From positions 1-46,438 of the forward strand of contig NZ_LMVP01000090.1 in the NCBI RefSeq assembly GCF_002287235.1: 46,438 bases of DNA, written 5' to 3'. Source of the DNA: Methanosarcina spelaei. GTDB lineage: Archaea; Halobacteriota; Methanosarcinia; Methanosarcinales; Methanosarcinaceae. How positions within the stretch are numbered: position 1 is the first letter of the stretch; each line of letters opens with the position of its first letter. This document shows positions 1 through 46,438 of this stretch, piece after piece. The notes under the pieces are model-generated. The model ran no database searches, had not been told where the DNA came from, and was given only the letters and a program-made list of their open reading frames with translations. The position numbers were made by a program, and so were the translations under genes.

Positions 1-1074
1 TTTTTTAACGGTTTTCAAATCTACTTTTTCAAACACAATAGAAGGGAAATCTGCAGTCCATTTTTCTGCTGCTTTTAATGCATCTTCTTCACAGAAGAAG
101 TCCTCTCCTACCAGTTTTTTAAGCGACTTTTCTGCTTTTTCAAGTTCATTTTGAAGCTTCTTTCTGAGAGTTATCTCTTTCTTTTCTTTCATTTTATGAG
201 AAAGCAACAAAACCCACTTTTGCTTGACTCCCCCATAATCAACAAAGGTTTGATAAAATGAGTATCTTTCATCGCTTTTCAGTGGCTTCAGGTTTAGATT
301 TGCAGTTAGCAGTTCCTTTGCCTCATTAATTGTTGCAGGAACACGACTGATCCAGAATGACTTTCCTATATTATTGATATTATTGTCAGTGTAAAAAGAA
401 CTATCAGCGACATAGTACACTTTGCTTTCAGGACTTAAAGCTGATTTGAGAGACTTTATTGCTTCCAGAATTGTGCTTTTGTCGGAAGCATTCCCTGAAT
501 GAGTGTTCATAAAAAGGGGTATTCCATGCTGATTTACAATCAAACTTAGCACAAATTGTTTGAGATCCCATCTTCCGTTTTTGGGAATTCCAAAAGTGAT
601 ATCAATAGACTCCGTTTCTTCGTCTTGATAATCACCATAAACGCTGACACTTGTAGTGTCAGCGTGTAAACAATGGACAGGAATAGGTAGACGATTCATA
701 ATGTGAAGAACAATTTCCGTAAACAGTTTTGTAGGACCATACTTTACGATTCTGTCAAGAGTTTCTCCGATAGCATATTGATTCAGATCTTCTCGTGTTA
801 CACCTTCTCCAAAAAGTCTTTCTATAGAAATATTCCTGAAAAAGTCAGGAAAAAGGTATAGACGTTGACCTATGAAACCAAGACCATTGAGTACCATGGC
901 AAGGATGCAGACTGAGTGAGGAATCTTGTGATCCCTTTCCTTTGGGAGTTTCTCATCGATCAGTTTGTCAACTTCAAGTTCTCGGAAAACTCCAGCAATG
1001 AGACCAAGGTGACCTAAAAATCTTGTACGTTTTATTGAGGATTCGACTAGTCGACTGTTGTTTTTGTCTGCCAT
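1..1074 (-). CDS. IS1634-like (DUF4277) transposase, 3' end beyond window
   Basis: The minus strand is open from an ATG at 1074 to the left edge of the window, about 358 residues without a stop. It starts MADKNNSRLVESSIKRT and contains LHADTTSVSVYGDY near residue 140 and VYYVADSSFYTDNNI near residue 220. These fit the DDE catalytic core of IS1634-family transposases: the DTTS aspartate and the ADS aspartate are visible, and the final glutamate should lie beyond the edge. The enzyme would cut and paste its own element. The right end of the element must lie within a few tens of bases of 1074, because Rieske-domain coding sequence resumes by about 1140. I could not see terminal inverted repeats or the target duplication, since the other end is outside the window. 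Confidence 0.85.
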   Translation of the reverse strand, partial: MADKNNSRLVESSIKRTRFLGHLGLIAGVFRELEVDKLIDEKLPKERDHKIPHSVCILAMVLNGLGFIGQRLYLFPDFFRNISIERLFGEGVTREDLNQYAIGETLDRIVKYGPTKLFTEIVLHIMNRLPIPVHCLHADTTSVSVYGDYQDEETESIDITFGIPKNGRWDLKQFVLSLIVNQHGIPLFMNTHSGNASDKSTILEAIKSLKSALSPESKVYYVADSSFYTDNNINNIGKSFWISRVPATINEAKELLTANLNLKPLKSDERYSFYQTFVDYGGVKQKWVLLLSHKMKEKKEITLRKKLQNELEKAEKSLKKLVGEDFFCEEDALKAAEKWTADFPSIVFEKVDLKTVKK

Positions 1075-1390
1075 GGAAAATCAAGAAAAAAGATGTGAGA
1101 ATAATTATATTAACTTATATGTTTACCTGCCGAATCTAGGATATAGGGATTCACAGGGCGTGTTTTATACTCTCAACCCTGCCTGCAGACATATGGGATG
1201 TTCTGTCTCCTGGAATGATGCTGATAAAACCTGGGACTGTCACTGTCACGGTTCTCGTTATAATGCTAGGGGAGAAGTGATTCTAAGTCCTGCTGTTTAT
1301 GGACTTCTGGAGAAGAAAGTAATGGAGCAAAAAAATACCTATAGTGAAGCTGCCGATATGACGAGACAGGAGCAAGGAGACAATGAGTAA
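1075..1390 (+). pseudogene. 3' fragment of a Rieske [2Fe-2S] oxidoreductase gene
   Basis: From about 1140 to the stop at 1390 the plus strand encodes the C-terminal Rieske domain of a larger protein. CRHMGC and then CHCHGSRYNARG form the two CxH-type cluster motifs, followed by the usual V-x-L-S-P-A end. Such a domain normally ends an FAD-dependent oxidoreductase of 450-500 residues; only about 100 residues remain. Everything upstream is replaced by the insertion element. An ATG at 1073 inside CCATGG could start translation of the fragment, and the same palindrome holds the transposase start on the other strand. The first 20 or so residues do not resemble Rieske proteins and may come from the element end. 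I call it a disrupted remnant. Confidence 0.7.
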
Positions 1391-1475
1391 GAGGGGACGA
1401 ATAATCTAAATGTTTGAAATCAGATCAAATGGGTGGGGAGATAAGAATATATCAGTATCTCTTAACTTATTTAGC

Positions 1476-1507
1476 ATGAAAATGCTGCCATCAGCATGCA
1501 TTTTCAT
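1476..1507. terminator. Ten-bp inverted repeat
   Basis: ATGAAAATGC at 1476-1485 pairs perfectly with GCATTTTCAT at 1498-1507 around a 12-nt loop. It lies 86 bp downstream of the Rieske remnant. It may be an old transcript end, but no strong T-run follows, so the role is uncertain. Confidence 0.35.
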
Positions 1508-1562
1508 ATAGTTGTGCATGTTATTCAAGGAATATCATGTTTGTTTTTAAGGAAATAGATTT

Positions 1563-1653
1563 AAAATCTCTATTCAAAATCTCTATTCAAAATCTCTATT
1601 CAAAATCTCTATTCAAAATCTCTATTCAAGATCTCTATTCAAAATCTCTATTC
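1563..1653. repeat. 13-bp tandem repeat, 7 copies
   Basis: Seven consecutive copies of AAAATCTCTATTC, one carrying a single G substitution (AAGATCTCTATTC at 1628-1640). It sits in the 570-bp spacer between the Rieske remnant and the first histidine kinase. The rest of that spacer is AT-rich and shows no convincing gene. Confidence 0.95.
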
Positions 1654-1961
1654 AAACCTATATGCTTTTGAACACACTGTTTTTTATGAAATAATGGCTT
1701 CATATAACTCCCATCGTTTTTTAATTCACTAACAATTTTTTTAAAACAACGTTTAGAAGAGCAAACAGTAAAGAATTAAAAGTTCGTAAACAGGAAATAG
1801 TTGGACAATATGTATCAATGAAGGATATTTTAAATACTGATTCTTTTTTATGAAGCCATCTTCTTTTTTATAGTTTTTTAGAATCTTCATGTTAGAAACA
1901 TATAATACTAAATATACTATATTTATATGCTGAAAATATAATTACTATAAAATGGATAAGT

Positions 1962-4022
1962 TTGTTTGGGTACATAGTAAGCTGTAAAAAGGAGTTATTA
2001 TATATTTCAAATCTATGGGATGAAGTAGTACGTCCTGAGTATAAAAATATAATATTCTGGGCGGTTATAATAGGTCTGCTTCACATACTTAGCCTTAGTA
2101 ACAACCTTCTTTTTCACACTCTTGTAGAAATGTTTAGTATTATCGTTGCCTATATTATTTTTCTTCTTGCCTGGGAATCAAAGACTTTTCTGGAAAACAG
2201 GTACATTCTATTTATAGGAATATCCTATTTTTTCGTTGGAACTCTTGACCTTTTACATACATTATCATATGAAAGTATGGGAATGTTTCCCGGATTTGGT
2301 ACGAACCTCCCTACCCAGCTCTGGATAGCTGCAAGGTATATGCAAGGTATCTCATTTCTGGTAGCGTCGTTACTTCTGATAAAATATGGAATGAATGGTG
2401 TAAGAGATTACGTAAGACCCGTAGAAAAGTCTATGTTTGCCTGGAGGGTCTTTTTTATATATGCAGTAACTACCCTCTTATGCATACTCTCAATTTTTGT
2501 TTTCAGAAACTTTCCTGATAGTTATATCGAAGGTTCCGGACTCACTCTTTTTAAAATTCTAAGTGAGTATGTAATATCTTTAATGCTTTTTTGCTCTCTA
2601 GTTCTTTTGTATTTCAAGAGGAATTGTTTTGAAAACAAGGTCTTTAAGCTACTTGCAGCTTCTATAATACTGACAATTTTTTCAGAATTAACATTTACTA
2701 TATTCAATAATGTTTACGACTTCCAATTTGCTCTCGGGCATTACCTCAAGCTCCTGTCTTTTTACCTGATTTACAAGGCTATTGTAGAAATGGGATTTGG
2801 AGAGCCCTATAGCTTTTTGTTCAGGGAATTAAAATATAACGAAGAGGACTTAAGGCAGAAAGCAGCTCTCCTCTCGGAAGAATACAATCGTATGTGTGGG
2901 ATAATTGGAATAAATAAATATCTGGCAGAGGATGTAGGGAAATGGGATAAGAATGAAAAAAGTTACTATTCGTTCATTCAAGATCTCCATGGAATCTTGT
3001 TCCAGCTTAATAAAGACTTCAGACTACTATTTTTATACGGACCTGTTGAGGAAATGATAGGTTATATGAAACAGGATTTCCTATCCGGAAAAATTAATTG
3101 GGAAGAGATAGTCTTACCTGAAGACCGTCATGTGATTTTTGAAAACAGAGAAAAATTGAAATCAAATTTGGATTTCGTCATTGAAAGTGAATACAGGATA
3201 CGTGCCAAAAACGGAGAAATAAAATGGGTCAGAGAGTTTTTGCAAAAAATATCGGATGAGTCTAGAACGTCTGCGAAATTTCAGGGTTCGGTTCACGATA
3301 TTACTCAGTATAAAATGGCAGCAGAAGCACTGAAGAAAATAGAAGGCACTCGTATAAAAGAGATTCACCACCGCATAAAAAATAACCTTCAGGTAATATC
3401 ATCCCTGCTCAGCCTTCAGGCAGAAAAATTCGAAGATGAAAAGGTACTCGAAGCCTTCAGGGAAAGCCAGAACCGCGTTGCATCCATAGCAATAATTCAT
3501 GAGGAGCTTCATGAAGGTAACAGCATCGATACTCTCGATTTTGCAGATTATCTGCAGAAACTGACCGCAGATCTTTTCAGTTCATATCATGTGGGCAAGA
3601 GTCATGTAAACCTGAAGCTTGAACTTAAACATGTTTATCTTGGCATGGATACTGCAATTCCTCTTGGAATTATCGTAAATGAACTAATCTCAAACTCTTT
3701 GAAGCATGCTTTTCCTGACGGAGATAACGGTGAAATCAGTATTCAACTGCAAGAAGCAGACAAGTACGTCTCAAAACCAGAAAAGCCAGAAACGGGCATA
3801 AGTTGTCAGGATGAACCAAACATTGATTACATTTTGACCGTAGCTGATAATGGCAGAGGAATTCCCGAAGAAATTGACTTTATAAATACTGATTCCCTGG
3901 GGCTCCAGCTAATAAATATTCTCACAGAACAGATTGACGGTTGTATTGAGCTCAGAAGGAACAGGGGAACAGAGTTCGTTATCTGGTTCAGTAGCTCCGA
4001 AAACTCTGGAAAATTAAAATAA
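1962..4022 (+). CDS. MASE3-PAS sensor histidine kinase (HisKA_2 type)
   Basis: A 686-residue membrane sensor kinase. Residues about 25-275 form a multi-helix membrane domain with the MASE3 signature (YFFVGTLDLLHTL, then TNLPTQLWIAARYMQ). A PAS fold follows at about 335-455, with FLYGPVEEMIGY and a PAC-like WVREFLQKI...FQGSVHDIT segment. The HisKA_2 phosphoacceptor box HHRIKNNLQVISSLLSLQ lies near residue 469, and a HATPase domain follows, with N-box NELISNSLKHAF near 573 and G-box DNGRGIPEE. It should autophosphorylate on histidine in response to an unknown signal. No response regulator is nearby, so it is an orphan kinase. The first in-frame start is TTG 1962, with no clear ribosome-binding site, so the true start is uncertain. 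A close paralogue lies at 6784-8877. Confidence 0.9.
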   Translation: MFGYIVSCKKELLYISNLWDEVVRPEYKNIIFWAVIIGLLHILSLSNNLLFHTLVEMFSIIVAYIIFLLAWESKTFLENRYILFIGISYFFVGTLDLLHTLSYESMGMFPGFGTNLPTQLWIAARYMQGISFLVASLLLIKYGMNGVRDYVRPVEKSMFAWRVFFIYAVTTLLCILSIFVFRNFPDSYIEGSGLTLFKILSEYVISLMLFCSLVLLYFKRNCFENKVFKLLAASIILTIFSELTFTIFNNVYDFQFALGHYLKLLSFYLIYKAIVEMGFGEPYSFLFRELKYNEEDLRQKAALLSEEYNRMCGIIGINKYLAEDVGKWDKNEKSYYSFIQDLHGILFQLNKDFRLLFLYGPVEEMIGYMKQDFLSGKINWEEIVLPEDRHVIFENREKLKSNLDFVIESEYRIRAKNGEIKWVREFLQKISDESRTSAKFQGSVHDITQYKMAAEALKKIEGTRIKEIHHRIKNNLQVISSLLSLQAEKFEDEKVLEAFRESQNRVASIAIIHEELHEGNSIDTLDFADYLQKLTADLFSSYHVGKSHVNLKLELKHVYLGMDTAIPLGIIVNELISNSLKHAFPDGDNGEISIQLQEADKYVSKPEKPETGISCQDEPNIDYILTVADNGRGIPEEIDFINTDSLGLQLINILTEQIDGCIELRRNRGTEFVIWFSSSENSGKLK

Positions 4023-4089
4023 AACTGTTTTTGAGAACCATTTTTGCCATATAATACGGATATTTAAAACAAAATTAAAACTTAAAACA

Positions 4090-4215
4090 AAAACTAATAT
4101 TAAACAAAACTAATACTTAAACAAGACTAACATTTAAACAAGACTAACATTTAAACAAGACTAACATTTAAACAAGACTAACATTTAAACAAGACTAACA
4201 TTTAAACAAAACTAT
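4090..4215. repeat. 17-bp tandem repeat, 5 exact and 2-3 degenerate copies
   Basis: Exact copies of AAGACTAACATTTAAAC run from 4123 to 4207, with decayed copies on both sides. The array fills most of the spacer between the kinase and the convergent hydrolase gene. Confidence 0.95.
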
Positions 4216-4246
4216 ATTTAGTCTTTTCCCTACTTGTTTTAACTTT

Positions 4247-4930
4247 TTATTCTTTTTCCAGAAGGTATTTTTTAAACCATTCTCCAGCCAGATTTGCGAC
4301 CTGTTCTAATGTTCCCGGTTCTTCAAAGAGATGGGTTGCTCCGGGAACAATCTTAAGTTCTTTTTGTTCCACTTTCAAGCGGTCTAATGCCCACTCGTTC
4401 ATTTCTATTACTTGATAATCCTCCCCACCTACAATAAGTAGTGTTGGCGCCTTTACATTCGGTAGGGCTTTTTCGGCCAGATCGGGCCTTCCACCTCTGG
4501 AAACTACAGCCTTTATATCGTTCGTATGTTCTTTTGCGGCTATGAGTGCTGCTGCAGCTCCCGTACTGGCACCAAAGTAACCTATGTTGAGATTTTTAGT
4601 CTCAGGATTGCTGAAAAGCAGCCAGTTTGTTACGCTAACAAGCCGGTTTGCAAGCAGGTCAATATCAAACCTTAGGTGAGCAGTTATCATGTCAATTCTC
4701 TCTTCCTCAGCTGTCAACAGATCAAACAACAGTGTTCCAAGGCCTTCTTTCTGAAGTTCCTGAGCAACATACCGATTCCGAGAGCTGAAACGACTGCTTC
4801 CGCTGCCATGTGCAAAAACAACAATTCCTTTTGCTCCTTCGGGAATTGTTAGGTTTCCTTCAAGTGTAATAGAATTAATCGGGATCTTGACTTCGTTACT
4901 GCTTTTACCTTTACTTGATAGTTCTCTCAT
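4247..4930 (-). CDS. Alpha/beta hydrolase, dienelactone-hydrolase type
   Basis: A 227-residue single-domain alpha/beta hydrolase, probably cytoplasmic. The oxyanion segment VVFAHGSGSSRFS is followed by the nucleophile elbow GASTGAAAA (Ser122), VGGEDYQV (Asp172) and GATHLFEE (His200), a complete catalytic triad. The chosen ATG at 4930 is preceded by a GGGGGG run at suitable spacing; a second ATG 18 bp upstream has no such site. The substrate cannot be read from sequence. The neighbour 210 bp upstream on the same strand is a phosphoribosyltransferase, and I recall such hydrolase/phosphoribosyltransferase pairs (sometimes fused) in other prokaryotes, so a shared pathway is plausible but unproven. 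Confidence 0.85.
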   Translation of the reverse strand: MRELSSKGKSSNEVKIPINSITLEGNLTIPEGAKGIVVFAHGSGSSRFSSRNRYVAQELQKEGLGTLLFDLLTAEEERIDMITAHLRFDIDLLANRLVSVTNWLLFSNPETKNLNIGYFGASTGAAAALIAAKEHTNDIKAVVSRGGRPDLAEKALPNVKAPTLLIVGGEDYQVIEMNEWALDRLKVEQKELKIVPGATHLFEEPGTLEQVANLAGEWFKKYLLEKE

Positions 4931-4997
4931 TATAACCCCCCAAAACATTTTACTATTAATTATAGGTCTATTAATTATAGGTCCGAATCTGAAAAAT

Positions 4998-5150
4998 AAT
5001 AAATTGCGTTACTAAATATCAAACATTACTATTATCTTTAAACTGCATTACTAAATATAAAACATTATCATTTTTAAATTGCATTACTAAACATTAAACA
5101 TTACTATCTTTATAATTGTATTACCAAATACCAAACGTTACTATTATCTT
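4998..5150. repeat. Four degenerate copies of a 36-40 bp repeat
   Basis: The motif GYRTTACYAAATAYYAAACRTTAY followed by a T/A-rich tail recurs four times between the hydrolase and phosphoribosyltransferase genes. Copies differ by several substitutions and small indels, so it is older than the exact arrays elsewhere in the window. Confidence 0.8.
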
Positions 5151-5797
5151 GCTGGGAGAGCTCTTGCTTTATCCAGAAGTTCGCAGACTTCTTCATCGGT
5201 GGTTTGACTGAAATTCCCGTACCAGGCTCCCACCCCATAGAAAGGTTCAGGAGTAGCTACGCATATTACTTCGTCTACCTCCCTTACGAAAAGCTCACAC
5301 GTATCACGTGCTCCTGTGGGCACTGCAACCACTATTTTAGCCGGGTTTTTAGTTTTAATTGCAGCTGCAGCTGCACGCATTGTCGCACCTGTAGCAAGCC
5401 CGTCATCTATTAAAATCACAGTCGAGCCGCTGATCTCAGGTTTGGGTCTATCTCCACGATAAGCGCGTTCCCTGCGTTCAAGTTCCTTGAGCTCATTCTC
5501 AGATACCATATTAATTATCCGTTCAGGTATCTGAAAAGATCTGACAACATCTTCATTCAACACACGAATATTGTCCGAAGAGATCGCTCCCATTGCCAGT
5601 TCTTCATTTCCGGGTACTCCCAGTTTTCGTACTATGAACACATCCATCCTTACGTTAAGTTCCTTTGCAACTTCAAATGCAACAGGAACCCCACCACGCG
5701 GGAGTGCAAGTATCAACACATCTGAACGGTTTGCGTATTTCGAAAGTTCTTTTGCAAGCTTTTTCCCGGCATCCACCCGGTCTTTAAAAAGTGCCAT
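5144..5797 (-). CDS. Phosphoribosyltransferase family protein
   Basis: A 217-residue type I phosphoribosyltransferase. The PRPP-binding loop is VILIDDGLATGATM at residues 127-140. The N-terminal half has the family segment LALPRGGVPVAFEVAKEL (residues 30-47) and the RKLGVPGNEELAMGAI segment seen in the stand-alone PRTase/hydrolase group. It should bind 5-phosphoribosyl-1-pyrophosphate, but the nucleobase or other acceptor is unknown. ATG 5797 is preceded by GAGGGA at normal spacing. It is co-directional with the hydrolase at 4247-4930 and may share its transcript, although repeats separate the two. Confidence 0.85.
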   Translation of the reverse strand: MALFKDRVDAGKKLAKELSKYANRSDVLILALPRGGVPVAFEVAKELNVRMDVFIVRKLGVPGNEELAMGAISSDNIRVLNEDVVRSFQIPERIINMVSENELKELERRERAYRGDRPKPEISGSTVILIDDGLATGATMRAAAAAIKTKNPAKIVVAVPTGARDTCELFVREVDEVICVATPEPFYGVGAWYGNFSQTTDEEVCELLDKARALPAR

Positions 5798-5829
5798 TTG
5801 TCCCTCAACCCCTGTCGAACTTGATTAAT

Positions 5830-6783
5830 TGAAAAGATAATCTAAGTGCCCGCAACGAAATAACCTATGCAATATACAATTATGTTTGAAATAAATAGTT
5901 GAGCTTGTTTGCGAAAATATTTACGTACAGTATAAAAACGTGCCTAAGTTATTTTGCTGCAGGTACTAAGATAAATCACATTGATTTATAGTATCTATGT
6001 TCAAACCCTTAAACGTATAGAGTATAAAATTTAAGCTTAAAATTTATATAATTACTTCTTTTTGAAATGGGACTAGGGAAAGAGTAAAAATTAGAAATAT
6101 TATCTGACAATGTTCTGTAAATTCTATAAAACAACAAACTCTAAAAAGTTATCAAATTGAAAACTCAATAATTGTATACCAGTTTCAAATACAGCATATA
6201 AACATGACTCAGGATTTACAGTAGATTCAATACATTCTAACTAATTGCCTATAGTAATACGTGTTATCAAGCTGTTCAAACTTTTTACGCCAAATTATTT
6301 TTTGCTTGTAGACAATTTTTTGAATAATTAACTTAAAATAATTTATGCTCTTATGTATATTATAAATTTGGAAAGTGAGTTGTTGTATATGAATAAATAA
6401 TGAATTGCTTGATCATTGATGATTCTTCTTGGAATTGATATACTTGGGAGAGCATATTGTCTGCGCTGCTTTACTGAGAATACAGTTAATAAGGTATGGT
6501 GCCTCCTGGCTTTCTCTTATTCTTTTTTCTGCAATGCTTTTTGCTCTTCCGATTCCGTTATTTGCAGGTTATTCCGGTCTAAATTATAAACTCAGTATAA
6601 CTCAATGTTAAGATCAACTTAATGTTAAAAACCATTTGCTTGATGTTAAAATCGTTTACTCAATGTTAAAATCAACTTAATGTTAAAAACCATTTACTTG
6701 ATGTTAAAAACACTTTGTAAATCTAAACATTCAGTCTTATATAAAGTTCATGAATTCTTGAGGCGTTAGGTGCAAGGGGGTGA
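5830..6783. other. 950-bp AT-rich spacer with one duplicated segment
   Basis: No convincing gene is present. A 60-codon open frame at 6429-6611 has no ribosome-binding site and runs into the repeat. At about 6599-6716 a 58-bp unit occurs twice, itself built from smaller AATGTTAAAA words. The spacer probably carries the promoters of the divergent phosphoribosyltransferase and second kinase genes. Confidence 0.7.
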
Positions 6784-8877
6784 TTGAACATATCAGATGT
6801 CAGGAAAAACATACTCAAAGTAGACTTCTACGAATTGATGGTCTGGATAACCATAATTATTTTGCTTTATCTAATTAGTCTTAACAATTACCTCCTCTTC
6901 CATATAGTAATAGAACTGTTTAGCGTCTACTTTGCATACGTGATATTCCTAATCATATGGAAGTCAAGAAGCCGCCTGGAAAACCCATACCTTCTGATAT
7001 TGGGGGTCGGTTACTTTTTCGTAGGAAGTTTCGACTTTCTGAATGCACTTGCGTTTCACCACATGAAGGTATTTCCAGAATTTGATACAAACCTGACTGC
7101 TAAGTTCTGGATCGTCGCAAGATTCCTGGAAAGTATTTCTTTTCTGGTAGCTCCGTTGTTTTTGATATGCGCTGGAGATAGACAGGAGAGAAACGTCAAA
7201 ACCCTTGAAAGTTCAATTTTTGCCTGGAAGGCATTTCTTGTATATGCAGTAATTAGTGTTACCTGCCTGATTTCAATTTTTTTTTCCGAAAACCTCCCGG
7301 ATTCCTATTTCCAGGGCTCAGGGTTTACCCAATTCGAAGTAGCAAGTGGATACTTAATTTCTTTCATATTTCTCTGTTCATTTTTTCTCATGTATATTGT
7401 CAGAGATAGGTTCGAAGAAAAAGTTTTCAATTTACTCTCAATCTCCCTGGTGCTTACAGGTTTTGTTTCACTGCTATTTATATTCGACAGTCAAATTGGT
7501 GAGGCTCCAAGCATTGTAGGTCTCTTCTTTAAATTACTGTCTTTTTATCTGGTCTATAAAGCAATCGTAGATATCGGATTCGAAGAACCTTGCAGTCTTC
7601 TCTTCAGAGAATTTAAACACCGAGAAGAGGATTTCAGGCAGAAAGCTGTTTTCTTTGAGGATGAGTACGGTCATATTTGCAGAATGATAGGTAAAAGATA
7701 CTTGACTGCGTATCGAAATGCTAAGAAAGAAGACAATCCGGAATACGAGTCAGATAGTTACAGTTCCTATATGCAAAATCTTCAGGGAATCGGGTTTCAG
7801 TTTAATAAAGAGTTTAAACTGATATTTCTACATGGTTCGGTTGAGGAAATGACCGGCTATTCGAAGCAGGATTTCCTCTCTGGAAAAGTTGACTGGCAGG
7901 AAATAACCATACCTGAAGACCGTCCTGTTACTTCTAAAAAAAAGGAAAAACTAAAACTAAACATTAATTCTATCGTTGAAAGTGAATATCGTATACAGAA
8001 AAAAGACGGGGAAATAAAATGGGTCCGTGAGATCGTCCAGAGAATCCTGGATGAATCAGAAAGTTCAGGAAAGTTCCAGGGATTGGTTTATGATATCACC
8101 GAACGCAAAATGGCTGAGGAAGCTCTGGAAAAAATAGACAAAATTAGATTAAAAGAGGTCCATCACCGCATAAAGAATAACCTTCAGGTAATTTCATCTC
8201 TCCTCAGCCTTCAGGCAGAAAAATTCGAAGACAAAGAAGTGATCGAAGCCTTTAGAGAGAGCCAGAACCGTGTCGAATCCATTGCGATGATCCATGAGAG
8301 GCTCCATGAGAGCGAAAGTACGGATGCTTTCGAATTCTCGGACTACCTGAGAAAGCTAACCACAGATCTTTTCAGTTCCTACAATGTAGGAAACAGGAAT
8401 ATAAGCCTCAAATTGAACCTTGAGCAGGTTTATCTGGGAATGAATACTGCAGTTCCTCTTGGAATTATTGTAAACGAAATCGTTTCAAATTCCCTGAAGC
8501 ATGCTTTTCCCTCGGGAAAAGAAGGCGAAATCAACATAAATTTCTACAGAACTGAAACTCTTGCTACAGAGTACGGCATCTCAGGTCAGGATAAAAACCG
8601 TCCACTGAAGGAAGACTGTAAGGACTGTAAGGATTGTATAAACGACTGTAAGGATTGTATAAACGACTGTAAGGACTCTATAAACAATAATTTCCGTTAC
8701 ATGCTTATAGTAGCCGATAACGGGACAGGAATTCCCAAAGAGGTTGACTTTCAAAATACTGAATCCCTGGGGCTCCAGCTAGTAAACATTCTTGTTGAAC
8801 AAATAGACGGTTGTATAGAGCTTAAAAAAAGCCAGGGGACAAAATATATTATTTATTTCAGTAACGAAGGAAAATAA
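6784..8877 (+). CDS. MASE3-PAS sensor histidine kinase with cysteine-rich insert
   Basis: A 697-residue paralogue of the kinase at 1962-4022 with the same order: MASE3 membrane domain (about 20-275), PAS (about 325-445), HisKA_2 box HHRIKNNLQVISSLLSLQ (His near 460) and HATPase (N-box NEIVSNSLKHAF, G-box DNGTGIPKE). It differs by an insertion inside the ATPase domain near residues 608-636, where a 21-bp DNA repeat encodes CKDCINDCKDCINDCKD, giving seven cysteines in a short span. The frame opens at TTG 6784 directly after a stop and just after an AAGGGGGTGA site; ATG 6838 is an alternative. No partner regulator is visible. The PAS domain or the cysteine cluster could sense a ligand or redox state, but that is inference. 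Confidence 0.9.
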   Translation: MNISDVRKNILKVDFYELMVWITIIILLYLISLNNYLLFHIVIELFSVYFAYVIFLIIWKSRSRLENPYLLILGVGYFFVGSFDFLNALAFHHMKVFPEFDTNLTAKFWIVARFLESISFLVAPLFLICAGDRQERNVKTLESSIFAWKAFLVYAVISVTCLISIFFSENLPDSYFQGSGFTQFEVASGYLISFIFLCSFFLMYIVRDRFEEKVFNLLSISLVLTGFVSLLFIFDSQIGEAPSIVGLFFKLLSFYLVYKAIVDIGFEEPCSLLFREFKHREEDFRQKAVFFEDEYGHICRMIGKRYLTAYRNAKKEDNPEYESDSYSSYMQNLQGIGFQFNKEFKLIFLHGSVEEMTGYSKQDFLSGKVDWQEITIPEDRPVTSKKKEKLKLNINSIVESEYRIQKKDGEIKWVREIVQRILDESESSGKFQGLVYDITERKMAEEALEKIDKIRLKEVHHRIKNNLQVISSLLSLQAEKFEDKEVIEAFRESQNRVESIAMIHERLHESESTDAFEFSDYLRKLTTDLFSSYNVGNRNISLKLNLEQVYLGMNTAVPLGIIVNEIVSNSLKHAFPSGKEGEININFYRTETLATEYGISGQDKNRPLKEDCKDCKDCINDCKDCINDCKDSINNNFRYMLIVADNGTGIPKEVDFQNTESLGLQLVNILVEQIDGCIELKKSQGTKYIIYFSNEGK

Positions 8878-8994
8878 AACCTTACAATTTCAAAGTATTA
8901 TGTCCATGCCGAATTTTCCATTTTTGGAAGACTTTTTCTCTTACTTAACTAAGTAAAGGAGTCTATTTTACTTTAGTTCTCTTGAGGTGACTCT

Positions 8995-9594
8995 ATGAAG
9001 CGTAACACAAAGGAATGGAAAGAAAAAAGGGCTGAATTTCTCAAAGGTAAAACCTGTGCGTGGTGTGGATCTTCCGACTCCCTATGTATTCACACTCCCA
9101 GAGCTTTTTCTCCGACGCAGGTTAGCTCCGAGATTTACAGTGCTGCATATATCAGGTTCAGGGAAATTTACAGGCAAAATTATCAAAAATTCGATTCTAT
9201 TCCTTCCGGCAAACACCGTCACAAAAGTCACCCTACCTGGCATAAAGCTTCAACTGTACATAAAACCGAACCTGATCATACTAACCTTGAGGAGCAATTT
9301 ATTGAAGTTCTCCTTGAAGATTCAGAAGAAGGCAATTTCAAAAAGCTTTATCATGAATGGCTAGAAGAAACCGGGATTAAAGAGTTAATTGAAGAAGAAA
9401 CTAAAAAAGCAGTGGAAGAACGTGAGTCCTTGAAAAATGCAATTGTGCTTTGCAAACGCTGCCATTTTGCAAGCCTCAGGGGTATGGATATCTGCCCTAA
9501 GTGCAGGAACAGATATAAGTCCGTAAACTATGGAACTTGTTTTGACTGTCTACCTGATGAAAGAAAAGCAGAGTTTCGGAAAAGGCAAAATTGA
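8995..9594 (+). CDS. HNH/zinc-ribbon-like protein of unknown function
   Basis: A 199-residue soluble protein. Its N-terminus has CAWCGSSDSLCIH (residues 21-33), its centre is acidic and probably helical, and its C-terminus has CKRCHFASLRGMDICPKC and a final CFDC pair. The layout recalls HNH nucleases in which one cysteine knuckle comes early and CKxCH comes late, but the middle histidine-asparagine pair is not clear, so a nuclease activity is not established. The start is well supported: GAGGTGA lies five bases before ATG 8995. It stands alone, 117 bp after the second kinase. It could also be a purely structural zinc-binding protein. Confidence 0.65.
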   Translation: MKRNTKEWKEKRAEFLKGKTCAWCGSSDSLCIHTPRAFSPTQVSSEIYSAAYIRFREIYRQNYQKFDSIPSGKHRHKSHPTWHKASTVHKTEPDHTNLEEQFIEVLLEDSEEGNFKKLYHEWLEETGIKELIEEETKKAVEERESLKNAIVLCKRCHFASLRGMDICPKCRNRYKSVNYGTCFDCLPDERKAEFRKRQN

Positions 9595-9619
9595 TAGTCT
9601 TCCCGAAATCCCGAGATTT

Positions 9620-9661
9620 CCTTTAAGTCGCTCCTTTCACCTTTAAGTCGCTCCTTTCACT
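9620..9661. repeat. 20-bp direct repeat, 2 copies
   Basis: CTTTAAGTCGCTCCTTTCAC occurs twice in tandem just after the HNH-like gene. Confidence 0.9.
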
Positions 9662-9683
9662 TCCGTGATCCATAAAATTGTTT

Positions 9684-9989
9684 TCAAAGAAGAGCCCAGC
9701 CGCTTCCTCCGCATACCCTGCAAGTTCCACTCTCAAAAATCCCGGAACCGTTACATAGAGGACATACTATCGCAGGCTGAGCAACGAGTACAGCACCCTG
9801 TCCCCCACAAGCTTCACAAATTTTGCCATTAACATGTCCGGCTCCATTGCAATGAAAGCATTTTTCTGGAGCATATTCGGTGTCTATATAGGTCTGGGGT
9901 ATCTTATCACCTTCGAAGGTAAGATTTCAGAAGTATTGTCTATGAATTCTGATATCTATTTTGGCTTTATGAGTTAAAAGAGCTTTCAA
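9684..9989 (-). pseudogene. DnaJ-type zinc-finger protein with in-frame TGA
   Basis: The minus strand from 9926 to the stop at 9684 encodes four CxxC(x)GxG knuckles in order: CFHCNGAGHV, CEACGGQGAV, CPLCNGSGIF, CRVCGGSGW. This is the pattern of the DnaJ/Hsp40 zinc-binding domain, without a J domain. The stretch has no ATG, GTG or TTG in frame. Reading through an in-frame TGA at 9927-9929 extends the frame upstream to a TTG at 9989, giving about 101 codons. A nonsense mutation in a small zinc-finger gene is the simplest reading. The stop is TGA, not TAG, so pyrrolysine insertion cannot rescue it. Confidence 0.6.
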
Positions 9990-10461
9990 AAAGATAAAAA
10001 GGAAAAGATTATAACTTAATTACCGGCTTTTCATTTCTTTTAGGATCTGTAGACTTTCCAATTCGCATTGTCAAAGTGTTTATAAACGCTTTAAATCGCT
10101 ATAAAAATTTGATTCTTAATACTAATTGAAAATTTTCCCTATAAATGCCTCTTTTTTACTTGGCAGTTCAAGCAATAACTTTCTTCAAAGAAAGAGATGT
10201 TATCCGATGTTTCAACTGATTGCTAGCACAATATTCTTCGATATAAATGAATACTTTTCCAAAAAACCTTCCCATTTCTGTCCCTTCTTTATAATATTTA
10301 TCAATATATCTTTACTTAATAACATAAAATATTACTTTTAATGATTCCGGTAGTTTTAAGTAACATCAAAAAAATAATATTAATTAGGGGGAGGTTTTGG
10401 AGCTGTGTCTAGAGACGCAAGCTTTGAGACGGATGTCTCCTTAAATTTAGGGAGTTGGAAT
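9990..10461. other. 470-bp spacer upstream of the PRC-barrel genes
   Basis: AT-rich, with no convincing gene. Near its right end GAGAC and GTCTC (about 10426-10439) form a small hairpin ahead of TTAAATTTAGGGAGTTGGAA, the ribosome-binding segment shared with the downstream paralogues. Confidence 0.5.
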
Positions 10462-11265
10462 ATGGCAAATAGGGATAATCCGGATTTTTTGTCAGCAAGC
10501 ACAATAAAAGGAGATAAGGTCGTCAATAGGGAAGGAGAAGATCTTGGGAAAATTGAAGAATTAATGATCGATCTCCATGATGGAAGAATAGGATACGTCG
10601 TTCTTTCTTTTGGTGGATTTCTTGGTCTGGGTGATAAGCTGTTCGCCATTCCCTGGCAGGCTTTTAAACTGAGAACACACGAACATGCCTTTTTACTTGA
10701 TATTCCTAAAGAGACTCTTGAAAAGGCAGAAGGGTTTGATAAAGACAACTGGCCTGTAACTTCACATGAGTGGCTTTCCACTGTATATGGCTATTATGGG
10801 TATCAACCTTACTGGCAGACAGGAGTGCCTGAAGAAGCTGAATCACAAAGGATGGCCAGGACAAGAGGCACATCTTCAGAGAGAGAAAATCCAGATTTCT
10901 TGTCCGCAGACACGCTAAAAGGGGATAAGGTCGTCAATGCAGACGGAGAGGATATCGGAAAGATTGAAGAATTCATGATTGATCTTACAGATGGAAGAAT
11001 AGCATATGTCGTCTTGTCTTTTGGCGGATTCCTGGGCCTGGGTGATAAACTATTTGGTATACCCTGGCAGGCTTTTACACTAATGCCACACGAACACGTT
11101 TTCTTACTTGATGTTCCCAAGGACGTCCTGGAAAAAGCAGAAGGTTTTGATAAAAATAACTGGCCTGTAACTAATCGTGAGTGGCTTGCTACTATGTACA
11201 GTTACTACGGATATCAGCCTTACTGGCAGACACAAAGAATAGAGAGCCGTCCGGGCAATATCTGA
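10462..11265 (+). CDS. Two-domain PRC-barrel protein
   Basis: A 267-residue protein with two PRC-barrel domains at about residues 5-90 and 137-222, joined by a short charged linker. Each barrel opens NPDFLSA, continues through GKIEELMIDL..GRIGYVVLSFGGFLGLGDKLFAIPW and closes with EKAEGFDKDNWPVT...YYGYQPYWQ. PRC barrels occur in the photosynthetic reaction-centre H subunit and in RimM, and in many small archaeal proteins of unknown role. An upstream GTG at 10405 would add 19 residues. I prefer ATG 10462 because all three paralogues start MxxRxxPxFLS after the same GGGAG site. It is the first of a tandem family, probably made by gene and domain duplication. Confidence 0.85.
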   Translation: MANRDNPDFLSASTIKGDKVVNREGEDLGKIEELMIDLHDGRIGYVVLSFGGFLGLGDKLFAIPWQAFKLRTHEHAFLLDIPKETLEKAEGFDKDNWPVTSHEWLSTVYGYYGYQPYWQTGVPEEAESQRMARTRGTSSERENPDFLSADTLKGDKVVNADGEDIGKIEEFMIDLTDGRIAYVVLSFGGFLGLGDKLFGIPWQAFTLMPHEHVFLLDVPKDVLEKAEGFDKNNWPVTNREWLATMYSYYGYQPYWQTQRIESRPGNI

Positions 11266-11400
11266 ACCTTAATCATAGATACAGGTATAAGTACTGGTAA
11301 ATGGGGGGTTGGAACTAACTTAATCAGGAGAGAAATTTGTAATCGTTCTTGGAGTCCAGGCTTTAAAAACACTTATCTTTTTAGTTTGGGGAGCTAGAAT

Positions 11401-12195
11401 ATGGTAGATAGAGATGATCCGGATTTTTTGTCAGAAGGTGCACTAAAAGGTAACAAGGTCATCAATAAAACTAGAGAAAATATTGGGAAGATTGAAAAAT
11501 TAATGATTGATCTTGCGGACGGAAGAATAGCATATGCCGTATTGTCTTTTAGTGGAATCCTGGATAAGGGAAATAAACTGTTTGCTATTCCCTGGGAGGC
11601 TCTTACACCAAAAATACATGAGCATGCTTTCATTCTCGATATCTCCGGTGAGGTTCTGGAAAAGGCCGAAGATTTCGATAAGAATAGATTGCCTTTAACC
11701 CTAGATGAACTCTCCGGAGTCTACACTTATTATGGACATCTGCCTTACTGGCAAACTGTAGTGGCAAAACAAGCCGGATTGCCTGGTGAGACCGAATCGG
11801 AAAGAATTGTTAGAATAAGAAGAACATCAGTTAGAAAATATCCAGATTTTTTGCCGGCAGACACAATAAAAGGAGAAAAGGTTGTCAGTATCGCTGGAAA
11901 GAATCTTGGAAAGATTGAAGAGTTAATAATTGACCTCCAGGCTGGAAGAGTGGCATATGCCGTCCTCTCCTTTGGTGAGTTTTCGGGTATGAACGGTAAA
12001 TTCTTTGCTATTCCCTGGCAGGCTCTTCAAGCAAAATTTCAAGAACACGCCTTCTTACTTAATATTCCTAAGTATACTCTTGAAAAAGCAGAAGGCTTTG
12101 ATAAGGATAACTGGCCTGTAACCACCTATGAGTGGCTTTCCACTGTGTATAGTTACTATGGATATCAGCCTTACTGGCAGATACCCAGACTATAA
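11401..12195 (+). CDS. Two-domain PRC-barrel protein, diverged paralogue
   Basis: A 264-residue protein with two PRC barrels (about 5-90 and 141-226). It keeps DPDFLS, GKIEKLMIDL, NKLFAIPWEAL and the YYGHLPYWQ end of the first barrel, but its first barrel is more diverged than those of its neighbours (SFSGILDKG instead of SFGGFLGLG). ATG 11401 follows GGGGAGCTAGAAT, the arrangement of the sister genes. The 135-bp upstream spacer resembles the leader of the next gene, so the duplication unit included the leader. No signal peptide or membrane segment is visible. The function is unknown. Confidence 0.85.
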   Translation: MVDRDDPDFLSEGALKGNKVINKTRENIGKIEKLMIDLADGRIAYAVLSFSGILDKGNKLFAIPWEALTPKIHEHAFILDISGEVLEKAEDFDKNRLPLTLDELSGVYTYYGHLPYWQTVVAKQAGLPGETESERIVRIRRTSVRKYPDFLPADTIKGEKVVSIAGKNLGKIEELIIDLQAGRVAYAVLSFGEFSGMNGKFFAIPWQALQAKFQEHAFLLNIPKYTLEKAEGFDKDNWPVTTYEWLSTVYSYYGYQPYWQIPRL

Positions 12196-12355
12196 AATCT
12201 GTCAAAAATGTTTGAGCCTTTATCGAGAAAAAAGAACAAGTATTAACTACTGGGAGATAGGGTTGCTGGAACAAACTGAATCGGGGGAAAATTAAAGTTA
12301 TGCCTGGAACGCAGGCATTTAAACATATATTTATAAAATTTAGGGAGTTGGAAAT

Positions 12356-14299
12356 ATGGCAGATCGAAATAATCCAGAATTTTTGTCATCAAGCACAATA
12401 AAAGGAGATAAGATTGTCAATGAATCTGGGGATGACCTTGGAAAGATTGAAGAATTAATGATTGATCTTCGTGACGGAAGGCTAGCGTATGTCGTAATGT
12501 CTTTTGGAGGATTCCTGGGCCTGGGCGATAAATTGTTTGCTATTCCCTGGCAAGCATTTAGATTAAAACTTCATGATCATGCCTTCATCCTTGATATTCC
12601 CAAGGACGTTCTGGAAAAAGCAGAAGGCTTTGACAAAGACAACTGGCCTATAACCTCCCGTGAGTGGGTTTCCACCGTATACAGCTATTATGGATACCAG
12701 CCTTACTGGCAGCTAAGAGTACCTGAAGAAGTCGAATCACAAAGGATGGCCAGGACAAGAGGCACATCTTCAGAGAGGGAAAATCCAGATTTCTTGTCCG
12801 CAGACACGCTAAAAGGGGATAAAGTTGTCGATAAATCTGGAAAGGATACCGGGAAGATTGAAGAGTTTATGATTGATCTTCAGGATGGAAAAGTAGGGTA
12901 CGTTGTAGTCTCACATGGTGGATTTCTGGGTATAGGCAATAAATTGTTTGCTCTTCCCTGGGAGGCTCTTTCACTTAGACTGCATGAGCATGCTTTCGCT
13001 CTCAATGTGTCTAATGAGACTTTCGACAAAGCAGAGGGCTTTGGCAAGGACAACTGGCCTTTAACTCGTGAGGAGCTCTCCAGAACCTACAGCTACTATG
13101 GGTATCAACCTTACTGGCAGATAGGAGTGGCAACACAGGCAGCAGGAGTTTCGGCAGCAATGCCAGTTGAAGGCGAACCTGAAAGGATGGCCAGAATGGA
13201 AAGAGAAGGACAGGTGCCACTGGTAGGAGCAGAAGAAGAGAGAAAGACGCAGCAAGAAAGAGAAAGGCTTGAAGAGTTAAGGAGAACACAGGAAGAAAAA
13301 ATTTCCCAGCTAGAAAAACAGCAGATGAAAGCCCAGAAACAGGTAGATGCCGAAAGGGAAAGGTTGATGCGTCTGGAAAAAGAGCGGATTGAGGCTGAGA
13401 GGCAGGCACAGGCTGAGAAACAAAGGTTAGCACAATTGGAAAAAGAGCTACAGGAAGCAAGAAGACAGGAAAAAATGGAAGCAGTAGCCCGTCTTGAAGA
13501 AGAGTTGAGGTCAGTACAGGTACAGGAGGGAACCCGTCGAGATAGACTGGCTCAACTGGAAAGGGAGTGTACAGAAGCCCAGAGACAGGCCGAGACCGAG
13601 AGACAGAGACTGGCACAGCTGGAAAGAGAACGTACTGAAGTAGAAAGTCAGGCCGAGACCGAGAGACAGAGACTGGCACAGCTGGAGAGAGAGCGGGTAG
13701 AAGCTGAGACTCTGACCCAGACGAGAGTTATGGCAGGTAGAGAAATGCCTGACTTTTTATCAGCAAGTACGATAAAAACGGATAGAGTTGTCAATGCTGC
13801 TGGAGAAGACCTTGGAAGGATCGAAGAACTAATCATTGACCTGGAAAATGGTAAAATAGCATATGCAGTGCTTTCCTTTGGCGGATTCCTGGGCATGGCC
13901 GACAAATTCTTTGCAATTCCCTGGCAGGCTTTTACATTGAGGCCGCATGAGCATGCCTTCTTACTTGATATTCCCAGGGATGTCCTGGAAAAGGCAGAAG
14001 GCTTTGACAAGGACAACTGGCCTTTAACTCGTGAGGAGCTCTCCAGAACCTACACCTATTATGGATACCAGCCTTACTGGCAGACAGGCGTAGCTACAGG
14101 AATGCCTAGAGAAACCCAGCCACAGAGGACAACTCGTACTCAAAGTGAAAGACCCCTGGGAACAGCAGAAGAATTAATAGCACGGCAGGAAAAAGAACGG
14201 ATAGAAAAGCTGGAAAAGACAGAAACCGATGAAGGGAGACTTGAGCAGTTGGAAAGAGATAAAGAGATAGCAGAAAGGCGGGAACGCAAATATCACTAA
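12356..14299 (+). CDS. Three PRC barrels with long coiled coil
   Basis: A 647-residue protein. PRC barrels lie at about residues 5-90, 141-226 and 462-547. Between the second and third, residues about 280-458 are a highly charged coiled coil built on repeats such as LAQLERERTEAERQAETERQ, encoded by near-identical DNA units around 13560-13690. A second charged helix ends the protein (about 575-647). The second barrel and the linker before it are almost identical in DNA to the first gene of the cluster (RMARTRGTSSERENPDFLSAD), pointing to recent duplication or conversion. It may scaffold the smaller PRC proteins. No catalytic motif is visible. ATG 12356 has GGGAG upstream, as in the paralogues. 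Confidence 0.85.
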   Translation: MADRNNPEFLSSSTIKGDKIVNESGDDLGKIEELMIDLRDGRLAYVVMSFGGFLGLGDKLFAIPWQAFRLKLHDHAFILDIPKDVLEKAEGFDKDNWPITSREWVSTVYSYYGYQPYWQLRVPEEVESQRMARTRGTSSERENPDFLSADTLKGDKVVDKSGKDTGKIEEFMIDLQDGKVGYVVVSHGGFLGIGNKLFALPWEALSLRLHEHAFALNVSNETFDKAEGFGKDNWPLTREELSRTYSYYGYQPYWQIGVATQAAGVSAAMPVEGEPERMARMEREGQVPLVGAEEERKTQQERERLEELRRTQEEKISQLEKQQMKAQKQVDAERERLMRLEKERIEAERQAQAEKQRLAQLEKELQEARRQEKMEAVARLEEELRSVQVQEGTRRDRLAQLERECTEAQRQAETERQRLAQLERERTEVESQAETERQRLAQLERERVEAETLTQTRVMAGREMPDFLSASTIKTDRVVNAAGEDLGRIEELIIDLENGKIAYAVLSFGGFLGMADKFFAIPWQAFTLRPHEHAFLLDIPRDVLEKAEGFDKDNWPLTREELSRTYTYYGYQPYWQTGVATGMPRETQPQRTTRTQSERPLGTAEELIARQEKERIEKLEKTETDEGRLEQLERDKEIAERRERKYH

Positions 14300-14492
14300 A
14301 GAGAAAGGGTGAGAGCAGAGAGACGGGAACACATATAATAAATGTATGAGGGAGGCATATTAACATGTCTCCCTAAACTAAATTATATTAAGGTAAAAAC
14401 GCTAGCTATCTGCTAACTATTTTATATTCGGTTTATTCTGAAAGTCTGAATCTGTCTTTAAATTGACTTAAAAATCGATTAAAAGAATCTAT

Positions 14493-14591
14493 TTCCTGTT
14501 AATTTCCTATTAACTTCCTATTAACTTCCTATTAACTTCCTATTAATTTCCTGTTAACTTCCTATTAACTTCCTATTAACTTCCTGTTAAT
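14493..14591. repeat. 11-bp tandem repeat, 9 copies
   Basis: Nine head-to-tail copies of TTCCTATTAAC with A/G and C/T variants (TTCCTGTTAAT). The array fills the spacer between the third PRC gene and the convergent DUF362 gene. Confidence 0.95.
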
Positions 14592-14632
14592 TCTTCTACT
14601 TATGATTTTGATGTGTTGTCACTTTTACATAT

Positions 14633-15781
14633 TCATGTTGTCTTTTCTGACAAAAGCTTTGCAAGCAGCGACTTTTTAATTTCCACTGCATTATTGGGGC
14701 ATAGTTCACGGCAGCAATAACACAGGATACATTTTTCTTCATTGATTTTAAAATTCCCGTCTTCGAGCCGTTCAACAGCATGAGGGGGACAGTTTAAATA
14801 ACAGGCTCCGCAGTGAGTGCATTTTCTCCTGTTTATCCTGGGATAAATCTTATAGTATTTGCCTAGATTGCGGGTAAGAAAGGAAGGAGCTGTACTGACT
14901 CCTCCACTTGATGGTTTGAATTTCATTTTGACTTCTTCTAATGGGGTTCCAACCACAACAGGACACTGGTTTCCAAATCCTTTTTTCATGGCTCCTTGTG
15001 TCGTGGGAATTTTGAGAGGGTCAAAACCTATCATTTCCGCAGCAACAATATCCAGGGAAATACAATCCCGGCTTGCCAAAATTACTCTGGAATTTACGGG
15101 TTTCCCATGAGAAGGCCCATTTCCTTCCATGCCTATAACCCCATCCATGACTGCGAAGGCAGGCTTGACAACCGAGTATACGTCGGCAACTGCTTCACCA
15201 AAAAGGTCTTTTTTTCCAAGAAGATGCGCTTCCTTCCGGCACCTTAAAGGGAGAGTTCCGAAAAAGTTCTTGACTGCACCTGTGTAGTAGGTAAGTTCAT
15301 GAGTTTTTAGTTTTGGGAGAGATATAACTACATCAGCTTCAAGGACAGGGTTTGCAATGTATAACTTGCGGAACTGGAGAGGGTCCGGGACATCTACCTG
15401 GGTAAAGCCTGAGGTTTCGAAGTTTACTACCTTTGCTCCGGCTTTTCGGGCAGCTTCTTCTATACCTGAAACTTTCAGAGCTTTTGAGGTGGCTCCTGGC
15501 CTTGAGATTCCGGCTCCGTCCCCTACTATAGGTTTTCCTCCAACCTTAAGTACGAATTTGCACATTGACGCTACAACTGAAGGATGAGTGGTTACTGCAC
15601 TTTCAGGAGAGGCAGCTGCAAGGATATTCGGTTTCAGGAGTACGCTGTCACCAGGATGGATTATATTTTCAAGGCCCCCTAGAAGTTCCAGAGCCTCAGC
15701 TATTGCTTTTTCTGTATAAAAATAATCAGGGCAGCGAGTTATGGATACTTTATTCACGGTTGTGGAAATAAGTGAGTTCAT
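14633..15781 (-). CDS. DUF362 protein with two [4Fe-4S] ferredoxin motifs
   Basis: A 382-residue iron-sulfur protein. Residues about 1-300 are a DUF362 domain (SVLLKPNILAAASPESAVTTHP, VVISLPKLKTHELTYYTGAVKNFFG, VMDGVIGMEGNGPSHG). The C-terminus is a bacterial-type ferredoxin with CTHCGACYLNCP and CILCYCCRELCP, enough for two [4Fe-4S] clusters. Such proteins are widespread in methanogens, and their electron-transfer partners are mostly unknown. It is probably cytoplasmic, as there is no signal peptide or membrane helix. It is monocistronic, convergent with the PRC cluster, and separated from the upstream regulator by repeats. Confidence 0.85.
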   Translation of the reverse strand: MNSLISTTVNKVSITRCPDYFYTEKAIAEALELLGGLENIIHPGDSVLLKPNILAAASPESAVTTHPSVVASMCKFVLKVGGKPIVGDGAGISRPGATSKALKVSGIEEAARKAGAKVVNFETSGFTQVDVPDPLQFRKLYIANPVLEADVVISLPKLKTHELTYYTGAVKNFFGTLPLRCRKEAHLLGKKDLFGEAVADVYSVVKPAFAVMDGVIGMEGNGPSHGKPVNSRVILASRDCISLDIVAAEMIGFDPLKIPTTQGAMKKGFGNQCPVVVGTPLEEVKMKFKPSSGGVSTAPSFLTRNLGKYYKIYPRINRRKCTHCGACYLNCPPHAVERLEDGNFKINEEKCILCYCCRELCPNNAVEIKKSLLAKLLSEKTT

Positions 15782-15915
15782 TATTGAATTTCTTTCCGGT
15801 TTAAGTTTTATTATTCAGTTTCTTTCCGGTTCAAAGTTTTACTATTGAGTTTTTTCCGGTCCAAATTTTTATTATTGAGTATTGTTCCTGTTTAAAATTT
15901 TTATTATTGAGCTCT
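15782..15915. repeat. About four degenerate copies of a 34-36 bp repeat
   Basis: The core TTATTATTSAGTTTCTTTCCGGT followed by YAAARTTTT recurs four times upstream of the DUF362 gene, with growing divergence toward 15915. Confidence 0.75.
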
Positions 15916-15963
15916 TTACTGCTCAGTTAATGTCGAATTCTTCTCTGTCTCTGTCTTAATTTC

Positions 15964-16374
15964 TTATCTATTTTTGATCCCTGCTCTGAGATCTATTTCT
16001 TCAGCTATGCTTTCAAGCTCGTCAAAAATTCTTTCCGAGTCCTTTCGCATTTCTTTTACTGCAGCTTTCAGGCTTCCCCCACGAAGGTATATCAGACGTT
16101 TTTTTCTGTAAAGGAGACCTGAATCATTAAGATTCCTCAGATGATGGTTTACTCTGGATATTTTCATCTGAAGGTCTTCAGCAAGGGCTTCTGAGGAAGT
16201 TATTTCATCATTTGATAGTCTATCAAGCAGACTAAAAACTATCCTGGTGGCAGTATTTTCCGTGTCTCTACCCGAAGAAAAGCCAAAGCTATCGCATAGC
16301 CATAGAAGATCGTCTTCCATACTTTTTACATGCGGTTTTTCAAGATATCTGAGGATTATCTGTTGGACCATCAT
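15964..16374 (-). CDS. ArsR-like winged-helix transcription regulator
   Basis: A 136-residue DNA-binding protein. Residues about 45-105 form a winged helix: SNDEITSSEALAEDLQ, recognition helix ISRVNHHLRNLNDSGLL and a basic wing YRKKRLIYLRGG. A C-terminal helix rich in Arg, Glu and Lys probably dimerises. It is divergent from groES-groEL, with 234 bp between the start codons, and is therefore a candidate regulator of the chaperonin operon, of itself, or both. A perfect palindrome overlaps its start codon. No effector-binding cysteines or ligand domain are evident. ATG 16374 and ATG 16371 are both possible starts, and neither has a clear ribosome-binding site, which suggests a near-leaderless transcript. 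Confidence 0.75.
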   Translation of the reverse strand: MMVQQIILRYLEKPHVKSMEDDLLWLCDSFGFSSGRDTENTATRIVFSLLDRLSNDEITSSEALAEDLQMKISRVNHHLRNLNDSGLLYRKKRLIYLRGGSLKAAVKEMRKDSERIFDELESIAEEIDLRAGIKNR

Positions 16375-16389
16375 TGTATATTTTACAAT
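16373..16389. promoter_or_regulatory. Candidate operator palindrome ATTGTA-N5-TACAAT
   Basis: A perfect 6+6 palindrome with a 5-bp spacer overlaps the start codon of the winged-helix gene. A related TTGTATATA follows at 16393-16401. The position fits autorepression by the encoded regulator. No identical copy is seen immediately before groES, so co-regulation is inference. Confidence 0.4.
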
Positions 16390-16608
16390 ATCTTGTATAT
16401 ATAGATTTTTTGTATTTTGTCGAAATCATTTCGATTTTTTGAGAATCTTATTTATTTTTCCAGTAACTTTTAAATATGAGACTCACATTATATGCAGATA
16501 GTTAAGCGCACGAGCGCTCAATATATTGACTAATCCCATACTGATTCATAGCTACCAGTTAATGTTCAGCTAAAATGGGGTCACTTACACATAAGGAGGA
16601 ACAATAAA

Positions 16609-16887
16609 GTGATTATCAAACCTATTGGCGAACGAGTCTTGCTTAAGCACCAGAAGAAACAAGAAGTGACAAAAGGCGGGATATATATCCCTGAGTCTGC
16701 ACGGCAGGAGAAAAAGGAAGGTGTTGTTATTGCGGTAGGGACTTTTGAAGATGGAAAGGAGCTTCCCCTGAAGAAAGGTGACCATGTAATCTACGGGGGA
16801 TACCAATCTGATGAAATTGAAATTGACGATGAAAAGTTCCTTTTTGTCGACTTCAAGGATATTCTGGCAACAATTGCTAATGAATAA
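16609..16887 (+). CDS. groES: Co-chaperonin GroES (group I)
   Basis: A 92-residue GroES. It starts with the typical IIKPIGERVLLKH, and the mobile-loop region KQEVTKGGIYIPESARQEKKEG follows at about residues 16-37. It forms the heptameric lid of GroEL. GTG 16609 is the start, supported by an AAGGAGGA site at ideal spacing. It is followed by groEL after a 146-bp gap, the usual order. Group I chaperonins are bacterial; their presence in Methanosarcina alongside the archaeal thermosome is established and is ascribed to transfer from bacteria. Regulation may involve the divergent winged-helix protein. Confidence 0.95.
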   Translation: MIIKPIGERVLLKHQKKQEVTKGGIYIPESARQEKKEGVVIAVGTFEDGKELPLKKGDHVIYGGYQSDEIEIDDEKFLFVDFKDILATIANE

Positions 16888-17027
16888 TTTTGAACGAGGC
16901 CGATTTTGAAGAACATAGGAAAAATGTGTTCAGATTTGATTCATAGAATTTAAGAATATATCCGAACTTAATTCTCTAAATTTAACTTGAGAAAAGGTTT
17001 GATTCTATTTGACTTTAATTCAGGTGA

Positions 17028-18644
<1,617 letters not shown>

Positions 18645-18740
18645 TTTTGATTTTCTTCCTTTCTTTTTACTTTTTTATTTCTTTTGCCTTTTACTTCTTT
18701 TTGTTTTTATCTTTCTTTGCTTTTTTACTCCTTTCCTAGC

Positions 18741-18820
18741 TTTTCTTTTAGTTTATCTTCTCTTCTTTTAGTTTATCTTCTCTTCTTTTAGTTTATCTTC
18801 TCTTCTTTTGGTTTATCTTC
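18741..18820. repeat. 20-bp tandem repeat, 4 copies
   Basis: Four copies of TCTTCTTTTAGTTTATCTTC, with minor changes in the first and last, follow groEL. The whole spacer from 18650 to 18840 is strongly T/C-rich on the plus strand, as expected for archaeal termination regions. The rest of the spacer to 19000 holds nothing recognisable except presumed promoter sequence. Confidence 0.9.
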
Positions 18821-19000
18821 TCTTTCCTTATTTTTTATTCTACTTATAAGTTATATATTTCTAATATCATACTTTATCAATAGTCATAGCTATTAATTTG
18901 TTATTTTGTAGTCCAGCTTGCAGGATTACTGTTTATACGTTTACTCTACATTTTAGTCCATTTTGCAATAGAATCTTCTACTGAACAGGTGAAATTAAAC

Positions 19001-19828
19001 ATGTTTGAGATTTACTGTGATTCTTCCTTTAATGAAGGTGAGGACTCTTATATTGGTTGTACTGTACTTAGGAATGGCAAACAGATCCATCAGTCTACAA
19101 CAAAGGTTCCCGGTTCCCCTAAAAGTAACCTTGAATGTGAACTTGAGGCCCTTTCTTTGGCTGTAACCCTTACAAACATTTTTTCAGAAGGTGCCAGGGA
19201 CATTACTATTTATAATGACTCTACTGAAGCCGTAAAAGTTTTCCAGAAGGAAAGGCCCGAAATCGAAAAGAAGTTTTCTGGTCTCAGTATTAACTTTGAA
19301 TACATTCCACGCGAAAAGATAAATCAGGCAATAGCAGACAGTTTATCTAAAAAATTTCCAGTCTTTTTCCTGAATGTTCCAACCTGTGAAGTGGAGTCTT
19401 TTTCACGGAGGGGTGATATTCTTTCCGATATCGCTCGAAACGGGCGTAATATCCTTTATCTGGAAAAAGTTGAAGAAAAATCCACGAATAAAAAGACCTG
19501 CTACAGGTTGATTATCCGTACAATGGATAAAATCCTCTCGAATGACCGGTTTTATCTAATAAAAAAAGGAGGTCCGGGCACACAGGTAAAAGCCGCAGAA
19601 GAAATAAGGAAAGATCTGTCCGATCCACATGTTCTCTCATCGCTGAAAGCAAAAGGTGTCAGACTTGAAAATTCCTACTTCCTGCTGACGGACGAAACCT
19701 GGGGGCTTCGGGGTACAGACAATCAGACCTGTTCCATTCTCCCGAGCTCAATTTCCCACAGGATCATCTGTGATGAAGTGGACCGCTCCCCTGAAAACCT
19801 CTTTAGAAGAGCCGAACGCTTCAAGTAA
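19001..19828 (+). CDS. RNase H-fold protein with extra C-terminal domain
   Basis: A 275-residue protein. Residues 1-120 have an RNase HI-like pattern: IYCDSSF (Asp7), LECELEAL (Glu47/49), IYNDSTEAV (Asp73) and AIADSLSKK (Asp113), giving the four acidic positions expected for metal-dependent cleavage of RNA in RNA-DNA hybrids. Residues about 130-275 do not resemble anything I recognise. ATG 19001 is preceded by AGGTGA at good spacing; a GTG at 18989 overlaps that site and is less likely. It stands alone after groEL. It may be a genuine RNase H or a related nuclease; the long C-terminal part argues for a specialised role. Confidence 0.65.
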   Translation: MFEIYCDSSFNEGEDSYIGCTVLRNGKQIHQSTTKVPGSPKSNLECELEALSLAVTLTNIFSEGARDITIYNDSTEAVKVFQKERPEIEKKFSGLSINFEYIPREKINQAIADSLSKKFPVFFLNVPTCEVESFSRRGDILSDIARNGRNILYLEKVEEKSTNKKTCYRLIIRTMDKILSNDRFYLIKKGGPGTQVKAAEEIRKDLSDPHVLSSLKAKGVRLENSYFLLTDETWGLRGTDNQTCSILPSSISHRIICDEVDRSPENLFRRAERFK

Positions 19829-19963
19829 CCTTTTTAACGGGCGCAATAGTTGACCATGCCAGCAAGGCTTGGGGATAAAGTTCTCAAATTCAAACGAACC
19901 ATCGCGCTGGTTTATCAAAATCGTTGCACCGAAACCGTTGCGCCGGTTTATCACGCCGATAGG

Positions 19964-20128
19964 GTTTGGGGATAAGGTTCTCAAATCCAAACGCTACTTG
20001 GGGTTTTCGCTCAAAGGTTCTCAAATCCAAACACTACTTGGGGTTTTCGCTCAAGCCTTTTTTTAAAAGGCTTGCGGTCAAGCAGTTTTTTTAAAAGGCT
20101 TGCGGTCAAGCAGTTTTTTTAAGGGCTT
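19964..20128. repeat. Direct repeats with hairpin-forming segments
   Basis: Two blocks are present. GGTTCTCAAATCCAAACRCT plus ACTTGGGGTTTTCGCTCAA occurs twice (about 19976-20054). Then AAAAGGCTTGCGGTCAAGCA occurs twice, with a third variant. AAGCCTTTTTTTAAAAGGCTT forms a hairpin. The GGTTTTCGCTCAAG word links this to the repeat at 41298-41466. Confidence 0.75.
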
Positions 20129-20827
20129 GTGAAAAGGCTTGCAGTACCTAATATTTATGAGTATTCCACTATTATACTATATGGGGTGCGAGTTACGGTA
20201 GAATATCCTGAAAATAAGATATGGAAGACTGTTTCCGATGTCCAACGGGAAACAGGAAAAGAATCTGAAGGAAATGCCGAAGAACCGAAAAAACTCGGTC
20301 AAGAAGAGGTTCAGTATGCTGGAGTTTCGGCCGGTGAAAGCTGTATATCCTGTCTTGAAATGCCTGAGGAACAGCGTAAAAACTTCATCCTGGATATACA
20401 GCAGGTTGCAGAAAAGATACTCAAGGCTCATGGGATTATCAATGAAGTTGCTGATCTTTTAAAGGGAGAATGGCTTCTTAAGCTTCAGAAATCCGAGTTT
20501 GAGAATCAACTGATTCTTGCGAAATATGGAGAAGAAGTTTCTATAGGGTTTTTTACTTACTCGGATGATATACCTGTTCCCGATCCTAACCTTGTCTTGC
20601 TCTCACAGGATGGGTTCTGGTATCCCCAGAGAATAGAGGAAAAATTTGAGGAAACGGTTTCTTCCTTCTTTGCGGGGGCATACGGAGACTATGATTTCCT
20701 TAATATTATTCCTGAAAATCTTGAAAAGTTCCAGGTTTTCCAGAGAGATTTTGCGAAAACACTTGAAAGTCAGGATTGGAGCGATCCGGATGTAAAAGTT
20801 CTCGAAAAAGTCATGCCAAGAAATTAA
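20129..20827 (+). CDS. Conserved-looking protein of unknown function
   Basis: A frame of up to 232 residues that I do not recognise. The N-terminal third is charged and probably disordered (EAEEPKK-like stretches); from residue about 72 it looks globular, with SCISCLEMPEEQRK, a helical region near IQQVAEKILKAHGIINEVADLLKGEW and a strand-rich end with a YSDDIPVPDPN motif. The CISC pair might bind metal. GTG 20129 lies inside the upstream repeat, so the first seven residues are repeat-encoded and the true start may be the GTG at 20186. There is no signal peptide or membrane helix. Codon use resembles the neighbours, so I regard it as a real gene. Confidence 0.55.
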   Translation: MKRLAVPNIYEYSTIILYGVRVTVEYPENKIWKTVSDVQRETGKESEGNAEEPKKLGQEEVQYAGVSAGESCISCLEMPEEQRKNFILDIQQVAEKILKAHGIINEVADLLKGEWLLKLQKSEFENQLILAKYGEEVSIGFFTYSDDIPVPDPNLVLLSQDGFWYPQRIEEKFEETVSSFFAGAYGDYDFLNIIPENLEKFQVFQRDFAKTLESQDWSDPDVKVLEKVMPRN

Positions 20828-21106
20828 GCTATCCTGTAAAGCATCTTATAAAGCTGGTTTCTGTCTTATAAACTGGGTTTATGCCAGAATTTGACTTTTT
20901 TTCCATATTGATCAGGAAGGTGCCTTTTTTCCTTTCGGTTTCTCAGGGTTCAGCTTTTTTCTTTATATTTTCTCAGTTCTGATCCTGTTTTTTCCCACAG
21001 AATATTTAAATCTTGAAAGCATACGCAGTTTCAGATATAATATCAATGTTGTTACTTGCTTTTACTTCAGCTCCTTTCACAATAATTGATTTTCAGAAGG
21101 TCTTCT

Positions 21107-22303
21107 ATGTTTTCAATAAATTCCGAATGCATCTTATCAAAGAAATCTGAAGATATCCCTCCTTTCTATGTGATGGAAGTGCTGGAAAGTGCCCAGGCTC
21201 TGGAAGCTGAGGGAAGACACATAATCCACCTCGAGGTCGGAGAGCCTGATTTTCCTACGGCTCCGCACATATGTGAAGCTGCCTGTGCTGCTATTGGCCG
21301 GGGATCCACAAAATACACTCACAGTCAGGGACTTCTTTCGCTCAGAGATGCAATAGTCGAATCTTACCAGCAGAAGTTCGGAGTCGAACTGAGTCCGGAC
21401 CAGGTTATTGTAACATCTGGCACAAGTCCGGCTCTTTTAATTGTTTTTATGGCTCTACTTGAGAAAATGGACGAAGTTGTAATGTCGAACCCTCATTATG
21501 CCTGCTATCCTAATTTCGTGAAATACCTGGGCGGAACTCCTGTCTTTGTTTACACGAGTGAGACAAACGGATTTGCCCTGGAACCGGAAACGGTAAGGCA
21601 GTGCCTGAGCCCGAACACTAAAGCTATCCTGATCAATAGTCCTTCAAATCCTGGAGGGCATATCATGCTTCCGGAAAGCTTACAGGGCCTTGCCGAGATC
21701 GCGGATGAAAAAGGAATTCCTATTATTTCGGACGAGATCTACCAGGGTTTGATCTATAGTGGGGAAGATCATACTATACTGGAATACACAAAGAATGCTT
21801 TTGTTCTTAATGGCTTTTCCAAATTATATGCTATGACCGGGTGGAGGCTTGGCTATATTATCTGTCCTCCTGAATGCATCCGTGCGATTCAGAAAATCCA
21901 TCAGAACTTTTTCATCTGTGCCAATTCTTTTGTCCAGGAGGCAGGAATCGCAGCCCTGAAAGGTCCACAGGACCATGTTGCCGAGATGGTCCAGACTTAC
22001 AACATACGCCGCCAGTACATGTTGAAAAGGCTTATCGGGATGGGTCTTGAAGTCCGCAAAGAGCCGACGGGAGCCTTTTATGTTCTTGCTGATGCTCGCA
22101 GGTACGGCAGTGACTCCCTGGAACTTAGCCGCCGCATTCTCAACGAGGCTGGCGTTGCAGTTACGCCAGGAATCGATTTCGGAAATGGAGCCGAAGGTTA
22201 TCTTCGTTTCTCCTATGCCAATAGTATCGAAAATATAAAAGAAGGTATGGACAGGCTGGAAGCCTTTTTGGAAAAAGATCTTGAAGGATCAGAAGTTCTA
22301 TAA
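21107..22303 (+). CDS. PLP-dependent class I/II aminotransferase
   Basis: A 398-residue fold-type I aminotransferase. Visible motifs are LEVGEPDFPTAPHI near the N-terminus, YTHSQGLLSLRDAI, VTSGTSPALLIVF, INSPSNPGGHI, ISDEIYQGL with the PLP-contacting Asp, and NGFSKLYAMTGWRLGY, whose Lys239 forms the Schiff base. RFSYANS near the end supplies the substrate-carboxylate arginine. It probably transfers amino groups between an amino acid and 2-oxoglutarate; the exact substrate (aspartate, aromatic or branched-chain) cannot be fixed from sequence. ATG 21107 follows AGAAGGT; TTG 21086 is less likely. It is monocistronic. Confidence 0.9.
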   Translation: MFSINSECILSKKSEDIPPFYVMEVLESAQALEAEGRHIIHLEVGEPDFPTAPHICEAACAAIGRGSTKYTHSQGLLSLRDAIVESYQQKFGVELSPDQVIVTSGTSPALLIVFMALLEKMDEVVMSNPHYACYPNFVKYLGGTPVFVYTSETNGFALEPETVRQCLSPNTKAILINSPSNPGGHIMLPESLQGLAEIADEKGIPIISDEIYQGLIYSGEDHTILEYTKNAFVLNGFSKLYAMTGWRLGYIICPPECIRAIQKIHQNFFICANSFVQEAGIAALKGPQDHVAEMVQTYNIRRQYMLKRLIGMGLEVRKEPTGAFYVLADARRYGSDSLELSRRILNEAGVAVTPGIDFGNGAEGYLRFSYANSIENIKEGMDRLEAFLEKDLEGSEVL

Positions 22304-22310
22304 TTAATTA

Positions 22311-22479
22311 AATTAACTGTTTAATTAACCTAATTATTTACTTAGGTTGATTACTAATCAAGTTAATTAGTTAACTAACTAATTAACTACTTAATTAAGT
22401 TAATTATTAATTAATTAACTGTTTAATTAACCTAATTATTCACTTAGGTTGATTATTAATCAAGTTAACTAGTTAGTTA
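22311..22479. repeat. 67-bp AT-rich repeat, 2 copies at 102-bp period
   Basis: AATTAACTGTTTAATTAACC and the following 47 bp occur at 22311 and again at 22413 with few changes. Each copy is rich in TTAATTAA palindromes. It lies between the aminotransferase gene and the convergent pseudogene and may serve both transcript ends. Confidence 0.9.
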
Positions 22480-22557
22480 AATTTATAATTTAATTTAAAT
22501 CAATCTTTCCTTCACTTTTTCTAACTCTCTAATTAATTTTATTTTTTCATACTATTT

Positions 22558-23326
22558 TTAAAATCCGGAAAGGTTTTTCTGAATTTTGCCATCTTTTTCC
22601 GGGCAGAAAAGACCCGTTATCATCCAGGTTCCATACGTGAAATGTGTACCCATGATAAAGTGAAGTTCCTTTTCTTTTATCAAGTTTGAGAAATATTCTT
22701 CTATCTTCCTTTTTACAGCTGTCGGTTCCTGTTCATCTCTTATAATGTTCCTTACGGTCTCATTGAATTCCCAATCGAGCAGGATTATTTTATGCCTCCT
22801 GCAGGCCTCTTCTCCTTCACACCTGAAGAAAAACCTTATCTCTACAGGCATTTGGGCGGTTTTCTCCCCTTTTTCCAGAAAATCTCCTATAAGGTTAAAG
22901 TACTGCTGCCTGTCATAAGCTTCAGTGCTGTTTACCTTTATCTCAAGATTAAGGATTTCCGGCTTTACCACTCCAAGACTTGCTCCTTCGAGATTCAGCC
23001 TTTCTATAGACGTTACGAGATGCAGGACAAGCTCTTTTATTTCTCTCTCTTTAATGGGATTTTCCAGGTTCAAGTGACTGAGAACTTTCCTGCTCTCCCA
23101 CCTGACATCGTGCTCAGGTTTAGTAACCGTGACCTCGAGCAGGTCATTCTTCCTGAAATCAATCAGCCTTTCCCCATACCTGAACCCCAGGGGATAGAGC
23201 CTCAGCAGTTCTCCATGTTTATTGATTGATACCTATTACCCCTATAGCATGCTCATCCCCATCCTTTTTGCTTTTCTCAGGGGTAGCTCTGACAAGGACA
23301 GCTATTTCTTCTTTTTCGCGTCTCAA
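22558..23326 (-). pseudogene. Unknown protein gene broken by 4-bp duplication
   Basis: Two minus-strand frames join into one protein. From TTG 23326 the frame reads REKEEIAVLVRATPEKSKK...HAIGVIGIN and then stops at a TAA. The continuation KHGELLRLYPLGFRYGERL...KPEHDVRWESRKV, leading into the 171-residue frame that ends at 22558, is in another frame. The junction at 23221-23228 is ATTGATTG, a tandem 4-bp duplication. Removing four bases gives exactly 255 codons. VLVxAxP-x-SKKxG...GELLRLYP is a pattern I associate with an uncharacterised prokaryotic family. The 3' part may still be translated from TTG 23073, but the full protein is not made. Confidence 0.7.
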
Positions 23327-23540
23327 GATAGGACCCTCTCTTTGCTGTTGATCGGTTTGAGCAGGTTTAAGCAGCTAGAAGAAGATTGAACTTGCAGGTT
23401 ATTAACCGTTGGGGGAGCTACGTGAAAGTATTACTTCTTAAACTCTCCTCATTTTCAGGTATAAAAAGTAACGCTAAAAACATGTATGAAAAAGAATCTT
23501 AAAAGAACATGTACAAAGAAAAACAAAATTAAAGAAAAAA
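23327..23540. other. Spacer with nothing recognised
   Basis: I see no gene, repeat array or clear hairpin between the pseudogene start and the truncated tRNA-Trp copy. The segment presumably holds the pseudogene's old promoter. Confidence 0.4.
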
Positions 23541-23636
23541 CGTGGGGCTGGTGAGATTCTAATTCACGATCGACGGGTGCCTCTTAATAACTGATTTTGT
23601 AATCTGAATTCTGGTTAGCCTCTGTCGGTGCCCCAA
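23541..23636 (-). pseudogene. Truncated tRNA-Trp copy (3' intron part plus exon 2)
   Basis: On the minus strand this segment aligns over its whole length to the 3' half of the tRNA-Trp gene at 25598-25789. It has the second half of the intron (GCACCGACAG versus GCACTGATAG), then CCCGTCGATCGTGA, the T arm and CTCACCAGCCCCA. The 5' exon is absent. The T loop has TTAGAAT instead of TTCGAAT, and one T-stem pair is lost. It cannot make a tRNA. Confidence 0.85.
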
Positions 23637-23939
23637 AGTTTTTTCATTGTCTTATCCATCGATAATTTCTGAATTATTCCTTTTCTAAATTTGAAGATTT
23701 GACTCACTCATAAATATTTTATACAACGTGTATATTCTAACTATTACTTCCTAACTTTTAAACCTAAGTGTTTCTGCAACTCCCTCACAATATTATTTTA
23801 TAGTCGTATGTCTTATGCTGTTGATTTTTCAGTGTAGCGATGTGTTCCTCTGTGATTCGGCAATCATGCAGATTTCTGAAAATCCTTCGTGGGTTAGTTA
23901 GGAAGTTATGTTCTTAATAAAAAGAATGGAGCATGAAAT

Positions 23940-25253
23940 ATGGACAAAACTAATAGTCTCAAGGTAATGCCTCGATTGTTAGGAATGCTGCTTTGTCTGG
24001 CATTAATACAGGCCGCATGTGCTCAAACTGGGCAGTTTGACGGAAATTTAGTTTTCGGGAATGTTACTTACGAAAATGGAACTTATGAAAATGATACCAT
24101 TGATACAGGATTCATTGACGGAAATGTAACTGATGGAAATGTCACAGTACACACTATAAATCCGACATCTTTTTCTATGTATATGGTAGCAGGAAATAGT
24201 GAAAAATTTACTGTTAGTTTCAAGAATGAAGGTAATGAAACGCTCGTTGTAACCCCTAAAGTAGTATCTACGTCTAACAGTGGGAACGACACGATTGAAA
24301 GCTGGATCACTGTATCTCCAACGAACGTGACCGTAGAACCAGGAGCACTACGGGACTTTACAGTTAATGTAAATGTGCCCAGAGATGCAGAAAGCGCGAA
24401 CTATCACGCAGCTATAGCCTTCACAGATGATCTTTTCCCATACTCCACAGAATATGTAAACTCTATGAAGCTTGATCTTTTCGTCCAGGCTAGTCCTAAA
24501 ATCGAGCTTCAGGCAAGTTCTATCTCTGATACCGTTAAGGCTGGACAAGAATATGAGTACAGGATGAAAATCAAAAATGTAGCAGACAAAGATATTACTA
24601 TTGATCCTAAGGTAAACAGATACGCGTATGCTAATTCACTTGATACGTTTGCTCTCAACGATGGTGCAATAGCGATCTCTGCCCCTTCAGTTATAAAAGC
24701 AGGCGATATAGCTAACATAACCATTAAGTTACCTGTTCCGGAAAATGCAACAGGCTCGTATAACGGGTATATCGACATGAACGTTGATGAGAAAACTAAT
24801 GACGGATCTAACCCCCAAATAGGTCTGTACTTCAATGCTATGCAGCAGCCTACAGTTCCTTACGTGAAAATCTTCAACACTACAACTACTGCCCCGATAG
24901 CAATTGATGTCTCGACCGATACTTACGACCCTGCTATGGGACTACGTATATCTCCTAAAATTGAAGAACCGTCTTTTGAAGTAAAACTAAAGTATAATTC
25001 CCAATTTGTTTCCACATACCCTACAAAAATAACTCAAACAAGCAATGTAAATACTGGGGAATACTATTTCCCGGCATGGGCACTGGATAACAGCATGATC
25101 TATCAGAATACAAACAATCATTATGTGGAAACGTACGCGGTTTCTGGAGCAATTGGAACGTGGGAACTTCAGATTATGCCGAAAAACACTGCAAATTTTG
25201 GATATTCAATAACGTTGGAAAATCAAGATAAAAACCAGCACATATTAAAGTAA
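23940..25253 (+). CDS. Secreted, probably glycosylated surface protein
   Basis: A 437-residue exported protein. The N-terminus MDKTNSLKVMPRLLGMLLCLALIQAACAQ is a signal peptide with cleavage likely after ACA. The mature chain is rich in N-x-T/S sequons (GNVT, NGTY, NDTI, GNVTV). It contains two tandem Ig-like beta-sandwich regions of the alpha-galactosidase NEW3/CARDB type: about 75-185 (FSMYMVAGNSEKFTVSFKNEGNETLVV) and about 190-300 (KAGQEYEYRMKIKNVADKDI). A further beta-rich domain follows. There is no C-terminal membrane anchor or PGF motif, so it may be released or held by partners. It lies between the truncated and intact tRNA-Trp copies. The function is unknown; a role in cell-surface binding is inference. 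Confidence 0.8.
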   Translation: MDKTNSLKVMPRLLGMLLCLALIQAACAQTGQFDGNLVFGNVTYENGTYENDTIDTGFIDGNVTDGNVTVHTINPTSFSMYMVAGNSEKFTVSFKNEGNETLVVTPKVVSTSNSGNDTIESWITVSPTNVTVEPGALRDFTVNVNVPRDAESANYHAAIAFTDDLFPYSTEYVNSMKLDLFVQASPKIELQASSISDTVKAGQEYEYRMKIKNVADKDITIDPKVNRYAYANSLDTFALNDGAIAISAPSVIKAGDIANITIKLPVPENATGSYNGYIDMNVDEKTNDGSNPQIGLYFNAMQQPTVPYVKIFNTTTTAPIAIDVSTDTYDPAMGLRISPKIEEPSFEVKLKYNSQFVSTYPTKITQTSNVNTGEYYFPAWALDNSMIYQNTNNHYVETYAVSGAIGTWELQIMPKNTANFGYSITLENQDKNQHILK

Positions 25254-25368
25254 GGGTTTAGAGTAGGTTAGCAGGGTTTAGCTTTATATGCTCAGATCCT
25301 GCTGCCTATTTCTTAATAAGAGTTTTCGTCTCGGCTACACTCAAGAAGATTAATTCATCAAGATTAAT

Positions 25369-25565
25369 GACTCAGTACCAAAATCTAGTGATGGATGTAA
25401 AATTCAAAATCACTAGATTTTGTAAATGGTCACCATCCGTGTAATACAACTTAATGATTCAAGTCTTTAGATAGCGAATATTGATTTTGATAAAAACTGG
25501 ATTCTTCTTGCTAATTCAGATTTTCTATCAAAAATGCAAAAATCACTGGATTTTGGAACAGAGTC
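25369..25565 (+). mobile_element. 197-bp MITE, copy 1
   Basis: A non-coding element with imperfect 24-bp terminal inverted repeats: the left end begins GACTCAGTACCAAAATCTAG, and the right end in reverse complement begins GACTCTGTTCCAAAATCCAG. It is flanked by the 8-bp direct repeat AGATTAAT (25361-25368 and 25566-25573), a target-site duplication. The whole element appears identical to the copy at 36805-37001. It lies 32 bp beyond the 3' end of tRNA-Trp. Confidence 0.95.
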
Positions 25566-25597
25566 AGATTAATTTCAAAACTATAAATTAAAAAACG

Positions 25598-25789
25598 TGG
25601 GGCTGGTGAGATTCGAACTCACGATCGACGGGTATCTCCGAACAACTGTTTGTACAGTCTTCTGGTGAGCATCTATCAGTGCTCCAACGGTTCCTCATTG
25701 TCCTACCCCGTCGGGTTAGACTCGGTAGACCCGTTGTTCATCATTTATCCGCTGGAGCCCATCGCCATGCCGGGCTAGGCCACAGCCCC
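25598..25789 (-). tRNA. tRNA-Trp(CCA) with 118-nt intron
   Basis: Exon 1 runs from 25789 to 25752 (GGGGCTG acceptor strand, D arm, anticodon stem ATGGG, loop CTCCAG) and exon 2 from 25633 to 25598 (A, CCCGT, variable loop CGATC, T arm GTGAG-TTCGAAT-CTCAC, CAGCCCC, discriminator A). The anticodon is CCA and the 3' CCA is not encoded. The intron lies after position 37. Its boundaries are fixed by a bulge-helix-bulge: GGG/CCC, bulge ATA, helix CTCC/GGAG, bulge AGC, then GGA/TTC. Cutting after the second base of each bulge gives a proper anticodon loop. Confidence 0.95.
25634..25751 (-). ncRNA. Intronic box C/D guide RNA for tRNA-Trp
   Basis: The intron has box C ATGATGA (25744-25738), a D'-like CCGA (25725-25722), a C'-like AATGAGGA and box D CTGA (25679-25676). 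The guide before D' (ACGGGTCT) is complementary to the spliced anticodon arm across the exon junction and places the fifth base opposite C39. The guide before D (TTGGAGC) places the fifth base opposite C34. This matches the known euryarchaeal pre-tRNA-Trp intron, which directs 2'-O-methylation at positions 34 and 39. Confidence 0.85.
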
Positions 25790-26268
25790 TTTACAAGGAT
25801 ACCCAAATATCCTTCTTCTTTTAAATACTTATCGGCAGGAAATGATGTTTTTGTGAAAAAAGTATGCTTTTTGAAAAAGTGTGAGGGCAAATCTCTTATT
25901 ATATCTTATGTTCTATATTTAGTTATATTTATATGGCCTCATTATTATGTTCGTTCGTATTTTGCCAGGCAGAAGTACTCTGTATGTAGCTTCTTAGTCT
26001 CGATAAAATTTGTTTCCTTGCTTTGAGTATTTGATATATATGTTAATTTGAACATAACGGAGAATGGCACTTACCTTTTGAGAGAAGTGTGTATTTGGAT
26101 GCGAGATAACTTACAGCTTACTCTTTTGAATACTAATACATCTCAATTTTATTGAGTTCTTACGGCTATTGATCTTGTTTTAAAGTTATATTACCTTCGT
26201 TTCTAATTTGTATCTGCCAAAATTTGGGATTCTTGTTCTACTTTGCTATATTTCTTTCAATAGATAAA
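25790..26268. other. 480-bp spacer between tRNA-Trp and the anfH promoter
   Basis: It should hold the tRNA-Trp promoter near its left end. The remainder is AT-rich, with no gene, repeat or hairpin that I can support. Confidence 0.45.
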
Positions 26269-26308
26269 TTATATATACTATAAAATAGGAAATAGGTTAC
26301 TGTATTCC
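26269..26308 (+). promoter_or_regulatory. Promoter/operator block of anfH
   Basis: A TATA-like TTATATATA (26269-26277) is followed by a 30-bp segment (26279-26308) containing ATAGGAAATAGGTTACTGT and ending TTCC. The same segment, 29 of 30 bases identical, precedes the nifI1-I2-anfDGK operon at 33548-33577 on the other strand. The direct repeat ATAGGAAATAGG and the GGAA-N13-TTCC pair are candidate regulator contacts. If the TATA box is used, the block overlaps the transcription start, which fits repression. The leader to anfH is about 190 nt. Confidence 0.7.
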
Positions 26309-26484
26309 GTAAATATAAATCATGTTATGCTCTGTTGAACATAACACATTTGAAGCAAATACAGGAGGTATGGAACTGAAGTAAGCTATACAGAAGAATT
26401 TCGTTGCCTGTTAGAAACTCAATAGTTGCTTAAAATCGAATGCTGAAGAAAGTGAATTTTGATACGGTTGTAATAAATCTTTGA

Positions 26485-27321
<837 letters not shown>

Positions 27322-27755
27322 TTCAAAGCATTCCGAATAAAAAAATTGTACTTAAAAAATACCTTCGAAAAAAATAATCACAAACTTCATAAGCTGGGTA
27401 TTACCCCTTCAAAATGATTCTGGTAGAAATAAGATAAGGGGTACCTGGCAGATACCAATTACTTTAAATTAAGAATAGTTTGGTAAGAAAAAGATGGATA
27501 TCTGAATTTAAGTTTCAGGGTGTATGATCCCGATGTGTAAGATTAAGATGAATATTTCTGCATGAACATGCAACTTTCCGCTGGAACGAAATCCTGTACT
27601 AATCAGTGCAGAATTCTTCAATTATATTTTGTTTTTCACTTAATTTCCAAAAATACGGTCTCATCCTTACAACAACCGAACAGGACAAGAAGTCGATGAA
27701 TATTCAACCATATAATTTTACACAACAAAAAAACATAAGGATAGGGTGTTCTCTG

Positions 27756-28289
27756 ATGGATCAAGTTCGTTATACGCAAAGAAATTGTACAGACAAAGAG
27801 AAAATAAATAATTTTCTTTTGCATGAAAGAACAGGTGTGCTGGGAATGGTAAGTGATACTTTTCCTTATGCTATTCCAATGAATTATGTGTGGCACAAAG
27901 GTTCAATTTACTTTCATGGTATGGGTTCTGGCAAAAAGGAAGATATTCTTTCCCAAAGTCCGCATGTTTGTTTTACAATATATAAGGAGCATGGTACCGT
28001 AATTGATCCTATGCCCTGCCATGCTGATACGGCATATATGAGCGTAATGCTTTTTGGAAAGGCAGAAAAAGTAACCGACTTCGAAGAAGCCGCTGAAGCT
28101 CTTCAGAGACTGGTCGATAAATATATGCCGGGGTATTACAGTAACTCTCTAACTAGCAATTTTATTAAAAAGTATCGTTCTTCACTTGATGAAAACCCGG
28201 TTTCGGTATATAGAATAACGCTGGCAGGAATGACAGCTAAAGAAAACTCAGTAGAATCTGAACAACTATTCAACTTGGAAATATCTTAA
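27756..28289 (+). CDS. Pyridoxamine 5'-phosphate oxidase-like flavin protein (NimA type)
   Basis: A 177-residue FMN-binding split-barrel protein. RTGVLGMVSDTFPYAIPMNYVWHKG and the following IYFHGMGSGKKEDILSQSPHVCFTIYKE form the beta barrel seen in NimA/5-nitroimidazole-reductase-like proteins. It probably binds flavin or heme; the substrate is unknown. The frame is open from 27606, but ATG 27756 fits the family N-terminus (MDQVRYTQRNCTDKEKINNFL) and has a GGGTG site, so the first 50 codons are left out. It lies between anfH and anfK on the anfH strand, 434 bp after anfH, so co-transcription is possible but not shown. Confidence 0.8.
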   Translation: MDQVRYTQRNCTDKEKINNFLLHERTGVLGMVSDTFPYAIPMNYVWHKGSIYFHGMGSGKKEDILSQSPHVCFTIYKEHGTVIDPMPCHADTAYMSVMLFGKAEKVTDFEEAAEALQRLVDKYMPGYYSNSLTSNFIKKYRSSLDENPVSVYRITLAGMTAKENSVESEQLFNLEIS

Positions 28290-28314
28290 TTCTACAGTAG
28301 TTACATGAAATGAG

Positions 28315-28344
28315 GCCTTTTGGGGGAAAGTCCCAAAAACGCCT
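28315..28344 (+). terminator. Hairpin after the flavin protein gene
   Basis: GGC and TTTTGGG (28315-28325) pair with CCCAAAA and GCC (28333-28344) around a 7-nt loop, followed at once by TTTTCATAGTCTTTTC. It is 26 bp after the stop codon and plausibly ends that transcript. Confidence 0.6.
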
Positions 28345-28407
28345 TTTCATAGTCTTTTCATAGTCTTTTCATAGTCTTTTCATAGTCTTTTCATAGTCTT
28401 TTCATTG
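28345..28407. repeat. 11-bp tandem repeat, about 6 copies
   Basis: TCTTTTCATAG is repeated head to tail directly after the hairpin, giving a long T-rich tract. The remaining spacer to 29001 is AT-rich and shows no gene; a short CAGGG/CCCTG hairpin near 28786 is the only other structure seen. Confidence 0.9.
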
Positions 28408-29001
28408 CGATCCTTATTAAGAGAAGTGAAATCTGATATCGATATGCTGACATTCACAGGGTTTATACATTTACTATTCTGAGAGTCTTTTTGTTCGGCA
28501 ATTGATTCACAGTTTCATATTTCGGCATATATTGTAATAAAAACCAAGTTCAAATATTGAACTCGTTTTTTGGTTATTATCTTTCACAACTGCAATTTTC
28601 AAGATAGTTCCTCCTATCATACTACAATATTAGTTTTCACCTGAGGTTGAAACAGTTGTCTCTTTCAAAGAATATCTACTAACTTGCATAATTTAGAGAC
28701 CAATTCTTAAGTAAAACAATGGCAATTCTACTAAAGTTTCTATTGAAGGAGAGTAAAATAAAAAAGATAGCTAATTAAAGCTTCAGGGATGCACCCCTGC
28801 ATCTGTTTGTTTCGCCAAAGAATGAAAGAACGAAATATTTATCATTTGCAATCGGATGCATACCATTGTGGCTTTATATTTGTATATTTTTTAATTGACT
28901 CTACCGGAACTAATTAACACTGTGAACTGGCAGAATCTGATAAAATAACAACTGAGTATTACATATTTAATTGGTTAAAGTTTTTAGTCACCAAATAAGC
29001 T

Positions 29002-30390
29002 TTACCATACATTCAATATCCACTCCCTATCCTTTTTGTATTCCATATCGGTGAAAAGTGTGTTTGCCATCTGTTCAGCGAGCCATATAGCGCCTTCATA
29101 TCCAACAACTGGATGGCGGTACAATCCTGCACGATCGAAAGTAGGAAAACCCACACGTACCATAGGGATATTGTTGTCAATAGCAGTCCAGCGACCCTTG
29201 GAATGCCCCAGGATAAGATCAAGTTTAATTTCCTTATCCTTGATCCTCCTTTCAAGTTCCCACAGATCTGCATTCATAACAATTTCCATATCAAAATCTA
29301 CTTTTTCCTGGAATGCTTTGATGCGCGGATCGCCCTTATACGTGTTATTGTCATCGCCAAGAAGAAGAAGCACGGGTTTCATCTCCATATCGAGACAGAA
29401 TTCAGCAAGGCCTATGACTAGGTCTGGGTTTCCGTAAATGGCAACCCTCTTGTCGGCAAAAAACATGTGGGTAAGGTCCGTAATTGCATCGATTGCAATT
29501 CCCCTCTCACGAACAAGTGATTCGGGAATCGGTTTTCCGGTCATTTTTTTCAAATTCTGCAGGAAGGTATCCGTATTACGGATTCCGATCGGAGTTGGTC
29601 CTATTATTGCAGGAACATCGAACTCGCTTTCTAGATATCGAGCGGCTTTCGCACCCTCATACTTATTCAATGCAATTGTTCCCATTGCGTCCGCAGTTCC
29701 GGTCAGATCTTCTATCGTCGTACTGCCATGGGCAAATCCACTTTTATCCGGCATCAAAGGAGAATCAAAGCTTTCGATTTCGAAGAGGACTGTTGCATCT
29801 ATATCCATTGCTGACAGAAGGTGCTTGAGTGCTGTAACATCTCCGGGATTGACCCATCCGGTGATTAGATTGATTTTTCCATTAGGTTTATCTTTTTTTG
29901 CAAACGCCTTTACTATATCATGGACTGCCACATCATATCCGGTCACCATACTTCCTTTAAAACTTGGAGTGTGGATTGGAATAAGGTGTACTTCCCGATC
30001 TGCATATTTTTCTTTCAAAAGCTTTTTGTTTAGTTTCCGAATGAGACCGTCAATATCATCGCCGATGACTTCCGTCGAGCACGTCGTGATGATCGGTACG
30101 ACCTTCACATGTGGATACCTCATCAAAAGAACATCTACAGCCTCCTCTACTCTATTAAGAGCCCCAAACACCGCACCGTCCTCGTGAAGAGATGAAGATG
30201 CAAGCTCGAAGCTATCCTTGAAATGCTGTGCGAATAGCATACGAACGAACATTACGCATCCCTGTCCCCCATGAACGATAGCGATACAGTCCTTTATTCC
30301 TATACTGGCATATTGTGCTCCACAGGGTTGGCATGTGAATATGGGGTTGATAATTCCTGGACGCTCTCGTTGTTTTAGTTCACAAGACAT
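29002..30390 (-). CDS. anfK: Fe-only nitrogenase beta subunit AnfK
   Basis: A 462-residue nitrogenase FeFe-protein beta chain. It begins MSCELKQRERPGIINPIFTCQPCGAQ. Cys20, Cys45 (GGQGCVMF) and Cys104 (ITTCSTEVIGDD) are the three expected P-cluster ligands. It pairs with AnfD and AnfG to form the catalytic hexamer. It is the last gene of nifI1-nifI2-anfD-anfG-anfK, 15 bp after anfG, with AGAGGAAA before ATG 30390. The length matches the Anf/Vnf group (about 460 residues) and is shorter than NifK (over 510), which supports the alternative-nitrogenase call. Confidence 0.95.
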   Translation of the reverse strand: MSCELKQRERPGIINPIFTCQPCGAQYASIGIKDCIAIVHGGQGCVMFVRMLFAQHFKDSFELASSSLHEDGAVFGALNRVEEAVDVLLMRYPHVKVVPIITTCSTEVIGDDIDGLIRKLNKKLLKEKYADREVHLIPIHTPSFKGSMVTGYDVAVHDIVKAFAKKDKPNGKINLITGWVNPGDVTALKHLLSAMDIDATVLFEIESFDSPLMPDKSGFAHGSTTIEDLTGTADAMGTIALNKYEGAKAARYLESEFDVPAIIGPTPIGIRNTDTFLQNLKKMTGKPIPESLVRERGIAIDAITDLTHMFFADKRVAIYGNPDLVIGLAEFCLDMEMKPVLLLLGDDNNTYKGDPRIKAFQEKVDFDMEIVMNADLWELERRIKDKEIKLDLILGHSKGRWTAIDNNIPMVRVGFPTFDRAGLYRHPVVGYEGAIWLAEQMANTLFTDMEYKKDREWILNVW

Positions 30391-30405
30391 GATATTTCCT
30401 CTTAC

Positions 30406-30756
30406 TTAATAAATTGGGTTAGTGAGTTCTTGATTAAGTGACCCATTGATAGTTAAGTAATCTATACGCCCCTTAAGCCCCTGCATAAGCAGTTTGATAT
30501 CTTTTTTGTCCATTATGCCTAACCATGGGCACGTTTTTTTGAACCCATTTGCTAAATACACAGCATCTACCCAATAGCACCTATCTGAAGGTGTGCTGAG
30601 ATTAACAGGTTCGTCGCACAATAACTGCATGGTTTTTGTAAGAATCTCTTCGTTTTGTCTCTCTCTGTCCCAGGCACGTGAGTGAAACTGCCACAGGCAC
30701 CATTTCATAATAAAATCTGCAAGCTGCTCTACCCTGTCTTTCATAACATCATCCAT
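30406..30756 (-). CDS. anfG: Fe-only nitrogenase delta subunit AnfG
   Basis: A 116-residue delta subunit, present only in V- and Fe-only nitrogenases. The family core [26 protein letters not shown] is quoted here in part as [27 protein letters not shown] and [14 protein letters not shown] follow. ATG 30756 is preceded by GGTGAGG at good spacing; a GTG at 30768 would add four residues. It is shorter at the N-terminus than the roughly 130-residue Azotobacter protein. It sits 21 bp after anfD and 15 bp before anfK, and its presence rules out a Mo-type NifDK cluster. Confidence 0.95.
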
Positions 30757-30777
30757 TAATGACCTCACCTTCCTCTA

Positions 30778-32364
<1,587 letters not shown>

Positions 32365-32742
32365 TTATAGAAGGGCACTGTCTCCCTGTTCATCCGTTCT
32401 TACCCTAATGGCATCATCAACAGGACAGATGAAAATTCTCCCATCGCCGATTTCACCAGTTTGGTTTACCTTAATAATTGTTTCAACAATTGTGTCAACA
32501 TCTTCATTACGGGAAACTATGGAAAATAGGCGCTTGGGAATGTATTCCATTCTCCTTCCAGCCTTTATGCTCTGATCCAGAATTTCAGGGCGAATATCAA
32601 TTTCAAGCTCGGTTGCAATGCCTTTTTGTTTACCTCTTCCAAACACTGGAAGCGCAGTTAAACTAGGAACACCGAGCTTCTCGAGAGCTTCTTTTGTAGG
32701 AATAACTTTTTTTGGACGGATAATTGCAATTATTTCTTTCAT
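32365..32742 (-). CDS. nifI2: PII-like nitrogenase regulator NifI2
   Basis: A 125-residue GlnB/PII-family protein. MKEIIAIIRPKKV opens the fold and VFGRGKQKGIATELEI marks the T-loop side. The T-loop is longer than in NifI1, as expected for NifI2. It ends GRIFICPVDDAIRVRT. With NifI1 it binds the nitrogenase protein and switches activity off when fixed nitrogen is available, sensing 2-oxoglutarate and ATP; this is known from methanococci. It lies 13 bp after nifI1 and 21 bp before anfD. AGGAGGGTG precedes ATG 32742. Confidence 0.93.
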   Translation of the reverse strand: MKEIIAIIRPKKVIPTKEALEKLGVPSLTALPVFGRGKQKGIATELEIDIRPEILDQSIKAGRRMEYIPKRLFSIVSRNEDVDTIVETIIKVNQTGEIGDGRIFICPVDDAIRVRTDEQGDSALL

Positions 32743-32755
32743 AATTGCACCCTCC

Positions 32756-33073
32756 TCAAAGACCTACATCCCCTGTGCGTATCGTATATGCATTGTCAAC
32801 GGGGATGACAAAAATTTTACCGTCTCCTTGATGACCGGTGTATGCTTTGTATTTGATAATTTTAGCAACTTCTTCAACATGCTCATCTTTTACAACTAAA
32901 ATAAGCATGGTTTTAGGAAGCTCATCATAGTGTACTGTTCCGATCGTGATCCCATTTTGTTTTCCACGGCCGAATACGTCTATTTTTGTTAGTGAAACAA
33001 ATCCCCCTTCTGCAAGCCCTTCTATAACGTCATCAGCGGCTTCAGTACGTATTAAAGCTTTGATCATTTTCAT
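32756..33073 (-). CDS. nifI1: PII-like nitrogenase regulator NifI1
   Basis: A 105-residue PII-family protein: MKMIKALIRTEAADDVIEGL, FGRGKQNGITIG, and GDGKIFVIPVDNAYTIRTGD at the end. It is the partner of NifI2 in post-translational shut-off of nitrogenase. ATG 33073 has GGAGG six bases upstream; a TTG at 33100 that would extend the frame lies upstream of that site and is rejected. It is now the first intact gene of the operon, about 475 nt from the promoter block, an unusually long leader that contains a nifH-family remnant. Confidence 0.93.
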   Translation of the reverse strand: MKMIKALIRTEAADDVIEGLAEGGFVSLTKIDVFGRGKQNGITIGTVHYDELPKTMLILVVKDEHVEEVAKIIKYKAYTGHQGDGKIFVIPVDNAYTIRTGDVGL

Positions 33074-33210
33074 ATTAATCCTCCTTTCACCGCCGAACAA
33101 ACTTTGTCACACGAAACATCATTCGGCGGCAAATGAAGTTTTGTGGTGTACAATGAAGTTTTATGTTTTCTAGTGAATGAAATTGCATTCGTGAGGTTTT
33201 GCAATGACAT

Positions 33211-33430
33211 TTAAGTGATCAATCCTTGACCAGATCTTGTGATTACTTTTTCTACGTAATTCATATCAAGAGGCTTTGTGGCAACAAAAGTTTCTTTTCG
33301 ATAATTTCAAGTGCAAGCTTGTCTCTTCCTTTTTTTTGATTACACAGATTATCATAATCAACAAAAAGATCGGACTTTATTTCTGCAACGTTTTTTTCCG
33401 GCATATAGCGAGTTGTCCGAATTTTAATAG
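33211..33430 (-). pseudogene. Frameshifted C-terminal remnant of a nifH-family gene
   Basis: In the operon leader, the minus strand from about 33430 reads TRYMPEKNVAEI, then FVDYDNLCNQKKGRDKLALE. After a one-base shift near 33285 it reads ETFVATKPLDMNYVEKVI and ends at TAA 33211. This lines up along its length with the AnfH C-terminus: [46 protein letters not shown]. The N-terminal three quarters, including the P-loop and cluster cysteines, are gone. The segment from ATG 33404 to the stop is 194 bp, one base short of 65 codons. Confidence 0.7.
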
Positions 33431-33440
33431 TCTTTCAGTG

Positions 33441-33505
33441 TGTTTTTAACCTTTTTTTGCGCTTTTAACCTCCTTTTGTGCTTTTAACCTCCTTTTGTGC
33501 TTTTA
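33441..33505. repeat. 19-bp tandem repeat, 2.5 exact copies plus a decayed one
   Basis: GCTTTTAACCTCCTTTTGT occurs twice in full at 33461-33498, with partial copies on either side, between the nifH-family remnant and the operon promoter. Confidence 0.9.
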
Positions 33506-33547
33506 TCCCGTTATGTTTTTTTAACCATAATATATATTTATAACATA

Positions 33548-33587
33548 GGAAAACAGTAACCTATTTCCTATTTTATACTATATAAAA
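33548..33587 (-). promoter_or_regulatory. Promoter/operator block of nifI1-nifI2-anfDGK
   Basis: On the minus strand a TATA-like TTTTATATA is followed by the 30-bp block shared with anfH, containing ATAGGAAATAGGTTACTGT and ending TTCC. Conservation extends through the TATA region and falls off quickly outside. See the anfH copy at 26269-26308. Confidence 0.7.
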
Positions 33588-33599
33588 CTTTTCCACAAT

Positions 33600-33871
33600 A
33601 TGGGTTTGATATTATTTACTCTTTAGAACATAAACATCGGTGATTTTAAAATTTAATACAAAAGATATACTTAAAAATAAATTATATTTATTACCTAATC
33701 AGTATTTTAAGCTTATTTACTGTTATTTTAAAGCAGCTTCTTAATAGAAAAATCTAACAATTTATTATTTGCTCTTTTATCAACGTAATAAATTAGATAT
33801 GTTTGTGTATACCAATCTCATTCAGACTATTAAGAGTCAAATTGACGACAAAAATTAATGAAAATGAGTAG
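33600..33871. other. AT-rich spacer
   Basis: No gene is recognisable. It lies upstream of the anf operon promoter and downstream of the decayed molbindin gene. Confidence 0.4.
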
Positions 33872-34083
33872 TTAGTCCGTGCCTATCATCACACTTGAGG
33901 TCTTGAACGCTTCATAAACTTAGCTTCCTACTTTTAAATTCAGACTTTCAGCTGTGACGTTTTTGTGATGATACAAGTGATTACCGTTCTTTCAGGCGGT
34001 TCTATTACAATTTAAGAGTTTTCCATTCCGAAGATAATGCTTTTAACTTTACTTTTTAAGGCATTGCGTGCGCCTAGTTTCAT
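33872..34083 (-). pseudogene. Decayed molbindin (Mop/TOBE) gene
   Basis: The minus strand begins at ATG 34083, with CGGAG at normal spacing, and reads MKLGARNALKSKVKSI, close to the molbindin start MKxSARNxLKGKVxxI. After a TAA the same frame gives IVIEPPERTVITCIITKTS, matching the second Mop strand pair. After more stops and a frame change it ends VYEAFKTSSVMIGTD and TAA 33872, matching the family end VYAxIKASSVMIGTD. The total length of about 70 codons equals an intact molbindin. Molbindins bind molybdate or tungstate oxyanions. At least three stops and one frameshift make it non-functional. Confidence 0.7.
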
Positions 34084-34269
34084 ATTTGATTCTCCGTTCA
34101 AAGCAGGAACATAACTTCCGAAAGTTACTATGTAAATTTATCAATATGTGAACCTTGCAAATTTAATAACGTTTATTTCTATATAATCAACTTATATAAA
34201 ATAATATAATACTTTCACTCAAAAAATTGATGCCGATATGTTTATATTTGAGTTGTAAATCTATTTCTA

Positions 34270-34525
34270 ATACAAGTTCTTCATATAAGTCGTATGAGTT
34301 TGAACGAGAAGACAGTTTACTGGTGACAAGCGTGGATCTGAAAATCTACTAACTGGTAAACTACAGCAAAAAACTTGAACACGGTTTTTTTTCTATTGGG
34401 ATCTGGAAAGTTATGGTCTCTCCTGAATTCCCCCACCCGTCTTCCAGAATGCAGGGAAAAAGGCGTATTCCTGAAAACCTGTTGACATTGAAGTACTAGT
34501 TCATAAAAATGGTACAGTGCTGTGA
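34270..34525 (+). pseudogene. Decayed fwdD/fmdD-like gene (tentative)
   Basis: Directly upstream of the fwdB-like gene, broken frames recall the C-terminal half of formylmethanofuran dehydrogenase subunit D. GFFSIGIWKVMVSPE resembles FIPYGPWANxVVSPE of that family. After a frame change VDIEVLVHKNGTVL ends at TGA 34523-34525, like a FwdD C-terminus. Stops interrupt every frame. The order D then B is typical of fwd/fmd operons, which supports the call, but the similarity is short. The left boundary is a guess. Confidence 0.45.
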
Positions 34526-34601
34526 AATTACTGTGCACTGTTCATTGGCATGAAAGTGAACTGTTGTACAGCAAACAGAACAATGTTGAGAGGTCAGTAA
34601 A

Positions 34602-34685
34602 ATGCAAGACGAGAAGATACTATCGATTTTTTTTGAAAAATACATCGAAAATACAATATCAAAGTTTTGTTCCGGAGAGCAGTGA
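34602..34685 (+). CDS. Possible 27-residue small ORF upstream of fwdB-like gene
   Basis: ATG 34602 is preceded by GAGAGGT at good spacing, and the frame MQDEKILSIFFEKYIENT... ends at TGA 34683-34685, three bases before the next ATG. It has no recognisable domain. It may be a leader peptide coupled to the fwdB-like gene or a leftover of the decayed upstream gene. Confidence 0.3.
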   Translation: MQDEKILSIFFEKYIENTISKFCSGEQ

Positions 34686-34687
34686 GT

Positions 34688-36091
34688 ATGATTCACAAAA
34701 ACATAGTCTGTCCGGTTTGTGGAGCTGCCTGCGACGATATCCAGATTGAAATTAATGACGGAAAGATTGAAGCGAAAAACGTATGCAAGATGGGAATTTC
34801 CAGGTTTAAGGAGATTACAAGTCCCAGACGATTTAAACAACCCCTTCTAAAGTTCGGAGGGAAATTAAGACCGGTTTCCTGGGACGGAGCCCTTCAAATA
34901 GCTGCAGACATTCTGACTTCGGCGAAGCGTCCTCTGATTTACATAGGCAGTGAAACTTCCTGTGAAGCATATGAAGTTGGGCTCATGATAGGGGAATATC
35001 TTGGCGCAATTGTCGATACAGTCGGTAATGGGGCCATAGTGATGGGAACTCAGGAGGCCGGAAAAGTCGGTGCTACTGAAGGGCAGAAGAAAAACAGGGG
35101 AGATCTTATGGTTTACTGGGGAACAAACCCACTTGAATCCATGCCCAGACAGATGTCCAGATATGGGGTTTTTCCCAGAGGTTACTGGACAAAACGCGGG
35201 CGTTTTGACAGGACAATCCTTACTGTGGACCCAAGAAAAACACTAACTGCTAAAGCTTCTGACCTTCATGTGCAGCTTAAACCGGATTCAGACTATGAAC
35301 TAGTAAGTGCACTGTTGACACTTCTACACGGAAGAGTTCCCCATCATTCAGTAGAGGAAATTACAGGAGTTTCCATTCATGTTATGGAAGAGATGCTTGA
35401 TTTGATGAAGAACTGCAACTTTGGGACTATCTCAGTAGGGGTTGGACTGTCTTCATCTCCTGGGAAGTACAGGAATATCGAAATTGCCATGAACCTTGTG
35501 AAAGAGCTGAACAAACATTCTAAATTTTCTCTTGGAATTATCCGCAGTCACTGCAACGCGGCAGGCTTTAGCCAGGTTGCTTCCTACATGTACGGTTACC
35601 CCTTCGGGCTTGACTTCATGCGTGGACACCCGCGTTATAACCCTGGAGAATTCACAACCTTAGATTTGCTTCGAGAAAAGGACATAGATGCAGCTTTTGT
35701 AATATGTGCCGATCTTTTGAGTCAGATCCCGCCTGACTGTGCAGCTTACCTTGAAGAAATTCCTTTAATCTGCCTGGATACAATTCCCTGTCCAACTACG
35801 TCTCTCTCAGACATTGTGCTCCCTGGAGTCATTGACTCTATGGAGTGTGAAGGGACTTTCTACAGGCTTGACGATGTGCCTGTTTATTTTGAACCGTTCC
35901 TTGATTCACCGTTTAAATTCACTCAAAGTAACGAAGACACCTTAAAACAGCTTTTTGAAAAAATAAAAGAGAAAAAGAATCAGGATAGTATTTTTCAGGA
36001 CAGTATTTTTCCGTTTACATACATTGATGATCTTAAAACTCAAAATTGCTCTTCGAGATCTCATATTTCGAGTGGCCAGTTAAGTTTCTGA
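34688..36091 (+). CDS. FwdB-like molybdopterin protein lacking the metal-ligand Cys
   Basis: A 467-residue paralogue of formylmethanofuran dehydrogenase subunit B. The N-terminal [4Fe-4S] motif CPVCGAACDD...CKMG is intact. DLMVYWGTNPLESMPRQMSRYGVFPRGYW, TVDPRKTLTAKASDLHVQL and YPFGLDFMRGHPRYNPGEF follow the family closely. In FwdB/FmdB a Cys (or Sec) in an S-V-C-H-G-P segment near residue 118 binds Mo or W. Here that region reads TVGNGAIVMGTQEAG (from about residue 109), with no cysteine and a 3-4 residue gap. No FwdA, FwdC or intact FwdD is adjacent. The last ten residues come from a 42-bp repeat. ATG 34688 has GGAG upstream. It may be a decaying gene or a protein with a changed role. Confidence 0.85.
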   Translation: MIHKNIVCPVCGAACDDIQIEINDGKIEAKNVCKMGISRFKEITSPRRFKQPLLKFGGKLRPVSWDGALQIAADILTSAKRPLIYIGSETSCEAYEVGLMIGEYLGAIVDTVGNGAIVMGTQEAGKVGATEGQKKNRGDLMVYWGTNPLESMPRQMSRYGVFPRGYWTKRGRFDRTILTVDPRKTLTAKASDLHVQLKPDSDYELVSALLTLLHGRVPHHSVEEITGVSIHVMEEMLDLMKNCNFGTISVGVGLSSSPGKYRNIEIAMNLVKELNKHSKFSLGIIRSHCNAAGFSQVASYMYGYPFGLDFMRGHPRYNPGEFTTLDLLREKDIDAAFVICADLLSQIPPDCAAYLEEIPLICLDTIPCPTTSLSDIVLPGVIDSMECEGTFYRLDDVPVYFEPFLDSPFKFTQSNEDTLKQLFEKIKEKKNQDSIFQDSIFPFTYIDDLKTQNCSSRSHISSGQLSF

Positions 36092-36143
36092 GAATGGGAA
36101 ACTCATATTTCGAGTAGCCAGTTAAGTTTCTGAGAATGGGAAA
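36060..36143. repeat. 42-bp tandem repeat, 2 copies, overlapping the fwdB-like stop
   Basis: Copies at 36060-36101 and 36102-36143 differ by one base (GTGGCC versus GTAGCC). The stop codon at 36089-36091 lies inside the first copy, so the protein's end SHISSGQLSF is repeat-encoded. Confidence 0.95.
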
Positions 36144-36174
36144 TAATTCTAAAACCATTAAGGTTTTAGAATTA
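36144..36174. terminator. Perfect 13-bp inverted repeat
   Basis: TAATTCTAAAACC pairs perfectly with GGTTTTAGAATTA around a 5-nt loop, just after the 42-bp repeat and 60 bp before the carbonic anhydrase gene. It may end the fwdB-like transcript or act in the next gene's leader. Confidence 0.5.
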
Positions 36175-36235
36175 AACTGGTTTGAGATAAGTTCTATATT
36201 AATTAATTTTCCTGATAAACAAAAGGAGAAATTTG

Positions 36236-36757
36236 ATGATAAAGAATTATAAAGACAAAAATCCGAAAATTTCAAGGACGGTTTTCATTGCGGATTCTGC
36301 AGATATAATCGGAGATGTAGAAATTGGAGATTATTCGAGTATATGGTTTAATGCTACGCTTCGAGGGGACCAGAATAAAATAAAAATCGGAAACCGAACA
36401 AGTATCCAGGATAATGTAGTAATTCATGTAGATTCTACTAATGAGGTACAAATCGGGGATAATGTCACTATAGGACACGGTGCCGTACTTCATGGTTGCA
36501 AAATCGAAAATAATGTAATTATAGGAATGAACTCTACAGTATTGAACGGAGCTGAGATAGGGAAAAATTCCATTGTCGGTGCAAATGCACTGGTTCCTGA
36601 AGGAAAAAAATTTCCTGAAAGAAGCCTGATCATTGGAGTTCCCGGGAAAGTAAAAAGAGAACTCGAAGAAGTAGAAATCGAGGCGATATTAAGAAATGCT
36701 GAAGAGTATGTAGAACTTACAAAGGAGTACAGGGAAAAGAGTAAAGTTAATGTTTAA
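36236..36757 (+). CDS. Gamma-class carbonic anhydrase-like protein (CamH type)
   Basis: A 173-residue left-handed beta-helix protein. Hexapeptide repeats (IGDVEIGDYSSIWFNATLRGD, quoted in part: IGDVEIGDYSS) run through residues 20-125, with a C-terminal helix. His64 (VVIHVD), His81 and His86 (GHGAVLHGC) are the three metal ligands of gamma carbonic anhydrases. The acidic loop of the exported Cam enzyme is absent, as is a signal peptide, so it fits the cytoplasmic CamH subgroup. It would interconvert CO2 and bicarbonate using Zn or Fe. ATG 36236 has AAAAGGAGA upstream. It follows the fwdB-like gene on the same strand; whether they share a transcript is unclear because a strong inverted repeat separates them. 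Confidence 0.85.
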   Translation: MIKNYKDKNPKISRTVFIADSADIIGDVEIGDYSSIWFNATLRGDQNKIKIGNRTSIQDNVVIHVDSTNEVQIGDNVTIGHGAVLHGCKIENNVIIGMNSTVLNGAEIGKNSIVGANALVPEGKKFPERSLIIGVPGKVKRELEEVEIEAILRNAEEYVELTKEYREKSKVNV

Positions 36758-36804
36758 GTCAATAGCTTTTCTTTAAGCTTATAACTTAAATATTTGCTTT
36801 TTTT

Positions 36805-37001
36805 GACTCAGTACCAAAATCTAGTGATGGATGTAAAATTCAAAATCACTAGATTTTGTAAATGGTCACCATCCGTGTAATACAACTTAATGATTCAAGT
36901 CTTTAGATAGCGAATATTGATTTTGATAAAAACTGGATTCTTCTTGCTAATTCAGATTTTCTATCAAAAATGCAAAAATCACTGGATTTTGGAACAGAGT
37001 C
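36805..37001 (+). mobile_element. 197-bp MITE, copy 2
   Basis: Appears identical in sequence and length to the element at 25369-25565 and has the same orientation. It is flanked by an 8-bp direct repeat, C followed by seven T (36797-36804 and 37002-37009). It lies 60 bp beyond the 3' end of tRNA-Ser. Confidence 0.95.
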
Positions 37002-37061
37002 CTTTTTTTAGGCTTATAATTTAAATATTCGCTTTTTTTCAGCTTTTAACTTAAAAATCAA

Positions 37062-37145
37062 CGCCCAGGGCAGGATTTGAACCTGCGCTCTCCCAAAGAA
37101 GAAACGGTTTTCGAGACCGTCGCCTTACCACTAGACTACCTGGGC
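37062..37145 (-). tRNA. tRNA-Ser(CGA)
   Basis: An 84-nt class II tRNA. Acceptor GCCCAGG pairs with CCTGGGC, D arm, anticodon stem ACGGT/ACCGT with loop CTCGAAA (anticodon CGA), a long variable arm (TTCTTCTTTGGGAGAGC), T arm GCAGG-TTCAAAT-CCTGC, discriminator G. The 3' CCA is not encoded and there is no intron. Confidence 0.95.
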
Positions 37146-37287
37146 ATTTTTTAATGTATGTATAATTTCCGGGCGCTGCCCGACGTTTTTGACACAACGT
37201 GTTTCAGATGCAGGGTTAGTGAATATACTTTCTTTCTTATATATTTTGTCATAAAAGGAGCTACTTCAAAACTTGAAAAGTAACATC

Positions 37288-38661
37288 TCAAAAGTCAAAA
37301 AGTGAACTCTGGCCTGCATCATCAGGTTCTCCATTATTCGATTTTTGATTTTCCGATCCTTCTTTTTCGGTTTCGCCGGTTTCTTTCCTGGGCCTTTTTT
37401 CTCTCTTTTTTTCGGGTTTGCTTGCTTTCTTGGGATTTGTTTTCTCAAGACCTGCAAATGAAAGCTGTCCTGTTTGCCGAATTTCCTCATTTTTCAGGTT
37501 TTCGGGAAGCTCAAGCCAGCCGTACTGGCCACCTCCACCTGGATGAATTATGACGTTTCCCTTTCTGAAAGCCAGGATCGCGTTTACTATCCTGTCGTCA
37601 CCCACAACTTTCAGGTCTTCAGGCTCGGAGTAAATAAGAGCTTTGACTTCATTTCCGAAGCGTTCTATAAGTTTATTCCAGGCCGTTTGTACGCCTTTTG
37701 TCTGAACGCTTGCATGGCCGAGTGCCATCTGGATAATCTCGGCAAGAGGGATGAGGTGCAGGTAAGGAGGGCGATAGTCGGGGTGTTTTGGTTCTTTGAA
37801 GTCTGCAAGTTCATTAACACGGTCGAAAACCCCTTTCTTTATAATGCCTCCGCAAATAGGGCAGCGCCATTTACTTTCAACGGCTTCGGACAGCGGATAC
37901 TGGGTAAAACACTTAATACAGGCTGAACGGTTGTATTTTCCTTCTTCGGGAAAGAACCCTACATTCAGAGTAGCTTTATATCCCTGTTCCCTGAGTATTG
38001 CTTTTTTCAAGCCATCAAAGGTAATCTCAGGCAAATCAAACTGTGTAAACTCCCTTGCCAGTTTATTGGTAGAAGGAGAATGAGCGTCGGAATTTGAAAG
38101 AAATGTCAGACGGTGTAGCTCTTCTATCCGATCTGCATAGTCACTGTCTGCACTCAGGCCAAGTTCCAGAAAAGAAATATAATCTGTCATATCTCCATAA
38201 CAACTTTTCAAGCTGTCATGATAACCGTAAAGTGCAGTCCAGGGAGTAAAGGCATGACAGGGACCAATAAGGGCTCCAAGGTCTTTTGCAATTTCTGCAA
38301 TTTCACTGCCATCCAACCTGATACTCGGGCGGCCGTCGGCTTCAAGATTGCCGAAAGGGGCAATGCGCTCGGCCAGTTCTTCAGCTTTTGAAATCGAAGG
38401 CAAAATAAGGAGATGATGTACACGGTTGCTGTCTTCTATCTCGGTAGTTGGGATGAAATAAATCTCATCTATGCGGATTTCTTCATCCGAAACAGATACT
38501 CTTTTGATCTCTTCTAGCCACTTCGGATGAGTGCAATCTGCAGTACCGATTAATTCCATCCCTTTTTTTGAAGCCTCCCTGGCAATCGTCGGCAGTTCCA
38601 TTTTTTTGGAAGACGCCATGGAGTACTTTGAATGGAGATGGAGGTCTGTATTGACTTTCAT
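37288..38661 (-). CDS. endoQ: Endonuclease Q (PHP domain) with C-terminal PIP box
   Basis: A 457-residue archaeal repair nuclease that nicks DNA 5' of deaminated bases such as uracil and hypoxanthine. The PHP domain starts TDLHLHSKYS (residues 5-14) and continues GTADCTHP and SNSDAHSPS, which supply metal ligands. A zinc knuckle uses Cys248, Cys251, Cys267 and Cys270. A helix-hairpin-helix-like segment lies near ALIYSEPEDLKVVGDDRIVNAI. The tail (about 405-450) is Lys/Glu-rich and disordered, and the protein ends QSSLFDF (451-457), a PCNA-interacting peptide. EndoQ is known to bind PCNA. GGAAGGAA precedes ATG 38661. It is co-directional with the downstream replication/translation block. Confidence 0.9.
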   Translation of the reverse strand: MKVNTDLHLHSKYSMASSKKMELPTIAREASKKGMELIGTADCTHPKWLEEIKRVSVSDEEIRIDEIYFIPTTEIEDSNRVHHLLILPSISKAEELAERIAPFGNLEADGRPSIRLDGSEIAEIAKDLGALIGPCHAFTPWTALYGYHDSLKSCYGDMTDYISFLELGLSADSDYADRIEELHRLTFLSNSDAHSPSTNKLAREFTQFDLPEITFDGLKKAILREQGYKATLNVGFFPEEGKYNRSACIKCFTQYPLSEAVESKWRCPICGGIIKKGVFDRVNELADFKEPKHPDYRPPYLHLIPLAEIIQMALGHASVQTKGVQTAWNKLIERFGNEVKALIYSEPEDLKVVGDDRIVNAILAFRKGNVIIHPGGGGQYGWLELPENLKNEEIRQTGQLSFAGLEKTNPKKASKPEKKREKRPRKETGETEKEGSENQKSNNGEPDDAGQSSLFDF

Positions 38662-38759
38662 TTCCTTCCCTTTACCGGAAAATCCAACTTTTAGTAATCA
38701 TTTAATTAGATAGCTTTAGCTAAATTCATCTTTAATTTCTGGTCATCTCTAAGACCATA

Positions 38760-39530
38760 TCATCCTATGTAGCGCAGGTCTTCTTCAGTAGGTTTGACTT
38801 CCTGGAATGTCTGTTGCTCTTCTTTTTCCTTTAGCTTCTCAAGGATGCTTTCCATTTCCTCGGCCTTTTTCTCAAGAGACTCCATGTTTACTTCAATCCC
38901 GAACATTCTACAGAGCACCTTTAGAAGGGACTGGGCACTTTTAGGATCCATTAAATATCCGGGTGTCATACCCATAAGGCAGGCAGCATCAATACCTCGC
39001 ATTTCACTGAAAGCCACAAGCAGGCCTGATGCTCCAACTATACCTCCACTGGGTTCGGATTCCCTGAACTCTACCCCATATTCTTTGATTTCTTCGATCA
39101 GTTTTGTGTTATTGGCAACCCCAAGGACGGTTTCCTCATAGGTCAGTTTGCCTGTGGGATACCCTCCGAGCGTATAAATCCTCTGCACTCCAAACTCTTC
39201 TGCAATGTCGAGATAAAGCGAACAGAGTTCATAGTGTCCCTGTGAAGTTGTACTCTGGTGATCTCCTACAAGGAAAAGGATATCATCCTCTTTTGCTTTT
39301 GCGTAGTATATAGTGTTGCTCACAGGACGGACCGTACAGTCTTTATTGACCAGGACTTGAGGTGGAAAATGCGGAGAATAAACCTCTATTATTTTTTCTG
39401 CTCCAAGTTCATCCACCAGATGCTCTGCCACTAGCTTGCCTACGAGTCCTACTCCTGGAAGTCCCACTATAAAAATTGGTTTTTTGAGTTCAAGATTTTC
39501 TTTCAGGCGGACAAGTGTACTTTGTTGCAT
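38760..39530 (-). CDS. PAC2-family protein (proteasome-assembly-chaperone-like)
   Basis: A 256-residue PAC2-domain protein. PIFIVGLPGVGLVGKLVAEHLVDELGAEKI and VYSPHFPPQVLV mark the start of the fold, LVGDHQSTTSQGHYEL and TLGGYPTGK the middle, and GGIVGASGLLVAF and LMGMTPGYLMDPKSA the end. The last 50 residues are a charged coiled coil (MESILEKLKEKEEQQT). The archaeal role is not settled; eukaryotic PAC2 helps assemble the proteasome core. It is the last gene of the ribosomal/translation operon, 9 bp after nop10, and the AAGGA at the end of nop10 serves as its ribosome-binding site. Confidence 0.85.
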   Translation of the reverse strand: MQQSTLVRLKENLELKKPIFIVGLPGVGLVGKLVAEHLVDELGAEKIIEVYSPHFPPQVLVNKDCTVRPVSNTIYYAKAKEDDILFLVGDHQSTTSQGHYELCSLYLDIAEEFGVQRIYTLGGYPTGKLTYEETVLGVANNTKLIEEIKEYGVEFRESEPSGGIVGASGLLVAFSEMRGIDAACLMGMTPGYLMDPKSAQSLLKVLCRMFGIEVNMESLEKKAEEMESILEKLKEKEEQQTFQEVKPTEEDLRYIG

Positions 39531-39539
39531 AACAATTCC

Positions 39540-39695
39540 TTATCCTTTCTTTGCCATTCTGCGGTACCTGCCATAAGGGTCCTGAGGAGAAAAGCGAGCC
39601 GGATTTGGGGAGGCAACTTTTCCCCCGCAAACCGGACAAATTTCCCTTAAAGTGTACCTGCCGCAGTTTTTGCATTTGCGGATCTTTTGTCCCAA
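39540..39695 (-). CDS. nop10: H/ACA ribonucleoprotein subunit Nop10
   Basis: A 51-residue zinc-binding protein: KIRKCKNCGRYTLREICPVC, then PNPARFSPQDPYGRYRRMAKK. Four cysteines in two CxxC knuckles bind zinc, and the PARFSPxDxYxxYR segment is the Cbf5/guide-RNA binding signature. It is needed for RNA-guided pseudouridylation. The start is TTG 39695 (TTGGGACAAAAG), six bases after the aIF2-alpha stop; no ATG exists in frame before the knuckle. The gene order aIF2-alpha, nop10, PAC2 is conserved in many euryarchaea. Confidence 0.93.
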   Translation of the reverse strand: MGQKIRKCKNCGRYTLREICPVCGGKVASPNPARFSPQDPYGRYRRMAKKG

Positions 39696-39701
39696 AGGGT
39701 A

Positions 39702-40508
39702 TCACGCCTTTGCTGATTCGATATGTCGCTTGAATGTCCCATGTCCGCCAAGTTTGGTAATACTATCAACTGCTGTCTGGGCAGATTTTTTAAGGACTGA
39801 TTCAGCTTTCTTGTAATCCGGGGCAATTACCTTAATTCGGTATCTTGGAGCCCCCGTGTAACTTATTTCGAGCCTTATGTCTTTTCCATCAACGTCACTT
39901 ATGGAATTTGCAGCACTGAGGGCTTGCTTTATGACTTCTATGCCGTTTGGAAGGTTACAGGTAAGATCCACATAGCCTGCAATGTCTACAAAAGGCAGTT
40001 TGATGTTTTCTCCTGCGATTTTGATTATACTTTTTAAGTATTTTTTATTGATTTTGACTGCTTTGAAGGCTCTCTCCCCTTCGATAGCAGCTTCTTCAAA
40101 GGCTGAATATGCACTTCCGAACTCTTCTACGAGTTTTTCGTGCAAATCTTCCAGGTTACTTTCCTCGGTTTTTGTCTCTTCAGCCACGAACTGGAGCCAT
40201 TTGGCGGCTTTCTGCTCATTTTTCCATTCCTGGATTTTAGCGCGCCTCTGGTGTTCGTTTACGTCTTTCAATGAAAGGTCTATATGGCCGCGGGAAGGGT
40301 CCACGTTAAGAACCTTGCAGACTATCTTCTGTCCTTCCCTTACGTAGTCCCTGACGTACTTGACCCAGCCTGCTTTAATTTCGGAGATATGGATAAAACC
40401 TTCTCTTCCTCCGAACTCCTCAAGCTCGACATAGGCTCCGAAATCCGTCACATTCTTTACAGTACAGACAACAAATTCTCCGACTTCGGGCCAGTTATCG
40501 TTTCCCAT
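39702..40508 (-). CDS. aif2a: Translation initiation factor aIF2 subunit alpha
   Basis: A 268-residue initiation factor. Residues about 5-85 are an S1 OB-fold (GEFVVCTVKNVTDFGAYVELEEFGGREGFIHISEI, shown here in part: TDFGAYVELEEFGGREGFI), a helical domain follows, and a C-terminal alpha/beta domain ends the protein (ISYTGAPRYRIKVIAPDYKKAE). With the beta and gamma subunits it delivers initiator tRNA to the small ribosomal subunit. The serine phosphorylated in eukaryotes lies in a different local context here. ATG 40508 is preferred; GTG 40517 and GTG 40514 would add three or two residues. Confidence 0.93.
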   Translation of the reverse strand: MGNDNWPEVGEFVVCTVKNVTDFGAYVELEEFGGREGFIHISEIKAGWVKYVRDYVREGQKIVCKVLNVDPSRGHIDLSLKDVNEHQRRAKIQEWKNEQKAAKWLQFVAEETKTEESNLEDLHEKLVEEFGSAYSAFEEAAIEGERAFKAVKINKKYLKSIIKIAGENIKLPFVDIAGYVDLTCNLPNGIEVIKQALSAANSISDVDGKDIRLEISYTGAPRYRIKVIAPDYKKAESVLKKSAQTAVDSITKLGGHGTFKRHIESAKA

Positions 40509-40580
40509 TCGCACCACTTCTCAAGTTTTATCTCTTTATTATGTGTTACTCTAGGCTGTAAAGTGCTTTTATCTGTTCGG

Positions 40581-41057
<477 letters not shown>

Positions 41058-41129
41058 TTACACCTTTTTAATGATTATTGGTATTCAGCTTACTTTCTCC
41101 GGCTTTTGCGGAAAAGCACTATTAATATA

Positions 41130-41470
41130 TGGAATTATACGTATGGCGTTACGTATGGCGTTTAGATCCTGGGAATATCTTATTTGGGAAGCCTTTGATT
41201 GGATGAACCTGATATTTTCAGACCTCTTTCTGTCTCGATATTACAATTGGAATCTTCTATCAAGGCGAGGTCACAGAGTCAATTGAATTAACCATTACTG
41301 GTTTTTGCTCAAGCTTTTTCTCAAAAAGCCTGATGCCAACAAACTTAAATTATTACTGGTTTTTGCTCAAGCTTTTTCTCAAAAAGCTTGGTGCTAACAA
41401 GGTTAAAGTACTACCCGGTTTTTGCTCAAGCTTTTTCTCAAAAAGCTTGGTGCTAACAAGGTTAAGGTAC
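41130..41470. repeat. Tandem repeats between rpl44e and GINS
   Basis: ACGTATGGCGTT is doubled at about 41138-41162. At 41298-41466 a unit of about 60 bp occurs three times: GGTTTTTGCTCAAGCTTTTT, then CTCAAAAAGCYTGRTGCYAACAA. Each unit can fold, because AAGCTTTTT pairs with AAAAAGCTT around a 2-nt CT...C loop. The repeat shares the GGTTTTYGCTCAAG word with the array near 20 kb. Nothing else is recognisable up to 41611. Confidence 0.85.
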
Positions 41471-41611
41471 ACAAATATAGCTACACATATAAATACTCAT
41501 ACTATTCCCCTGATAGGCTTTCCGACCTTCAAGGTTTGATAGAATCTCCGACACTTTAAACTGTCTGCCATCTTCTTTTTCAAGCTAAAACAAGCTATAA
41601 GTCTCAGGGAA

Positions 41612-42334
41612 TTAGTTCCTTCTGGGAAATTGGTCTTTTCCGGTGTCATCCTGCCCGACAATCAGTTTAGCTGCATTCCGCTTTATCAGCCCTGTAGCAT
41701 TGAGCTGCGGCAAAACAATGACTTCTTCGGCACTGACAGTATAGTTTCGGCCGTCTGCACCTGTGAAGGTCGGGAGATCTTTCAGTATTCGGACAACAAC
41801 GTATTCATCATTTATATTGTTTTTGTCTGGGACTATTCCTGTTTCCCCTCTAGCTGCAATAACGGGAATCCCTATTTTTGATTCCGGTTCTCCTTTGAAA
41901 CCGGCAGGGATTTGTCTTTCCACAATTTCAGGCCAGACTGCGGTATTCTCGGAACCAGGGTACAGAATAGGACCTAAAAGTTCGTTTTTTGCGGCTTTAA
42001 TTCCTTGCAGTACAAGATCATAAAGTCTCTTTTCCACAGGAAGTAATTTTTCGATGTCCTTTGAAATAGGTTTATTTGCATTAGACTGAATTGTTGCTCT
42101 GGTTATAACTTTTCCTATCCGTTTCATGAAGATAGTCTCAAGGTCCGAAAGTGCTCTTTCATGTTCATCATGGAGCATCTTGAACTCAGGAGAACGGGAA
42201 TTACCTAATTTTTCAATTTCTTCTTCAAGTTTCCGGACATATTTCTCAGCCTCCAGGTAAAAATCAGCCGGAATTGTCTTTATTGTTTGGTTTTTTTCCT
42301 TATACAGAACCTGGCTGATTTCTTCTATGTCCAT
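41612..42334 (-). CDS. Archaeal GINS complex subunit (Gins51 type)
   Basis: A 240-residue GINS protein. The helical A domain comes first (IEEISQVLYKEKNQTIKTIPADFYLEAEKYVRKLE, quoted in part: IKTIPADFYLEAEKYVRKL). A linker follows, and the small beta B domain is C-terminal (NDEYVVVRILKDLPTFTGADGR, then YTVSAEEVIVLPQLNATGLI). The A-then-B order marks Gins51 rather than Gins23. It is part of the replicative CMG-like helicase with MCM and the RecJ/Cdc45 homologue. The gene overlaps the end of priS by 35 bp, a classic archaeal pairing. ATG 42334 has GAGGTG upstream; a GTG at 42346 is an alternative. Confidence 0.9.
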   Translation of the reverse strand: MDIEEISQVLYKEKNQTIKTIPADFYLEAEKYVRKLEEEIEKLGNSRSPEFKMLHDEHERALSDLETIFMKRIGKVITRATIQSNANKPISKDIEKLLPVEKRLYDLVLQGIKAAKNELLGPILYPGSENTAVWPEIVERQIPAGFKGEPESKIGIPVIAARGETGIVPDKNNINDEYVVVRILKDLPTFTGADGRNYTVSAEEVIVLPQLNATGLIKRNAAKLIVGQDDTGKDQFPRRN

Positions 42335-43544
42335 ACTCAGCAACACCTCTACAAATTAAGTACACTGCTGCATACTCAGGAACTTCCTGTATGCCCTCTT
42401 CTACTTTTAAGTCCTTGCCCTTTAACTGTACCGAGAAAGGTTTTATAACTGTTACCTTTACCGGTCTTTCGCCAAAGACAACAGCATCGGTAAGCGGGTC
42501 AAACTTCTCTAACTCGGACAAGGCAAGTTTCTTTACCAGCATCCCTGACCCGCCGTGCAATGAGCCCGGCACTCGTATCAAACGTTTGATATCCGCAGTC
42601 ACTGGTTCGTCAACGCTGGCTCCGAATCTGTGCAGGAAATCTTCAACAGACTCTCTCATAAAATAGGCAGCAATATCCTTAAAGTTTCTGACGTCAAAGT
42701 CAAGCCTTCCTTTCTCCAGGATATCCTTTAAGCCATTTTCACTGTTAGAAAGGCTTATTAATTTTTTTACTGTAGTGTCTCCGACTTTCTCGTATTTGCG
42801 AAGTTCGGGAAACATATCTTTTTTGTACCTTTTTCCGCATTCGGCTTTCATATAATCCGTAAGATAGAGAGCAATCCTTCTTCCCCAGCCTGAGTCGTGT
42901 CCCACAAGTGTGCATTTCAAAGGCACATTTTTCATTCCTTTAAATATCTTTGAGCCAGTCCCGAATTCTCCATCCATAGGGACTTCTTTGAAAAAGTATT
43001 TAAAATCAAGATCTCTGCCGCTAAGATAATTTACGATTTCTCTTCTTTCGGCACTTCCAAGCTTCAGGACTTTTGGGCTTCTTACATGGAAATGATATCC
43101 TCTTCCTCCGGAGAATACCAGTTCAATCTCCTGCTCCGAAAACCCGAAATCGTCTAAAAGGAAATCCATAAGCTTGAAAGTTTCCTTCTTTACAAGCTCC
43201 AGCATATCCGCATAGTTTTTTGGTGCATCTGGAAGGTGGTCTGCATCAAGGTCAAAAATCAATTCCGCTCCTAACCAGTTCTTTTCGTTCATTTTCCGTA
43301 CGTCAGGGTATTCGTAATATGCAGTTGAATTGTAAACATGCGCAGGAGCCATGCCGTAAAGATAGTCAAGAGTTTCACCAGGTGAGCCGAAAGCCTTGTG
43401 CCTGTGCATCATCTTATCAGGCATATCGTCAAAGAAGATAAAAGCCCATTCTCTGTTAGGCAGGTGGTCAGGAAGGCCTATTTCGGCATTTTTGTAATAG
43501 TTCTGGAAGCGAGTTTTCAAAAAGCGGGCAGTTCGATTGTCCAT
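42300..43544 (-). CDS. priS: DNA primase catalytic subunit PriS
   Basis: A 414-residue archaeo-eukaryotic primase small subunit. Asp98 and Asp100 in FDLDAD are catalytic, SGGRGYHFHV is the nucleotide-binding motif, and RRREIVNYLSG-like and RVPGSLHGGSG segments (IKRLIRVPGSLHGGSGM, with the basic RVPGSLH) complete the site. It makes RNA/DNA primers with PriL. ATG 43544 opens MDNRTARFLKTRFQNYY. Translational coupling with GINS is likely because the frames overlap. Confidence 0.95.
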   Translation of the reverse strand: MDNRTARFLKTRFQNYYKNAEIGLPDHLPNREWAFIFFDDMPDKMMHRHKAFGSPGETLDYLYGMAPAHVYNSTAYYEYPDVRKMNEKNWLGAELIFDLDADHLPDAPKNYADMLELVKKETFKLMDFLLDDFGFSEQEIELVFSGGRGYHFHVRSPKVLKLGSAERREIVNYLSGRDLDFKYFFKEVPMDGEFGTGSKIFKGMKNVPLKCTLVGHDSGWGRRIALYLTDYMKAECGKRYKKDMFPELRKYEKVGDTTVKKLISLSNSENGLKDILEKGRLDFDVRNFKDIAAYFMRESVEDFLHRFGASVDEPVTADIKRLIRVPGSLHGGSGMLVKKLALSELEKFDPLTDAVVFGERPVKVTVIKPFSVQLKGKDLKVEEGIQEVPEYAAVYLICRGVAEYGHRRNQPGSV

Positions 43545-44393
43545 GATTTCGGGGCTTCTGGGGTTTTGGATCTTAATTTAGGGATTCTTATGAGGGCATA
43601 GGTTAAGGATTCTGACCATATTATGGGGTAGAGACTCTGACCGTGATTATGGTTAAGGAAGTCTGATCAGATTATAGTTTAAGGATTATGACTGGAAGTT
43701 CTGACCCGGATTATAGTTTAGTAATTCAATCAAGGGTGTTATAGCTAAGGGTATTATAGCTTAAGGATTTTAATCAGTCTTGTCCAGTGTTTTCGATGGG
43801 GAATTTTAATTAATTTTTCGATTTGGGATTTTTAAACTTTAATAACTGATTTAATAAGAAATTCTGGCTGGGTTTTCCTATGAGAAATCAATCTCATATT
43901 TTACTTTTGGTTATATGAGTTTTTTTAAAAACGTTTAACAGTCTATTTAAGTTTAGATAATTTTTTATTCTGATGGGATAAGTAAAGATTCTCAATCCAG
44001 GTATTTTATGGCAATAAAGTTTAATTTCAACCGAAGCAACAATATGCAACAACCATATCAACAGCAGTATCAATAACCGAAGCAACAATATGCAACAACT
44101 GTATCAACAATGATATAATGAGAGTTCTAGAATCTGACATTAAAAGCTAAAAACAAAACTGAAATAGATAAATTGAAATCAAAATCGACAACTAAAAATT
44201 AAAATTTTAAATTAATAAACATGAAGTGAACTATAGTTGAAAAATTGTAATGAAAAACAAAAATTGACAAATGAGAATTTTAAAGACGAAAAAAAACAAG
44301 AACTAAAAGTGAAAATAGACAAGCAATGATCTAAAATAGAAATTTAGAGGTAAAAACGGACAACTTTTAAACTATAACCAAGGAGTGGGGCTT
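43545..44393. repeat. 850-bp spacer with two repeat groups
   Basis: At about 43607-43726 a 25-27 bp motif (TCTGACC..GATTATRGTTTAAG) recurs four to five times with decay. At 44029-44112 a 46-bp unit AACCGAAGCAACAATATGCA... occurs twice. ATG 44008 opens a 22-codon Gln/Asn-rich frame through the first 46-bp unit and may be the start of a lost gene. From 44140 to 44370 the plus strand is A-rich with loose GAAAATNGACAA repeats. No intact gene is seen. Confidence 0.7.
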
Positions 44394-45209
44394 TTGGGAA
44401 ATAAGCTGAGTATTAAGAATTACATTAATACGGTTCGATACTACCTGAAAACTGAGGAAAATGAAGAATCATCTATCCTTGAACTGACTGATAATCCGGA
44501 TGATACTAACAACTTTATCAGCTCTTTTACAGGAATGCAATTTGTACTAATCCCGGCTGGCGAATTCAATATGGGATCACCTTTAGAAGAAAAGGACAGA
44601 TCAGACTCCGAATCTCCGGTTCATAAAGTAAAAATTAATTCCACTTTTTATCTGGGTAAAGCGGCTGTCACGCAGAGACAGTGGAAAAAAGTAATGGGCA
44701 ACAATCCTGCATACTGCAAAGGTGAAGACCACCCTGTTGAGATGGTTTCCTGGAGAGACGTTCAGGAGTTTATTACAAAGCTGAATGAAAAGGAAGAAAC
44801 TGACAAATACCGCTTACCCTCAGAAGCAGAATGGGAATACGCTTGCCGTGCCGGCACACAAACCAGGTGCTTCTTTGGTGAGGATGAGTCAAAACTAGAT
44901 GAGTATGTCTGGCATGCCGGAAATGCCGGCAATAAGACTCATGTAATTGGCTGCAAGAAACCAAACCCCTGGGGACTTTACGACATTAACGGAAATGTTT
45001 GGGAATGGGTACAGGATGAGTGGCACGAGAATTACAATGATGCTCCTTCGGATGGGGGCGCGTGGGAAGATGGAAGTAGCCCTGATCGTATTTCTCGTGG
45101 GTGCAGCTGGCTCTGCGATACATGGTTCTGTCGCTCATCCGGTCGTTTCAAGCGCAAAACTGAGAATCGACTTGCTAATCTTGGGTTCCGTCTTTTGAGG
45201 GAATTATAA
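44394..45209 (+). CDS. Formylglycine-generating-enzyme (SUMF1)-like protein
   Basis: A 271-residue protein. Residues about 1-45 are a charged leader domain. The FGE-sulfatase fold follows: MQFVLIPAGEFNMGSPLEEKDR, quoted in part as VLIPAGEFNMGSP, then SPVHKVKINSTFYLGKAAVTQRQW, HPVEMVSWRDVQEF, YRLPSEAEWEYACRAGT, WGLYDINGNVWEWV. At the end RGCSWLCDTWFCRSS has cysteines at 241 and 246, the C-x4-C spacing of the copper-binding pair in true formylglycine-generating enzymes; many non-catalytic relatives keep only one. AAGGAG fits TTG 44394 better than GTG 44385. No sulfatase is nearby. In archaea and bacteria such domains are often fused to or placed beside conflict-system proteins, as with the caspase-like gene here. 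Confidence 0.85.
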   Translation: MGNKLSIKNYINTVRYYLKTEENEESSILELTDNPDDTNNFISSFTGMQFVLIPAGEFNMGSPLEEKDRSDSESPVHKVKINSTFYLGKAAVTQRQWKKVMGNNPAYCKGEDHPVEMVSWRDVQEFITKLNEKEETDKYRLPSEAEWEYACRAGTQTRCFFGEDESKLDEYVWHAGNAGNKTHVIGCKKPNPWGLYDINGNVWEWVQDEWHENYNDAPSDGGAWEDGSSPDRISRGCSWLCDTWFCRSSGRFKRKTENRLANLGFRLLREL

Positions 45210-45434
45210 CTTTCTTTTTTAAGGAAGCTATAACTCACTTTTTTAAGGGAACTATGATTTTCTTCTTTAAAGGAACATATGATTGCTTCTTTAAAAAAAT
45301 TATACTTTTTTTACAATTAATGCTTAAACCTTCAAATTATCTTCAAAATTTTTGAGGAACCTCCACTTTTTTCGAGCTTCTTATTTCTTACAAAACAAAA
45401 ATCTTAAATCATATATCCCCTAAAGAAAACCTAA
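45210..45434. repeat. Degenerate 26-30 bp repeats after the FGE-like gene
   Basis: A motif of the type CTTTYTTTWAAGGAASYTATGA recurs about four times at 45210-45300 with substitutions. The rest is AT-rich. Confidence 0.6.
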
Positions 45435-45893
45435 GTCTTAGATTGTGGAACAGTTGGTGGTAGAATACAGCAAGTTCTCGATAAGTCTAATTTCTCTATT
45501 GTACTCACGTCTGAAGACGTTGAAGCTTCTTCGGAATATTGGCAGGAGCAGTGCTGTCAGCTATACAGTTCAATTTGCACGAGTATACCTGACGGCTGGA
45601 TCGAGCCTTTAAAATCAAACTGTTCTGAAGGAGAAAAAGCCGATCTGGCAACCATTTTCAGCACACTTGCGGTTTTCGGCATAACCGGAAAGGTTTTTGC
45701 AGAGGTTATTCTTGAAGCAATGAAAACCTGGCTGGAGTACAGGCCAACTGCCGAAATCGAACTAAAGTGCCCTGACGGAAACACTGTTAAGATTTCAAAA
45801 TTGCCTCTTACAAAATTGTCTAAATTTTTTGAAGAAAACCCGCAACTATCAGTCTGTGAAGGTCTGAGTAGTTTCATGAGCTCTAATAAATAA
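45435..45893 (+). pseudogene. EACC1-like adaptor frame without a start codon (tentative)
   Basis: The plus strand is open for 152 codons before TAA 45891 and looks coding: SNFSIVLTSEDVEASSEYW, GEKADLATIFSTLAVFGITG, then WLEYRPTAEIELKCPDG and VKISKLPLTKLSKFFEE. The ending, a tryptophan helix followed by a beta-hairpin E-x-K-x-P-D-G-x-x-V-x-I, resembles effector-associated constant components (EACC1) found beside caspase and other effectors in conflict systems. No ATG, GTG or TTG occurs before ATG 45720, which would leave only 57 residues. The 5' end is probably lost. The stop lies 16 bp before the caspase-like start. Confidence 0.45.
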
Positions 45894-45909
45894 ATTGCGC
45901 ATTATCATC

Positions 45910-46305
45910 ATGACTGGCAAAAGATTCGGGCTTGTTATTGGAAATAATTATCCAGATTCTGATAAACAACTGAGGTTTGCAGTAGCTGACGCTCTCGCAA
46001 TGAAGGAGGTTCTGCTGAATAAGGATGTCTGTGGGTTTGATGAAGTCGAAGAATCAATAGATGATACCTTTGTAGACGCAAGGATCAAAATTGAAAAAAT
46101 ACTGAAAAATGCAAACCGCAATGATCTTGTTTTCATTTACTTTTCCGGTCATGGGAAAAAACATCTAGACAATGGACTGCGTTTGCTATTCAAGGACCAC
46201 AGAGAAGACTATCCTCTGGCAACTTCGTTAAATTTTGATTATATCAACAGGTGCATGAAATATCCATCACTTAACTCAGTTATTACCTTAGATAGGTTCA
46301 TATGA
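45910..46305 (+). CDS. Truncated caspase-like (peptidase C14) protein
   Basis: A 131-residue fragment of a caspase-fold protease. FGLVIGNNYPDSDKQLRFAVADALAMKEVL opens the domain (quoted in part: FGLVIGNNYPD), and LVFIYFSGHGKK carries the catalytic histidine. The next strand, NSVITLD, should lead to a D-C-C-x-S-G catalytic cysteine loop, but the protein ends RFI and TGA 46303-46305 instead. Intact family members continue at least 100 residues. Without the cysteine it cannot be a protease. ATG 45910 gives the expected N-terminus; the ribosome-binding site is weak. Confidence 0.75.
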   Translation: MTGKRFGLVIGNNYPDSDKQLRFAVADALAMKEVLLNKDVCGFDEVEESIDDTFVDARIKIEKILKNANRNDLVFIYFSGHGKKHLDNGLRLLFKDHREDYPLATSLNFDYINRCMKYPSLNSVITLDRFI

Positions 46306-46321
46306 CCTTTCAATTCTTTAG

Positions 46322-46438
46322 TTACTGATTTTCATTGTCAGTCTTATTGCTTTTTTCTTTTTCATATAATTTTATTATCTCTACATATTCCTGAACTACA
46401 TCTATGGGAAGTCCTGTAAGGAATGCCATGTCCCACTC
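46322..46438 (-). CDS. C-terminal end of an unidentified gene
   Basis: From the right edge of the window the minus strand reads EWDMAFLTGLPIDVVQEYV, a Lys/Glu-rich helix and a stop at 46322-46324 (38 residues visible). It is convergent with the caspase-like gene, 16 bp away. Too little is present to name a family. Confidence 0.45.
   Translation of the reverse strand, partial: EWDMAFLTGLPIDVVQEYVEIIKLYEKEKSNKTDNENQ

Follow-up and report, generated by a model that had tools for sequence, protein, structure and literature searches.

The vnf and anf operons of Methanosarcinales have been reported to all share the core organisation of the nif operon (PMC9765008). Nearly all of the anf loci that were fetched from Bacillota are ordered H-I1-I2-D-G-K; the exceptions were L074, in which the search used gave no match to H or nifI, and the fragmentary locus L080. 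A GTDB scan with AnfG returned just two Methanosarcina loci and one contig binned as Planctomycetota, the remainder being bacteria. This contig (L081, accession JAUPKS010000251.1) carries a Methanosarcina-like anf operon, with anfH at 95% and anfD at 90% identity, and its Planctomycetota label is probably a binning error.

Here we analysed contig C90 (46,438 nt; from here: the window) of the Methanosarcina assembly G000, which is 5.09 Mb in size. Its Fe-only nitrogenase operon, nifI1-nifI2-anfD-anfG-anfK, extends on the minus strand from 33100 to 29002 (Table 1). In the leader ahead of nifI1, at 33211–33416 on the same strand, we found a relic of ~68 residues, with one frameshift, that corresponds to the C-terminus of a nitrogenase reductase of the AnfH/VnfH type. 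With a probability of roughly 0.9, this segment is a pseudogene fragment consisting of the last ~70 codons of an H gene that once headed the operon in the order anfH-nifI1-nifI2-anfD-anfG-anfK. It is thus a genuine gene fossil and an object of an ordinary kind, not a new kind of element. The open-licence literature searched contained no report of either the relic or the separate anfH.

Table 1 Features of the anf locus, in coordinates of the window
Feature	Position	Strand	Remarks
Operator-like block GGAAATAGGTTACTGTATTCC ahead of separate anfH	26288..26308	+	same as operon block
Intact separate anfH	26494..27321	+	convergent with operon; NCBIfam nifH 459.7 bits
anfK	29002..30390	-	Pfam Oxidored_nitro
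anfG	30406..30768	-	
anfD	30778..32343	-	Pfam Oxidored_nitro; orthologues in relatives
nifI2	32365..32742	-	Pfam P-II
nifI1	32756..33100	-	Pfam P-II; ATG probably at 33073; first gene of the operon that is still intact
Old H-nifI1 intergenic spacer	33074..33210	-	alignable with spacer behind intact anfH of G002 and G018
Relic, 3' end of anfH/vnfH-type reductase gene	33211..33416	-	residues ~205-275; shared with G004 and G005
Relic frame B, ETFVATKPLDMNYVEKV..., ETFVATKPLDMNYVEKVITRSGQGLIT	33214..33293 (approximate)	-	non-self genome matches only VnfH and AnfH 27241-27309, collinear with frame A
Relic frame A, MPEKNV...EIIEK, MPEKNVAEIKSDLFVDYDNLCNQKKGRDKLALEIIEK	33294..33404	-	sole non-self genome match AnfH 27151-27240
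19-bp repeat, 3.5 tandem copies, contains AAAGGAGGTTAAAA	33439..33505	-	single copy in G004 and G005
Imperfect palindrome TTATGGTT..AACATAA	33510..33530	-	follows block in alternative-nitrogenase promoters
Operator-like block GGAAATAGGTTACTGTTTTCC of anf operon promoter	33548..33568	-	just downstream of TATA-like stretch

The relic is read in two frames that are separated by a one-base shift. Searched singly against the whole genome in six frames, they matched, besides themselves, only AnfH and VnfH. Each match was weak on its own (E 0.28–0.86); what counts is their collinearity, the AnfH segments hit by the two frames being exactly adjacent. When joined, the frames showed 40% identity over 62 aa to AnfH residues ~208–275 (tblastn against the window, E 4e-10). 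Local alignment scores against AnfH/VnfH were 89–121, compared with a mean of ~28 and a maximum of 71 for shuffled sequences (z about 14–21), whereas Mo-NifH reached only 49–67. The tblastn identities were 33–43% to AnfH/VnfH and 27–30% to Mo-NifH, and the relic is thus clearly like the former rather than the latter. The comparison with NifH-family profiles that had been proposed with the original prediction gave modest support: the NCBIfam nifH profile matched (E 0.0011, profile positions 216–268 of 275), but Pfam Fer4_NifH gave a weak hit below its cut-off (E 0.072, 13 bits), which is not decisive alone.

Recognisable homology extends from about 33416 to 33211. Approximately 75% of the gene, including the first ~205 codons, is missing, and with it the P-loop and the two 4Fe-4S cysteines of a functional reductase, which are absent from the leader. 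The other lesions are one frameshift near 33294 and one in-frame loss of 9 nt. DNA similarity to intact H genes is low because third codon positions match only at chance level, i.e. they are saturated; the link between the relic and H therefore rests on similarity at the protein level, position and synteny. Low profile scores and low DNA similarity would also suit a chance resemblance picked out by eye. This can hardly be entertained in view of the independent collinear matches and their distance from the shuffled scores, and it is refuted by positional homology, since the segment lies exactly where relatives carry an intact anfH.

Among the 31 genomes of the genus screened, 6 have an anf operon. 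In G002 (Methanosarcina sp. ERenArc_MAG2) and G018 (bog_70) an intact anfH, 95% and 91% identical, respectively, directly precedes nifI1, and L081 likewise has an intact anfH ahead of nifI1. Over its 3' part, the spacer at 33074–33210 is 82–83% identical to the spacer behind the intact H genes, and the distance from the end of the relic to the nifI1 ATG (33073) is 138 bp, compared with an anfH-nifI1 gap of about 137 bp in G002. The relic together with its frameshift is common to G000, G004 and G005. G001, which we take to be M. acetivorans C2A, has neither H nor relic between promoter and nifI1, a clean loss. In the operon tree the four H-less genomes G000, G001, G004 and G005 form one clade (100/100), with the H-bearing genomes outside. 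A separate anfH, convergent with the operon and beside the same pyridoxamine-oxidase-like gene, is present in G000, G001 and G004, and a wreck of it remains in G005. This distribution would be explained if the separate copy was gained once and the operon copy lost once. No genome with both an intact operon H and a separate anfH was found, and hence the order of gain and loss is one that we infer.

These findings bear out most of what had been proposed from the letters alone. The original prediction described a minus-strand segment with one frameshift that aligns with the AnfH C-terminus, and strand, coordinates and frameshift are as described; the leader of about 475 bp that it placed between promoter and nifI1 measures 475 bp from the operator-like block (33548–33568) to the ATG. 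It held that an H gene once stood there, as the intact genes at the same position in G002 and G018 confirm, and that the operon H was deleted and decayed, leaving the intact anfH at 26494 and, in the leader, a fossil of the order H-I1-I2-D-G-K. Relatives with the same leader and no H gene, which it had regarded as counter-evidence, do exist but all belong to one clade while H is present outside, and so they do not refute the loss. The direction of this change in gene order in alternative nitrogenase operons is thereby fixed: the operon once had H at its head and lost it, as opposed to never having had it.

The relic is no longer coding. Pairwise differences between G000, G004 and G005 are spread evenly over the three codon positions (3/6/6, 8/10/7 and 9/8/6), and there are additional frame-breaking indels, namely a −1 in G004 and the loss of the 3' end in G005. 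Identities of 92% and 82% are similar to those at four-fold sites of the neighbouring genes (0.79–0.94 and 0.73–0.81). The same data bear on a functional leader, in which nifI1 is controlled by an RNA element or by a short ORF that is translated. It would accord with the position of the relic in the 5' leader of the operon and with the conservation of its spacer and promoter portions, but no reading frame is common to the three species, G005 lacks the ATG, the changes are even across codon positions at a rate like that of four-fold sites, and the stretch is wholly absent from G001. Moreover, searches with Rfam covariance models gave no credible match to a leader-RNA family, only two sub-threshold matches, both outside the leader. 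We therefore consider such a function very improbable; in these species, part of the long leader ahead of nifI1 is gene debris and not regulatory sequence. Upstream of the relic, the 19-bp leader unit at 33439–33505 carries a GGAGG motif; as it is single-copy in G004 and G005, its repetition is a recent local expansion in the window.

Older divergence followed a different pattern. Compared with intact AnfH/VnfH genes, the relic matches at 52/70/31% of first, second and third codon positions, a contrast to be read with the caveat that both the gap and the point at which the two frames are joined were chosen in favour of the protein match. Intact AnfH/VnfH C-termini compared across species show about 0.92–0.98, 0.92–1.0 and 0.61–0.92, respectively. 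Neutral decay from intact genes was simulated at four depths, 1,500 times each, and the difference between second and third positions never reached the observed 0.40. The pattern lies outside simulated neutral decay, and the operon copy therefore diverged while it was still coding. If the relic were no more than the present anfH in a second copy, once disabled and drifting neutrally ever since, the position, the synteny, the AnfH-like residues and the neutral drift of the relic today would be accounted for. This reading is distinctly unlikely given the codon pattern, and a true neutral relic, the separate anfH of G005, still matches at 0.88/0.88/0.68 over 40 codons. Regarding origin, the original prediction was thus right about a decayed operon H, but the relic is too divergent, and its pattern too coding-like, to have arisen by neutral decay from a copy of the present anfH.

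The saturated third positions and the protein identity of just 40%, in contrast to 79% between the AnfH proteins of Methanosarcina and Desulfosporosinus, could alternatively indicate a fossil from a separate, divergent reductase lineage, an old paralogue or a horizontally acquired H, which had replaced the operon anfH. We judge this unlikely: 238 genomes of the class and the fetched loci yielded no living H that matched the relic clearly better than ordinary AnfH/VnfH, and the retention of 16 of the 35 positions that are invariant in intact AnfH/VnfH looks like relaxed decay and not like a working lineage. The simplest reading of the pseudogene fragment is that the operon H was a redundant copy, drifted for a time with weaker constraint on its protein, and was broken only afterwards.

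The separate anfH is strongly constrained, as its protein is identical in G000 and G004 despite 15% third-position change. It had been suggested that the move of H to this site separates the control of reductase and catalytic subunits. The promoter sequences do not support that suggestion, since the separate anfH carries the operator-like promoter block of the operon: the block GGAAATAGGNNACTGNNTTCC and a following palindrome TTATGTTT-n-AAACATAA stand ahead of both the operon and the separate anfH. Block and palindrome also precede the vnfH of M. acetivorans and, in more degenerate form, the vnfH of other genomes. In Methanosarcina, the block GGAAATAGGNNAC(T/C)GNNTTCC recurs ahead of alternative-nitrogenase genes and, in the form GGNNACCG..TTCC, ahead of lipoprotein genes resembling ABC substrate-binding proteins (ITDMLGRQLTVP...); the sites noted are 26288–26308 and 33548–33568 of the window, together with G000:C527:40433 and G000:C539:17559. 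The Mo-nifH promoter contains GGTTACCGGCTTCC. The recurrent block looks like a nitrogen- or molybdenum-responsive operator. The leaders of alternative-nitrogenase H genes, from block to start codon, are roughly 180–290 nt long (window 26309–26493; vnfH of L002, L045 and L040–L042), unlike the very short Mo-nifH leader.

Phylogenetically, vnfH is a nearer relative of the working anfH than is the anfH that G002 and G018 carry in the operon. The H gene tree places the separate anfH of G000 and G004 with vnfH from the same species group (95/96), and the G001 copy with the vnfH of that genome. Forcing the separate anfH copies together was rejected (p 1.5e-5) and forcing those of G000 and G004 with the operon anfH genes was disfavoured (p 0.017). 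In G001 the separate AnfH and VnfH proteins (L034, 3520–4344 and 12359–13183) are identical and the genes share 94% of third positions, pointing to a recent gene conversion or duplication. The grouping with vnfH together with the shared synteny therefore suggests that the separate anfH has undergone gene conversion with vnfH or may derive from it, or that the reductase was replaced.

In G005 the separate anfH is also dead (L033, about 13923–14165, minus strand); it has frameshifts, about 65 codons are left and the remainder is lost. The genes anfD, anfG and anfK are full length in this genome, and the intact vnfH is the sole AnfH-type reductase gene left. If active, the Fe-only enzyme of G005 would have to use VnfH or NifH. 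A second reductase relic in the assembly of the window (G000:C14:3859-4197, L005) is a 114-codon, N-terminal, Mo-NifH-like ORF with the damaged P-loop RKGKIGIST; similar fragments occur in G003, G004 and G005.

We propose the following course of events. As the shared synteny shows, the common ancestor of G000, G001, G004 and G005 acquired an H gene, equipped with a promoter and leader of its own, downstream of anfK in convergent orientation, probably in a single event. The operon copy then presumably became redundant and, as its codon pattern supports, drifted under relaxed yet coding-level constraint. The shared lesion places the frameshift and the large 5' deletion before the split of G000, G004 and G005, and in G001 the operon H vanished completely. 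The relic now evolves evenly at all codon positions as a passive part of the nifI1 leader, while the separate anfH serves the catalytic genes and, with the same operator-like block in its promoter, is probably co-regulated with them. More broadly, the findings point to reductase exchange between V and Fe-only nitrogenases. It is a tentative idea, to which we give somewhat less than even odds, that the alternative nitrogenases of Methanosarcina exchange reductases in such a way that the anf H diverged and died after a vnfH-type cassette had taken over beside the operon, that this cassette and vnfH were homogenised separately in each lineage, and that its loss in G005 left the Fe-only nitrogenase dependent on VnfH. 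Whether VnfH can serve AnfDGK on its own is a question for which G005 provides a natural test. The interest of the relic lies in the reductase turnover that it reveals, and is moderate for nitrogenase evolution.

Compared with known systems, the locus resembles the anfH-headed anf operons of other Methanosarcina and of Bacillota such as Desulfosporosinus, Pelosinus and Propionispira in the position ahead of nifI1 and in the downstream gene order, and with those of Methanosarcina the spacer is alignable as well. Unlike them, it keeps only the last ~70 codons of H, frameshifted and altered at more than half of the invariant residues. The dead separate anfH of G005 is, like the relic, a decayed AnfH-type reductase gene beside the same operon, but its promoter and leader persist along with about 65 N-terminal codons, its DNA identity is still 78% and it died more recently. 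The truncated Mo-nifH relic differs from the leader relic in being N-terminal and Mo-NifH-like, with an altered P-loop and at another locus. Within the group, the vnfH of the vanadium nitrogenase operon and the separate anfH are 91–93% identical and have the same promoter architecture, but vnfH differs from the relic in being intact and inside its own operon. The core organisation reported as common to the nif, vnf and anf operons of Methanosarcinales (PMC9765008) hence does not extend to H in the anf operon of the clade formed by G000, G001, G004 and G005.

Follow-up and report, generated by a model that had tools for sequence, protein, structure and literature searches.

Introduction

CO2 enters methanogenesis through formylmethanofuran dehydrogenase. 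The B subunit of this enzyme (FwdB or FmdB) holds molybdenum or tungsten through a cysteine or selenocysteine ligand, and His119 and His290 have been named as lying near the metal (PMC11656701). Relatives that do without the metal have been described. One is FhcB, which is related to FwdB, contains no metal and serves as the scaffold of a formyl hydrolase (PMC11656701, PMC10100899), and FwdB-family matches lacking the cysteine were noted in a survey (PMC10100899). In M. marburgensis, some complexes are believed to contain FmdBC in place of FwdBC (PMC12350162). Within Methanosarcina, Table 1 of a 2010 paper (PMC2838876) lists a gene named fmdB3 as present in M. acetivorans and M. barkeri and absent from M. 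mazei, and we infer that this is the gene studied here. It lies on one contig of the 5.09-Mb genome of Methanosarcina spelaei, a stretch of 46,438 nucleotides that was analysed whole and is referred to below as the window.

Results

fmdB3 is an FmdB paralogue with an altered ligand loop

The gene was found in 14 of the 30 Methanosarcina genomes searched, plus UBA293, and is a paralogue of single descent covering two clades. Clade A comprises the window protein with the eight orthologues closest to it (genomes G000, G003, G004, G005, G013, G014, G021, G026 and G029), and clade B the copies of G001, G002 (with one frameshift), G015, G024 and G025. The gene and its relevant parts are as follows, with canonical residues numbered as in M. 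wolfei.

34688..36091, + strand: fmdB3, FmdB paralogue without the Mo/W cysteine, 467 amino acids from ATG (590 bits to TIGR03129; 75-77% identity to two canonical FmdBs of the same genome)
34709..34786, + strand: N-terminal [4Fe-4S] cysteines C8, C11, C15 and C33, all kept (invariant in 9/9 clade A and 5/5 clade B sequences)
35018..35038, + strand: former ligand loop T-V-G-N-G-A-I, residues 111-117, with Gly113-Asn114 at canonical Cys118-His119 and three residues gone just before (from alignments)
35543..35554, + strand: R-S-H-C, residues 286-289, canonical R-G-H-C (Arg288-Gly289-His290), with Ser in place of Gly throughout clade A and in the five intact clade B rows

The frame is open from ATG to TGA, and an alternative TTG start at 34667 would give 474 amino acids. 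The protein scores 590.1 bits against a cut-off of 327.8 for TIGR03129 (formylmethanofuran dehydrogenase subunit B), and its best solved relative is the formylmethanofuran dehydrogenase B chain 9sw6_J (E 1.5e-167). The claim of the original prediction that FwdB features and iron-sulphur cysteines are kept was thus borne out. The M. spelaei genome encodes further FmdBs at 77%, 75% and, more distantly, 33% identity to FmdB3. As had also been claimed, no FwdA or FwdC partner is present at the locus: no fmdA, fmdC, fmdD or fmdF open reading frame adjoins fmdB3 in the window or at the other listed clade A and B loci, yet contig C527 of this genome carries a complete fmdE(?)FACDB operon, and C82 a second fmdDB. 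We also observed a short near-repeat of the fmdB3 3' end after its stop codon (window 36060-36142), and the C-terminal tail past residue ~433 is variable among orthologues and has low model confidence.

The segment carrying the Mo/W cysteine had been predicted to be missing. The ligand is indeed absent, Gly113 standing in its place in a frame with no in-frame stop codon, but the C-H-G-P stretch was not deleted. Canonical FmdBs read V-D-S-N-A/S-T-x-C-H-G-P, the window protein V-D-T-V-G-N-G-A, and clade A as a whole D-T-x-x-N-G-A. Since clade B (D-S-N-T-T-x-G-N-G-P, x being I in the relatives shown) aligns gap-free, the Cys and His must have been replaced by Gly and Asn; in clade A, exactly three residues (S-N-A/T) are absent just upstream of the former pair. 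This is not a chance change, because the deletion and the absence of both residues are common to all nine clade A sequences, whereas every one of the 32 canonical FmdBs in the set has Cys-His. The ligand column is occupied in clade A by Gly (7/9), Asp (1/9) or Val (1/9). A selenocysteine or relocated cysteine as a replacement ligand was rejected, no new invariant cysteine being found among the nine clade A sequences. In clade B, three of the five rows have a new cysteine at position 128 (window-protein numbering).

Further changes accompany the loss of the ligand. Among 241 columns at least 95% conserved in the 32 canonical FmdBs, 17 are altered in all nine clade A rows, and eight of these fall in two segments, around Cys118 and Arg288-His290, to which 24 of the 241 columns belong (p 4e-5, with segment widths chosen by the analyst). 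Adding a third segment around H351, chosen post hoc, gives p 1.3e-7, to which no weight is attached. Ten columns are altered in all rows of both clades, excluding the frame-shifted G002 row: A34, K41, C118, H119, I126, L257, A289, G292, V349 and H351 (canonical-copy numbering). The G002 copy keeps R-G-H. At the same time, of 320 columns that do not vary among 19 canonical Methanosarcina FmdBs, FmdB3 retains 86-91%, just as many as genuine FmdBs of comparable identity from other genera, which fits the fold and partner surfaces being kept. Overall, the changes centre on the metal site, and the [4Fe-4S] cysteines and most family-conserved positions stay. Among the options originally put forward, this favours a non-catalytic carrier. 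The high identity to FmdB and the preserved family positions would also suit a regulatory decoy that throttles CO2 reduction by occupying FmdB's place, which we regard as distinctly unlikely.

An AlphaFold model of FmdB3 (mean pLDDT 74, pTM 0.67) falls below 50 at residues 114-116, 119-130 and 287-291; with such confidence at the active site, the ligand cannot be placed. The model matches FwdB with Z 38 and an rmsd of about 4 over about 410 residues. In the ranking by fold, the FwdB/FmdB chains are followed by FhcB (Z 26, 333 residues, rmsd 5.0), and NuoG/Nqo3 of complex I, which keeps its FeS clusters, matches with Z about 22.

The paralogue is under purifying selection

By the NG86 method, dN/dS in clade A has a median of 0.110 (36 pairs, range 0.062-0.169). 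The corresponding values are 0.118 for clade B (10 pairs), 0.190 for clade C, described below (1 pair), and 0.042 for canonical Methanosarcina FmdBs (171 pairs), so that the fmdB3 value is 2.6 times the canonical one. The reading frame is open in 9/9 clade A sequences. fmdB3 is therefore under purifying selection and is constrained less than the enzyme. For clade A, these values and the open frames speak against the early pseudogene that had been considered, and likewise against relaxed selection as mere decay. It is true that dN/dS lies above the canonical value and that decay is seen elsewhere, as a frameshift in G002, an 89-residue N-terminal remnant in G007 and a second, decayed copy in G001. 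Nevertheless, a pseudogene decaying slowly is a very improbable account of fmdB3 when nine of nine clade A frames are open, omega is 0.06-0.17 over 36 pairs and the leader described below is as constrained as the protein.

In a contig scan of 76 loci, four rows had the clade A loop, two the clade B loop and two a Tyr loop, and all of the Cys-less rows were Methanosarcina. The other rows read C-H-G-P, barring L077 and L120, whose loops were unreadable in frame; L077 is the G002 copy, of clade B form. Two further FmdB copies, L125 (G002:C2) and L123 (G026:C123), have C-H-G-P but broken frames, and are either decayed canonical copies or assembly errors.

The upstream region preserves remains of an fmd operon

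About 250 bases upstream of fmdB3 are conserved across 14 aligned loci, and the 3' part of this leader corresponds in alignment to the fmdE end and fmdF start of canonical operons, fmdE being the name that we assume for their upstream open reading frame.

34360..34600, + strand: conserved noncoding leader, its 3' part paralogous to the fmdE end (homology to the fmdE/fmdF junction; divergence of two blocks relative to the synonymous rate, 0.16 and 0.13)
34602..34685, + strand: fmdF-start scar of 27 codons, its end 2 nt short of the fmdB3 ATG (matched by alignment to the beginning of fmdF in canonical operons)
34475..34607, + strand: candidate structured RNA, a three-way junction closed by a stem (34478-34490 with 34581-34593) in which the GAGAGG preceding the fmdF scar is paired (fold z-scores)

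The two scars indicate that fmdB3 is the remainder of a duplicated fmdEFACDB operon after an internal deletion. Relative to the synonymous rate (78 pairs), the fmdF scar diverges at 0.45, and the low divergence of the two leader blocks suggests that a dead gene end was recruited as control DNA or RNA; the leader (window 34360-34607) is constrained as much as the protein. Fold z-scores were -3.2 to -4.5 in all five fmdB3 leaders folded, compared with -1.3 for the reverse strand and 0.0 for one canonical paralogue. Covariation was no better than in shuffles (97.5% versus 97.3%) and gives no support, so that the RNA structure is only a candidate, resting on the fold z-scores and the complementarity of the closing stem. 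The best Rfam matches on 33000-34800 were far under their gathering scores. Across the 30 genomes, an RNA model gave 14 matches above 135 bits, all of them fmdB3 leaders, and weaker ones up to 61 bits; those of the latter that could be placed were fmdE/fmdF junctions or a decayed copy. Judged on the placeable matches, nothing in the 30 genomes points to a riboswitch class that extends beyond fmdB3.

The recurrent neighbour is modABC

29002..33100, - strand: Fe-only nitrogenase anfKGD with nifI1/nifI2 (TIGR01861, TIGR02929 and TIGR02931 above cut-off)
36233..36757, + strand: gamma-carbonic-anhydrase-like protein, a neighbour at 5/9 clade A loci (NF050158, 191 bits, under the cut-off of 250)

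The names nifI1 and nifI2 are those we presume for two clustered open reading frames. The nitrogenase and carbonic anhydrase flank fmdB3 as originally described, but this setting is not general: the recurrent neighbour is modABC, not nitrogenase. modABC adjoins fmdB3 divergently in G001, G003, G005 and G029, partly in G021, G024 and G025, and also adjoins the G007 remnant. It was called from scores above cut-off for TIGR01256 and TIGR02141, with no decisive result for the ATPase, and other loci were assigned by sequence clustering. No mod gene was found beside fmdB3 in 7/14 genomes, the window included (the G015 contig ends there). All eight genomes with anf or vnf (the latter called from 56-58% identity) hold a Cys-less FmdB, compared with 16/30 overall (one-sided p 0.002, uncorrected for relatedness); the co-occurrence, confounded by clade, is a hint of Mo-poor life. 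The alternative nitrogenase was rejected as a functional partner, since its adjacency is not general and the association is at genome level only. Elsewhere on the window (10405-14299), three neighbouring open reading frames cluster together and share an internal repeat; we take them to resemble PRC-barrel repeats.

The molybdate importer ModABC beside the gene, together with the kept fold (Z 38 to FwdB), is consistent with the earlier suggestion that the pterin is bound differently. FmdB3 would then bind Mo/W-bisPGD with no protein ligand and catalyse or store something new, much as arsenite oxidase AioA coordinates its cofactor with no amino acid ligand (PMC10100899). We consider this unlikely, given that His119, the Gly beside His290 and canonical His351 have changed as well and that no fmdD adjoins, although FmdD could be supplied from elsewhere.

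In G003 and G005 (L038, L040), fmdB3 is followed head to tail on the same strand by fdhA and an fdhB/frhB-like gene, and this FdhA, at 902 bits to TIGR01591, carries a Cys-His of its own. The partner could accordingly be FdhA. FmdB3 might serve as a metal-free FeS relay or docking subunit joining FdhAB to the Fmd or Hdr machinery, persisting after the loss of fdhAB elsewhere, and Fdh-Hdr-Fmd supercomplexes are known (7bkb). This too seems an unlikely explanation, as fdhAB adjoins fmdB3 in just 2/14 genomes, while G011 and G022 hold a close fdhAB without fmdB3. Neither modABC nor fdhAB adjoins the gene at the window locus.

A second cysteine loss in bog and fen genomes

In two bog/fen Methanosarcina metagenome-assembled genomes, G016 and G017 (L049 and L048:922-6232), the FmdB ligand Cys118 is a tyrosine. 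This clade C protein sits in an operon with A, C and D, plus FmdF in G017, and has further changes: Arg288 is replaced by His or Asn, Gly289 by Ala or Ser, and canonical His351 by Asn. No other FmdB near 70% identity was found in either genome (an estimated 92 and 73% complete), and both may thus lack a CO2-reducing Fmd of that type. Compared by eye with four canonical FmdAs, the clade C FmdA keeps the stretches that we assume to be its metal motifs, the G016 copy being cut short by the script's frame.

In a first tree, clade C was placed next to A+B, though weakly supported (96/66). After masking of 54 alignment columns at the active site, none of 200 bootstrap trees joined them, and A+B itself was supported at 80/85 (99/90 unmasked); a single origin of all Cys-less FmdBs was thus discarded. 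The Tyr clade represents a cysteine loss independent of A+B. Five of the ten A+B columns are nevertheless altered in clade C as well (C118, A289, G292, V349 and H351; p 2e-4, or 1.4e-3 without the ligand column). That the same positions changed after each of the two losses suggests that they act together with the ligand as a single functional unit.

Discussion

We propose that FmdB3 is a catalytically dead B subunit, derived from the stub of a duplicated operon, that stands in metal-free for FmdB in Fmd complexes when Mo/W is short, a reading to which we give somewhat less than an even chance. The protein would no longer reduce CO2. It would dock with FmdA, FmdC, FmdD and FmdF supplied by the intact operons, and may act as a scaffold or electron relay that holds the complex and its FeS chain together under Mo/W scarcity. 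By analogy with FhcABCD, the substituted complex could keep the FmdA step (formyl-methanofuran <-> formate). In favour of this stand-in role are the ligand loss shared by both clades, the changes centred on the metal site and their partial recurrence in clade C, the purifying selection, the kept FeS cysteines and family positions, and the recurrent modABC neighbour. Further support comes by analogy from the presumed replacement of FwdBC by FmdBC, the molybdopterin-free ElpA under nickel limitation and the FhcB scaffold. Points against it are the fdhAB run in G003/G005, the absence of a mod gene in half of the genomes, the raised dN/dS and the weakness of the model at the active site. A more far-reaching version, which we regard as rather unlikely, is that in Mo/W shortage an exchangeable metal-free B subunit makes a formate-handling formyl-methanofuran hydrolase/ligase out of the CO2 reductase Fmd, that its synthesis is set by the structured leader RNA from the dead fmdE, and that the conversion became permanent in the bog/fen clade via Cys to Tyr in the main operon.

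The selected metal-free copy and the Tyr lineage, in which the sole full Fmd operon found has no ligand, make Mo/W-free running of the complex directly testable, for example on formate alone. They also imply that the annotation "formylmethanofuran dehydrogenase subunit B" is not proof of CO2 reduction.

Comparison with known systems

The fmdB3 of M. acetivorans and M. barkeri is, like the gene described here, a lone fmdB in Methanosarcina (PMC2838876); the main text of that paper uses the name once, and we found no mention there of a missing ligand, scars or leader. We found no earlier report of the missing ligand in fmdB3 in the literature searched, outside which most subscription papers lie.

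FhcB is likewise FwdB-derived and metal-free, its metal ligand being lost (Gly113 in FmdB3), and its role is structural, but it is 16% identical to FmdB3 and has no D subunit (PMC11656701). The aligned range of the two starts at model residue 51, leaving the FeS part of FmdB3 with no counterpart in FhcB, and the Fhc parallel is therefore incomplete. An FhcB would have FhcA, FhcC and FhcD alongside and its FeS region lost, whereas FmdB3 is a lone gene with FeS cysteines. Another MopB protein without Cys118, also with a proposed structural role, is the Molybdop clade found in type II HdrA clusters of Methanosarcinales (PMC12054007); it shares only 25-34% similarity with FdhG/FhcB and goes with hdr-fdhB clusters, whereas FmdB3 is a recent FmdB duplicate. 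ElpA of M. marburgensis resembles the proposed FmdB3 in having a molybdopterin-free MopB fold and serving under metal shortage, but it is FdhA-derived, truncated, nickel-responsive and part of Elp-Hdr (PMC12350162). NuoG/Nqo3 shares the MopB fold and the absence of a Mo cofactor (PMC10100899), although it belongs to a distant family and is a relay in respiratory complex I. Overall, metal-free MopB paralogues (FhcB, NuoG, ElpA) and the name fmdB3 of the lone gene were already known; new, within the literature searched, are the Cys to Gly state, the selection on the gene, the operon-stub origin, the conserved leader and the parallel Tyr clade.
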